Source: a bacterium
Lineage (GTDB): Bacteria > Zhuqueibacterota > Zhuqueibacteria > Zhuqueibacterales > Geothermadaptataceae
Length of the DNA stretch: 45,843 nucleotides
Direction: 5' to 3'
Assembly (NCBI GenBank): GCA_024275575.1
Contig: JAJRYV010000137.1
Location: forward strand, 1 to 45,843
The translations under genes were made by a program, and so were the position numbers. Positions 1 through 45,843 of this stretch are shown here, piece after piece. Positions within the stretch are counted from its first letter, which is position 1; each line of letters begins with the position of its first letter. Under the pieces are notes generated by a model. That model did not search any database, was not told where the DNA came from, and saw only the letters and a program-made list of their open reading frames with translations.

Positions 1-2
1 CG

Positions 3-485
3 ATTCCCGATCTCGAGTTCGGCGTTATCGATAACGGCTATGACGCCAGCAGTCAGAACAACGGCATTGCCCGGGTGCTGGCGGTCACCGAAGGCATCGA
101 TGCCAACGGCAATTCTGCCCGTGTCTGGGGTGTGACCAATGTCATCTTCTCAGGCGAAATTGCAACATTTTATACCGAAGTCAGCGACACCCTGCTCATG
201 CCTTCGGAAAGTTCGATTATCACTATTTATATTTACGATGGCAACGGCAATCCCATCGTTCCCGGTTCGAAGATCACCCTCAATGCCGAAACGGGAAAAC
301 TGAGCTGGTCGGAATTCAAAACCGGCGATCCTGGAAAAACCCTGTATCGGGCGACGCTGGTGAACAATCTCGATCCCAACGACCCCGATGCCAAAGAAGC
401 AACGATCAGCATCGGCGTGCGGGTCGAGTCAGAAAATGGCACGGTGGTGACGTCGACGGTACCGATAAAACTCAAACTCAATTAG
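3..485 (+). CDS. C-terminal end of a secreted Ig-like/adhesin-type protein (5' partial)
   Basis: The frame is open to the left edge, so only the last ~160 residues are present. A GTG at 75 is an internal codon rather than a convincing start. The sequence is rich in Asp, Asn, Thr and Ser with alternating beta-strand character (for example ITIYIYDGNGNPIVPGSKIT), which resembles the bacterial Ig-like/invasin folds of large surface or periplasmic proteins. The C-terminus is plain and shows neither a sorting domain nor a membrane anchor. The stop is 7 bp before the next gene, a putative beta-barrel protein, so the two are probably co-transcribed. Function is not recognised. The Ig-like assignment rests on composition and strand pattern only. 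Confidence 0.7.
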   Translation: MPDLEFGVIDNGYDASSQNNGIARVLAVTEGIDANGNSARVWGVTNVIFSGEIATFYTEVSDTLLMPSESSIITIYIYDGNGNPIVPGSKITLNAETGKLSWSEFKTGDPGKTLYRATLVNNLDPNDPDAKEATISIGVRVESENGTVVTSTVPIKLKLN

Positions 486-492
486 GCTGATC

Positions 493-1260
493 ATGTTTTG
501 CAGATTACTCCAACTCCTGGCGATTCTTACGTTGATGAGTGATGGGCTGCGTGCCCAATCAACCGCGCTACCACTGTTGTCAAATGGCAAAACTGAATTT
601 GCCGTCACCACCCAGGGTGGTTTTTCTGAAAACTATTTTGCCGGCGACCGTATCCGCATCTACGGTGCTTTCGTACGTTGTGCCGTCGGATTTCATCAAT
701 TATTCGATATTTATGCACTCGTCGGTTCGAGCAAGCAAAACATTCGCTATGCCGATGCCGGCCTGTCTAATTTTGATTCCAAACTCGCGCGCGCGTTCGG
801 CGGTGGAATCGCCATCAAATGGCCGCTGAAATTACCGTTGAAATTTTCCCTGTCTTCAACCGCACAACTGGTGTTTTTTTCTCCCGACGGCGCTTCCTAC
901 AGCCGTTCCACCGTGCCGAATACAAATTATAAAAAACGACACGATTTCATTTACGAATGGCGGCACAGTCAATTTGCGCTTTTTGCAGCGCGGCAATTCA
1001 AACGATATGAATTTTTTTTCGGGGGTGAGCTGATCGTGAACAATGTCGATTTTAAACGTGATCTGACTCTGGAGAGTGATGAGGGGACTTTTTTTCTCAG
1101 CAGCAGTCGCGGCGTTTATCTGCAGGAAAGACGGCCGAATTTCAGCCTTGGGCTCAACATTGCGCTGCCGGGGCGGCACCATCTCGGTTTTGAATTAAAA
1201 GGCGGGTTCAACAGCGACGTCGCCATTTTTATCGCCATTGGCCAGACGGGCAAGCCGTAA
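493..1260 (+). CDS. putative outer-membrane beta-barrel protein
   Basis: A 255-residue protein with an N-terminal signal peptide (hydrophobic run at about residues 4-16, then LRAQS as a probable cleavage site). The mature part alternates aromatic and polar residues in short stretches, ending FELKGGFNSDVAIFIAIGQ, as expected for transmembrane beta strands of a small outer-membrane barrel. No named family is recognised. It follows the upstream Ig-like gene by 7 bp, so the pair may encode a surface protein and its membrane partner. There is no strong Shine-Dalgarno sequence before the ATG at 493, which suggests translational coupling. The barrel topology is inferred. Confidence 0.65.
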   Translation: MFCRLLQLLAILTLMSDGLRAQSTALPLLSNGKTEFAVTTQGGFSENYFAGDRIRIYGAFVRCAVGFHQLFDIYALVGSSKQNIRYADAGLSNFDSKLARAFGGGIAIKWPLKLPLKFSLSSTAQLVFFSPDGASYSRSTVPNTNYKKRHDFIYEWRHSQFALFAARQFKRYEFFFGGELIVNNVDFKRDLTLESDEGTFFLSSSRGVYLQERRPNFSLGLNIALPGRHHLGFELKGGFNSDVAIFIAIGQTGKP

Positions 1261-1310
1261 TTTATTGCATTTGACAGCACCGTTCTCCCCCCCCTTCAAA
1301 CCTGCCGTAT

Positions 1311-1422
1311 CTGTTCAGCCTGCAATTTTTGAACATAGCGCGAAAGCGTCTCGCTGAGCGTAATGCTCGTGCAGCTCGGTGAAGACACTTTCGCGCTGTT
1401 TATTGAGAGTGAGGCTAAACAG
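1311..1422. repeat. nested imperfect inverted repeat (structured intergenic element)
   Basis: Inner arms 1337-1351 and 1383-1397 are 15 nt each with one non-Watson-Crick position. Outer arms 1311-1321 and 1412-1422 are 11 nt with one such position. Both exceptions are C/A on the + strand and become G-U pairs in a minus-strand RNA. The ~31-nt inner loop holds a further GAGC/GCTC hairpin. It lies between the barrel gene and the MscS gene. It could be a REP-like element or a structured RNA. No known family is recognised. Confidence 0.55.
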
Positions 1423-1546
1423 GCACTATTTATCTTGTCTAAAATTCAATATTTTCCTAAGTTTGTATGATATCATCAGCAATTTTTCCAGATATTTCCC
1501 ATAAACAATTCACGTGGTTCAATCGAAACCCAAAGCGGACAATCTC

Positions 1547-3184
1547 ATGAAAAAAATTATCGTATCATTTATCATCATCATCCTTCCCTGCGCAGTTATT
1601 GGCCAAACGACAGGTCAGGCCCGACCGGCTGCGGTGCAGGAATGGCAGCGTTTTTCCACACCGCGACAGGCGATTTATAATTTTATTTACTGGCAGAATC
1701 ACAACCGTCCCGATATCGCGGCGCAGGCATTGCGCGCCGATTCCACGTTATCGCTGGAGGAGCGAATCGACCTCGCCGGAAAACTCAAGCGCTCCCTCGA
1801 CGCCCGAGGCCTGTTTATTTCGATGGAAAAATATCCCGATGAAGTGGGCTTTATCAATAAACTGACCGGCGTTCAGGAGGTCGTGCTTTTTGAACGATTG
1901 CCGCGTATCGCCATCCGCAAATACGATTCGCAATGGCTTTTCACGCCGGAAACGATCAAATATATTCCGGAGCTCTACGAGGATACATTTTCCGCCAGCT
2001 TTGAAATGCTGATCAAAGAATTACCCGCCTGGCTGCAAATCGGTTTTATCGGGCTCGCAATGTGGCAAATTCTTGGATTGTTTTTCATCCTGCTGGGCGG
2101 TTTGCTGCTGCGCAAATTCAGCGAGTTTTTTTTGACAAAATTCGCCGAAAGACTGCAAAAACACACTGAAACCGAATGGGATGAACGCATCGTGCGTGCT
2201 GCCATTAAACCGCTGGGTTTGTTTCTTATGACCAGCATTTACTCCCTCACCTACACCAATTTGCAGCTCGGCGTCACGATCAACCAGTACCTGCGCTACA
2301 TTTTGACGGCGCTTATCTATTCCGCCATAATATGGTTGATCTACCGCATGATCGACGTACTGGAAACCTATCTTACGCGCATCACCTCGGCAACCGAAAG
2401 CAAACTCGACGACCAACTGGTGCCGCTCATCCGCAAAACACTGAAAGTTTTCGTCGTCATTCTCGGAACGATTTTCATCCTGCAAAATCTTGATGTGGAT
2501 GTCGCTTCCTTACTCACCGGCCTGGGGATCGGCGGTTTGGCTTTCGCCCTGGCCGCACGCGATACGCTGGCCAATTTTTTTGGTTCGATCACTATTTTTA
2601 TCGACAAACCGTTTCAGGTCGGCGACTGGGTTGTGGCGGGAAATATCGAGGGCACCGTCGAAGAAGTCGGTTTTCGCTCCACCCGCATTCGCACATTTTA
2701 CAATTCGTTGGTGAGTGTGCCCAATGCAAAAATTGCTGACAGCGCTATCGACAATATGGGGCTGCGACAATATCGTCGCCTGAAAACCACCCTCGGACTG
2801 ACTTATTCAACCACAGCCGAACAGATGCAAGCTTTCATCGATGGCGTGCGCGCCATCGTGCTGGCCAATCCGCGAACACGCAAAGATTATTATGAAATCC
2901 ATTTTAACAGCTTCGGCGATTTTTCACTGAACGTGCTCGTCTACGTCTTTTTCAAGGTGCCCAACTGGAGTGAGGAATTGCAGGAACGGCACAATCTACT
3001 GCTGGAAATTTTGAAAATGGCTGAGGCGATCGGTGTCGAGTTTGCCTTTCCAACACAAACAGTGCACCTCGACAGCATGCCGGGAAAAAAGGCACGAGAG
3101 GTGGGCAAGAAGTTGTCCCCTGAGGAAATGGCTAAAAAGATCGCTGACTTTGCACCACAGAATGAAACGCGTAAGCCGGCCTGA
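1547..3184 (+). CDS. MscS-family mechanosensitive ion channel
   Basis: An inner-membrane channel that releases small solutes on hypo-osmotic shock. The protein has 545 residues from the ATG at 1547. This start was chosen over the GTG at 1514 because it begins a proper signal sequence (MKKIIVSFIIIILPC). A periplasmic domain of ~150 residues comes first, then several membrane helices. The diagnostic pore helix follows (GIGGLAFALAARDTLANFF), then the MscS beta domain (KPFQVGDWV, GTVEEVGFRSTRIRT, SVPNAKIADS). The C-terminal alpha/beta domain runs to a Lys-rich tail. At 545 residues it is longer than E. coli MscS (286), in line with the family members that carry an N-terminal periplasmic extension. 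It converges with rseP, with only 12 bp between the stops. Confidence 0.93.
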   Translation: MKKIIVSFIIIILPCAVIGQTTGQARPAAVQEWQRFSTPRQAIYNFIYWQNHNRPDIAAQALRADSTLSLEERIDLAGKLKRSLDARGLFISMEKYPDEVGFINKLTGVQEVVLFERLPRIAIRKYDSQWLFTPETIKYIPELYEDTFSASFEMLIKELPAWLQIGFIGLAMWQILGLFFILLGGLLLRKFSEFFLTKFAERLQKHTETEWDERIVRAAIKPLGLFLMTSIYSLTYTNLQLGVTINQYLRYILTALIYSAIIWLIYRMIDVLETYLTRITSATESKLDDQLVPLIRKTLKVFVVILGTIFILQNLDVDVASLLTGLGIGGLAFALAARDTLANFFGSITIFIDKPFQVGDWVVAGNIEGTVEEVGFRSTRIRTFYNSLVSVPNAKIADSAIDNMGLRQYRRLKTTLGLTYSTTAEQMQAFIDGVRAIVLANPRTRKDYYEIHFNSFGDFSLNVLVYVFFKVPNWSEELQERHNLLLEILKMAEAIGVEFAFPTQTVHLDSMPGKKAREVGKKLSPEEMAKKIADFAPQNETRKPA

Positions 3185-3196
3185 TTCTGTGTAAAA

Positions 3197-4504
3197 CTAT
3201 GGCCGGACGAAATAACCGAGAATATCGTTATAAAAAACGTAAACCATGATCGTAATTAAGATGACCAACCCGAACATTTGAATGGCCTCACGGCTGCCCT
3301 GGCTCAAAGGCTTGCGCATCACGGCCTCGATTGTCAGCAGAAAAAGGTGGCCGCCATCCAAAACCGGGATGGGCAGTAAGTTCAGCAGGCCCAGTTGCAG
3401 GCTGAGAAAACCCATCAAACGAATGACGTCGAGGAAGCCGGAACGTGCGGCTTCACCCGCGAGTTCAGCGATTTTTATCGGCCCGCCGACCTCGTCGCCG
3501 GAAGCTTCGCCGCGCAATACACGTGCGAGGAAATCACCCAATAACGTTGATAAAAAAACGTTGGTTGCAATGCTTTTTTTAAGCGAAGCAATAACGCCGT
3601 ATTTGATTTTTTCCGTCTGTTGAAACGGTGCGATACCGATCATCAACCGGCCGCTGCTCTCATCTTTTTTTGCTGTTAAATCGAAATCGAGAATCGTGCC
3701 GTTGCGCGTAACAGAAATGTGCAAAGTCGAATCGCGGCTTGAGCGGATCAACCGGGTCATCTGATAAAAAGAGCGTATGGAATCAGCACCGATTTTCACG
3801 ATGACATCGCCTTTCTTCAGGCCGGCCTTTTCAGCGGGAAATCCGGGAACCAGGCGACCTACTATAGCCGGGATCGGCGGTGACAGCCCCAAAAGTGGAA
3901 ATGCCGCGCGCAAGCTGTCATTGCTGTGGATAGTGATGTTGAATTTCTCACCCTGCCTTATTAACTGCAGCGTTAGGGCGTCGGCTTTTACAAAATCTTC
4001 AGTATTATAAACTTCATCCCACGAGGCAACAGATTTGCCGGCGATTTTGTACAGCAAATCACCTACGTGCAAGCCTGCTTTTGCTGCCGGCGAACCGCCC
4101 TCAACCCAGCCGATTTTTGCAGACTGTGACAGGTAAAGCGGCTTTTCGATACCAGCATAGAATATAATAGCGATAAAAACGATAGCCCAGATCAGATTCA
4201 TCAACGGACCGGCAAAAATGATCGCCATGCGTTCCCAAACTTTGCGCGAGCCGAATTCGAATGCGGCGCCGGTCAACTCCTCTCCCGGATCGTGGCCGGC
4301 CATTTTCACATAACCACCGAGTGGAATCGCTGCGATGCGATAGTCGGTATCGCCGCGTTTAAATCCGACGATTTTCGGGCCGAAACCGATGGAAAAGACA
4401 TCGACACGCACACCGATCCATTTTGCCACTGCAAAATGCCCGAATTCATGAACAAAAACCAAAAAGCCGAGAACGATAATAAAAGCGAGTATTTGTGTAA
4501 TCAT
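3197..4504 (-). CDS. rseP: RIP metalloprotease RseP (site-2 protease, M50)
   Basis: An intramembrane zinc protease that cleaves anti-sigma factors and remnant signal peptides within the inner membrane. The HExxH site is seen at residues 19-23 (HEFGH) in the first membrane helix. The second zinc-ligand region, LLPIPVLDGGH, lies in a C-terminal helix near residue 380. Between them are two PDZ domains (GWVEGGSPAAKAGLHVGDLL and GRLVPGFPAEKAGLKKGDVI). The length of 435 residues is normal for RseP. Homologues often sit beside dxr or bamA. Here it stands alone, downstream of a 436-bp gap from mnmD and convergent with the MscS gene. No defect is visible. Confidence 0.95.
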   Translation of the reverse strand: MITQILAFIIVLGFLVFVHEFGHFAVAKWIGVRVDVFSIGFGPKIVGFKRGDTDYRIAAIPLGGYVKMAGHDPGEELTGAAFEFGSRKVWERMAIIFAGPLMNLIWAIVFIAIIFYAGIEKPLYLSQSAKIGWVEGGSPAAKAGLHVGDLLYKIAGKSVASWDEVYNTEDFVKADALTLQLIRQGEKFNITIHSNDSLRAAFPLLGLSPPIPAIVGRLVPGFPAEKAGLKKGDVIVKIGADSIRSFYQMTRLIRSSRDSTLHISVTRNGTILDFDLTAKKDESSGRLMIGIAPFQQTEKIKYGVIASLKKSIATNVFLSTLLGDFLARVLRGEASGDEVGGPIKIAELAGEAARSGFLDVIRLMGFLSLQLGLLNLLPIPVLDGGHLFLLTIEAVMRKPLSQGSREAIQMFGLVILITIMVYVFYNDILGYFVRP

Positions 4505-4940
4505 ATTCTATGAGTTCTTTTTAAAATTGATGAAATCCGCCAAAAAATATAGCGAGCTTTCAGGAGAAAGCAAAGCTCAATTCGCAAACAAATCATTGGC
4601 AACCGGCATTTCAACTATTCATCGCTTCCCCGCTAATTTGCGAATAATTCAAATCAGAGAGAGGTTTCCTACACAGAAGCTGTGTTTTCTCTCGTTTATA
4701 GATTATACAGTTTAAAGGAAAAGGCCGAGGCCGCGAAAAGAAAAAAGCAATTCCCCTTTTTGTCATGAAACCAGAGAGCGTTTTAGCCAGGGACATTTAC
4801 AGTAAAACACTGATTTGAATCATCCGTGTTCAATCTGTGCCATTCAGTGGCCAAACAATATAACTGAGGAATTTTTGCAAAAGACGAATGGCGCAATTAA
4901 CGGCTGGGGCGTTCGACCAAAACTGAAACCGCTGGTGAAA
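4505..4940. other. intergenic stretch without a recognisable gene
   Basis: This 436-bp gap lies between mnmD and rseP, both on the minus strand. It is AT-rich. The short open frames in it lack ribosome binding sites or family features. It should hold the rseP promoter, but I cannot point to a convincing one. Confidence 0.5.
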
Positions 4941-5639
4941 TCAAACTCTCGCTGTCAAAATATCCCGTTTCCCCCACGGGCCAGGCTGTTTTTCGACCGT
5001 AAACCCAGCCTCACACAAGGCTGTTTGCACTGTCTTTTTCGATGAATAAGTCGACAGAACGGCGCCGGCAGCGCAGCAGGATTTGATTTTCATAAAAAAA
5101 GCTGCTGTCCACAATTCCGGATTTGCCGCCGGGCTGAAAGCGTCGTGATAAACGGCATTAAATTGTTGCTGCGGCAATGTCAACCGCAAAGCGTCGCACC
5201 GCATCACGTGCAATGTGATTGTTTCCGCGAACTGAATTTTCCACACATTCCCCACTGAATCGTTTTTTGCAGATTTAAAAACCATCGCTAAACTTGAAAA
5301 TAAGGAATCCAATCCGGGGAAAAATTTAATATAGTCAAGTTCCAGAAAAAGACTTGCCGGCAACAGTTGTTTTTCGACGGCCCAATAATCCAACTGTGCG
5401 CCTGCTTTTTTTGCCGCCGCTGCTGTTGTTAAAAAATTGAGTCCGGTGCCAAAGCCGACCTCTATAATACGCGTCGCCAGCCCTTTTCGCAAGCGTTCTG
5501 CCATGCCGGATGCCTGCAAATAAACATGCTCACATTCGTTCAGGGCGCCATGTTTCGAGTGGTAACTCTGCCGATAGACGGCACTGAAAAGCGTACGCGA
5601 ACCATCGCTGGTTTCGATAATTTTATTATCTGCAGGCAT
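4941..5639 (-). CDS. mnmD: MnmD-type tRNA (5-methylaminomethyl-2-thiouridine)-methyltransferase
   Basis: An SAM-dependent methyltransferase of the MnmD/DUF752 family. It methylates the aminomethyl group at wobble uridine 34 of certain tRNAs. The N-terminus carries the family signature around SAVYRQSYHSKHGALNECEHVY. The SAM-binding motif I reads VGFGTGLNFLT. The diagnostic catalytic segment DAFSPAANPELWT is followed by STYSSKKTVQTAL and GPWGKRDIL near the C-terminus. With 232 residues it is a stand-alone MnmD rather than the fused MnmC of enterobacteria. It begins 21 bp after copA and appears to be the last gene of the copper operon, though no functional link is evident. Confidence 0.9.
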   Translation of the reverse strand: MPADNKIIETSDGSRTLFSAVYRQSYHSKHGALNECEHVYLQASGMAERLRKGLATRIIEVGFGTGLNFLTTAAAAKKAGAQLDYWAVEKQLLPASLFLELDYIKFFPGLDSLFSSLAMVFKSAKNDSVGNVWKIQFAETITLHVMRCDALRLTLPQQQFNAVYHDAFSPAANPELWTAAFFMKIKSCCAAGAVLSTYSSKKTVQTALCEAGFTVEKQPGPWGKRDILTARV

Positions 5640-5660
5640 ATTGGATTCGATTTCCCAAGA

Positions 5661-8150
5661 TCATATTTTTGCCTTGCGCAAGCGTAAGGAATTGGTCACG
5701 ACGTTGATCGAACTCATGGCCATGGCAGCTTCGGCCAGCGCCGGATGCAGCAATCCCAGCATGGCCACAGGCAACATCAAAATATTATAAATGAAGGCCC
5801 AGAAGAGATTTTGTTTGATTTTTTTAAATGTCGCACGGGAAAGATTGAACGTCCGAACGACACCAGTCACATCACCGCTGACCAGGGTGACATCCGAAGC
5901 TTCGATAGCGATATCGGTGCCGGTTCCAATGGCCAGCCCAACCTGTGCCTGTGTCAACGCCGGGGCATCGTTAATACCATCACCGACCATGGCGACATTT
6001 TTCCCACTGGCCTGCAATTCTTTTATTTTATTGGCTTTGTCCGCTGGTAAAACTTCCGCAATAACCAGCTCGATGCCGAGTTCTTCAGCAATCGCCTGTG
6101 CTGTGTTGCGGTTATCGCCGGTGAGCATTATGGGTTGCAGCCCGGTTTTTTTCAACTCGATAATGGCATTGCGGGCATTTTCTTTTATGCGGTCAGCCAA
6201 CGTGATGGCGCCGATTAACCGCTGATTTTTGGCGATAAAAACCACTGATTCACCATGTTTTGTCCTCTCCCCAAGCTGGTCTGCAAGCGCCTCAGTCGAG
6301 ATTTTATTTTCAGCAAGCAGGCGGGCATTGCCGACAAGAATTTCATCTTCAGCAATTTTCACTTTCACACCACGACCGGGGAAATTTTTAAAATCCACAG
6401 CTTTCTGGTTTTTCAAGCCACGTTGCGTTCCCTCGTTAACAATTGCTTTTGCTAACGGATGTTCGGAGTTGACCTCAGCCGACATCGCCAGTTGCAACAG
6501 CGATTCATCAGTCTCATCACCGACCGGCAGCACATTTTTTATGCCTGGTTTACCCTGTGTCAGGGTGCCGGTCTTGTCAAATACGACCGTGTCGATATCC
6601 TGCATCGCCTGAATGGCTTCGCCGTTGCGGATGAGGATGCCGCGTTCTGCTCCCATCCCGGAAGCCACCATCAAAGCAGTGGGTGTGGCCAGCCCCAGAG
6701 CACAGGGGCAAGCGATGACGAGAACGGCTACTGCAGCAAAAATTGCGAGAGAAACAGAACCGAGCTGTGGATTGACCCACGGAATCCATTGTCCGGCCCA
6801 AGCGGCAATTTCGGTAAAAGTGCCGGTAAAAATCAGCCAGCCGGTGAGCGTAAGCAAAGCAAACACGATGACGGCCGGCACAAAAATTGAAATGACTTTG
6901 TCGGCAAAGGCCTGAATCGGCACTTTCGAGCCCTGGCACTCTTCCACCAGTTTGATGATTTGCGCCAGAAAAGAATCGGCGCCAACCCGTGTCACTTCGA
7001 TCCGCAAAACACCGTCGAGATTTATCGTCGCACCGATCACCTCATCGTTTTCCCGCTTTTCCACGGCCACGGATTCACCCGTAGCCAATGACTCATCGAC
7101 ACTGCTTAACCCGCTGATAACGCGGCCGTCGGCCGGTATTTTTTCGCCGGGTTTGACGAGCAGAATATCCCCTTGCTGAATCGATTCGATGGCCACCTCA
7201 ATTTCCTCTTCCCCCCGCAAGAGCGTCGCATATTTTGCCCCAAGTTGCATCAATTTGCGAATTGCGCCGGAGGTACGGCCGCGGGCTTTGAACTCGAGAA
7301 AACGCCCGGTGACGTGGAAACAGATGATCATCGCCGCGATGGCCGCATAGCTGGCGATGGGCAGAAAAAATATAGCGATACCGGTTGCCCAGGCCGCCAA
7401 TGATCCAAGTGAAATCAGCACATCCATATTCGTGCCGCGATGGCGAATGACATTCAACGCACTCCAATGGGTTTCCCGCCCAATCCAGAAAACGACCGGC
7501 GTGGCGCCAAGCAGCATCACCAGTGGCATGAAAGGCATTTCAAGCCAGCCGAACATGGTCGCAAACATCAGCGCCATCATCGGGCCGGTGATGCCCCAGG
7601 CCCAGAGCATCAGGGTTCTGAATTCATGCAGGCGTTTTTCCTGCTCCTGCCAGATCGATTCTCCTGATTCGGTATTTTGTTCGAAAACCTGATAACCGGC
7701 GTTTTGAATCGCTTGCCGCAAGTCGGCCGGCGTGGCCAATTCGGCATCGTACAAAACCGTCGCCTGCTCGTTGGCGATGGTGACGCTGGCTTCGATGACA
7801 CCCGGTGTTTTGCTTAGAAATTTTTCCGCGTTATTGGCGCAACCCTGGCAGGTCATACCGCTGATTTTTAAAACCGTGCGTACGAGCTGCTGTTTAACGT
7901 CAAAACCGGCAGCCTGCACCGCCCCGATGAGACCATCGCGATTTGCCGCTGCGGGATCAAAACTGACGGTTGCTTTTTCCGTCGCCAAATTGACTGCGAC
8001 TTTTTGCACCCCGGGTAGTTGATTGAGGTTCCGTTCCACCGAATTAACGCAACCGGCGCAATGCATCCCTGTAATATTCAGGGTTGTTTCTGCCGGTTTT
8101 TGTTCAGCAGATGCATTTTCTTTTAAATCAAGTTGAATAATTTCGCTCAT
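5661..8150 (-). CDS. copA: copper-exporting P1B-type ATPase CopA
   Basis: An inner-membrane ATPase that expels Cu(I) from the cytoplasm. It has 829 residues. Two N-terminal heavy-metal domains carry GMHCAGC (Cys31, Cys34) and GMTCQGC (Cys101, Cys104). Eight membrane helices are expected. The transport motif CPC is at residues 481-483, the actuator TGES at 357-360, the phosphorylated Asp525 in DKTGTLT, and GDGINDAP near residue 730. These are the features of Cu+-ATPases of subgroup 1B-1. A good Shine-Dalgarno (AGAGGTG) precedes the ATG. It lies 40 bp downstream of the copper sensor csoR and is expected to be derepressed with it by Cu(I). No missing residues are visible. Confidence 0.97.
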
Positions 8151-8190
8151 GCGAGCACCTCTTTATGTTTTTATCTTAATTATCCAGCCA

Positions 8191-8469
8191 TCACGTAATG
8201 AATTTATACAACGTCTTCATCAACTCATCCATTTTCTGTGTCTGTTTTTTGGGGTCAGCGGTTTCGGCGCCGCTGATGATGCAGCTTTCGATATGCCGTT
8301 TCATGATGATGAGTGAGACTTTTTCCAGGGCGTTGCGCACCGCGGAAAGCTGGTTGATGATATCGATGCAGTATTTTTCTTCGGCAATCATGCGTTCAAT
8401 TCCGCTGATTTGCCCTTTAATCAAATTCAACCGTCGGGACGCTGCTTTTTTTGTTTCTTCATTAATCAT
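8191..8469 (-). CDS. csoR: CsoR-type copper-sensing transcriptional repressor
   Basis: An all-helical DUF156 repressor that leaves DNA when it binds Cu(I). The start at 8469 gives 92 residues (MINEETKKAAS). A longer open frame upstream has no family similarity, and this ATG has a perfect Shine-Dalgarno sequence (taggagaaaa). The Cys-His-Cys copper site is intact: Cys34, His59 and Cys63 (RHIESC), matching Cys36/His61/Cys65 of the Mycobacterium protein. It is the first gene of csoR-copA-mnmD. The promoter just upstream contains a palindrome that fits CsoR operators, so autoregulation is likely. Confidence 0.94.
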   Translation of the reverse strand: MINEETKKAASRRLNLIKGQISGIERMIAEEKYCIDIINQLSAVRNALEKVSLIIMKRHIESCIISGAETADPKKQTQKMDELMKTLYKFIT

Positions 8470-8485
8470 TTTTTCTCCTAACCGG

Positions 8486-8528
8486 ATACCTGTATGGGGT
8501 ATATAAGCATAAAACATATGATAGTCAA
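8486..8528 (-). promoter_or_regulatory. csoR-copA promoter with overlapping CsoR operator
   Basis: Read on the minus strand, a -35 box TTGACT (8523-8528) and a -10 box TATATA (8500-8505) are separated by 17 bp. Overlapping the -10 is ATACCCCATACAGGTAT (8486-8502), an ATACC-N7-GGTAT palindrome. It closely resembles known CsoR operators of the TACCC...GGGTA type. Binding here would block RNA polymerase. The csoR Shine-Dalgarno and ATG follow directly. Confidence 0.82.
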
Positions 8529-8639
8529 CATAAAAATTGAGCGCAAGAGATATGGGCACATAAAACGAATGTGAAAATGCAGCGTTTTTTGGTGGAAAAG
8601 AGAAATGGAAGCGGAAACGGGAAAAACGGGGTTGAGAAA

Positions 8640-8855
8640 TCAGTCCTGTTGTGCCGGATTTTCGATACACAGGCGGCGGGCACGCACTATCAGTCCATAG
8701 CCGACGAGGCCCATCGCGGAGATCGCAAGCGAGAAGGCGTAAATATGCTGTGCGCTGAAAACTGAGGCAAAAGTAACCAGCGCCGTTAACATCGCACCTG
8801 CGCTACCGGCTGTCAAAACGATTCCAAGCCTGAAACTGAAAAACTTCCTGTACAT
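8640..8855 (-). CDS. small two-helix membrane protein, function unknown
   Basis: A 71-residue protein. The ATG at 8855 was chosen because an AGGAG lies 7 bp upstream and because residues further upstream in the frame look non-coding. Two hydrophobic helices are visible (about residues 8-30 and 35-58), followed by the positive segment RARRLC, so it is an inner-membrane hairpin with a short cytoplasmic tail. No family is recognised. It precedes the copper operon on the same strand with ~110 bp and a dedicated promoter in between, so it is probably not part of that operon. Confidence 0.6.
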   Translation of the reverse strand: MYRKFFSFRLGIVLTAGSAGAMLTALVTFASVFSAQHIYAFSLAISAMGLVGYGLIVRARRLCIENPAQQD

Positions 8856-9335
8856 AACCACTCCTGCTTTTTCTGATACGTCCGGCGAAAAATGCCACCG
8901 ATGATTAAGAACCAAGAGAATTATTGAAGAACAGCGATCGCCTGGCGGCACTGGTTCAATCCTGGATAACGGCCGATTCAGGCTGAGAGCGACAAAGGTC
9001 AGCAACAGCGTACTTCGGGAGTGCAGTGAATTATGGATTCAGCTTACATCGTGTTTCGGAAAGATTATGAATCGAGTAACGGTTTAGCCACAGTCTGTGC
9101 TCAATAATCTCGCCGGCTAAACGGTCACGGGGTCTGTTGTTTAAAGTGCAAATAAAATAGGTGATTAGCAAGCTTTACTTTACCCGGCGTTAAGTATTTT
9201 TTCTTCATTTCTCTTGCGGGAATCTTCTGCAAACAACGGCTGATCTGCATGGTATCATTAGAATGTGTCCATCATTTCTTAAACATCCACAGCGCAGCGC
9301 CGGGAAAAAAGAAAAATATTCTTTTCATCCCATGC
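8856..9335. other. intergenic stretch without a recognisable gene
   Basis: This 480-bp gap lies between the small membrane protein and the propeller lipoprotein. Reading both strands I see no plausible coding region, strong hairpin, tRNA or repeat. It is the end of one minus-strand unit and the upstream region of the next. Confidence 0.5.
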
Positions 9336-10502
9336 TTATTTTGCAATTAATTCGGATTGGGCAGTTGCCTGTGGCCGCCAGTTGTGGGCGTAATATTTTG
9401 CCTCGCCACGCAGCCGCATCCAGCCCTGGCCGCCGGCAGAAGCGATAAAAATCGCCGGGCGTTTATCATTCGGCGTCGTCGTGAGAAAAGTAAGCCATTT
9501 ACCATCGCTGGAGTACGCGATAGAGGTTTCGCGCACATCGCTGAAACTTTTGTTTTGATAGATCGAATGCTGCTTTTTGCCGTCGGTGCCGACACAGGTG
9601 ATGGTAAAATTGCCCGGTATTTTACCGCCGGCCCCGGCGCCGATGCGCATCGCCGAATAGGAAGCGTATTTTCCTGCGAGAACAGCCAATTGCATTCCTG
9701 AGGGGTTCCACTGCACGTCATAAATCGTTTCGTGTGCCCGATAGATCACCCGACCGTGCAGCGTGCGCACATCCAGCAGCAAAAGATTTTTACCCGAGGC
9801 GATGGCGAGGAAATTTTCATCGGGAGAAAACCGGACCGCTTCGATTTTTTTCTTTAAAAATTGCCGTAAAGCCGGCCGTAATCCCGCGATATCGATAGTA
9901 TTGCGCGAACGAAAATTATAAACATATAACTCATTTTTAATACTGAAAACCACGTGTGCTTTGGAAAGCGCAATATCGAGTTTATATATTTTCGGATTGC
10001 GGATCAGCGGAATGATTTTTTTCCCGGGCACGACGAGATACAGACCTTTTTTATCGTGTACAAAAAGCTTTTTCCCGTCAGGATGCCAGACCGGCCGGGT
10101 GATGCGGGCGTATTTCCAACCGTTGCGGTCAATTTTATGTGCAAACTCGAATTCTCCGAGATACTGCGGTTCGATGCCGCCCAGTCGCAGCAAAACGAGA
10201 TCGGCGGTGGGGTTCTCTGCTTTGAAAGGATCAAAATCCTTGTCATCCATCAAAAACATAGCAATGGACTGACCATCCGGTGACCAGACAGGATTTTGAA
10301 TGGCACGTCCCAGGTCCATAATTTCTTCAACTTCGCCGCCGCTGCTGTTCATTTTGTACAGATGCGATTTGCCCTCGACAAAGAGCAGTTCCTGCCCCGA
10401 TTCCAGCGCCACCGGCGAAAGGGTCGGTTTGATTCCGCCGCAGCTACTGAGAAAAAAAGCGAGCAGAATTAACATCAAACAATTGGAGTTTTTGCTGTTC
10501 AT
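9336..10502 (-). CDS. WD40/TolB-like beta-propeller lipoprotein
   Basis: A secreted lipoprotein of 388 residues. The ATG at 10502 is preferred over the GTG just before it, because AGGAGG sits 6 bp from the ATG. The lipobox LSSCGG marks the lipidated Cys. The body shows repeated propeller blades of the PD40/TolB type: NPVWSPDGQSIAMF, RPVWHPDGKKLFV, AVRFSPDENFLAI, DVQWNPSGMQLAVL, SIAYSSDGKWLTFL. Such proteins are usually periplasmic or surface scaffolds. The binding partner is unknown. It is followed by a divergent set of functions, so context does not refine the role. Confidence 0.85.
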   Translation of the reverse strand: MNSKNSNCLMLILLAFFLSSCGGIKPTLSPVALESGQELLFVEGKSHLYKMNSSGGEVEEIMDLGRAIQNPVWSPDGQSIAMFLMDDKDFDPFKAENPTADLVLLRLGGIEPQYLGEFEFAHKIDRNGWKYARITRPVWHPDGKKLFVHDKKGLYLVVPGKKIIPLIRNPKIYKLDIALSKAHVVFSIKNELYVYNFRSRNTIDIAGLRPALRQFLKKKIEAVRFSPDENFLAIASGKNLLLLDVRTLHGRVIYRAHETIYDVQWNPSGMQLAVLAGKYASYSAMRIGAGAGGKIPGNFTITCVGTDGKKQHSIYQNKSFSDVRETSIAYSSDGKWLTFLTTTPNDKRPAIFIASAGGQGWMRLRGEAKYYAHNWRPQATAQSELIAK

Positions 10503-10565
10503 CACGTTCCTCCTTGGTAAATTCAGGTAACGCGTTGGAGTTATAAAACCGATTTGTTCGTGACC

Positions 10566-11324
10566 TTATTTATTATCGCCCAAAATGCCACCGAGAAAAG
10601 CGTTGCCCAGTCCGCCCTCTTCACGTTTTTTTTGAAAGCGGGCGGCTGCATAAATCCGGTCGGCGAGGCGGGAAAACGGCAGGCTTTGCAAAAAGACTTT
10701 TCCCGGGCCGGTGAGATGAGCGAGAAACAATCCCTCGCCACCAAACAGGGAATTTTTAAAACCTTCGACAAGTTTGATATCGTAATCAACCTTGGGAGAA
10801 AAAGCCACCAGGCAGCCTGTATCGACGAGCAGCTTTTCGTGCGGTTTCAGGTTCATTTCGATGATGGTTCCACCGGCATGCACAAAAGCCAGACCGTCGC
10901 CTTCGAGGCGTTGTAAAATAAATCCCTCACCGCCAAACAGACCGGCTCCGAGTTTTTTTGTGAATGCTATGGTGATTTCAATGCCCTGGGCAGCGCATAA
11001 AAAAGCATCTTTCTGGCACAGAAAAGCACCGTCAAGCGTTGCCAGATCCAACGGAATAATCTTCCCGGGAATTGGCGCGGCAAATGCAACTTGCCCTTTG
11101 CCTTTTCCACTATACAAAAAAGTCGTAATGAAAAAACTTTCGCCGGTGAGCATACGCTTGAAACCCTTGAACAGGCCGCCGTCGGCGCCCGTCTGCATGA
11201 TGATATTTTCACTCATATACATCATCGCGCCGGCTTCAGCACGCACACCTTCACCAGGATCGAGCTCGATTTCCACGACCTGCATATCGTCGCCCAATAT
11301 TTTATAATCGATTACATCGGCCAT
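10566..11324 (-). CDS. TIGR00266/AIM24 family protein
   Basis: A 252-residue cytoplasmic protein of the AIM24 family (beta-sandwich, biochemical role not known). Family features are [20 protein letters not shown]-like residues at the N-terminus (here [20 protein letters not shown]), a glycine-rich [19 protein letters not shown] segment and repeated GGEGF/GGEGLF turns. The start at 11324 is chosen because GAGGTG lies just upstream. It abuts the AT-rich decayed cassette, whose last stop is 20 bp before this ATG, so it could lie in the same transcript, though its base composition matches the rest of the chromosome. Confidence 0.87.
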
Positions 11325-11344
11325 ATTCACCTCAAGAATCAATT

Positions 11345-12068
11345 TTATGCAAAATGCGGTAATTGCATTTGTGGCATCTCATTATAAATTTTACCCTTTA
11401 AAATCCTGCCCTTTGCCTTTTTATTTCTACCACCCCATTGTTTAAAAAAGAAGGCGCTCCCTGCTTTCTCACATTGTTTTTGAATATCGATCACCCAATC
11501 AGTTTGCATTGGTCTTGGGTTATGCCCACTTTCTCCACCAACAATTACCCAATCAATATTCTCGAGATTGAGATATTTTAAAGGGCCAATTAGCGGTTCT
11601 ATTGATAAAAATTTTACCCTTGCTTCCGTTATGCATAATAAGTTAATTCTATTCTCAACGCTATCATTTTCAACAGAAACCCCATCCAAATATTATGTGT
11701 CCATCTAAGCTCTTTGTGTAATTCAAGCATTCTTTCCGCTCTTTTAGTCAGTACCTGAAAACATGCTGAGGATTATTGTTCATTGTTTGAAAAATCTTTT
11801 GAATAAACTCAAACGGAATTTTTTCATGAAATAAATCACTCATTGAGTTTACAAACACCAATTTTGAACTTTTCCATGTATACGAGGCTTTTAATGCTTC
11901 CGGGTGAATTCGTACTTTAAAATTATCCTGATATTTTTTAACTCCCATTGCTTGCAAACGTTTAGACATAATCTCTGCATAACAGAATTTACATCCTGAT
12001 GAAATCTTGGTGCATCCTGTTGTAGGGTCCCAGGTCATTTCCGTCCATTCTATACTTGATTGTGCCAT
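11345..12068 (-). pseudogene. three-Cys-motif Gp37/Gp68 family (DUF5131) protein, frameshifted
   Basis: A family of small iron-sulphur or radical-SAM-like proteins found in phages and mobile islands, with no established activity. The N-terminal part (from 12068) contains the diagnostic cluster Cys19-x6-Cys26-x2-Cys29 (GCTKISSGCKFCYAE) and FVNSMSDLFHE. The C-terminal part contains [20 protein letters not shown] and FFFKQWGG. Two single-base shortfalls break the frame, both in homopolymers: at the A4 run 11758-11761 and the C4 run 11680-11683 (plus-strand letters). Adding one base to each restores [20 protein letters not shown] followed by IWMGVSVEND. The repaired length of ~241 residues is normal. 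It starts 1 bp after its TcmP partner. The region is AT-rich, so it was probably acquired horizontally. Confidence 0.85.
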
Positions 12069-12069
12069 A

Positions 12070-13179
12070 TTACCTCAATTTGTAATAAACCTTTTTACCA
12101 TCATCCCTAAAATGTTTGTAGCTCACATAAAACGACCCTTTTCTTGCCTTTTTACCAGTGAGCGAGATTACATCCAAGATACCACTTTGTTGCCAATATT
12201 TGAATATTTCAATTGTATGTTTTGGCAGAAAAGATTCTCGTAATGTAAATTCAAATACTTCTCCATTGTATCGTTGCCCACCTTTTAAAAACTGTTTTAA
12301 TTTTTCTTCCAATGGGTTCGTCTTATATTGTTGAAATAAGCTCAGTTGGTTTTCTCTGAAATTCCACCCCTTGCCTTCATCTGTATCAATTTTCCATTTT
12401 GCTTCAAGCATTTTTTCAAATCCCTTCATATGGGAACTAAAAAAGAAAAGATAAAATACGGTATTTTTGTCTTTTTGAATAGTAAAAGTGTCTACGAAAT
12501 ATTCCTTATCCAAATAAGTTTGAAAGCTTGTTTTAAGTTGGCTGATCAATTTCCAGACACTATCAACATCCTTCCAATTCTCGTATTGAGTAAATTCGTC
12601 GATAAAACCTTGCAATGCTTGGGGGGTACCTCTTGATGAAAAACGATACATGAATTGAATAGGAAGCCAGAGCAAGACCTCTGAATTGCCTGATTCCAAC
12701 AGTTTCTTAATTTGACTCGCTTTTATATGTTTGTATTCATACGGATCGATAAAGATGAAAGCTTTTTCATTTCTTAACATTGGTAATATTTTAAGTAAAT
12801 TCTTTAGCTCATTTTGATAGTCATTTGATTTAAACTCAATATTGCCAAATTCTTCGTAATCTAGAGATTTATTTTTGATAATCCGGTCTAGCTTTTCGAT
12901 TTTTTTTATCGATATCGTTAAAATAGCAATCAATCGGAGGAATGGTTTTTAATTTTGCAACATTCACAAAGTGAATATTTTTCACTTCTCTTAAAATAAC
13001 AAGCGGACTTCCTTCTCCACCATTTTCATATAAGCCTTCACCACAAAACAAGTCAAAAATTTTTATTCTCTGTGTATATTACAGATTATGTTAAAGTATC
13101 GTTTTAAATATTCGCCTAAAAGCCGAACTTTCGCTTCAGAATGATCTAATAGATTAATTTTTACATTTTTTTTCGCCAT
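12070..13179 (-). pseudogene. tcmP: three-Cys-motif partner protein TcmP, frameshifted
   Basis: The partner of the Gp37/Gp68 three-Cys protein, of unknown activity. The ATG at 13179 follows a GGGAG Shine-Dalgarno and begins MAKKNVKINLLDHSEAKVRL. The frame closes at 13063 but continues one frame over with RIKIFDLFCGEGLYENGGEG. It breaks again at the T8 run 12900-12907 (DIDKK, then IEKLDRIIKNKS). From there it is open to 12070. Together the pieces make ~370 residues, normal for TcmP. The segments DLFCGEG, CYFNDID and FIDPYEY resemble motifs I, II and IV of Rossmann methyltransferases, though no methyl transfer is proven. GC content is well below that of the flanking genes. Homopolymer indels could also be sequencing error. 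Confidence 0.84.
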
Positions 13180-13220
13180 AACGGGCTCCCTTTCCCCTTA
13201 GATAATTACTATTTTTCTAT

Positions 13221-14906
13221 TCATTTCCCCCTCCCCGGCCCGCGCACCACGCGCCCCGGTTTGGCGCTGGTGTGTTCGCCGTCTTTCAGCACCTGAACGC
13301 CGTTGACAAAAACATGCTGCACGCCACCGGCCAATTGATGCGGTTGTGCGAAAGTTGCATGATCCTGAATTTTTGCCGGATCGAAAATCACCAGATCAGC
13401 AAAATATCCGGCTTTTATCCGCCCGCGCTTTTTGATTTTTAAATTTTCCGCCGGAAAAGATGTCAGGCGACGAATGGCTTCCCGCAACGGCAGGACGTTT
13501 TCCTCCCGCACATATTTGCCCAATAAGCGCGCAAAATTACCGTAGGCCCGCGGATGCGGATTTGACTTGAGAAAAAGCCCCTCCGGCGCCATCGATCCGG
13601 CATCGGAGCAAAACGCAACCCAGGGCAAACGCATCTGTTTTTTGATATTTTCCTCGCTCATCAAAAAAAAGATGGCTTCGACGCGGCTATCGTCCTGCAA
13701 GATCAAATCGATGACGGTTTCTGCTGCTGTCGTACCGCGCATTGCAGCAACTTTCGCCAAGCTTTTGCCGGTGAGATATTTCAACGAATCTGTACGCAGT
13801 GCGGAAAGATAAATATTCGCCGGTCCGGCTGCCGTAAAAAAATTTTCCCACGAAGTTACGGCTTGCTGCATTTCCGTGATGACTTTTTTACGAATGCCGG
13901 GGTCACGCAGCCGTTGCAGCCACTGCTCGAAGCCGCCTTCCTGAACCCAGGATGGCTGCGTTGCGTCCAGTCCGGTAGCCCCGGCGATGTAAGTATACAT
14001 GTCAGCACTGATCCGTATGCCGGATTTTTGTGCATTTTCGATTTTTTCGATTACGGCTTCCAGTTTTCCCCAATTCGACCGCCCTGCTGCTTTCAGGTGA
14101 AAAATTTCACCACGGCAGCCGGATTTTTGCAAAATCTGCAAAAATTCATCGACCGCCGGCAGCAGTCGGCTACCTTCGCTGCGAATGTGCGAGGTATAAA
14201 TACCATCAAATTCGGCGGCAACTTTAGCCAGTGCAATTTGTTCTTCAGTGGATGAATAAACGCCGGGTGCATAAATCAATGCTGAAGCCACTCCCAGCGC
14301 GCCTTCTCGCATCGCCTGTCGGGTGAGCGCCTGCATTTTTTTCAGCTCGTCTGTTGTGGGACGGCGGTTTTCTTCACCCAGCACATTGATACGAATAGTC
14401 GATGCACCGACGTAGGAAGCAATATTTGTACTGACGCCGCGCTCAACCAAATGTTCGAGAAAACCGTCGAGTGTAGACCAGGTGATATCGTATTTAAAAT
14501 CTTTTTGCCGTTTGAGAATATCGGCTTTCATTTTTTCGTTGAGCGGCCCCTCGCTCCAGCCTTCGCCGAAAACTTCCAGTGTCACTCCCTGTTTGATATC
14601 ACTTAAGGAACGGCCATCGATCATCAGCCGTTTGCCGGCCCAACTGAGCATATTGATAAATCCCGGCGCGACCGCCATTTCTCCAACATCGAGAATTTCA
14701 GCGGCTTCATCATCATGCAGGTTGCCGATAGAGATTATTTTATCATCTTTGACAGCGATTGCTCCGGCAAATGGCGCCGCGCCACTGCCGTCGAATATTT
14801 TCTCGCTACGAATAATTAAATCATATTGGGGGCCACAGGCTGTGAATAGATAAGATATGATGAGCATCAAAAAACACAGATAAGCTGATTTTAAAAATTT
14901 TTGCAT
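13221..14906 (-). CDS. N-acyl-D-amino-acid deacylase family lipoprotein (amidohydrolase)
   Basis: An amidohydrolase-fold enzyme related to D-aminoacylases, here exported as a lipoprotein (lipobox FTACG, Cys24), 561 residues. Seen: a D-hydantoinase-like N-terminal strand region, TSHIRSEG and IFHLKAAG with the conserved histidines, FCSDAGSM with the catalytic Asp, and the C-terminal KIKKRGRIKAGYFADLVIFD. Odd: the usual PGFIDxHxH reads PGFINMLSW (81-89), so the HxH pair is absent, and the usual GNCG segment reads GEGW, so the metal-binding Cys is missing too. The same changes mark a subfamily I recall from other FCB bacteria. The substrate may be N-acyl or D-amino-acid peptides from cell-wall debris, which is inference. 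It stands alone, next to the decayed cassette. Confidence 0.85.
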   Translation of the reverse strand: MQKFLKSAYLCFLMLIISYLFTACGPQYDLIIRSEKIFDGSGAAPFAGAIAVKDDKIISIGNLHDDEAAEILDVGEMAVAPGFINMLSWAGKRLMIDGRSLSDIKQGVTLEVFGEGWSEGPLNEKMKADILKRQKDFKYDITWSTLDGFLEHLVERGVSTNIASYVGASTIRINVLGEENRRPTTDELKKMQALTRQAMREGALGVASALIYAPGVYSSTEEQIALAKVAAEFDGIYTSHIRSEGSRLLPAVDEFLQILQKSGCRGEIFHLKAAGRSNWGKLEAVIEKIENAQKSGIRISADMYTYIAGATGLDATQPSWVQEGGFEQWLQRLRDPGIRKKVITEMQQAVTSWENFFTAAGPANIYLSALRTDSLKYLTGKSLAKVAAMRGTTAAETVIDLILQDDSRVEAIFFLMSEENIKKQMRLPWVAFCSDAGSMAPEGLFLKSNPHPRAYGNFARLLGKYVREENVLPLREAIRRLTSFPAENLKIKKRGRIKAGYFADLVIFDPAKIQDHATFAQPHQLAGGVQHVFVNGVQVLKDGEHTSAKPGRVVRGPGRGK

Positions 14907-15077
14907 CGAATTCTCATTTGTGCAATCTTCGTGTTTGTGGTGGTGACCGGTGTGATTTGGTGGTGCAATGCTCTGTGGTCACAGGGTTAAGCTATGGATA
15001 GGTTGCCATAAAATCGGAAATCATACGGGCGAATGCAACATTTTTTTGTTTTTTCTGATTTTAGCCTGTATTAATTT

Positions 15078-16463
15078 TTAAATCAGCAATTGTTCCCTTT
15101 GAATGATTCCTGCAGCTAATTTTTTTTCGTAACGCAGCCAGTAGTATAACAAACCGATTGAGACGAATACGAGGCCGATGCACAACCCGATCCACAGCCC
15201 CCAGATGCCGCCGCCATAGCGAAAGCAGAGGAGGTAACCCAATGGAATGCCCAGCAGCCAGTGGCCGACCAGATTAAAAATCATCGGTTTTTTGGTATCA
15301 CCGAGTCCGCGAAGAATGCCGGCACCAGTGACCTGAATACCGTCGAATAATTGGAAAAATGCCGCCACGGCCAAAAGAGACGTTCCCACGGTAATCACCG
15401 TTTCGTCGATAGTGAAGCTGCGCATGATCGCATACGGGATAAGAAAAAATGTAAGTCCGGCTGCCGACATAAAAATTGCACTGAAAATCAGTGCAGTTCG
15501 GCCGGAACGAATCGCTGCAAGGCCATCATTTCTACCGATCGCCTGACCGATGCGCACAGCGCCGGCGCTGGCAATGCCCAGCGGAACCATGAATGTGAAG
15601 CTGGCGACTTTGAGCACGATATGGTGGGCGGCAAGCGAGGTGGCATCGAGCATGCCGGCCAACAAAGTCGCCATGGTAAATGCCCCAACTTCAAATCCAA
15701 GTTGAACTGCGACCGGGAAACCCACGGAAATGATCTCGCGCATACGGCTAAGGTCGATTGCCAAAGAAGTTCGAAAAAGTCCGGTATTTTCTTTCTGCTC
15801 GATGTAGATAATAAATAAAATCAGTGCGCCGGCCATGAAAGTTACCGAGATCAGCGTGGCATATCCGGCTCCCTGCGCCAGCAACCGCGGCGCTCCCCAA
15901 TGTCCAAAAATAAACGCATAATTTGCCAGCACATTGACGCCGTTGGCAAGAACGAGGATCGTCGTGATCGGTTTAACGATGCTGCGCGCTTGTAAATAGC
16001 GGCGGGCTGTCGTATAAAAAAGAAGGGGAATGATACTGAAAACCGTCGGTCGCATGTACGATGCCGCCATGATGCGCACATCAATTTGTATCGCAGAATA
16101 TGGCAGCAGCGAAATTATTGAATAAGTGGCGCTGGTAAGAATAACTGCGGCGAACAGGCTGATATAAATCCCCTGCACCAGCGAATGATGGCAATCGTCG
16201 AGATCACCGGCGCCGAACTTTTTTGAAACAAGATAATCGAGTCCCCACAAAACACCCATTCCCAGCAGGCTGGAAAAAATGATGATGCTGCTGCCGATGC
16301 TCACTGCACCGATGGCGACGGCGCTGATGCGGCCGACCATCAGGGTGTCGACCATGCCCATGGTGACCCAACTGATTTCAGCGATAACCACCGGCAATGC
16401 CAGGTCGGCCATGGGACGAAGTTCGGTTTTTATATTTTTAAAAAGAGCATTCCTGAAAATCAT
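15078..16463 (-). CDS. MATE family efflux transporter
   Basis: An inner-membrane multidrug/toxin exporter driven by Na+ or H+, 461 residues with about 12 membrane helices. Family features are the N-terminal LALPVVIAEISWVTMGMVDTLMVG, the repeat-half segment VQLGFEVGAFTMATLLAGML with ISVGFPVAVQLG, and the C-terminal FQLFDGIQVTGAGILRGLGD. Length and topology are normal for NorM-like members. The ATG at 16463 has a poor Shine-Dalgarno, so a start at the internal Met (MADLALP) is possible but would shorten the cytoplasmic N-terminus. It is divergent from the dipeptidase gene and has no obvious operon partner. Confidence 0.93.
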   Translation of the reverse strand: MIFRNALFKNIKTELRPMADLALPVVIAEISWVTMGMVDTLMVGRISAVAIGAVSIGSSIIIFSSLLGMGVLWGLDYLVSKKFGAGDLDDCHHSLVQGIYISLFAAVILTSATYSIISLLPYSAIQIDVRIMAASYMRPTVFSIIPLLFYTTARRYLQARSIVKPITTILVLANGVNVLANYAFIFGHWGAPRLLAQGAGYATLISVTFMAGALILFIIYIEQKENTGLFRTSLAIDLSRMREIISVGFPVAVQLGFEVGAFTMATLLAGMLDATSLAAHHIVLKVASFTFMVPLGIASAGAVRIGQAIGRNDGLAAIRSGRTALIFSAIFMSAAGLTFFLIPYAIMRSFTIDETVITVGTSLLAVAAFFQLFDGIQVTGAGILRGLGDTKKPMIFNLVGHWLLGIPLGYLLCFRYGGGIWGLWIGLCIGLVFVSIGLLYYWLRYEKKLAAGIIQREQLLI

Positions 16464-16594
16464 GGTCCGCGAAGAAAGGTGCCAGATTAAGAATTATTAG
16501 AATGGAAGATATGCAAAATAGCGAGACTAATTTTGAAATGCAATTGGAAATCAAGATAGAATTAATAATTTATCAGATTTAATTACAACGTAAA

Positions 16595-16609
16595 AACCCT
16601 GACAGGGTT
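16595..16609. repeat. short palindrome AACCCTG-A-CAGGGTT
   Basis: Two perfect 7-bp arms around one central A, in the spacer between the divergent MATE and dipeptidase genes. Its core is similar to that of the larger hairpin at 17877-17909 on the other side of the dipeptidase gene. Confidence 0.6.
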
Positions 16610-16673
16610 ATGGTAACTCTCACGCTGAGCAGTCAGAATTAAATTTTAATATTCTCAGAAAAAACAAATAAAG

Positions 16674-17864
16674 ATGATGAATAGATATGACAAACCAATG
16701 GAGCCCCAAATGCTGTACAAAATCCTGCTCGCTTTCCTCTTCCTTCTGCTCGTTGCATTTTTTGTTTTTCTCCCTTCTCTGGTCGATAAGCAAATGAACC
16801 GGCTACAGCCTGATCCCCGGCCGGCGATTTCCGAACAAGCACGCAATCTGCATGCCCGATTGCAGATTGTTGATCTGCACTGCGACGCTCTTTTGTGGAA
16901 CCGTAACCTGCTGCAAAACAACGAACAAGGCCATGTTAACCTGCCCGGCATGATCGCAGGCAATCTCGCTTTGCAGGCGTTTACCATCGTTTCAAAATTC
17001 CCCCTTGCCGGCAAACCCATCGATGTTGAAGACCGGTTTGATCTCATCACACCGCTGGTGATTTCGCAGATGTGGCCGGTAAAGAGCTGGTTTAGCCTGC
17101 GCGAGCGGGCGCTTTATCAATCGGAAAGGCTGCATGAATTTGCGAAAAATTCTGAAGGGAAATTGCGAGTTATCAAATCCCGAGCTGATCTTCAGGCCTT
17201 TTTTAATGAGCGGCAAACAAATAAAAATTTGGCGGCCGGATTATTGGGCATTGAAGGGGCGCATGCGCTGGAAGGTGATGTGGCCAATGTCAAATTTTTA
17301 TATGACGCCGGATTCCGCATGATGGCGCCGACACACTTTTTCGATACCGAAATGAGCGGTTCGGCGCATGGCGTCAAACGTGGTGGTTTAACGGCTGCCG
17401 GTCGGCAAATGATAGAAATAATGCAGGAGTTAGGCATGATAATCGACCTTGCCCATGCATCACCAAAAACTATTGACGATGTGCTGGCCATGGCTAAAAA
17501 ACCGGTGCTGGTTTCGCATACCGGCGTGAAGGGCGTCTGCGACAGCCCGCGCAATGTGTCCGACGAACATTTACGCCGCATTGCTGCTACCGGCGGCGTT
17601 ATCGGCATCGGATTCTGGCCGCAAGCTACCTGCGGCAACGATGTGCAGTCTATCGTGCGTTGCATGCGCTATAGCGCCGACCTCGTCGGTGTTGATCATG
17701 TGGCGCTGGGTTCGGATTATGACGGCGCGGTGATCGTGCCATTCAAAGCTGCGCAGATGATTTACCTCACCGAAGCATTGCTGCAGGATGGATTTTCCGA
17801 AGAAGAAATAATAAAAATAATGGGCGAGAATGCAATTCGGGTTTTTACAGAAATTTTACGGTGA
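16674..17864 (+). CDS. membrane-anchored M19 (renal-type) dipeptidase
   Basis: A zinc dipeptidase of peptidase family M19, 396 residues. One N-terminal hydrophobic helix (about residues 14-34) would anchor it to the membrane with the enzyme outside the cytoplasm. The binuclear zinc ligands are in place: His69 and Asp71 (DLHCD), Glu194 (GIEGAH), His261 (DLAHAS) and His282 (SHTG). The substrate-site GSDYDG is also present. It probably splits dipeptides, including D-amino-acid ones. The start is uncertain, because ATGs at 16674, 16677, 16698 and 16710 all precede the helix and none has a strong Shine-Dalgarno. It converges with the YvlD-like gene across a strong hairpin. Confidence 0.92.
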   Translation: MMNRYDKPMEPQMLYKILLAFLFLLLVAFFVFLPSLVDKQMNRLQPDPRPAISEQARNLHARLQIVDLHCDALLWNRNLLQNNEQGHVNLPGMIAGNLALQAFTIVSKFPLAGKPIDVEDRFDLITPLVISQMWPVKSWFSLRERALYQSERLHEFAKNSEGKLRVIKSRADLQAFFNERQTNKNLAAGLLGIEGAHALEGDVANVKFLYDAGFRMMAPTHFFDTEMSGSAHGVKRGGLTAAGRQMIEIMQELGMIIDLAHASPKTIDDVLAMAKKPVLVSHTGVKGVCDSPRNVSDEHLRRIAATGGVIGIGFWPQATCGNDVQSIVRCMRYSADLVGVDHVALGSDYDGAVIVPFKAAQMIYLTEALLQDGFSEEEIIKIMGENAIRVFTEILR

Positions 17865-17876
17865 GATGTTTATGCT

Positions 17877-17909
17877 AAACCTGCCAGGCTTTAAAAACCT
17901 GGCAGGTTT
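17877..17909. terminator. bidirectional terminator hairpin
   Basis: A perfect 12-bp inverted repeat, AAACCTGCCAGG and its complement, with a 9-nt loop. It sits between two convergent stops (17864 and 17914). The arms start and end in A/T runs, which suits termination from both sides. Confidence 0.78.
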
Positions 17910-17913
17910 CGTA

Positions 17914-18255
17914 CTAAATCCAAAAGAATAAATACTTCAAAACGATGGACACGACGCTGATGACGAGTGAAGCGATGATCGTCGTGCCGAAACTTTTAAT
18001 CTCGAAACTATCCAGCAGTTTATCTGTCAGCCACAACAGAACTGCATTGATGATGATGGTAAATAGTCCGATGGTGAGAAAAACGGCAGGCAGCGTCAGG
18101 AAAAACAGGACTTTAAACAGAAAAAAATGAACCACACTATAAACCGCGGCGACAATAAAGGCGGTTACATTATTTTTCAGATTGACACCGGGGACAATTT
18201 TCGCGGCTGCCAGAACGCCAACAGCCAGGAATAAAAAACTTTTGATCAGTTCCAT
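17914..18255 (-). CDS. YvlD/phage-holin-family-IV-type membrane protein
   Basis: A 113-residue integral membrane protein with four hydrophobic helices, of the PF04020 family (YvlD, once named phage holin family 4). Signature residues include AAKIVPGVNLKN after helix 1, and FLTLPAVFLTIGLFTIIINA. The ATG at 18255 has AGGAGG 8 bp upstream, which settles the start. The molecular role of the family is not established and the holin name is historical. The gene stands alone, convergent with the dipeptidase gene. Confidence 0.87.
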   Translation of the reverse strand: MELIKSFLFLAVGVLAAAKIVPGVNLKNNVTAFIVAAVYSVVHFFLFKVLFFLTLPAVFLTIGLFTIIINAVLLWLTDKLLDSFEIKSFGTTIIASLVISVVSIVLKYLFFWI

Positions 18256-18337
18256 TGTATTTTCCTCCTCGTTTGTGGAAAGAATCATCTCTGATTTTTC
18301 AAAAAATGAATAAAAAAGCCAATTTCACCAGTTTGAC

Positions 18338-19330
18338 TCAGGCAGTGACAGCAAGTGATTTGGCAAGTTCGATCAGTTCTGCTGTAATTTCATAGCGAAT
18401 AAAGGGTGTAATCAGATAAATGCCGTTGAAATGAATCAAAATTTCAGCCTGCAATTCAGCCGCGATTTTTATGCCCTCTTCCTGCCCTCTTTCATTTTCA
18501 AGTCCTTGCATGCGCTTCAGAGCAAAGTCGGGAATAGTGATTCCCGGCACTTCGTTATGCAAAAATTCTGCGTTGCGCTGGTTTACCAGTGGCATGATGC
18601 CGACGAAAAACGGAATATCAAAATTACGCGCGATCTGTGCCAGTTCTTTTGCCTGTTTGGGATCGTAAATCGGTTGCGTCATCACATAATCGGCGCCGAA
18701 TTTAACCTTTTTTTCCAGCCGCCGCACCTGTGTTTCGATGCGCTGCGTATTAGGATTAAAAGCCACGCCCACTTTAAAATCCGTCGCCTGGTCGAGGGCA
18801 CGGCCGGAAAAAGCGATGCCTTTGTTCATCTGTTTGATCATGCGCACGAGGTTAAAGCTGTTGAGATCGTAAACCGAAGTAGCGCCGGGCTGATCGCCGA
18901 CTTTCGCCGGGTCACCGGTGATCGCGAGAACATAATTGATATCAAACGCATGCAGCCCCATGAGTTGGGCTTGCATGCCGATGAGGTTGCGATCGCGACA
19001 GGCGAGATGGACGAGCGGCATCAGTCCGGTCTCTTTTTGCACGATGTGGCCGAGTGCGAGATTGCTCATGCGGGTGACACCAAGGGAAGAATCAGCCATG
19101 GTCAGGGCGTCGGTGCCGGCGAGTTTGAGCGCTTGTGCCCCGGCGATTATTTTCTGATAATTCAAACCCCGCGGCGGATCGAGCTCGACGATGAATGTCG
19201 GCCGTTTTTTAACGAATTCGAGAATACTGGGCCGCGAATCGATGACTTTTTCCGGCCTGCCAAAAGAGGAGGTTCTCACCAGCGCTGATTTTCGTGAAAT
19301 CGGTTTCATGCCGGAAAGTACTCCGGCCAT
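18338..19330 (-). CDS. methylenetetrahydrofolate reductase domain (C-terminal half of a split fusion)
   Basis: The enzyme domain that reduces 5,10-methylene-THF to 5-methyl-THF using FAD. MTHFR features are FIVELDPPRGLNY, LTMADSSLG, LVHLACRDRNLIGMQ, YVLAITGDP and DYVMTQPIYDP. It occupies the same reading frame as the upstream homocysteine methyltransferase. Only a TGA at 19355-19357 and eight further codons (TTPAHIRA) separate the two. The ATG at 19330 has no Shine-Dalgarno, so translation would depend on reinitiation or readthrough. In homologues of the YitJ type the two domains form one chain of ~610 residues. The gene would supply methyl groups for methionine synthesis. Confidence 0.88.
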   Translation of the reverse strand: MAGVLSGMKPISRKSALVRTSSFGRPEKVIDSRPSILEFVKKRPTFIVELDPPRGLNYQKIIAGAQALKLAGTDALTMADSSLGVTRMSNLALGHIVQKETGLMPLVHLACRDRNLIGMQAQLMGLHAFDINYVLAITGDPAKVGDQPGATSVYDLNSFNLVRMIKQMNKGIAFSGRALDQATDFKVGVAFNPNTQRIETQVRRLEKKVKFGADYVMTQPIYDPKQAKELAQIARNFDIPFFVGIMPLVNQRNAEFLHNEVPGITIPDFALKRMQGLENERGQEEGIKIAAELQAEILIHFNGIYLITPFIRYEITAELIELAKSLAVTA

Positions 19331-19354
19331 GGCACGAATATGCGCCGGTGTTGT

Positions 19355-20170
19355 TCAGCAGCAGCCGCCGATCAGCCGCACACCCTGGTCGCGCAGCCGC
19401 ATGGCGCTGTCGGCAAAATAATCCGGCGTCGAAAGGTATAAATAACGGCCATCGACATAAGCCGGCAAACCGGCGTTGGGGTAGGCTGAAAGCAGCATCC
19501 CCGGACTCAACGCCACTTGTTCCAGAGCATGCAAAATTCCCGCAGGCCCTTTGGCGCAATTTATGCCGAGAACTGCAGCGCCGAGTTTTCGCAGGCGTTT
19601 AAAAATGGGTACGATATGCTGGCCGTCACGCGTGAAGCCGGTCTCATCGACGCTGATTTGTGCGAGAACAGGTAGCTTCGTCAGTTCTGTTGTCGTTTTC
19701 AAGGCGATTTCCAGTTCTTCGGCGCGGGCAAAGGTTTCCAGCAAAATGGCGTCAGGTTGGGCGCTGTCGAGCGCAGCGATTTGTTCTGCAAAAACTTCCT
19801 GCAATTCATCATCGGTGATTTCGTCGGTTTCCCCGGCTTTAACCGGCCCCACCGATGCCAGCACCCAGGCCTTGTCAAGAGCGGCGGCACGGGCAATTTC
19901 CACACCGCGGATATTGATTTCTTCCGTAGTATCGCCGAGCTCAAAACGGTTGAGTTTATGCCGGTTTGCGGTGAAAGTATTGGTCTCGATCGCTTGCGAA
20001 CCGGCTTGCACATATTCGCCAAAAATCTCCCTGATGAGCAGCGGCCGGCTCAAATTGAGCTCGTCAAAACAATGGGTCATGGGGATGCCTTTGCCATAAA
20101 GCAGCGTGCCCATGGCGCCATCGCCGATGACGATATTTTCCTGCAAATAGTCTATAAAAGAAGTGTTCAT
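19355..20170 (-). CDS. homocysteine S-methyltransferase domain (N-terminal half of a split fusion)
   Basis: A zinc-dependent methyltransferase that makes methionine from homocysteine. From the ATG at 20170 it has 271 residues and starts MNTSFIDYLQENIVIGDGAM. A TTG four codons earlier is the alternative start. The three zinc ligands are present: the Cys in GINCAKGP and the two Cys in LIGGCC. The protein stops immediately after these two Cys. Homologues read GGCCGTTPAHI, and here the Gly codon (GGA expected) is TGA, after which the frame continues with TTPAHIRAM into the MTHFR domain. So this is either a nonsense mutation or an error in a single fused gene. The enzyme may still fold, since the missing tail is short. 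Confidence 0.88.
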   Translation of the reverse strand: MNTSFIDYLQENIVIGDGAMGTLLYGKGIPMTHCFDELNLSRPLLIREIFGEYVQAGSQAIETNTFTANRHKLNRFELGDTTEEINIRGVEIARAAALDKAWVLASVGPVKAGETDEITDDELQEVFAEQIAALDSAQPDAILLETFARAEELEIALKTTTELTKLPVLAQISVDETGFTRDGQHIVPIFKRLRKLGAAVLGINCAKGPAGILHALEQVALSPGMLLSAYPNAGLPAYVDGRYLYLSTPDYFADSAMRLRDQGVRLIGGCC

Positions 20171-20388
20171 GGGGGTTTCCAAAATGGGTTTGTAAAATCA
20201 ACGGCGGCGGCATAGAAGAAAATTCCAAAAAACTGCTATAAAATAGGAATTTAGGGGTGAAATCCAAGTTTTAATAAAGTCGCATTTGGATTGTGGAGCA
20301 GATTTTTTGTCATGCAGGTTCCTTTTATTCAAAGTTACAAGTTGAACGTTAACACGTTTCATGTTTTACGAAGAAAAAATTCACCCTT

Positions 20389-20514
20389 GTTCCCAGTCTC
20401 TCAGGCTGTGTAAAAATACAAACTTGACAGGAGTGCAGCCCCTTAATGGACTGCAATGAAATGCATAAAGGCATTTCACTCCGTGTTTTCACACAGTCTG
20501 TGGAGACCGGGAAC
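20389..20514. repeat. 126-bp cruciform-type inverted repeat with two internal hairpins
   Basis: Outer arms of ~29 nt start GTTCCCAGTCTC (20389) and end in the complementary GAGACCGGGAAC (20514). They match except for a few positions. Inside are GGAGTG/CACTCC (20430-20435 and 20477-20482), TGCAG/CTGCA (20434-20438 and 20451-20455) and GAAATGC/GCATTTC (20458-20464 and 20471-20477). The result is a cloverleaf-like fold on either strand. It lies between the sorting-domain protein and the methyltransferase. A non-autonomous mobile repeat or a terminator are both possible. No coding region is seen in the rest of the 20171-20539 gap. Confidence 0.65.
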
Positions 20515-20539
20515 GAGAAAAATCAGAGGGGGCATGGGT

Positions 20540-22189
20540 TTATTTCATCAGCAACAGGCGATGTGAAACAACCTGTGCTTTACCGCTTATTCTCTCAATA
20601 ACCTGCATTCGCACAAAATAAACGCCGCTGGGCATGAGCCGGCCGTTTGCCTCGCGGCTATTCCAGCGGTAGCGATAGCGCCCGGGTGCGAGACTTTCGC
20701 TCAACAGATGTTGCACCAGCCGGCCGTTGATATCGAAAACATCCAGTTTGATTTTTGCTGAATTGGCGACTGTGAACGCAATGTTGGTTTCTGGGTTGAA
20801 GGGGTTAGGGAAATTGCCCACCCTATAGGCCGTGGGCAGACCGTTGGGCGCGAAAGCAGAAGCTGCCAGTTTGGGCAGAAAACCGCCGCCCTCACCGAAA
20901 ACGTCGACCCAGTTATTATCCGACCACGAATTCTCGATAGTGTAATAAGCCCGCACATTATAATAAACCAGATCATGGGTGTAACCGCTGGTGTAAATAT
21001 ATTCCGCATCGGTATACGAAGTCGTTCCGCGGTTGACAGTGGCCAAGGTTTGCTCAGGATCCCAGCTGCCGTTCAGTGAATGTTTCACCTTGCGGGAAAT
21101 ACGGTATTGGGTGACGTTGGTGTTGGGATTTTCCGGCCAAGTGATGGTAATATTATCACCCGGACTGCCGTTGTAGGGATTGATATCGACTTGCTCGGGT
21201 TTGCCGTTGTAATTGGCGGTTATGCTCATGTGGCCCGAAGGCGTGATGGTTTTCGGGCTAGTGCTGCCGCTGGCGCCACCTGTCCAATGGGAGAATGTGT
21301 AGACAATACTGTTGTAAGTCTGGCTCCACGGCGCGCCGATGCTCACGGAGTTATTTTCACGCACATAACCGGTATGGGTTACATTGTACGTGCTGCCGTC
21401 AAACACGATTTGCCCATGGTTGCCGACGCCGGTGAAGTTGTTTTGCAGTCCGATGTTGTATTCTTTGAGGAACTCGGCTTCATAGATATATTGATCATTC
21501 TTGAAACGGTCTGTTCTTTTAACTGATGTTTGCTTGCTGGTTGAAAAATCTTTTTTATTGCCCAAATAATCATCTTCCGTCCACTTAACAAAAAGCCGTT
21601 TATAATTATTGCGCGACTGGCCATCCATCGAGGCTTCGATGCTTGTATAACCATTCCAGGTCGTATTGGTTGTGTAGGGTGAATTTTTGGTTGCTCCTCT
21701 AACTTTCACCGTGCCGCCATTATCAGCGCCGCCATCGAAGCTGTTTTGTACTTTAATAGGCCAACCCGTTTTTATTGGTGTGTAAAGATAGTCCGGTGTG
21801 CCGCGGGGATAAACCCCGTTGGTCCCATTAATGGCGTCATCCAGAGTGGCAAACATTTGCGATCCACCCGGTCCTTCGACAAAAGCAATATTGATGGTAT
21901 GAACGCCATAAATCCACTCAACGCTGGTGATATAAGCGGCATGATTAGCGCCTCCATTACCCCAGGCGATTATCTTGCCGGCTGTTGCAGCGCCATAGCT
22001 GAAACTTGATTTGCTGTGATATGTTTCATCTATGGAATAAATACTGGTATTGTGAGCGCCGCAGGACGAACCCCAGGATTTTCCCCAGGCGCGGGATATA
22101 GCATAACCGCGGCATTCGGATGGATTGGAATGGTTGGTATCATGGCCGGGAGGAATATGTTGCGCAATGATTACAGAGCCGAAAAGCAT
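20540..22189 (-). CDS. secreted CHAP/cysteine-peptidase-like protein with C-terminal sorting domain
   Basis: 549 residues from the ATG at 22189. The N-terminal domain has Cys26 (PSECRGYAISRAWG) and His83 in AWGNGGANHAAYITSVEW, the spacing and sequence style of CHAP/NlpC-type cysteine amidases. This is inference. The middle contains beta-rich Ig-like modules (ITANYNGKPEQVDINPYNGS; a fibronectin-like region). The last ~85 residues start FPNPFNPETNIAF and end SGVYFVRMQV...RLLLMK, the FlgD-like/type IX-like sorting module of FCB bacteria. Odd: the signal peptide is cut short at this ATG. The frame stays open 11 codons further upstream with hydrophobic residues (IYFGAAFALSL), and an ATG at 22229 would reach it only by a one-base shift. 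The propeller lipoprotein gene lies directly upstream. Confidence 0.8.
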   Translation of the reverse strand: MLFGSVIIAQHIPPGHDTNHSNPSECRGYAISRAWGKSWGSSCGAHNTSIYSIDETYHSKSSFSYGAATAGKIIAWGNGGANHAAYITSVEWIYGVHTINIAFVEGPGGSQMFATLDDAINGTNGVYPRGTPDYLYTPIKTGWPIKVQNSFDGGADNGGTVKVRGATKNSPYTTNTTWNGYTSIEASMDGQSRNNYKRLFVKWTEDDYLGNKKDFSTSKQTSVKRTDRFKNDQYIYEAEFLKEYNIGLQNNFTGVGNHGQIVFDGSTYNVTHTGYVRENNSVSIGAPWSQTYNSIVYTFSHWTGGASGSTSPKTITPSGHMSITANYNGKPEQVDINPYNGSPGDNITITWPENPNTNVTQYRISRKVKHSLNGSWDPEQTLATVNRGTTSYTDAEYIYTSGYTHDLVYYNVRAYYTIENSWSDNNWVDVFGEGGGFLPKLAASAFAPNGLPTAYRVGNFPNPFNPETNIAFTVANSAKIKLDVFDINGRLVQHLLSESLAPGRYRYRWNSREANGRLMPSGVYFVRMQVIERISGKAQVVSHRLLLMK

Positions 22190-22238
22190 CAGAGAGAGAG
22201 CAAATGCTGCGCCAAAATAAATTTAACATGGTATTTTC

Positions 22239-23333
22239 CTATTTACGTAAAGTTCCTTTAAAAATTAATGATTTAATCGGATAATTATTTGTAATGGCCG
22301 TCATAAAAACCGTCCTGTCAACAAGGAATAATCTATTAAAAGTAACGCCGTCATGCGGCAAAGACTGAATTTGTGCCCAATCGCTGCCATTATAATGAAA
22401 AAGCTGCGGCAGGCCTGTAGGGCCGTCCCTGCCGCAAACAAGCATATTATCCTGCCAGCCGACAATGCTTTTCGAGCGAAAAGTTGGCAATTGCACTGAT
22501 AAAGACGTGAAACCGGAACCTTCATCCCAGGTCACCACTTCGCTGCCGGTAAGATACAGGTTCTTTTGCGGGCTGATCCACAGGTCTGTAAAGTAATACC
22601 AATATGTACTGCTATCCTTTAAAACCCATTTACCAGCTTCTCTTTTGAATAAATAAGGCCAGCTTATAACCTGATAATTCGGATTTACATTCTGCAACAA
22701 GTACACATCCCCTCCGGGGTCATAGGTAATTTCGGAGAGAAATGAATGGCTCGAATCGTTCAATTCGATCGGTATATAAATGGAATCAAGCGTCCAGGAT
22801 TGGCCGTCATACTTGAACAGGGTGCCGTCAAGCCCGCCGGCATATAATTCGGTGGGGCTGCGCCCGCCAATGTCGAATAACGGTCTTCCCGGTTCATGAG
22901 CCACTTCCCGCCATTCGCTGCCATCGTAATGCAGGATCAGGCTGATATATTCATCGTGGTTCGGTACCTGGGTATTAGGCGAACGCCTTCGGGCGCCGAC
23001 GGCCCAGATATCGTCACTGGCAAAACCCAGAAAATCGTTAACCTCTAATCCGGGGATGCCGCCGTACCAGTCGGCTGTCCATTTCTTGCCGTCATAATGC
23101 CAGCGATGACCGTATTGGTTGTCGTTAAAACCGCCGACCCAGATATCATTTTCAGAGGCGCCCCAAATGGAGTACATCACTGTATTCATGCTGTTTTCCG
23201 TATACAGTGTATCCACCGTCCATTGCAGCTTGCGTAGGTCAGCATTGCGCAGCGGGTCGTCATCGGGGCCGGTTGGGCTTTTATTGCAGGAAATGAGCAG
23301 CAGGAGCACGGCGTAAAGCAGGTATTTTTTCAT
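22239..23333 (-). CDS. beta-propeller lipoprotein
   Basis: 364 residues with signal peptide and lipobox LISCN (Cys16). The mature protein holds blade-like repeats: GASENDIWVGG with WHYDGKKW, GFASDDIWAVGA with LHYDGSEW, GGRSPTELYAGG with FKYDGQSW, and LFHYNGSDWAQ. These D-I-W-V-G and Y-D-G-x-x-W motifs are typical of a propeller family common in FCB bacteria, of unknown function. It is 49 bp upstream of the sorting-domain protein on the same strand, so both may act on the cell surface. It follows an upstream spacer with a tandem 16-mer. Confidence 0.82.
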   Translation of the reverse strand: MKKYLLYAVLLLLISCNKSPTGPDDDPLRNADLRKLQWTVDTLYTENSMNTVMYSIWGASENDIWVGGFNDNQYGHRWHYDGKKWTADWYGGIPGLEVNDFLGFASDDIWAVGARRRSPNTQVPNHDEYISLILHYDGSEWREVAHEPGRPLFDIGGRSPTELYAGGLDGTLFKYDGQSWTLDSIYIPIELNDSSHSFLSEITYDPGGDVYLLQNVNPNYQVISWPYLFKREAGKWVLKDSSTYWYYFTDLWISPQKNLYLTGSEVVTWDEGSGFTSLSVQLPTFRSKSIVGWQDNMLVCGRDGPTGLPQLFHYNGSDWAQIQSLPHDGVTFNRLFLVDRTVFMTAITNNYPIKSLIFKGTLRK

Positions 23334-23358
23334 GCGAATTCCTTTTTTAAAAACGATT

Positions 23359-23390
23359 GAATGTTGGAACGTTAGAATGTTAGAACGTTA
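23359..23390. repeat. two tandem 16-bp repeats
   Basis: gaatgttggaacgtta is followed directly by gaatgttagaacgtta, with one mismatch. It lies 26 bp upstream of the propeller lipoprotein start. It could be a regulator site or a simple duplication. Apart from this and the hairpin at 23627-23660, the 23334-23672 gap shows nothing. Confidence 0.75.
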
Positions 23391-23626
23391 ATAATTGAAT
23401 TTAAAACAGAGTTTAGGGAGATTTTATCGGTGCATCGGGTATCACCACCTTTCGAGGTTTTTCAACCGGATTGTGAAAAACGATGCGGCGGGGAGAAATG
23501 AGCGCAGCGGTGCGGGCATGTTCTTCGGGTTTTGAGAATTTTTTATCGTGGAGAATATCGCCCCTGTTGCAATGTGCCAAATATAATAAAAACTGCCAGG
23601 AAATATTTGCAAGTAAAAACTGACTG

Positions 23627-23660
23627 AACCTTGCAAGAAGAACTCCTCTTTTGCAAGGTT
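23627..23660. terminator. hairpin downstream of the sugar epimerase gene
   Basis: Perfect 10-bp arms AACCTTGCAA/TTGCAAGGTT enclose 14 nt that can add a few further pairs. It begins 12 bp after the epimerase stop. The following T-rich stretch on the minus strand is weak, so termination is likely but not certain. Confidence 0.6.
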
Positions 23661-23672
23661 TTAGCGGTCAGC

Positions 23673-24131
23673 TTATTTTATCTCCGGCCCTTTCAGCCAA
23701 TCGTAGCCGATTTCAGGATCGTCGTAAGCGATGCGACCTTCTTCTTCCGGGTCATAAGTTTTGCTGGTGATGTAAAACAGATGGGTGACGCCGCCCAAAA
23801 CTTTACAGCCGTGCGCCACGCCCGGTGGGATTTTCACCACTTTTGCTTCGTAACTTTCACCCATGAGTACCTCCTGCAACTCACCGAATGTCGGTGAATC
23901 TTTGCGGCGGTCACACAGCATCAGCCGTAAATTGCCGATGGGTACGTACCACCAGTCGACCTGTGTCGGGTGAATATGCCAGGCTTTTATAATGCCCGGA
24001 TACATTTGCGAGTGGCTAAACTGGCCGAAACCCTCGGTGAAAAAATCATCGGTTACACGCACTGCTTCGCGGAAAAATCCACGCTCATCCGGATGGGTAA
24101 GCAATTCTTTAATCACGACATCTTTAATCAT
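23673..24131 (-). CDS. dTDP-4-dehydrorhamnose 3,5-epimerase-like cupin protein
   Basis: 152 residues of the RmlC-like cupin family. Seen: HPDERGFFREAVR, FSHSQMYPGIIKAWHIHPTQVDWWYVPIGNLRLML, and PPGVAHGCKVLG, which are the strand-and-metal-site pattern of dTDP-sugar epimerases. The ATG at 24131 has AAGGAG 7 bp upstream, while a TTG one codon earlier is less likely. At 152 residues it is shorter than RmlC (~180), and no other rml genes are nearby. It may therefore act on another nucleotide sugar of the cell envelope. The gene is a single unit between two hairpins. Confidence 0.85.
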   Translation of the reverse strand: MIKDVVIKELLTHPDERGFFREAVRVTDDFFTEGFGQFSHSQMYPGIIKAWHIHPTQVDWWYVPIGNLRLMLCDRRKDSPTFGELQEVLMGESYEAKVVKIPPGVAHGCKVLGGVTHLFYITSKTYDPEEEGRIAYDDPEIGYDWLKGPEIK

Positions 24132-24242
24132 CAACGAACTCCTTTATCTGAAAAATGAACCGCAGAAAATACTCATTTCTATTTTTCGGATCAATAGTTG
24201 ACCGCTATTTTTTACCTATACAAAACATCGGCCTTTTCGCAT

Positions 24243-24270
24243 AAAATAAAAATGCCGCATTATTGCGGCA
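24243..24270 (-). terminator. rho-independent terminator
   Basis: Stem TGCCGCA/TGCGGCA with a TTAT loop (24253-24270), followed on the minus strand by TTTTTATTTTAT (24252 downward). It lies ~90 bp after the stop of the lipoprotein gene at 24360. Confidence 0.8.
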
Positions 24271-24359
24271 AAGAAATCATGCAAAAGATAGCTGCTGCAA
24301 GTACCTGTTCCTGTTTTTTTGGGGGGGGAAACGCCTCGGTGAGACACCCCTTCGATAGA

Positions 24360-25316
24360 TTAACGCGCCAGTTGAATCACGACGATATAATACCAGTCAT
24401 CAAAATTGATGAGAATATCCGAAATCGCACCGGTAGCTTCAGCGCCGAAAAAACCGGCTGCGCGATCGAATTTAACCCTGCTATGCAGATCACCCTGTTT
24501 GTGCAAAAAAATTAAAAACTGAATGAAGCGGTCGCTGCCCGCAGCAGCGCGGAACTTAAATTCCTGCCACAGTTCTCTTTTCCCAATTTGAGCAAACGCT
24601 TCCGAGGCGATTTTATGAGCGCTACGCAGAGCTTTTTTCCGTTCATCCCAGGTTGCCGAATTCTGAATCGCATCCAGCAAATATTGTTGTGCTTCAGTCA
24701 ATTCCGCCCCGGCTTCACGATTTTTATCGGCGCGGTAGAGCAGCAAGCCGGTTCCACCGCTGGCCACGATCAAATCGGCCAGCTCCTCGTAGGCAACGGG
24801 TATTTCTGTTTTTTCCGGTTTAAGGCGCTCCGTCAGGCGCAAGCCGATGCCCTGAGCCGCCCGCGCCTGTGAAAGGGAATCCGCCACGAAACCTCGGAGG
24901 TTGATGTGCAAACCAGTATCGTTCTTCTCTGAAGTCATCTCATCCTTCGATAGATTAACCGTCGATTTTTCCACGGCATTCACGATCTGTGGTTGCACGA
25001 TTTCGCTTTTATCCGGCGGAAATTTTTCATCGAGGTAGTCCATGACAGCATAGGAAAGGATGCGGCCGCCGCGGGTCACATGAACAGCCTGCACATTGCC
25101 CACCGGGATAAGTTCACCGTAGCGGTAGGCGTCGGCGCTTTTGCGTGCATGAAAATAAATATCGACGCCATCAAAATCGAGAATGCGACAAGGAATTTTC
25201 GTCTGGTTTGTGAGAACCAGCACCTCACCCTGCTCGATAATTTCATTGCCCGCGGCACAGGAAAAGAAAATCAAAAAACAGACAGGCCGCAGAATCTTTT
25301 GAATAAACCCGGACAT
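24360..25316 (-). CDS. putative lipoprotein of unknown function
   Basis: 318 residues. A signal peptide with lipobox FFSCA (Cys20) follows the start, which has GGAGG 5 bp upstream. An N-terminal beta-rich stretch (EVLVLTNQTKIPCRILDFDGVDIYF, then ELIPVGNVQAVHV) resembles the small domains that many FCB proteins use after a signal peptide. The rest is alpha-helical and Ala-rich (AAQGIGLRLTERLKP, EAQQYLLDAIQNS), with no conserved catalytic pattern that I recognise. It sits between two terminators, so it is probably transcribed alone. The function is unknown. Confidence 0.6.
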   Translation of the reverse strand: MSGFIQKILRPVCFLIFFSCAAGNEIIEQGEVLVLTNQTKIPCRILDFDGVDIYFHARKSADAYRYGELIPVGNVQAVHVTRGGRILSYAVMDYLDEKFPPDKSEIVQPQIVNAVEKSTVNLSKDEMTSEKNDTGLHINLRGFVADSLSQARAAQGIGLRLTERLKPEKTEIPVAYEELADLIVASGGTGLLLYRADKNREAGAELTEAQQYLLDAIQNSATWDERKKALRSAHKIASEAFAQIGKRELWQEFKFRAAAGSDRFIQFLIFLHKQGDLHSRVKFDRAAGFFGAEATGAISDILINFDDWYYIVVIQLAR

Positions 25317-25333
25317 GTTTCCTCCATTGGGTC

Positions 25334-25371
25334 AAAAAAAATAAACGCAGGCGAATGGGCAGCCTGCGTTT
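25334..25371 (-). terminator. rho-independent terminator of the FadL-like gene
   Basis: Perfect 10-bp stem AAACGCAGGC/GCCTGCGTTT (25343-25371) with a 9-nt loop, followed on the minus strand by TTTATTTTTTTT. It starts 22 bp after the stop of the barrel gene. Confidence 0.9.
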
Positions 25372-25393
25372 TGATTGTGTTTATATTCCGAAA

Positions 25394-26698
25394 TCACAAA
25401 CGGTAAGAGATGGTAGTGAAAAATTTTTTATATGAGATATTTTCCAGCAAACTGGTCACCCCGGCATCACCGGAAAATGGATTAGCTCTGGTTTTTTTCC
25501 ACACACCGAAGGTGTATGCGACATCGAGCTTGAGCTGTTTATCGAGTAAAAACCCGAGCCCTAGACTATAAATTTTCCGATCGGCATCGCTGCCGGCGTT
25601 GGCTTGTATCGAGGGGTCAAGATAATAACCGGCCCGAACTTGCGTGCCGACGCCCGGCAAGGTGAATTCTGCGCCCAGGCGGAGGCGTGTCGTCGAGCGG
25701 TAGTTTTCATGAATAAAATCATTTGCCTGTTCACGTGTGGTTTCAGCGACCGGCGGTTCGCTTTCATAACGCAACTGCTGCCAGTTATTAAAGTCGAGTT
25801 GTCCCGAAATCATCAGGCCGGCGAGATTGAAAGCTGCGCCGAGGGAAAATGTAAACGGTGTGCGTATTTGATACTCAAAATCACCAGCATCATCATATGT
25901 AATATCAGCGAAGCCACCATCATCAGTCACCAATTCTTTCTCGCGCCATTCTTCATTGATAGTTATGGTCTTGGGGGTGTACAGTGTGCCGGCCAGGCGC
26001 AATTGGCTGTTGACGCGAAAAAGCATCCCCAAGCTCATGTTAAAAGCGGAAAAATCACTGTTGATCGATTGGTCGCTGCGCCATTCGTCTTCGTTCCAAA
26101 TATTGTAGATATCGAGCTCTCTTTTGGAAAAAGAATAATCGTTACCGCCGGACCAGAAATTGAGACCGGCGCCGAGAGATAAATTGGGCGACACATCGAC
26201 GGCTGCTGCTGCATTCCAAAAATTCATCGATCCCAGGTCCTGTTCGCGCCATTTGAAATCGACTGAATCACCGGGTGTTGGATCAAAAAACGAAAACTCC
26301 ATATTTGCGTCATAGCTACGGATGCGGTTATAGCCAAATGCAAAAACCAGGCTGCCGCGATAAGTCGGAACCGGATAAACAAGACCGAGATCGGTTAATT
26401 TTGTAAACGACTCCTGCGATTCAACCAGCGCGGTGCTAAATGAGGCGTCGTTGTTGCGGGATAAATGGCTGAGCCCGCCAGTTAGCTCAAAACGGCGAAT
26501 TTGTGCTAGCGCGGCAGGGTTCCAAAAGGTTGCGGAATAATCTTCCCCGATGGCGCTATAGGCCCCGCCCATACCGATGGCACGCGCCCCGATTCCAGTT
26601 TCAACGCCATTGCTGAAAATATCCTCCTGCGCCGGACACGGGGCCACATTGAGCAACAACACTGCTATCACATATTTTGAAACACGCCTGAAATTCAT
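25394..26698 (-). CDS. FadL/UPF0164-like outer-membrane protein
   Basis: 434 residues with a signal peptide ending near VAPCPAQ. The mature N-terminus ETGIGARAIGMGGAYSAIGEDYSATFWNPAALAQI is the hallmark of the OMPP1/FadL-PorV-like barrel family (the GARAxGMGxAxxAxxxDxxAxxxNPA pattern). The remainder alternates polar and aromatic residues through to the barrel-typical C-terminus FFTTISYRL. It may transport hydrophobic molecules, or act as a PorV-like shuttle for sorting-domain proteins such as the one at 20540. This last point is inference. The start at 26698 is preferred over the TTG at 26710 because GGAGAG lies just before it. It is 26 bp behind the Tyr/Ser-rich lipoprotein gene, probably in one operon. 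Confidence 0.85.
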   Translation of the reverse strand: MNFRRVSKYVIAVLLLNVAPCPAQEDIFSNGVETGIGARAIGMGGAYSAIGEDYSATFWNPAALAQIRRFELTGGLSHLSRNNDASFSTALVESQESFTKLTDLGLVYPVPTYRGSLVFAFGYNRIRSYDANMEFSFFDPTPGDSVDFKWREQDLGSMNFWNAAAAVDVSPNLSLGAGLNFWSGGNDYSFSKRELDIYNIWNEDEWRSDQSINSDFSAFNMSLGMLFRVNSQLRLAGTLYTPKTITINEEWREKELVTDDGGFADITYDDAGDFEYQIRTPFTFSLGAAFNLAGLMISGQLDFNNWQQLRYESEPPVAETTREQANDFIHENYRSTTRLRLGAEFTLPGVGTQVRAGYYLDPSIQANAGSDADRKIYSLGLGFLLDKQLKLDVAYTFGVWKKTRANPFSGDAGVTSLLENISYKKFFTTISYRL

Positions 26699-26724
26699 TT
26701 CTCTCTCCAAAAATCAACTATTGA

Positions 26725-27819
26725 TCAACGCGATCTTTTCGAACCTGAGGGTCTAGAACGGCTGCCGGAAGACTTTCCCGAGCGGCTGCTTGATGACGAC
26801 CGGCCTTTTGAATAAGATCGACCGGATGAAGATCGACCATGCGAATACGATTTACTACTCCTGGATGACCGTTTATAACTCTTGCCGTTTGAGTCTGAGC
26901 TGCTGTTTTTTCGACTTGACCTTTTCACCCGCGCTTCTTCGGAGCTCGAAGAAGCACTTTTGCGCCGCGTTATCGTTTTGCCGGAAGAGCTGGAGCTACT
27001 GCGGCGAGAACGTTTTGTGACTTTCGCCGGCGTCGAATCGGATGATCGCCGGCTGCCCGAAACAGAACTGCCGCCACGGCGGGTGCGGCGAGTTACCGTC
27101 GTTTTGCCTACCAGCGAACCGGTATTTGTTCGCCGGCCAATCGATGACGAATTGCCCTTGCGCGTGCGGCGCCTAGTAATCACTTTGTCGCCAGCTCCTG
27201 CCGGATCGCCGTTACGGCTGATCGTGCCTGTATCTGTCCGGCGGCTGCGAGGTGTTCCCCGCCTGGCGGGCTTGTCCAGATTGCTCTCGCCGCGGGCAAT
27301 GGAATTACCGGCAAATTGTGACGATCGTCGTGTCCACCCACGCCGGTCAAAATGTCGTGGTTTATTGTAACGGGTACTAACGATACCGCCGCCGTAATAA
27401 TATGGATCCCAGTAGTAAGGATTATACCCGTAGTTTACGCCGGCATATCCCCAGGGGCTGTAATAACGTGAGTACCAGTAATCACCGTAATACCACGATC
27501 CACACCAGGCAAATGGGTCCCAATAATTATATGAATAATAAAACCGGGAAGAACCGTAGTAAGGCCAGTACCACGAATCCCAGTAAGGCTCATAAACATA
27601 GTGATGGACGGGACTTCCCCCGTAAATATAGATGTGTGTCTGCGCTTCGGCGGCGTCATAATCTTCGTCGATGATTTCAGTTCCAGGCTCGTCCACCGGC
27701 CCGACGGCTGCCGTCTGGTATTCGTCAGAGAGCTTTGGGGCAAGCTGCGTGTAACATCCTGTAAATGTGGTGAAAAAAAACAAAAGAGCGAGGAACCAAT
27801 AAAATTTATATTTACACAT
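26725..27819 (-). CDS. Tyr/Trp-rich lipoprotein with long Ser/Arg/Lys-rich tail
   Basis: 364 residues, lipobox FTGCY (Cys22). Three parts are visible: an acidic stretch (residues ~30-58), a strongly aromatic domain of about 90 residues (YEPYWDSWYWPYYGSSRFYY and similar), and from ~160 a 200-residue low-complexity tail of RRG/TRR, SRRSS and SGKS units ending GSKRSR. The tail is very basic and probably disordered. It may bind polyanions such as LPS, exopolysaccharide or DNA at the cell surface, which is inference. No family is recognised. GAGGAG precedes the ATG. A consensus sigma-54 promoter sits 56 bp upstream, and the FadL-like gene follows in the same unit. Confidence 0.8.
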   Translation of the reverse strand: MCKYKFYWFLALLFFFTTFTGCYTQLAPKLSDEYQTAAVGPVDEPGTEIIDEDYDAAEAQTHIYIYGGSPVHHYVYEPYWDSWYWPYYGSSRFYYSYNYWDPFAWCGSWYYGDYWYSRYYSPWGYAGVNYGYNPYYWDPYYYGGGIVSTRYNKPRHFDRRGWTRRSSQFAGNSIARGESNLDKPARRGTPRSRRTDTGTISRNGDPAGAGDKVITRRRTRKGNSSSIGRRTNTGSLVGKTTVTRRTRRGGSSVSGSRRSSDSTPAKVTKRSRRSSSSSSGKTITRRKSASSSSEEARVKRSSRKNSSSDSNGKSYKRSSRSSKSYSHGRSSSGRSYSKGRSSSSSRSGKSSGSRSRPSGSKRSR

Positions 27820-28128
27820 GAGAAAACTCCTCTCTTAAAAATGAGCTTCGGAGTATTGAGTATGATCTATTTTGGCAAAGCCTGTGCCAGTTATTTGTAA
27901 GCCATTTCTATGGAGAACCGCTCTATATTAATTACATGCAACAGGCAGAATTCAATGAAAAACATACACAAATATTATCGGAAATTCAGTTCCATTTGTC
28001 AGAATTTCTTGTTGGATTGACACCCAGGTGGTAACTTGTTTAACATAAAAAATGTATAAAAGTTCGCCGTCTACTGCCAAATTTTGAAATGATCAAATTA
28101 TTATCGGGTCGGGCTGCGCACAAATATT
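27820..28128. other. intergenic stretch with sigma-54 site, otherwise empty
   Basis: This 309-bp gap lies between the end of the Bat cluster and the Tyr/Trp-rich lipoprotein gene. The only element I can support is the sigma-54-type promoter at 27875-27889. The rest is AT-rich without hairpins or open frames of note. Confidence 0.55.
27875..27889 (-). promoter_or_regulatory. sigma-54 (-24/-12) promoter
   Basis: Minus strand: TGGCAC-AGGCT-TTGC, an exact match to the TGGCAC-N5-TTGC consensus with correct spacing. The -12 element is 56 bp before the lipoprotein ATG at 27819. An enhancer-binding activator would be required. No activator gene or binding site is visible here. Confidence 0.78.
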
Positions 28129-28752
28129 TTAATCGTCTGACAAGTTAAAATAAATCTCGTGAATAAACCAGAACTTAATCGGTTTGCCATCCTGTTTGGC
28201 CGGAATGAAGCGACTGGCTTTGGCGGCATTGACCGCCGCTTTCTCACATTCCTTGCTGCCGGTCTGATTGTCGAGCACGGTCACAGAGAGAACTTTGCCG
28301 GTTTTATCGATTTCCAAACTCATCTTCACCAGCCCACGGATGCCTTTGCTGCGGTCCACATCCGGGTATTCCGGCACGACCCACGCCAATGGCCGTGGTG
28401 CGATAACATTATCGCTGCCGACGCCGAACAAACCATCACCACCGCCGCCATCATCGCCTTCATCAGTAAAAAATTTCAATTCGATGGGTTCGATCGTCTC
28501 ATCATCGTCGACATCCTCTTCGTCGGAGGGAATGGGGATCGGGGGTTTTGGGGGTGGGGTGCGTTTGCGCCCCTGGCGCGTCTGCGGGATATTTTCTACA
28601 GTCATCGCGATATGGGGAGGGCTGGAACGCCCCGGCGTGAAGTACAGCCGGGCGGATAACTGAATTAAAACAATCACCAGAAGCAGGGCCATGATCAACG
28701 CCCGTTCAAAATATTCACGATATTTTATTCTTGCTTCTTCAAATTTGTTCAT
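28129..28752 (-). CDS. TonB-family energy-transducer-like protein
   Basis: 207 residues, TonB plan: a short cytoplasmic N-terminus, one membrane helix (~17-36), a Pro-rich spacer (KRTPPPKPPIPIPSDE), an acidic/Gly-rich linker and a C-terminal TonB domain (PEYPDVDRSKGIRGLVKMSL, SGSKECEKAA-like GSKECEKAAVNAAKASRFIPA). It would link the inner-membrane proton-driven motor to an outer-membrane receptor. No exbB or exbD is visible nearby. It is the last gene of the Bat cluster, 8 bp after batE, which suggests a partner role there. An AAGG Shine-Dalgarno precedes the ATG at 28752. Confidence 0.87.
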   Translation of the reverse strand: MNKFEEARIKYREYFERALIMALLLVIVLIQLSARLYFTPGRSSPPHIAMTVENIPQTRQGRKRTPPPKPPIPIPSDEEDVDDDETIEPIELKFFTDEGDDGGGGDGLFGVGSDNVIAPRPLAWVVPEYPDVDRSKGIRGLVKMSLEIDKTGKVLSVTVLDNQTGSKECEKAAVNAAKASRFIPAKQDGKPIKFWFIHEIYFNLSDD

Positions 28753-28760
28753 TATTACCT

Positions 28761-29519
28761 TTAAATTCTGCCGGCAGTTTCGGCTGAAATCCAGCCCGTT
28801 TTGCCGTCACGCAGGCGAATACGCAGCCAGTTTGCAGTCTCTTCCTGAATTTGAAATTTTGTTCCCGCGTGTAAAACAAAAATCTCTGTTGCTTCAGCGG
28901 TCGGCGAACTCGTCACCTTGACTGCCGGTTGCACGATGACGCCATATTTTTTTGTCACCTGGTCATACCAGCGCAAACTAAAAATCGATCCCGACAGGAT
29001 GAATGCGATAAAAACCGTGGTGAGTAAAAACCGGTAAAAAGGCAATCCTGTGATCAGCGGAAATAAATATCGCAACGCCCATACGAGTAAAAAAGTTGCA
29101 TACAAAACCAAGCTGAGGTAAAGCAGCAGCGAAAATGAGGGTACATAAAAAAGTTTTTCCAGCGCCAGCAACCAGGCTTCTTTGGGTGGTGTGGGAATGC
29201 GATCTGTCGTCTGTAGAAGCGCCATTTCCAAATTGAACTGTACGTCTTCATTTTCCGGGGCCAGCTTCAGAGCACGTTCATAATTGAGCACCGCTTTACC
29301 GATATCATTGCTGCGAAAATAAGCATTGCCCAAATTAAAATAGAGTTGCCAGTTTTCCTTTTTTAAATCGATAATTTTTTCATAACTGGCGATAGCCCCG
29401 GCAAAGTCTCCAGCTTCATAAGCTTTGTTCCCCTGCACAAAATAAGTTGTCGCTTCGTCGGCTGCTGCCGATCCCGCTAAAAAAATTAATAAAAAAAAGA
29501 AGATTCGCCGTGTTTTCAT
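28761..29519 (-). CDS. batE: BatE: TPR and SH3-like domain membrane protein
   Basis: 252 residues. A signal peptide (cleavage near AGSAAADE) is followed by TPR units (AYEAGDFAGAIASYEKIIDL; LYFNLGNAYFRSNDIGKAVLNYERALKLAPEN), two or three membrane helices (FSLLLYLSLVLYATFLLVWAL; TVFIAFILSGSIF) and a C-terminal bacterial SH3 domain (VLHAGTKFQIQEETANWLRIRLRDGKTGWIS). This matches BatE of Bacteroides aerotolerance loci. The start overlaps the batD stop by 4 bp, so translation is coupled. It is thought to act in the periplasm together with the BatA/BatB/BatD proteins, but no activity is established. Confidence 0.87.
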   Translation of the reverse strand: MKTRRIFFFLLIFLAGSAAADEATTYFVQGNKAYEAGDFAGAIASYEKIIDLKKENWQLYFNLGNAYFRSNDIGKAVLNYERALKLAPENEDVQFNLEMALLQTTDRIPTPPKEAWLLALEKLFYVPSFSLLLYLSLVLYATFLLVWALRYLFPLITGLPFYRFLLTTVFIAFILSGSIFSLRWYDQVTKKYGVIVQPAVKVTSSPTAEATEIFVLHAGTKFQIQEETANWLRIRLRDGKTGWISAETAGRI

Positions 29520-31348
29520 AGTTTTTTCTCCAGAGAAACGATGAGCGTATCGACTTTTTTATAGCCCTGCTGCATGGCCGTTTCTGGTGCGTCGGGAAGG
29601 GCGAAACGATGGAAATCGCATTCCTGCAAAACGGCATCGAAGCTATCCACCAGTTCTTTTTCAATGCCGCATTTCGCTAGTTCCGCCGTCAACTGCTCGC
29701 GCACCAACGACGACTCTTGCACATTTAGCTTATTGCCCACAAACGTTGTCAAAGCGCGTGCCAGCTCAGTATAAAAAGTTGCTACATCCCCATTTTTCAT
29801 CGCCGTATGGGCAGCCTTGAGTTGGCGGCTTGCCAGTTTTTGTGCTTTGCGGCTGCGGGCGTAAGCCACATTTGTTCCAAGTTTTTCCTGATGGCGGCGA
29901 TACGCCATCCCCCCCCCGACGACCAGCAGCGGTGCGATGAGCAAAAACCAGAGAGTCAGAGAGCGGTAAAATCTCTCCTCCACCGGGGTAAAAACCGCCA
30001 TCTCCAAACTGATGTAGCGGATGTCTTTTCCCAACAGTTTCACTTCGGATTTCGACCAACCTCGCGGCGGTGGTGAAAGCAGTTTTTCCCCTTTTTTAAC
30101 GGTGATATCAAAAGCACCGCGAGATAATGTTTTGTAACGTTCTTCCCGGATATCAAAATAAGTGAAAGTGATGGGATCGATGCGGAACTGCCCTGGCTCA
30201 CGCGGCACAAGTAAATATTCAAACGTTTTGCGCCCTTTAATCGTACCGCTGCTGCGATCGATTTTTTCTTTGATTTTGGGATCGTAAACTTCAAAGCTCG
30301 CCGGGAATTTGGGTTTCGCAAGATTCAGCGTGCGAATATTACCTTGCCCGGCGATCACCACTTTCACGGTAATCGCATCATTGGTTTCGACCTGCCGGTT
30401 ATCGATGGAGGTGGTCATCGAAAAGCGGCCGACAGAGCCGGAAAATGAAGCGGGGCGACCAGCGACCGGCAAAGGCAGAACCTCGATAGTCAGCGGGTTA
30501 CTTTTCAATTTCTTGTTCACCGTTCGCCCGAAAAACGGATCATCGAAAAATGAATCAAAAATATCGCGCCGAGCACGCCGCTCGCGCATACGAATCGTGG
30601 CTTCGATTTCCTGCGGCGGGATCGTTTTTCTGCCGGCGCTGGTGGGAAAGAGGACAAGTTTTTTCAGCGTCGCGACGATAAATCGCCGACCGTTGATAAT
30701 TTTTTCAAAAGTCCGCGGCGAGCCATTCTGATCGAATTCCTCACTCCAGAAATCACCATAATTGGGTTTATTGCGAAAGCTGTAATTGGTGACCTGCAGG
30801 GCAGTATAAATTTTATATGAAACGGTCACAGGTTCGCCAACGAACACCTTCTTATTATTGATCTCCGCTTTGAGATAAATATTTTCTTTCATATCTGCTG
30901 ATTGGCCGGCCTGCCGCCTGCTGCTGCGCCCTGTTACCTGCCCCGACTGCTGCTGCGCAGCTTTGGTGATCTCAATCCGGATGGGCTGTGATTTATAGTC
31001 CTTACCTTTATACCTTACCGAAATGGCCGGGATGGTAAATTTGCCGGTTTTACGGGCAATAAAATAGTAGGTGATCGTTTTCGAGGCGCTCATGCGGCCA
31101 TTGATAAATTGAAAATTGGAGGATTGATTGCTGCCGGTGTAAGCCGCAAACTCATCGAGATCGGGCAGCACCGGTTCGATGGAATTCACGCTACCGCCCT
31201 CCACCTGCAATGTGACCGCAAATTGCTCGTCCACAGCGATGCGGTTGCTGTTCACCGTCGCGGTGACTTTGATATCAGCCGCACTGAGTTGGGATACGAG
31301 AAAAAACAGGTTAAAGAGTAAAAGAATTTTCACTTCTATTTTCTTCAT
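29516..31348 (-). CDS. batD: BatD: large Ig-like domain membrane protein
   Basis: 610 residues of the BatD (oxygen tolerance) family. The signal peptide ends near QLSAAD. The extracytoplasmic part has several beta-sandwich modules: VTATVNSNRIAVDEQFAVTL with YEFLLVPREPGQ-type strands, ITYYFIARKTGKFTIPAISV and FEYLLVPREPGQFRIDPITF. A membrane helix follows (LTLWFLLIAPLLVVGGGMAY). The cytoplasmic end is helical and ends with QECDFHRFALPDAPE. This helical end is shared with the two short BatD-type proteins upstream. It overlaps batE by 4 bp. A 257-bp gap separates it from the Gln-rich gene, so it may have its own promoter. Confidence 0.92.
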   Translation of the reverse strand: MKKIEVKILLLFNLFFLVSQLSAADIKVTATVNSNRIAVDEQFAVTLQVEGGSVNSIEPVLPDLDEFAAYTGSNQSSNFQFINGRMSASKTITYYFIARKTGKFTIPAISVRYKGKDYKSQPIRIEITKAAQQQSGQVTGRSSRRQAGQSADMKENIYLKAEINNKKVFVGEPVTVSYKIYTALQVTNYSFRNKPNYGDFWSEEFDQNGSPRTFEKIINGRRFIVATLKKLVLFPTSAGRKTIPPQEIEATIRMRERRARRDIFDSFFDDPFFGRTVNKKLKSNPLTIEVLPLPVAGRPASFSGSVGRFSMTTSIDNRQVETNDAITVKVVIAGQGNIRTLNLAKPKFPASFEVYDPKIKEKIDRSSGTIKGRKTFEYLLVPREPGQFRIDPITFTYFDIREERYKTLSRGAFDITVKKGEKLLSPPPRGWSKSEVKLLGKDIRYISLEMAVFTPVEERFYRSLTLWFLLIAPLLVVGGGMAYRRHQEKLGTNVAYARSRKAQKLASRQLKAAHTAMKNGDVATFYTELARALTTFVGNKLNVQESSLVREQLTAELAKCGIEKELVDSFDAVLQECDFHRFALPDAPETAMQQGYKKVDTLIVSLEKKL

Positions 31349-31529
31349 TTTCTTGCTATAATTGATTTAATTGTAGTTCTTCGAAAGTATAGCCGGGAAT
31401 TTAATTTTTTATTAATAAAATAATCTCGCCGGGTCGCTAAGACGCAGAGTTTTGTTTTTAAATATTTTATGCTGTTTTTCACGTATCTGTTCAGCATGGC
31501 CTGTTTTTGCATAGGGTCGGCCCGAGCAT

Positions 31530-31569
31530 CCCGAGTAGTCCCGGTGTTTTTCCGGGGCGTATCGAGGGG
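31530..31569. repeat. GC-rich REP-like hairpin in the batD upstream gap
   Basis: Inner stem CCCGG/CCGGG (31540-31544 and 31552-31556) with a TGTTTTT loop. Outer sequences CCCGAGTAGT and GTATCGAGGG pair imperfectly. It is locally GC-rich in an AT-rich gap (31349-31605). Possibly a repetitive extragenic palindrome or a terminator inside the cluster. Confidence 0.45.
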
Positions 31570-31605
31570 GTAGTGCTTACCTCGATGAGGTCATCTGGAC
31601 TGAAT

Positions 31606-32163
31606 TTACCAATCTTTCCCGGTGCGTCGGCGGCCCTTGCCTTTGCGTTTGCGTGCTTTTTGCAGATCCTGCTCCTGGTTTTGCAGCGCTTTTAAAATCC
31701 GTTCAGCTTCCTCTTTGGAAATTTCATCAGGTTTTGGCAGTTCCCGTTTTTGCATGTCTTGTTTTTCCTGCTCATTCTGCTGTGCCGGCTGCTGTTGTTG
31801 CTGCTTTTGTAATTCTTGCTGTTCTTCCTGCTCTCTTTTCTGCTGTTCTTGCTGCTGTTGCTGCTCTTTTTGAGATTTCTCGTCCTTTTCCTGCTGCTTT
31901 TGCTGATCTTGCTGCTTTTGCTGTTGCGTTTGTTTCTGCTTTTCCAGCTCTTCTTTTATTTTCTCAACCAGGGCATTGAGTTTTTTGTCGGTGGAATATT
32001 TCTGCAAACCCAATAAACCGATTCGCAGGGCCTCCGGCAGTTTTGCACCGATATAAAGATTGGCCGATTCATGAAAATAATCTCCAGCCGATTGTGCCAT
32101 CACACCTTGCTGCAAAGGCAAGGATAAAAAACAGGTAATCAGAAAAAATTGTAATCTCATCAT
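31606..32163 (-). CDS. Gln/Glu/Lys-rich coiled-coil protein of the Bat cluster
   Basis: 185 residues. A signal peptide (FFLITCFLSLPLQQGVMAQ) is followed by ~40 residues of TPR-like helix (YFHESANLYIGAKLPEALRI). Then comes a ~75-residue block made almost wholly of Gln, Glu and Lys, certain to be a long single or coiled-coil helix. A basic tail follows, ending RKRKGKGRRRTGKDW. Such Q-rich proteins often accompany batC and may serve as a rigid periplasmic spacer, which is inference. The ATG overlaps the batC stop by 4 bp. The true start may be the second Met. No known catalytic motifs. Confidence 0.8.
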   Translation of the reverse strand: MMRLQFFLITCFLSLPLQQGVMAQSAGDYFHESANLYIGAKLPEALRIGLLGLQKYSTDKKLNALVEKIKEELEKQKQTQQQKQQDQQKQQEKDEKSQKEQQQQQEQQKREQEEQQELQKQQQQQPAQQNEQEKQDMQKRELPKPDEISKEEAERILKALQNQEQDLQKARKRKGKGRRRTGKDW

Positions 32164-32825
32164 GTCCCCTCGATTTCCACAACCGCTGCGAGACGATCGA
32201 TAAACTGCTGAAATGCACCGACGGTTTTATCAACCTTCAATCCATTGGCCATCAGCTCATGCGCTTCTGCATATTTGAATTGCGCTACCAGTTTTTCAGC
32301 ACGTTTTTTTAGTTTTTTAGCGTAATCCGAGGGTTTGAGTTTTTCCTGCTGTTTCTGCTCGTCTTTCGGTTGCTTCTTTACATTTTGTTTCAGTTTTGCT
32401 CTTACAAATTCCAGGTTATACTTTGCATCTTCATCATCCGGGTTTAGTTTCAATGCCTCGGTGTAAGCCGGGATCGCCTCCTGCAATTTGTTCAGACGGT
32501 ACAAGGTATTGGCCAGATTATAATATACTTTTGATTGAAAAAGCGGGTCGTCAGCGTTTTTCGCGACTTTGTTATAATACTTCACCGCCTCTTCGTATTT
32601 CTTTTTTTCATACAAAGTATTGGCGATGTTGTAATCGATAATCGGCGAGGTGGGATTGTCCAACTGAGCATCGCGATAGGCGTTGTTGGCCTCATCATAT
32701 TTTTGCTGCTGGAACAGTTCATTGCCCTGCAGCACTTTGCTGCGTCCAGCTGTTTGCGCCTGGATTCCTGCGCTGGTTGCAGAAATCAAAAAAATGATAA
32801 ATCGTCTTCTCTGTCTGTATTTCAT
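32160..32825 (-). CDS. batC: BatC: periplasmic TPR protein
   Basis: 221 residues. A signal peptide (cleavage after GIQAQ) precedes three to four TPR repeats (NELFQQQKYDEANNAYRDAQ; YNIANTLYEKKKYEEAVKYY; VYYNLANTLYRLNKLQEAIP; YTEALKLNPDDEDAKYNLEF). A Lys/Gln-rich linker (KKQPKDEQKQQEKLKP) and a final helix follow. This is the BatC pattern. It lies 1 bp after batB and overlaps the Gln-rich gene, so it sits inside one transcriptional unit. TPRs probably mediate protein contacts within the Bat machine. Confidence 0.88.
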   Translation of the reverse strand: MKYRQRRRFIIFLISATSAGIQAQTAGRSKVLQGNELFQQQKYDEANNAYRDAQLDNPTSPIIDYNIANTLYEKKKYEEAVKYYNKVAKNADDPLFQSKVYYNLANTLYRLNKLQEAIPAYTEALKLNPDDEDAKYNLEFVRAKLKQNVKKQPKDEQKQQEKLKPSDYAKKLKKRAEKLVAQFKYAEAHELMANGLKVDKTVGAFQQFIDRLAAVVEIEGT

Positions 32826-32826
32826 T

Positions 32827-33858
32827 TTAACGGAATCGCCCCTTCCATTCAGTTTTGATCCGTTTGCGTTCCGGAATCAGAATTTCCAACATCAAAAAGA
32901 GTAATGCGAGAAAGAGAAAAAACTGATAACGATCTTCGTATTGGGTAAATTTTACCGCACCGAGGTCTTTTTTCTCCATTTTGGCGATAGCAGTGTAAAT
33001 CTGATCCAGTTCGTCTTCTGCACCGCTGGCGCGAAAATATTTGCCCCCGGTTTGCAACGCCAGTTTTTCCAGCGTCAACTCATCGAGTTTGGTCATCACG
33101 ACTGTGCCGGTTTTGTCCTTTTTAAATCCGGTTCGGATGCCATATTCATTTTGCAACGGAATGGGCACACCCTCCGGGGAGCCGATACCGACGGTGTAAA
33201 TGACCACACCCTCGCGTTCTGCCTGTTCCGTCAACGGTTTCAAATCATCACCATGGTTTTCGCCATCGGTGATGAGAATCAGTACTTTGTGTTTTCTTTC
33301 TTTCTGATCAAAAGCGCTCAGGGCAACCTGCATCGCACGGTCGATGGCGGTGCCGGGGTCTGGAATGACGCCGGGTTCCAAGGCATTAAGGAAAAGTTTG
33401 GCAGCGCCGTAATCCAGCGTTAGCGGGCAGTGTAAAAATGCATCACCGGCAAATGCTACGATGCCGATGCGATCCCCGGCAAGCTGTTTGATGAGCGTGC
33501 CGACCTCATGTTTTGCTTTTTCCAGCCGTGAAGGCGCGATGTCTTTCGCCTGCATCGAAAGCGAGACGTCAACAGCAACGATGATATCAACCCCTTCGCG
33601 CCGTACTTCTTCGAGTCGGGTGCCGATTTGCGGTCGCGCCAGAGCAAAGATGATAAAAAACATACTGAGCAGAGTGAGAAACGCTTTGAATTTCTGTCGC
33701 CCGCGGCTGACTCCGCTGGTGAGTTTTTGCATTAATTCAATACTGCCGAATCGCTGCATCGATCTGGTCTTCCAACGGAACACATAATAATAAAAGATGA
33801 TTCCAAGTGGAATGAGAATTAAAAAGTATAATATAAATGAGTTGGCAAAACGAATCAT
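32827..33858 (-). CDS. batB: BatB: VWA-domain membrane protein
   Basis: 343 residues. Two N-terminal membrane helices (about 8-26 and 58-73) are followed by a von Willebrand factor A domain. Its metal-ion-dependent adhesion site is intact: DVSLS (residues 97-101) with Thr in PLTLDYG and Asp in LITDGENHGD. A C-terminal helix (FFLFLALLFLMLEILI) re-enters the membrane, so the VWA domain is probably held on one face. It is paralogous to BatA and lies 1 bp downstream of it. MoxR ATPases act on VWA/DUF58 clients, so it is likely a partner of the MoxR encoded 4 kb upstream. Confidence 0.93.
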   Translation of the reverse strand: MIRFANSFILYFLILIPLGIIFYYYVFRWKTRSMQRFGSIELMQKLTSGVSRGRQKFKAFLTLLSMFFIIFALARPQIGTRLEEVRREGVDIIVAVDVSLSMQAKDIAPSRLEKAKHEVGTLIKQLAGDRIGIVAFAGDAFLHCPLTLDYGAAKLFLNALEPGVIPDPGTAIDRAMQVALSAFDQKERKHKVLILITDGENHGDDLKPLTEQAEREGVVIYTVGIGSPEGVPIPLQNEYGIRTGFKKDKTGTVVMTKLDELTLEKLALQTGGKYFRASGAEDELDQIYTAIAKMEKKDLGAVKFTQYEDRYQFFLFLALLFLMLEILIPERKRIKTEWKGRFR

Positions 33859-33859
33859 T

Positions 33860-34849
33860 TTATGGAATTTTCCTGAAACGTGTATTGACTAAAACGATTT
33901 CAAAAATGAGTATAGCGAGTGCGGCCCACAACCAATTGACGAATAATTCCGAATAACGGGTGTATTCTTTAACCTCAATTTTCGTTTTTTCCAGACTGTC
34001 GATTTCCCTGAAAATCTTTTCCAGACTCTCATTGTCGGTTGCCCGAAAATATTTTCCGGAGGAGATGTCCGCTACTTGCCGCAGCATATCCTCATCGATA
34101 TCCACCGGCATGCGCACGTAGCGTTTGCCGAGGAACGGATCATCAACAGGGTAAAGCGCCTCGCCGCGCGTACCGACGCCGACGGTGTAAAACTTGATGC
34201 CATAGGCTTTAGCGACTTTAGCTGCAGTGATGGGATCGATTTCTCCGGCATTATTGCGGCCATCCGTCAATAAAATCGCAACTTTGCTTTTGGCTTCGCT
34301 ATCTTTCAGGCGATTCACCGCGTTGGCGATGGCCAGGCCGATGGCCGTGCCGTCTTCGATGATGCCCACCTGGATATCTTTCATAAAATTGATGAGAATG
34401 CCGTAATCGAGCGTGAGCGGGCATTGGGTGTAACTTTTGCCGGAAAAAACCACCATGCCGATACGATCGTTGCGCCGGCCTTCGATGAATTCTTTCGCCA
34501 CCAGTTTCGCCGCCTGAATACGGTTTTTGGGGCGAAAATCTTCTGCCAACATGCTGCTGGAAACATCGAGTACGAGCACGATATCGATGCCTTCAGTGAT
34601 GATTTCTTCCTCGGTACGTCCACTCTGCGGCCGCGCCAGCGCAATGATGAGGAGTATGATCACCAGCAAACGCAGGCCAAATAAACCGTGGCGCAAGCGA
34701 TGGCCGACTCCCGGTTTAATTTGCTTTAGCAATTCAATATTGGAAAACCGTATCGTTGCCCGGCGGCGCCGGCGGCGAAAATACCAGTAGACCAGCAACG
34801 GCACGATCAGCAGCAATGCGAGAAAATACGGATAGGCTAACCGCATCAT
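33860..34849 (-). CDS. batA: BatA: VWA-domain membrane protein
   Basis: 329 residues, same plan as BatB: membrane helices at ~6-24 and 58-73, a VWA domain with MIDAS DVSSS (95-99), PLTLDYG and LLTDGRNNAG, and a C-terminal helix (NWLWAALAILIFEIVLV). The start overlaps the stop of the upstream BatD-type gene by 4 bp, so translation is coupled. BatA and BatB are recognised as a pair in Bacteroides aerotolerance loci. They are expected to form a metal-dependent hetero-oligomer, which is inference. No motif is missing. Confidence 0.94.
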   Translation of the reverse strand: MMRLAYPYFLALLLIVPLLVYWYFRRRRRRATIRFSNIELLKQIKPGVGHRLRHGLFGLRLLVIILLIIALARPQSGRTEEEIITEGIDIVLVLDVSSSMLAEDFRPKNRIQAAKLVAKEFIEGRRNDRIGMVVFSGKSYTQCPLTLDYGILINFMKDIQVGIIEDGTAIGLAIANAVNRLKDSEAKSKVAILLTDGRNNAGEIDPITAAKVAKAYGIKFYTVGVGTRGEALYPVDDPFLGKRYVRMPVDIDEDMLRQVADISSGKYFRATDNESLEKIFREIDSLEKTKIEVKEYTRYSELFVNWLWAALAILIFEIVLVNTRFRKIP

Positions 34850-35874
34850 GATGCTGTCTCCTCTGCCGGTTCAACCGATGCGCTCGCGGTATTTTGCTCC
34901 GGCGTATCCAGCTCATTCGCCGCTGCCAACGCGATCATCGTGTCGTTAATAAACTTGCGGGCAAACTGCAGCGCCTCACGGCCGGCTTCTTCAGCCGGTA
35001 ATAATTTGGCAAATTTCACCAGATCACTGAGTGTGAGGATTTTTTCGAGGCCCACCCGGTCGAGAGCGGCAAAATCCGGTTGTGCTAGCACTGTGTTGAT
35101 TTCAAAAGTCGTCGATTCCAGCGCCGGAATAAAAAAACGACCTTCAAGATATTCTCGCAAAATTTCCGACAATTCGGAGAAATAATCTTTCAATGCTCCG
35201 GCAGCCAACATGCCCGAATTCTCAAGCTCATCGAGTTTTTCCAGGGCAATTTCATGCGCTGGTCGTGGCGGCGGGGCTGGTTTGTGAAACAAGCCGCCCT
35301 GCTGCTTTTTTTTGCGATACCACCAATGCAGAACCAACGCCAGAATCAGCGCCAGCCCGGCGAGTGAATAGAGCACAATTTTACCCGTGTCGAGGGGAAT
35401 TTCGGCCTGTTCTTTCAAGCCGCGAATATCGCCGGTTTCACTCGGTTTCATCGATTCGACATAAATATCGATGGGTTCGGTTTCGAGGAAATGCTCAGAT
35501 GAATCGGCGAGCACGGTATATCCAACGGCAATGGGCGGGATGACATACGCTCCCGTATCGAAGGTGGAAATACTGTAGCTGATAATCTTCTCAAAACCAC
35601 CGTCTTTTTCGACTGGTGACGATTCGTTAAAAGCACGGATTTCAAAAGCACCGAGATTGCTGCCGAGACCGGGCGTCTGAATTTCGATACCGGCATCGTA
35701 ATCAAAACGCACTTCGTAGCGAATGACATCGCCGATTTTGATGCGCGATTGATCGACCGATGAACTGATACGCACCTGTGCCTGTAAATGCCTCCCGGGT
35801 GCAAACACGCAGAAAATTCCGGCAATGATGATATAACAGAGTTTTTGTATGATATTGTAATTCACGTTCGGCAA
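34846..35874 (-). CDS. short BatD-type membrane protein (second copy)
   Basis: 342 residues. The signal sequence (IIAGIFCVFAPGRHLQA) precedes one beta-sandwich (VRISSSVDQSRIKIGDVIRY; ISYSISTFDTGAYVIPPIAV), which is the BatD fold in short form. A membrane helix (IVLYSLAGLALILALVLHWW) follows, then a cytoplasmic helical domain (SELSEILREYLEGRFFIP; ILTLSDLVKFAKLLPAEEAG). Related proteins are annotated as DUF4381 or BatD-like. The cytoplasmic part resembles those of BatD and of the protein at 38847. It overlaps batA by 4 bp. It could pass an extracytoplasmic signal to BatA, which is inference. Confidence 0.82.
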   Translation of the reverse strand: MPNVNYNIIQKLCYIIIAGIFCVFAPGRHLQAQVRISSSVDQSRIKIGDVIRYEVRFDYDAGIEIQTPGLGSNLGAFEIRAFNESSPVEKDGGFEKIISYSISTFDTGAYVIPPIAVGYTVLADSSEHFLETEPIDIYVESMKPSETGDIRGLKEQAEIPLDTGKIVLYSLAGLALILALVLHWWYRKKKQQGGLFHKPAPPPRPAHEIALEKLDELENSGMLAAGALKDYFSELSEILREYLEGRFFIPALESTTFEINTVLAQPDFAALDRVGLEKILTLSDLVKFAKLLPAEEAGREALQFARKFINDTMIALAAANELDTPEQNTASASVEPAEETAS

Positions 35875-35895
35875 AATTTTTAATTTTATCTTTTT

Positions 35896-36825
35896 TTACT
35901 TCAATTTATCTTCGAAAATCTCCACCGCCTGCGCCCGCATCATGCGGTCGACCATACGGTCGTATGCTGCTTGTTGTTTTTCGAGAATATAATCCTGCGT
36001 CACTTTGCCGCGCACTTCTTCATAGCGTGGCGGGGTGCCGCTGCCGGTTGAATCTTTTTCCGTATATTTTGCCAGGTTGGCCTGAAAATAATTGCGCAGG
36101 TCATCATCCGAAAGGCTCACATCTTTGCTCAATTCTTCCTGCAATAATTTTTGCACCATGACGTTTTTCTTCGCCTGAAAAGCATTTTCGATTACTTCAG
36201 GATCACGATCGAGACCTTTGCGGCGGGCGGAATCATAAAACAATTCGGTGGCGATAAACTGGCGTAAAAACTCCAGTTTACTCGATTCATTTTTAATCTG
36301 TGCTTTCATATAAGGCGGCAGCATCTTGATTTCATAGTCCAGATCACCGGTTGTAATCTCGCGATCACCGATGGTTGCAATCACTTCACCGGGGCGGCTT
36401 TTGCGCACTTTCGAAGCATCGACAAAAGTAGCCTCTTCGAGCGCTTGCTGGGCATCGGCACTGCGCTCCAGGCGTTCCAGGCATTCGACAATACGTTTAT
36501 TGGATTCATCCACCACATTTGAAGTCGGGTAAACCTGTTTGATCCGCAAATAATAAGCGAGCGCATTTTCATAATCTTTCAGGCGTTCGAAATAGATATT
36601 TCCGATAACATAACTGATGTTTGCCTGCTCATCCTGATCGAGGTTGTACGAGCGCAAATAATATTCATATTCGCTGATGCTCTGCTTGTACAGTTCGCGA
36701 TTGTATAAAGCATTGGCAAAATCGCGTACGGTTTCAGCCGGCAGGTTCATCCCTTTTTGCCGGCAGGCTGAAAAAAACACTACTAAAACCACCCCAATCC
36801 ACACAGCATTTTTAATCCTTTGCAT
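35896..36825 (-). CDS. lipoprotein with TPR and SurA-N-like domain
   Basis: 309 residues from the ATG at 36825, chosen because it directly starts a signal peptide with lipobox FFSAC (Cys21). The N-terminal half is TPR-like (ALYNRELYKQSISEYEYYLR; IGNIYFERLKDYENALAYYL). The second half matches the SurA/trigger-factor N-domain (PGEVIATIGDREITTGDLDYEI; LEFLRQFIATELFYDSARRKG) and ends VTQDYILEKQQAAYDRMVD. No parvulin PPIase domain is visible, so it would be a chaperone without isomerase activity. It sits inside the Bat cluster between DUF58 and the short BatD gene, with 21 bp to the latter. A periplasmic client-holding role is inferred. Confidence 0.82.
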   Translation of the reverse strand: MQRIKNAVWIGVVLVVFFSACRQKGMNLPAETVRDFANALYNRELYKQSISEYEYYLRSYNLDQDEQANISYVIGNIYFERLKDYENALAYYLRIKQVYPTSNVVDESNKRIVECLERLERSADAQQALEEATFVDASKVRKSRPGEVIATIGDREITTGDLDYEIKMLPPYMKAQIKNESSKLEFLRQFIATELFYDSARRKGLDRDPEVIENAFQAKKNVMVQKLLQEELSKDVSLSDDDLRNYFQANLAKYTEKDSTGSGTPPRYEEVRGKVTQDYILEKQQAAYDRMVDRMMRAQAVEIFEDKLK

Positions 36826-36951
36826 GGTTCTGTGTATCCTTTCAAAAATGAGCGCCGGCAGCGCTCTGTCCAACTTCCTTCTCGCGATGAAAAATATTTT
36901 GTTTTTAAATATCGATAATTAAACCCATTTCAGGTCTGCGACAGCCGGTGG

Positions 36952-37830
36952 CTATCGAAAACGTTTTGCACGCATGCGAAAAAAACGAATAAGCGGTTCG
37001 GCATACGGTCTGTCCGTTCGAATATCGATGCGGTCGATGTTGATTTTCTGCAGCAGTTTTTCCCGCTTTCCACTCACTGAAATAGCACTCCCGGCAAAAG
37101 CGGATCGCAGCGCCGGGTCGGTTGTATCGACGAGAATGGTCTCGCCGGTTTCCGCATCTTCGAGTTCGATAAAACCGACATTGGGTAAATCGAGCTCGCG
37201 CGGATCGGTGATGGTTACAGCGATCAGATCATGCCGTCGTCCGGCGATGCGCAGGGCCTGTTCATAGTCCTCCGCTTGAAAATCTGAAATAATAAACGAA
37301 ACCGCCCGCCGCGTCACCACGCGGCTCATGTATTCCAGGGCTAAAGAAATATCGGTTTTCGTGCTTTCCGGCTTGTAATACAGCAGTTCACGAATCACCC
37401 GCAAGACATGGGCTTTGCCTTTTTTCGGCGGCACAAATTTCTCGATCTTGTCGGTAAAAATAATCAGCCCCACTTTGTCATTATTCTTAATCGCCGAGAA
37501 AGCCAGCAAGGCACAAATTTCAGCAGAAATCTCACCTTTCATTTGCAAAAAAGTGCCGAACTCAGCCGAGCGACTGGCATCGACCATGAGCATGACGGTC
37601 AATTCCCGCTCTTCATCAAAAACTTTGACAAACGGATGGCCTGCCCGCGCCGTGACGTTCCAGTCGATATTGCGAATATCATCACCATAACGATATTCGC
37701 GCACTTCTGCGAATTCCATGCCCCGCCCTTTAAAGACCGAATGGTATTCACCTGAAAAGACATCGTTTACCAGCCCCCGCGTCTGGATTTCGATTCGTTT
37801 GACTTTTTTTAAAATTTCCTTGGGAATCAT
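36952..37830 (-). CDS. DUF58 domain protein of the Bat cluster
   Basis: 292 residues. The DUF58 signature is visible: GRGMEFAEVREYRYGDDIRN followed by IDWNVTARAGHPFVKVFDEE. The degenerate VWA-like core VMLMVDASRSAEFG and the segment SFIISDFQAEDYEQAL also fit. DUF58 proteins are regular partners of MoxR ATPases and are usually cytoplasmic. The first codon overlaps the moxR stop by 4 bp, which is the usual gene order. A 126-bp gap then separates it from the SurA-like lipoprotein. No unusual features. Confidence 0.92.
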   Translation of the reverse strand: MIPKEILKKVKRIEIQTRGLVNDVFSGEYHSVFKGRGMEFAEVREYRYGDDIRNIDWNVTARAGHPFVKVFDEERELTVMLMVDASRSAEFGTFLQMKGEISAEICALLAFSAIKNNDKVGLIIFTDKIEKFVPPKKGKAHVLRVIRELLYYKPESTKTDISLALEYMSRVVTRRAVSFIISDFQAEDYEQALRIAGRRHDLIAVTITDPRELDLPNVGFIELEDAETGETILVDTTDPALRSAFAGSAISVSGKREKLLQKINIDRIDIRTDRPYAEPLIRFFRMRAKRFR

Positions 37831-38816
37831 GGCACTTCGATTTTGGCCAGAATTTGTTGAATGATATTTTCCGCAGTAATTTCTTCAGCTTCGGCCTCAT
37901 AGGTCAGCAAAACCCGGTGCCGTAAAATATCCATACACATAGCACGCACATCGTCGGGTGTTACATAACCACGGCCACGCAGAAGTGCATGCGCTTTCGC
38001 GGCCTGCACGAGAAAAATGGAAGCCCGTGGGCTGGCGCCGAAAGAAATGAGCTCTGTTAATGCCTCCAGCCCGTAACGCCCCGGTTCCCGCGTAGCAAAT
38101 ACGATATCGATAATATAATCTTCAATTTTTGCGTCGAGATAAATATCACCGACGGTATTGCGCGCGGAGATGATCTCTTTGGGCGAAACAACCGGTTGTA
38201 CGGTGGGTGTGCCGCCCCCGGCCATGCGCCGCATGATTTCAAGTTCCTCTTCACGCGAGGGATAGCCGACGGACAATTTGAGCATAAACCTGTCGATCTG
38301 CGCTTCGGGAAGTGGATAGGTGCCTTCCTGCTCGATGGGATTTTGTGTGGCCAGCACGAGAAAGGGATCATCCAGCTTAAAAGTGTTTTCGCCGATCGTT
38401 ACCTGGCGCTCCATCATCGCTTCCAGCAATGCCGATTGAACTTTTGCCGGGCTGCGATTGATTTCATCGGCGAGCACGAGGTTGGAAAAAATCGGGCCTT
38501 TTTTTGTTGTAAATTCCCTCTTTTCCTGGTCATAAATCAATGTCCCGATGAGATCGGCAGGCAATAAATCAGGGGTAAACTGAATACGTTGAAATTTCGT
38601 ATCGATGGCAAGCGCCAGGGTGTTGACCGTCAGGGTCTTTGCCAGTCCCGGCACGCCTTCGAGCAGCACATGGCCGTTTGCAAGCAGCCCGATGAGCAAC
38701 CGTTCCACCATGTACGTCTGGCCGACGATGACTTTGCCAATTTCTTCTGTCAGATTCTGTACAAATGCGCTCTCTTTTTGAACTTTATCATTCAGCGCTT
38801 GGATATCGACGTTCAT
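37827..38816 (-). CDS. moxR: MoxR-family AAA+ ATPase
   Basis: 329 residues. Walker A is GVPGLAKTLT, Walker B VLADEINRSPAK, sensor 1 VLATQNPIEQEG. The family-typical PLPEAQIDRFMLKL and the C-terminal lid GASPRASIFLVQAAKAHA are present. MoxR ATPases act as chaperones that assemble or metallate VWA-domain partners, here DUF58, BatA and BatB. It overlaps the DUF58 gene by 4 bp and follows the short BatD-type gene by 30 bp. It is the only ATPase in the cluster and probably its motor. Confidence 0.96.
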   Translation of the reverse strand: MNVDIQALNDKVQKESAFVQNLTEEIGKVIVGQTYMVERLLIGLLANGHVLLEGVPGLAKTLTVNTLALAIDTKFQRIQFTPDLLPADLIGTLIYDQEKREFTTKKGPIFSNLVLADEINRSPAKVQSALLEAMMERQVTIGENTFKLDDPFLVLATQNPIEQEGTYPLPEAQIDRFMLKLSVGYPSREEELEIMRRMAGGGTPTVQPVVSPKEIISARNTVGDIYLDAKIEDYIIDIVFATREPGRYGLEALTELISFGASPRASIFLVQAAKAHALLRGRGYVTPDDVRAMCMDILRHRVLLTYEAEAEEITAENIIQQILAKIEVP

Positions 38817-38846
38817 TTATCCTCCAATATTTACGCAGTATTTCGC

Positions 38847-39764
38847 TTAATCAGCAGAATCTAAATTTGCTTTATTTTCCAGTTTTTCAACGAGTTGTTT
38901 GGTGATTTCATAAATCCGGACTAATTGATTTGGATCGGTTCCACCACCGGAAAATTTAGCCAAATCACAGGCTTGCATCATTTCCTGCAGAGCCGTACGA
39001 TCTTCCATAGGCACGTGGTGAAATTCCAGTTTTTTCATCAGCTCTTCCGTGGTTCCGACAGCCGGCTGCAGATCGAAACGGCGTCTTAAAAAGTGCCACA
39101 TGATACGGGAAATTTCCGCATACTGGCTGCCGATATCACTGGTTTGTAGGTTGATTTTATTATGAAGATCATCGAGCGCTTTTTCATAATATGACTTCTC
39201 CGGAGTGGCATTTTCCACTTCCCTGGCCGCTCTTTTTCGCTTGTAAAAGAAGAAAAATGAAGCGGCTGCTATCCCCACGGTTAGAATCAAAGCGATGGAA
39301 ATCTGCTCTATCGACTTGCCGCCGCTATCGCGTACCGGGTCGATTATTTTTAACGGCAGACGAGCTGTGCGCAAGACGTGTTCCTGCAAGTCAGCATCGT
39401 GGTAGCGTAAAATCACCTCATCGATGTAGGCCATACCGAGCGTTTCCCCGGTAAAAAGAAATTCGTATTGCCGCGTGCTGGAAACGATACCGCTGTCCGA
39501 CTTGACGATATTGGCTGTCGCAGTGGAAGCGAGTTTTAAATTGGTTGTCGTCGGCGGATCGAGAGGAAAAAACTTGATACTGTTTGCCGGGCCGTTCCAT
39601 GTTGCAGAAACTTTCAGATGCACCTCACGGTTCAACGGGACTTCATCTGCGATGATCCGCGCAGTAATTTTCACTTCCGTTTCGGCAAAAACGGATGAAA
39701 ACAAAACAGCGATCAACATAAAAAGACAATCAAAAAACCGCAGAAATATTCGTATGTTCCCCAT
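38847..39764 (-). CDS. short BatD-type membrane protein (first copy)
   Basis: 305 residues from the ATG at 39764, chosen because GGGAG precedes it and it starts the signal peptide (MGNIRIFLRFFDCLFMLIAV, cleaved near VFAETE). One beta-sandwich domain follows (VKITARIIADEVPLNREVHL; YEFLFTGETLGMAYIDEV), then a membrane helix (ISIALILTVGIAAASFFFFY). The cytoplasmic helical domain contains QYAEISRIMWHFLRRRFDL and MMQACDLAKFSGGGTDPNQL. It resembles the protein at 34846 in layout and in the C-terminal motif. It is directly upstream of moxR, so it may be part of the MoxR-DUF58 core. Confidence 0.78.
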   Translation of the reverse strand: MGNIRIFLRFFDCLFMLIAVLFSSVFAETEVKITARIIADEVPLNREVHLKVSATWNGPANSIKFFPLDPPTTTNLKLASTATANIVKSDSGIVSSTRQYEFLFTGETLGMAYIDEVILRYHDADLQEHVLRTARLPLKIIDPVRDSGGKSIEQISIALILTVGIAAASFFFFYKRKRAAREVENATPEKSYYEKALDDLHNKINLQTSDIGSQYAEISRIMWHFLRRRFDLQPAVGTTEELMKKLEFHHVPMEDRTALQEMMQACDLAKFSGGGTDPNQLVRIYEITKQLVEKLENKANLDSAD

Positions 39765-39887
39765 TTTCTCCCACTCTGTATTAGGTGATCTTCTCGCGTG
39801 TTTGATCAAAAAAGCCGCATGGCCACCTTTGATTGGATCAAAGCGTCATCCGGCTCTTTTTGGGACGTCATTTTATCTGATAAAGTT

Positions 39888-40409
39888 TTATTTTTTAGAC
39901 GTTCCGTTGGATTTTTTTTGCGGCGTCACCCCATCGATGGCAAGCGGTATTTGACTGATATCCACACCGAGATTATCAATCTCCCATTGCACCGATGCGG
40001 CGAGTTCATCATCAGGGAATTTACGCAGAAATTCATTGTATGCAGTGCGGGCATTTTCAAGTTCTTTCAGTTCATTGGCGTAGATATAACCAATCATGAA
40101 CTGTGAACGGACTTCCAGCTTGGTGCCGGGGTATTTTTTGATAACCTGATTGTGGATGTCGATGGCATGATGATAGTCTTTATGTGCCAGAATGTAGAGG
40201 TCGGCAAGTTTACTGGTGAAATTGGGAGTGCTCTCACTCTCAGGATAATGCTGGATAAAACTCTCAATAAGTTTGATGGCGTCTGTTACTTTTTCTTCGC
40301 TTTCAAAAGATTGGATATCTGCAATCATTTCTTTTTCTGATTTTACTTTTGAGCAAGCCATTGCAATCAAGAAAAAACAGCTAAGCAGCAATGCAACACG
40401 TCTTGACAT
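39888..40409 (-). CDS. TPR/BamD-like lipoprotein
   Basis: 173 residues. Lipobox IAMAC (Cys19) ends the signal peptide. Helical repeats follow in the style of BamD/YbgF (ESFIQHYPESESTPNFTSKL; HAIDIHNQVIKKYPGTKLEV; YNEFLRKFPDDELAASVQWE). The spacing of Tyr-Pro at repeat ends is typical of outer-membrane TPR lipoproteins. It is the first gene of the Bat cluster on this strand, 123 bp before the short BatD gene. A scaffold role in the periplasm is likely. The exact partner is unknown. Confidence 0.8.
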   Translation of the reverse strand: MSRRVALLLSCFFLIAMACSKVKSEKEMIADIQSFESEEKVTDAIKLIESFIQHYPESESTPNFTSKLADLYILAHKDYHHAIDIHNQVIKKYPGTKLEVRSQFMIGYIYANELKELENARTAYNEFLRKFPDDELAASVQWEIDNLGVDISQIPLAIDGVTPQKKSNGTSKK

Positions 40410-40575
40410 AAGATAACTCTCCTAAACAGTTCAAAAATCGAAGGCAAATTGATCACTGTACCCGGATATATGGGTGATTTAAATACTTTGAAAACGGTTT
40501 AGATATTACTGTTTCCCCGCCATAAATGCAAGTATTTTTTAAGTTCAAATAAAGCGCAAAAATGAACCTCGGCAT

Positions 40576-40611
40576 AAAAAAAAAGGAAGCACGAACTGTG
40601 CGTGCTTCCTT
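40576..40611 (-). terminator. rho-independent terminator of dnaK
   Basis: Perfect 11-bp stem AAGGAAGCACG/CGTGCTTCCTT with a 7-nt loop (40583-40611), followed on the minus strand by seven T. It starts 24 bp after the dnaK stop. Confidence 0.94.
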
Positions 40612-40634
40612 CAATAAATCAGGTAGGAATTATT

Positions 40635-42545
40635 TTATTTTTTCTTTTCACCTTCATCATCGACGACTTCGAATTCGGCTTCCTGAACGTTTTCATCTGC
40701 GGTTGCCTGCTGCGCATCAGCCTGCGGTTGGCCTGACATATCAGGCCCGGCGCTCTGGTAGATTTTAGCCGAGACTTCATTCCACAGTTGCGTCAATGCT
40801 TCGGCAGATGATTTGATTTCTTCGATGTTGTTCGTTTTGAGAGCTTCACGAATTCGGCCGACACCGGCTTCGAGTTTACTCTTGCTTTCGGCATCGATTT
40901 TATCACCCATGTCTTTGATGTTTTTCTCTGTCTGATACGCGAGTTGATCTGCATGATTTACGGCATCGACAGACTCACGTTTTTTCTTGTCTTCAGCAGC
41001 ATGTTTTTTCGCGTCTTCCTGCATTTTATCGATCTCTTCTTTCGACAAACCGGTGGACGCTTCGATGCGAATCGTTTGTTCTTTGCCGGTCGCTTTATCT
41101 TTGGCCGCGACGTTGAGAATTCCGTTGGCATCGATATCAAAAGTCACTTCGATTTGTGGCACACCACGCGGTGCTGGTGGCACACCGTCGAGAATGAATT
41201 TACCGAGTGTCCGGTTGTCGGTGGCAAGCTCACGCTCACCCTGTAAAATATGAATTTCAACGCTGGGCTGATTATCTGCTGCAGTGCTAAAGACCTCTGA
41301 TTTTTTCGTCGGGATGGTCGTGTTGCGCTCGATGAGTTTGGTGGTTACACCGCCCAGCGTCTCGATCCCAAGGGAAAGCGGGGTCACATCGAGAAGCAAT
41401 ACGTCTTTGACATCACCGGCCAAAACGCCGCCCTGAATTGCCGCGCCAATAGCAACGACCTCATCAGGATTGACGCCGCGGTTGGGCTCTCTTTTAAAAA
41501 TCTCTTTAGCGATTTCCTGTACCCGTGGCATGCGTGTACTGCCACCGACGAGCACAACCTCATTCACTTCGCTTACCGACAAGCCGGCATCACGAATTGC
41601 TGCCTGACAAGGCCCCACGAGACGATTGAACAGATCCTCACATAATTGCTCAAATTTTGCCCGGGTTAAAGTGATCGTCAAATGTTTCGGGCCTGAATCT
41701 GTCGCGGTGATAAATGGCAAGTTGATATCGGTTTGTGTCGTCGATGACAATTCGCATTTGGCTTTTTCAGCAGCTTCCTTCAGACGCTGCAAGGCCATGG
41801 GGTCTTTGGAAAGGTCGACGCCTTCCTGCTTTTTGAATTCAGCAACCAGCCAGTCGATGATTTGTTTGTCAAAATCATCTCCGCCGAGGTGGGTATCGCC
41901 ATTCGTTGATTTCACTTCGAAAACGCCATCGCCAATTTCCAGAATTGAAATATCAAAAGTTCCGCCACCGAGATCGAATACGGCGATAATTTCTTCCGTT
42001 TTTTTATCAAGGCCATAAGCAAGAGATGCTGCTGTCGGTTCATTGATGATACGTTTGACTTTTAACCCGGCGATTTCTCCGGCTTCTTTTGTCGCCTGGC
42101 GCTGGCTGTCATTAAAATATGCCGGTACTGTGATTACAGCTTCTGTAACTTTTTCGCCAAGATAATCTTCCGCAGTCTGCTTCATCTTTTGCAAAATCAT
42201 GGCAGAAATTTCCTGCGGTGTGTAGAGGTTATCTTCGATTCGAATTGCAGAGACATTATTGCTGCCGGCTTCGATTTTATATGGAACTTCAGAAATTTCC
42301 GTACCAACTTCGGAAGAACGACGGCCCATGAAGCGTTTTACGGAAAAAATTGTATTCTGAGGATTTGTGATAGCCTGTCGTTTGGCAACCTGGCCAACAA
42401 GACGTTCATTGTTTTTAGTAAACGCAACGATCGATGGAGTCGTGCGCAATCCTTCAGCATTCTGAATGACAACCGGATCGCCGCCTTCCATGACAGCAAC
42501 GCAAGAATTTGTCGTCCCCAGGTCGATACCAATAATTTTACTCAT
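40635..42545 (-). CDS. dnaK: molecular chaperone DnaK (Hsp70)
   Basis: 636 residues, full length. The N-terminus [20 protein letters not shown], the phosphate-2 motif [14 protein letters not shown], the adenosine loop [15 protein letters not shown] and the substrate-domain [16 protein letters not shown] are all canonical. The tail ends [16 protein letters not shown]-like ([17 protein letters not shown]), as in other FCB DnaKs. AGGAG precedes the ATG. The gene is followed by a strong terminator and preceded by a 248-bp spacer with a possible sigma-54 promoter. A CIRCE element is not seen. No grpE lies next to it, while a DnaJ homologue does. Confidence 0.98.
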
Positions 42546-42611
42546 TTTACGAGTTCTCCTGTTTTATATTTTTAAAATCGTCGGATTCTAATGAATAGTA
42601 TGGCCGATTGT

Positions 42612-42627
42612 ACAAGCACTGTGCCAA
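42612..42627 (-). promoter_or_regulatory. possible sigma-54-type promoter of dnaK
   Basis: Minus strand TTGGCAC-AGTGC-TTGT, with the correct -24/-12 spacing and one mismatch (TTGT for TTGC). It is 67 bp upstream of the dnaK ATG. The 10-mer TTTGGCACAG occurs again inverted at 42751-42760, so part of the match may belong to an inverted repeat. Confidence 0.45.
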
Positions 42628-42793
42628 AAACAGATAAATTCACAACCATTGAATTTACAACATGTTAGAAAATTAAACCCATTCACAGCAAGTATTGATG
42701 AGGCATTATTGCAGAATTTTGCCATTATGACTTAAAAAATGGTAGGCCTATTTGGCACAGATTTTCAGTATTGCCGAAGAATTGATAAAAAAA

Positions 42794-43726
42794 TCATTTT
42801 ATAACCACATATTGGTTGCCGGCGACACCGTTATTTTGTATCCCCATTTCTGGAATTTTAAAAACTGCTCCTTTTTTGGTTCCCGCAGGAATGCGTAGTT
42901 CCACACGCTTGCCATTAATCGTGCCGACTCGAATGTTTACTCCTTTTTGCAGCATTTCAGATTGAATAGGCACATCACAATAAATATCTTTGCCTTTACG
43001 GGAAAAAAACTTATGCGGTTTAATACATACTTTTACATATAAATCACCGGGGTTACCGTTTGTCGTATCACCCGGTCCCATGCCGCGGATGGCGAGAATG
43101 TGCCCATCTTCGATGCCCTTCGGAATGGTCAATTTTATCCGTTTTTTAGTCGAAAACTTGCCACTTCCATCACATATGCCACATGTTCTGCCCATGAAAA
43201 GCCCATTGCCCAGACAACGGGAACAGGTCTCTTTTGTAGAAATTTGTACTAATTTTTTGACGCCAAGTATTGCTTCTTCCAGGGTGATTTGAATTTCGGC
43301 ATGCAATTTAATCCGTGGTGTAGTCTGTTTCCCAGGTTCCGAATATCCCCGGGTCATACCGTCAAAGCCAAAAAGTTCTCGCAGAATATCCGTAAATGAG
43401 AATCCAAGGCCGGAAGTGTTTTTAAAATCTTCAAAAGGCCAATTATGCGACTGCTGGTTAAAGTTACTGGTATCAAATGAAAACCAATCATGGCCACTGT
43501 GGGGATGGCCGAAGCGTCGCAACTGGTCATATTTTCTGCGCTTCGAGTCGTTGCTCAAAATATCATAGGCCTCGGAAACGGCTTTAAACTTATTTTCCGC
43601 GACCGTATCTTCGGGGTTAGCATCCGGATGATACTTTTTGGCTTTTTCCCGGTAAGCACGCTTAATTTCAGCAGCGTCGGCACTTTCTGAAACACCGAGA
43701 ATGTTGTAATAATCTTTAACTTCCAT
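42794..43726 (-). CDS. DnaJ/Hsp40 homologue with reduced zinc-finger region
   Basis: 310 residues. The J-domain spans ~1-70 with HPD at 33-35 (KYHPDANPED), which stimulates DnaK's ATPase. A Gly/Phe/Ser-rich linker follows. The zinc region holds only two CxxCxGxG motifs (CSRCLGNG 168-175; CGICDGSG 182-189), where classical DnaJ has four. The C-terminal substrate domains (KLTIPKGIEDGHILAIRGMG; PGDLYVKV; VELRIPAGTKKGAVFKI) end early at NQYVVIK, without the usual dimerisation tail. It lies directly upstream of dnaK on the same strand, 248 bp away. It is a specialised co-chaperone rather than a full DnaJ. The sequence itself is open and intact. Confidence 0.87.
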   Translation of the reverse strand: MEVKDYYNILGVSESADAAEIKRAYREKAKKYHPDANPEDTVAENKFKAVSEAYDILSNDSKRRKYDQLRRFGHPHSGHDWFSFDTSNFNQQSHNWPFEDFKNTSGLGFSFTDILRELFGFDGMTRGYSEPGKQTTPRIKLHAEIQITLEEAILGVKKLVQISTKETCSRCLGNGLFMGRTCGICDGSGKFSTKKRIKLTIPKGIEDGHILAIRGMGPGDTTNGNPGDLYVKVCIKPHKFFSRKGKDIYCDVPIQSEMLQKGVNIRVGTINGKRVELRIPAGTKKGAVFKIPEMGIQNNGVAGNQYVVIK

Positions 43727-43835
43727 AGTCTGTGAAAACAGGATAGAGAATCTATTGATATTTAAAAAAGCATATTACTGACATTTTTGCAAAATACGCA
43801 AGAATTCTGTTAATGAGCAACATTTATTCCAGTTA

Positions 43836-44255
43836 CTATTTAAAAGATGTTTTGGGATTCCGCAGAAAAAAATGATGGCGCTGTTTGCTTCTTTTTATGG
43901 CGAGCATCAGGACTTCTTTTTTATAGTTTGCCAACTGCTCATAAAATGAGTTTACCTCGGTAACGGGTGAATGATCCACCATGATAATGACATCATCTGT
44001 TTTCAGACCGGCGAATGCGGCAGGGCTCAATCGCTGCACTTTGGATACGAGAACACCGTTACGGTTTTCGAGATTTAAATCAAATTGATCTTCAGCATTA
44101 ATTTCACGAACATGCAAACCGAAAAAACGAACCCGTGATCTGTTCGGGCCTTGCGCCGGAGCGGTGTTTTCTTCGATCAGCGTCTGAAGAGTAATTCGAA
44201 TGTTATGAATCTCATCATTTCGCAAATATTCAATCCAGATTGAGTTACCCGGTTT
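43836..44255 (-). pseudogene. detached second PDZ domain of the HtrA-type protease
   Basis: Past the TAA at 44256-44258 the same frame goes on as KPGNSIWIEYLRNDEIHNIR, the end of PDZ1 in DegP/DegQ-type proteins. A second PDZ domain follows (LVSKVQRLSPAAFAGLKTDD, VIIMVDHSPVTEVNSFYEQL), ending KTSFK. With the upstream part it forms a normal-length two-PDZ HtrA of ~478 codons. A TTG at 44225 could start a short PDZ protein, but no Shine-Dalgarno is visible. It is therefore probably untranslated, or made only by readthrough. Confidence 0.75.
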
Positions 44256-45272
44256 TTACTTTGCGATAAAAAATTGTAGTTGATTCGCCCGGTTGAGTTT
44301 TTGGCCATTGATCGAGAGTATCACATCCATGGGTTTCAGGCCAAATTGTTGCGCCGGGCTATCGGTGAACACATCGTCAACAAAAACACCGGCGATTTCC
44401 GTCATTCCAATAGCAGCAGCAATATCAGCGTTGACATCTAAAAATGCAGCACCGAGATATGCCCGCTCAACTTTGCCGGAGGTAATCAATTCGCTGCTTA
44501 TTTTGCGCACCAGGTTTGCTGGAACCGCAAAACCGAAACCCATGTTCAAACCATTCTCGGTTGCAATTGCCGTGTTAATGCCGATGATTTCGCCGTTCAT
44601 ATTGACCAGTGGGCCACCGCTATTGCCGGGGTTTATCGCAGCGTCTGTCTGAATAAATGCTTCGATCGCATAACTGTTGTTGATAATATCAATCTCCCTT
44701 CCCAGGGCGCTGATAATCCCTGAAGTAACGGTGAATTTTAAATTGAGCGGATTTCCAACGGCCAGGACCCAATCTCCAACCCTGCATGCTCCGGAATCAC
44801 CGAGACGTGCAAAATCGAGTTTATCAGCGTCAATTTTAATGACAGCCACTTCGGTTAAACCGTCGCGTCCAACAACCTTAGCCGCAAAATGTCGCTTGTC
44901 ATATAACGTTACATCGATTTTTAATGCATCCTGTACGAGATGACTATTGGTGATGATATAACCATCTGGAGAAATGATGATACCGGCACCCGAACTCATT
45001 TTTTGCAGTGAAATTTTTGGTTCTTTTACTGCATTTCGGTTGACGGCCAGGAAGTTATCATTATGATGCCGGATGCGCTTTTGAATATCAATTCGTGCAG
45101 TCGCCGGTAGAATTTTTTCAACGATATTACTAAACGAATATCTTCTCTCCGCCGTCGGCCGGTCTGAAACTGTTAAATCCTGGGCATATGCGTTGTTACA
45201 AATGCTGACAAACAGGCAAAAGAAAATCGTAATTTTCCAGCTAAATCTATCATGCCGGAGTTTATATACCAT
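44256..45272 (-). CDS. htrA: HtrA/Deg-type S1C serine protease, interrupted after PDZ1
   Basis: 338 residues from the ATG at 45272, which starts the signal peptide (ITIFFCLFVSICNNAYAQ) and has AAGG upstream. The trypsin-like domain shows His111 (YIITNSHLV) and Ser218 (NPGNSGGPLV). The position of the catalytic Asp (usual TDLAVIKI) reads TEVAVIKI, with Glu141. PDZ1 (AGVFVDDVFTDSPAQQFGLK; DVILSINGQKLN) is cut by a TAA at 44256 before its last strands. Family members degrade misfolded envelope proteins. Here activity may be weak or lost. It is flanked by the DnaJ homologue and an anti-sigma kinase gene. Confidence 0.85.
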   Translation of the reverse strand: MVYKLRHDRFSWKITIFFCLFVSICNNAYAQDLTVSDRPTAERRYSFSNIVEKILPATARIDIQKRIRHHNDNFLAVNRNAVKEPKISLQKMSSGAGIIISPDGYIITNSHLVQDALKIDVTLYDKRHFAAKVVGRDGLTEVAVIKIDADKLDFARLGDSGACRVGDWVLAVGNPLNLKFTVTSGIISALGREIDIINNSYAIEAFIQTDAAINPGNSGGPLVNMNGEIIGINTAIATENGLNMGFGFAVPANLVRKISSELITSGKVERAYLGAAFLDVNADIAAAIGMTEIAGVFVDDVFTDSPAQQFGLKPMDVILSINGQKLNRANQLQFFIAK

Positions 45273-45364
45273 CAATTTAAACCTTATTTTATGGAAATCA
45301 CGCCGTAGATGCAATTCGTCTTCACGGCTTTAGAGCAAATGACTATATGTCTTTCGAAAGCAAT

Positions 45365-45843
45365 TTACGCAGGCAGGAATTTCTTTAAAACGAGACGATT
45401 GCCATTAATCTCATCAGACTCATAAGCCACTTCATCCATCGAACGATGGATAATATGCAGACCAAATCCACCGGACTGGCGATTTTCTACAGCTTCCTCA
45501 ACATTATACGCTTTATTTTGCATTTTTGAAGAAGTAAGCCCGAAATCCCGGATAACGATTTGAAAATATGTCTCATTATACTCAACAGCAACCTCGATGA
45601 TATTACCTGGTTTGGAATGGTAGGCGTGCTCAATAACGTTTAAACAGGCTTCATAAACCGATATTTTGATAAATCCGATTTGCTTGTCTTCGATGCCCGC
45701 ATCACGCGCATGTTTCACGATAAAGTCACAGATTTTATATAATTCCAAAGACCGGCTATCTACCTGAATCAGCTCTTTTACTGGTAAATTTTCCTCATCC
45801 GGAATATCATGGGTTGCCGGAGATTTATGCTCTTGAATTTCAG
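45365..45843 (-). CDS. RsbW-like anti-sigma factor / histidine-kinase-type ATPase (5' partial)
   Basis: The frame is open to the right edge. A TTG at 45748 could start a 127-residue form, but there is no ATG and the frame continues for 31 further codons without a stop, so the start probably lies outside. The GHKL ATPase boxes are N (SVYEACLNVIEHAYHS), G1 (IVIRDFG) and G2 (SGGFGLHIIH). The arrangement is that of RsbW/SpoIIAB-type kinases, which phosphorylate anti-anti-sigma factors. The ~30 residues before TTG are acidic and may be the end of another domain. It precedes the htrA gene by 92 bp, which suggests a stress-response context. Confidence 0.87.
   Translation of the reverse strand, partial: EIQEHKSPATHDIPDEENLPVKELIQVDSRSLELYKICDFIVKHARDAGIEDKQIGFIKISVYEACLNVIEHAYHSKPGNIIEVAVEYNETYFQIVIRDFGLTSSKMQNKAYNVEEAVENRQSGGFGLHIIHRSMDEVAYESDEINGNRLVLKKFLPA

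Follow-up and report, generated by a model that had tools for sequence, protein, structure and literature searches.

A single in-frame TGA, very probably a wrong base in the draft genome, interrupts a YitJ-type homocysteine S-methyltransferase/methylenetetrahydrofolate reductase fusion gene

The window (the whole stretch of 45,843 nucleotides that was analysed) carries the gene for a homocysteine S-methyltransferase/methylenetetrahydrofolate reductase (MTHFR) fusion that is cut in two by one in-frame TGA. We consider this TGA very probably to be a consensus or assembly error; in the organism the enzyme would then be ordinary, an intact fusion of the YitJ type. We suggest that a wrong consensus base in the draft genome, which is probably metagenome-assembled, turned GGA into TGA by a G-to-T change on the coding strand. 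The TGA would belong to a set of scattered single-base lesions that also cut alaS, glmS, argG, pyrG, surA, the gene of a DegP-type protease and others, and their cause would be technical (a consensus drawn from low read depth, 8-oxoguanine-type damage to library DNA, or both) and not mutation in the cells. We favour error because comparable in-frame stops cut alaS, glmS, pyrG, argG and further genes in the same assembly.

The frame of the fusion gene runs on the minus strand from 20182 to 18338 and, when translated, has the TGA (19357..19355) as its single internal stop; the plus strand over 18338..20170 holds no such fusion frame. Around the stop the translation reads RLIGGCC, stop, TTPAHIRAMAGVLSG, and in longer context GVRLIGGCC, stop, TTPAHIRAMAGVLSGMKP. 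The methyltransferase half matches PF02574 over positions 1-269 of 283 (E 1e-55) and could also be aligned with the T. maritima MetH structure 1q7m. The GGCC present in this N-terminal domain is the zinc motif of the family. The MTHFR half, in the same frame, carries a PF02219 domain; this downstream piece is 338 aa long counted from the TGA, with its first ATG at 19330. On NF006396/PRK08645 (NCBIfam, 611 positions) the upstream piece covers 3-270 and the downstream piece 272-604; this goes beyond a chance match of frames. Both domains that define a YitJ-type fusion are present, and what is absent from the sequence as given is the uninterrupted frame. The gene resembles the YitJ-type fusions (NF006396, PRK08645) in domain order, in length (610 codons compared with the 611-position model), in the GGCC and in having both halves in register, and differs from them in the TGA that replaces the Gly codon after GGCC. 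The yitJ gene of B. subtilis is a named example of such a bifunctional methyltransferase/MTHFR fusion (PMC9618320). The genome has two further S-methyltransferase genes besides the fusion; no second MTHFR copy was found in it, and the PF02219 domain of the fusion gene is the sole one. The next gene downstream of the fusion (17914-18288, minus strand), which is syntenic in the same-genus genome G001, codes for a small Phage_holin_4_2 (PF04020) membrane protein.

Table 1. Coordinates of the fusion gene, its parts and other interrupted genes of the assembly (positions in the window unless a locus is named)
Feature	Location	Strand	Remarks
Homocysteine S-methyltransferase/methylenetetrahydrofolate reductase fusion, YitJ-type, NF006396	18338..20170	-	one in-frame TGA; syntenic with G001:C11
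Homocysteine S-methyltransferase half	19358..20170	-	271 aa from ATG at 20170; ends ...GGCC; domain end past the zinc cysteines missing
In-frame TGA	19355..19357	-	Gly in every compared homologue; GGA in G001
MTHFR half as stand-alone ORF	18338..19330	-	330 aa; ATG at 19330; Shine-Dalgarno not evident
SECIS-like hairpin GCCGGA-GUACUU-UCCGGC	19310..19327	-	loop start 33 nt past TGA; judged fortuitous
Do-family (DegP/HtrA) serine protease, second interrupted gene in the window	43839..45329	-	TAA at 44258-44256; GAA in G001, uninterrupted
alaS	L078:8567-11221		one TAA
argG	L087:5988-7268		one TAA
glmS	L091:10796-12655		one TAA
pyrG	L074:6569-8308		one TAA

Evidence for an error comes from other genes. 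We scanned sampled stretches of this draft genome that total 1.22 Mb, the window and L056 among them, for stops that break a frame which is otherwise coding throughout, and found 11 conserved genes besides the fusion that are cut by one in-frame stop (nine TAA, two TAG). A single family model spans the stop in alaS, argG, glmS, surA and the genes for a PorV-family protein, an M14 carboxypeptidase and the window's DegP-type protease; a model likewise runs across the stop in pyrG, ldcA and the genes for a histidine kinase and a GWxTD-domain protein. For four of the cut genes alignments with solved structures were also made. Verified lesions thus counted amount to ~10 per Mb in the sample, a figure that leaves out the stop in a DUF3179 gene (L163, 19079), which looks like a real selenocysteine (Sec) codon, and the stop in a BamB-like repeat protein (L087, 4686), where the repeats blur the spanning match. 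Whole-genome searches returned a single full-length copy each of alaS, argG and glmS, and it is that copy which contains the internal TAA. In relatives AlaRS and GlmS are free of interruption, and ArgG is intact in G001, where the sole reported TGA lies shortly ahead of the point at which the coding match begins. AlaRS is indispensable to cells, and neither GlmS nor PyrG is expected to be dispensable, so that at least the stops in alaS, glmS and pyrG are not part of the living genome as written. Lesions comparable to the TGA are found in genes that cannot be lost (alaS, glmS, argG and pyrG, all with TAA), which argues for error.

Comparison with G001, whose contig C11 is syntenic with the window, points the same way. 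By eye, the genuine genes of the window are interrupted twice (19357 and 44258), and the syntenic stretch of G001:C11 shows no such lesion among the matches listed; the other matches in the comparison are antisense frames or lie before start codons. Stop junctions that lack a start codon within the 20 codons that follow number 11.5 per Mb here versus 2.3 per Mb in G001, a roughly five-fold difference obtained with one filter and with a coding model trained separately on each genome; the underlying candidate counts are 14 and 2 (one-sided binomial P ~0.014, calculated by hand).

At the stops in AlaRS, GlmS and the DegP-type protease G001 has GAA, and in the fusion GGA, so that wherever the same-genus codon gives a clear precursor, at four sites, the change is G-to-T at the first codon position of the coding strand (GAA to TAA three times, GGA to TGA once); under uniform error, given codon usage, this has P = 0.0017, for a class that rests on four codons. 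For ArgG, PyrG and SurA the comparison gives no clear precursor: at the ArgG stop G001 has GAT and solved homologues have Glu or Thr, and the nearest solved structures have Lys in PyrG and Gln in SurA. Private single-base changes in four genes show no clear excess of G-to-T: 5 of 15 when three filter-passing stops are included, and 2 of 12 when they are left out. Oxidised guanine in library DNA is known to give rise to G-to-T artefacts, as Costello et al. reportedly described (2013; in the reference list of PMC5994075). The lesions in this assembly are like such G:C>T:A artefacts, or like low-depth consensus errors, in being scattered single-base changes, in being G-to-T at 4/4 clear sites and in striking genes that must be intact; unlike artefacts of the 8-oxoguanine type, the missense changes here lack a clear excess of the class. 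Damage of this type may be the source of the lesions; given the private missense changes, a low-depth consensus alone may account for them.

The initial annotation had described a TGA that splits a methyltransferase/MTHFR fusion and takes the place of the Gly in a conserved GGCCG. Its coordinates and its single frame are correct, the strand, which it left unstated, is the minus strand, and the alignment of homologues that it called for bears out the conserved Gly: the codon at the TGA position specifies Gly in 30/30 distinct homologous loci read (28 from relatives, from the same genus outwards, and two that are the genome's other methyltransferase genes). It had also remarked that the first domain ends exactly after its zinc cysteines. 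This is accurate as a description of the sequence; as to meaning, we regard it as a coincidence of a GGA codon lying there. In a pattern scan of 82 genomes of the phylum, no other case of a TGA at this place in the fusion gene was found; a second match, in G066, was a chance one that lies opposite the frame of another protein. Compared with G001, dN/dS is 0.069 for the methyltransferase half and 0.049 for the MTHFR half; with synonymous sites almost saturated, these values are rough. They indicate strong purifying selection on both halves and give no sign of decay or relaxed selection in either.

Of the biological explanations, the one that survives best, though we think it unlikely, is a genuine nonsense mutation of very recent date, or a strain polymorphism, by which the methyltransferase half would be inactive and the MTHFR half would be made weakly or not at all. 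The change from GGA to TGA is a single step, the two other S-methyltransferase genes would back up the methyltransferase function, and decay is not expected if the mutation is very recent. However, error is needed in any case for the stops in alaS, glmS and pyrG, which a living lineage cannot carry, and the mutation would strike an MTHFR that has no second copy.

Recoding of the UGA as Sec immediately behind the pair of zinc cysteines, which would give a GGCCU methyltransferase under the direction of the downstream hairpin, seems to us very improbable. To judge from its genes, the organism decodes Sec: tRNA-Sec (anticodon TCA) and SelB are both encoded on contig C138, and SelD and a DUF3179 protein each have an in-frame TGA in their genes. 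The SelD gene (L059, G000:C75:49781-50704, minus strand) encodes CG-U-AAK, and its TGA is followed at 17 nt by a strong SECIS-like hairpin, CGAGCCC-GGTC-GGGCTTG. The DUF3179 gene (L163:18512-19354, plus strand, TGA at 19079) encodes AY-U-PLV with a hairpin 19 nt downstream and likely specifies a genuine selenoprotein; for this family a 2026 selenoproteome review gives a UxxC/T Sec motif (PMC13188914). The hairpin behind the fusion-gene TGA passes the bSECIS model of the same review (6-bp stem, loop GUACUU, 33 nt, -9.9 kcal/mol). Across the window genes no more than 0.9% of codon positions have an equally good hairpin at that energy, a point against error; when the peptide was recoded synonymously, just 0.6% of the versions matched it. 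The fusion gene is like those of SelD and the DUF3179 protein in having an in-frame TGA and then a hairpin with a G in the apical loop; in those two genes, however, the TGA occupies a known Sec position and the loop starts at 17-19 nt, whereas here it stands at a Gly position, one that is never Cys in the homologous loci, and the loop starts 33 nt on (the comparison is with two likely real SECIS elements, a small number). The lack of any companion TGA among the 82 phylum genomes also argues against Sec, and the TAA and TAG interruptions elsewhere in the assembly cannot be Sec. Since TGA should make up ~15% of background stops, one TGA among the lesions needs no special cause. The words 'homocysteine' and 'methylenetetrahydrofolate' are both absent from the 2026 review (PMC13188914). 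Were recoding true, Sec would have arisen at a Gly position beside the zinc site of a methyltransferase, with use of the hairpin 33 nt downstream, in a selenoprotein family that we did not find in the review.

We give still less credence to a tolerated split into two polypeptides, in which the MTHFR half would reinitiate at the in-frame ATG 24 nt past the stop. Stand-alone MTHFR and methyltransferase proteins do occur in other bacteria. Against this, the methyltransferase half would be without the end of its domain, and none of the relatives in which the codon was read is split at the site. The absence of an evident Shine-Dalgarno before this ATG had been pointed out at the outset and stands, but the ATG is no evolved start: it codes for a Met found in most relatives of the order. 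Least credible of all is near-cognate readthrough of the UGA to yield some full-length fusion. Some UGA readthrough happens in bacteria and both halves are conserved, but the other genes of the genome that are cut by TAA would be left unexplained. We reject a change of genetic code, as TAA, TGA and TAG all terminate long ORFs (216, 126 and 66 in the sample). Among the four readings that the initial annotation had offered, error is strongly favoured, and nonsense mutation, readthrough and a tolerated split find no support as biology.

A lone in-frame stop next to catalytic residues, when the genome decodes Sec and a SECIS-like hairpin lies behind the stop, can look like recoding and yet be explicable by assembly error. 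Users of this genome should treat gene splits by single stops as suspect; extrapolated from the sample, there may be ~50 of them.
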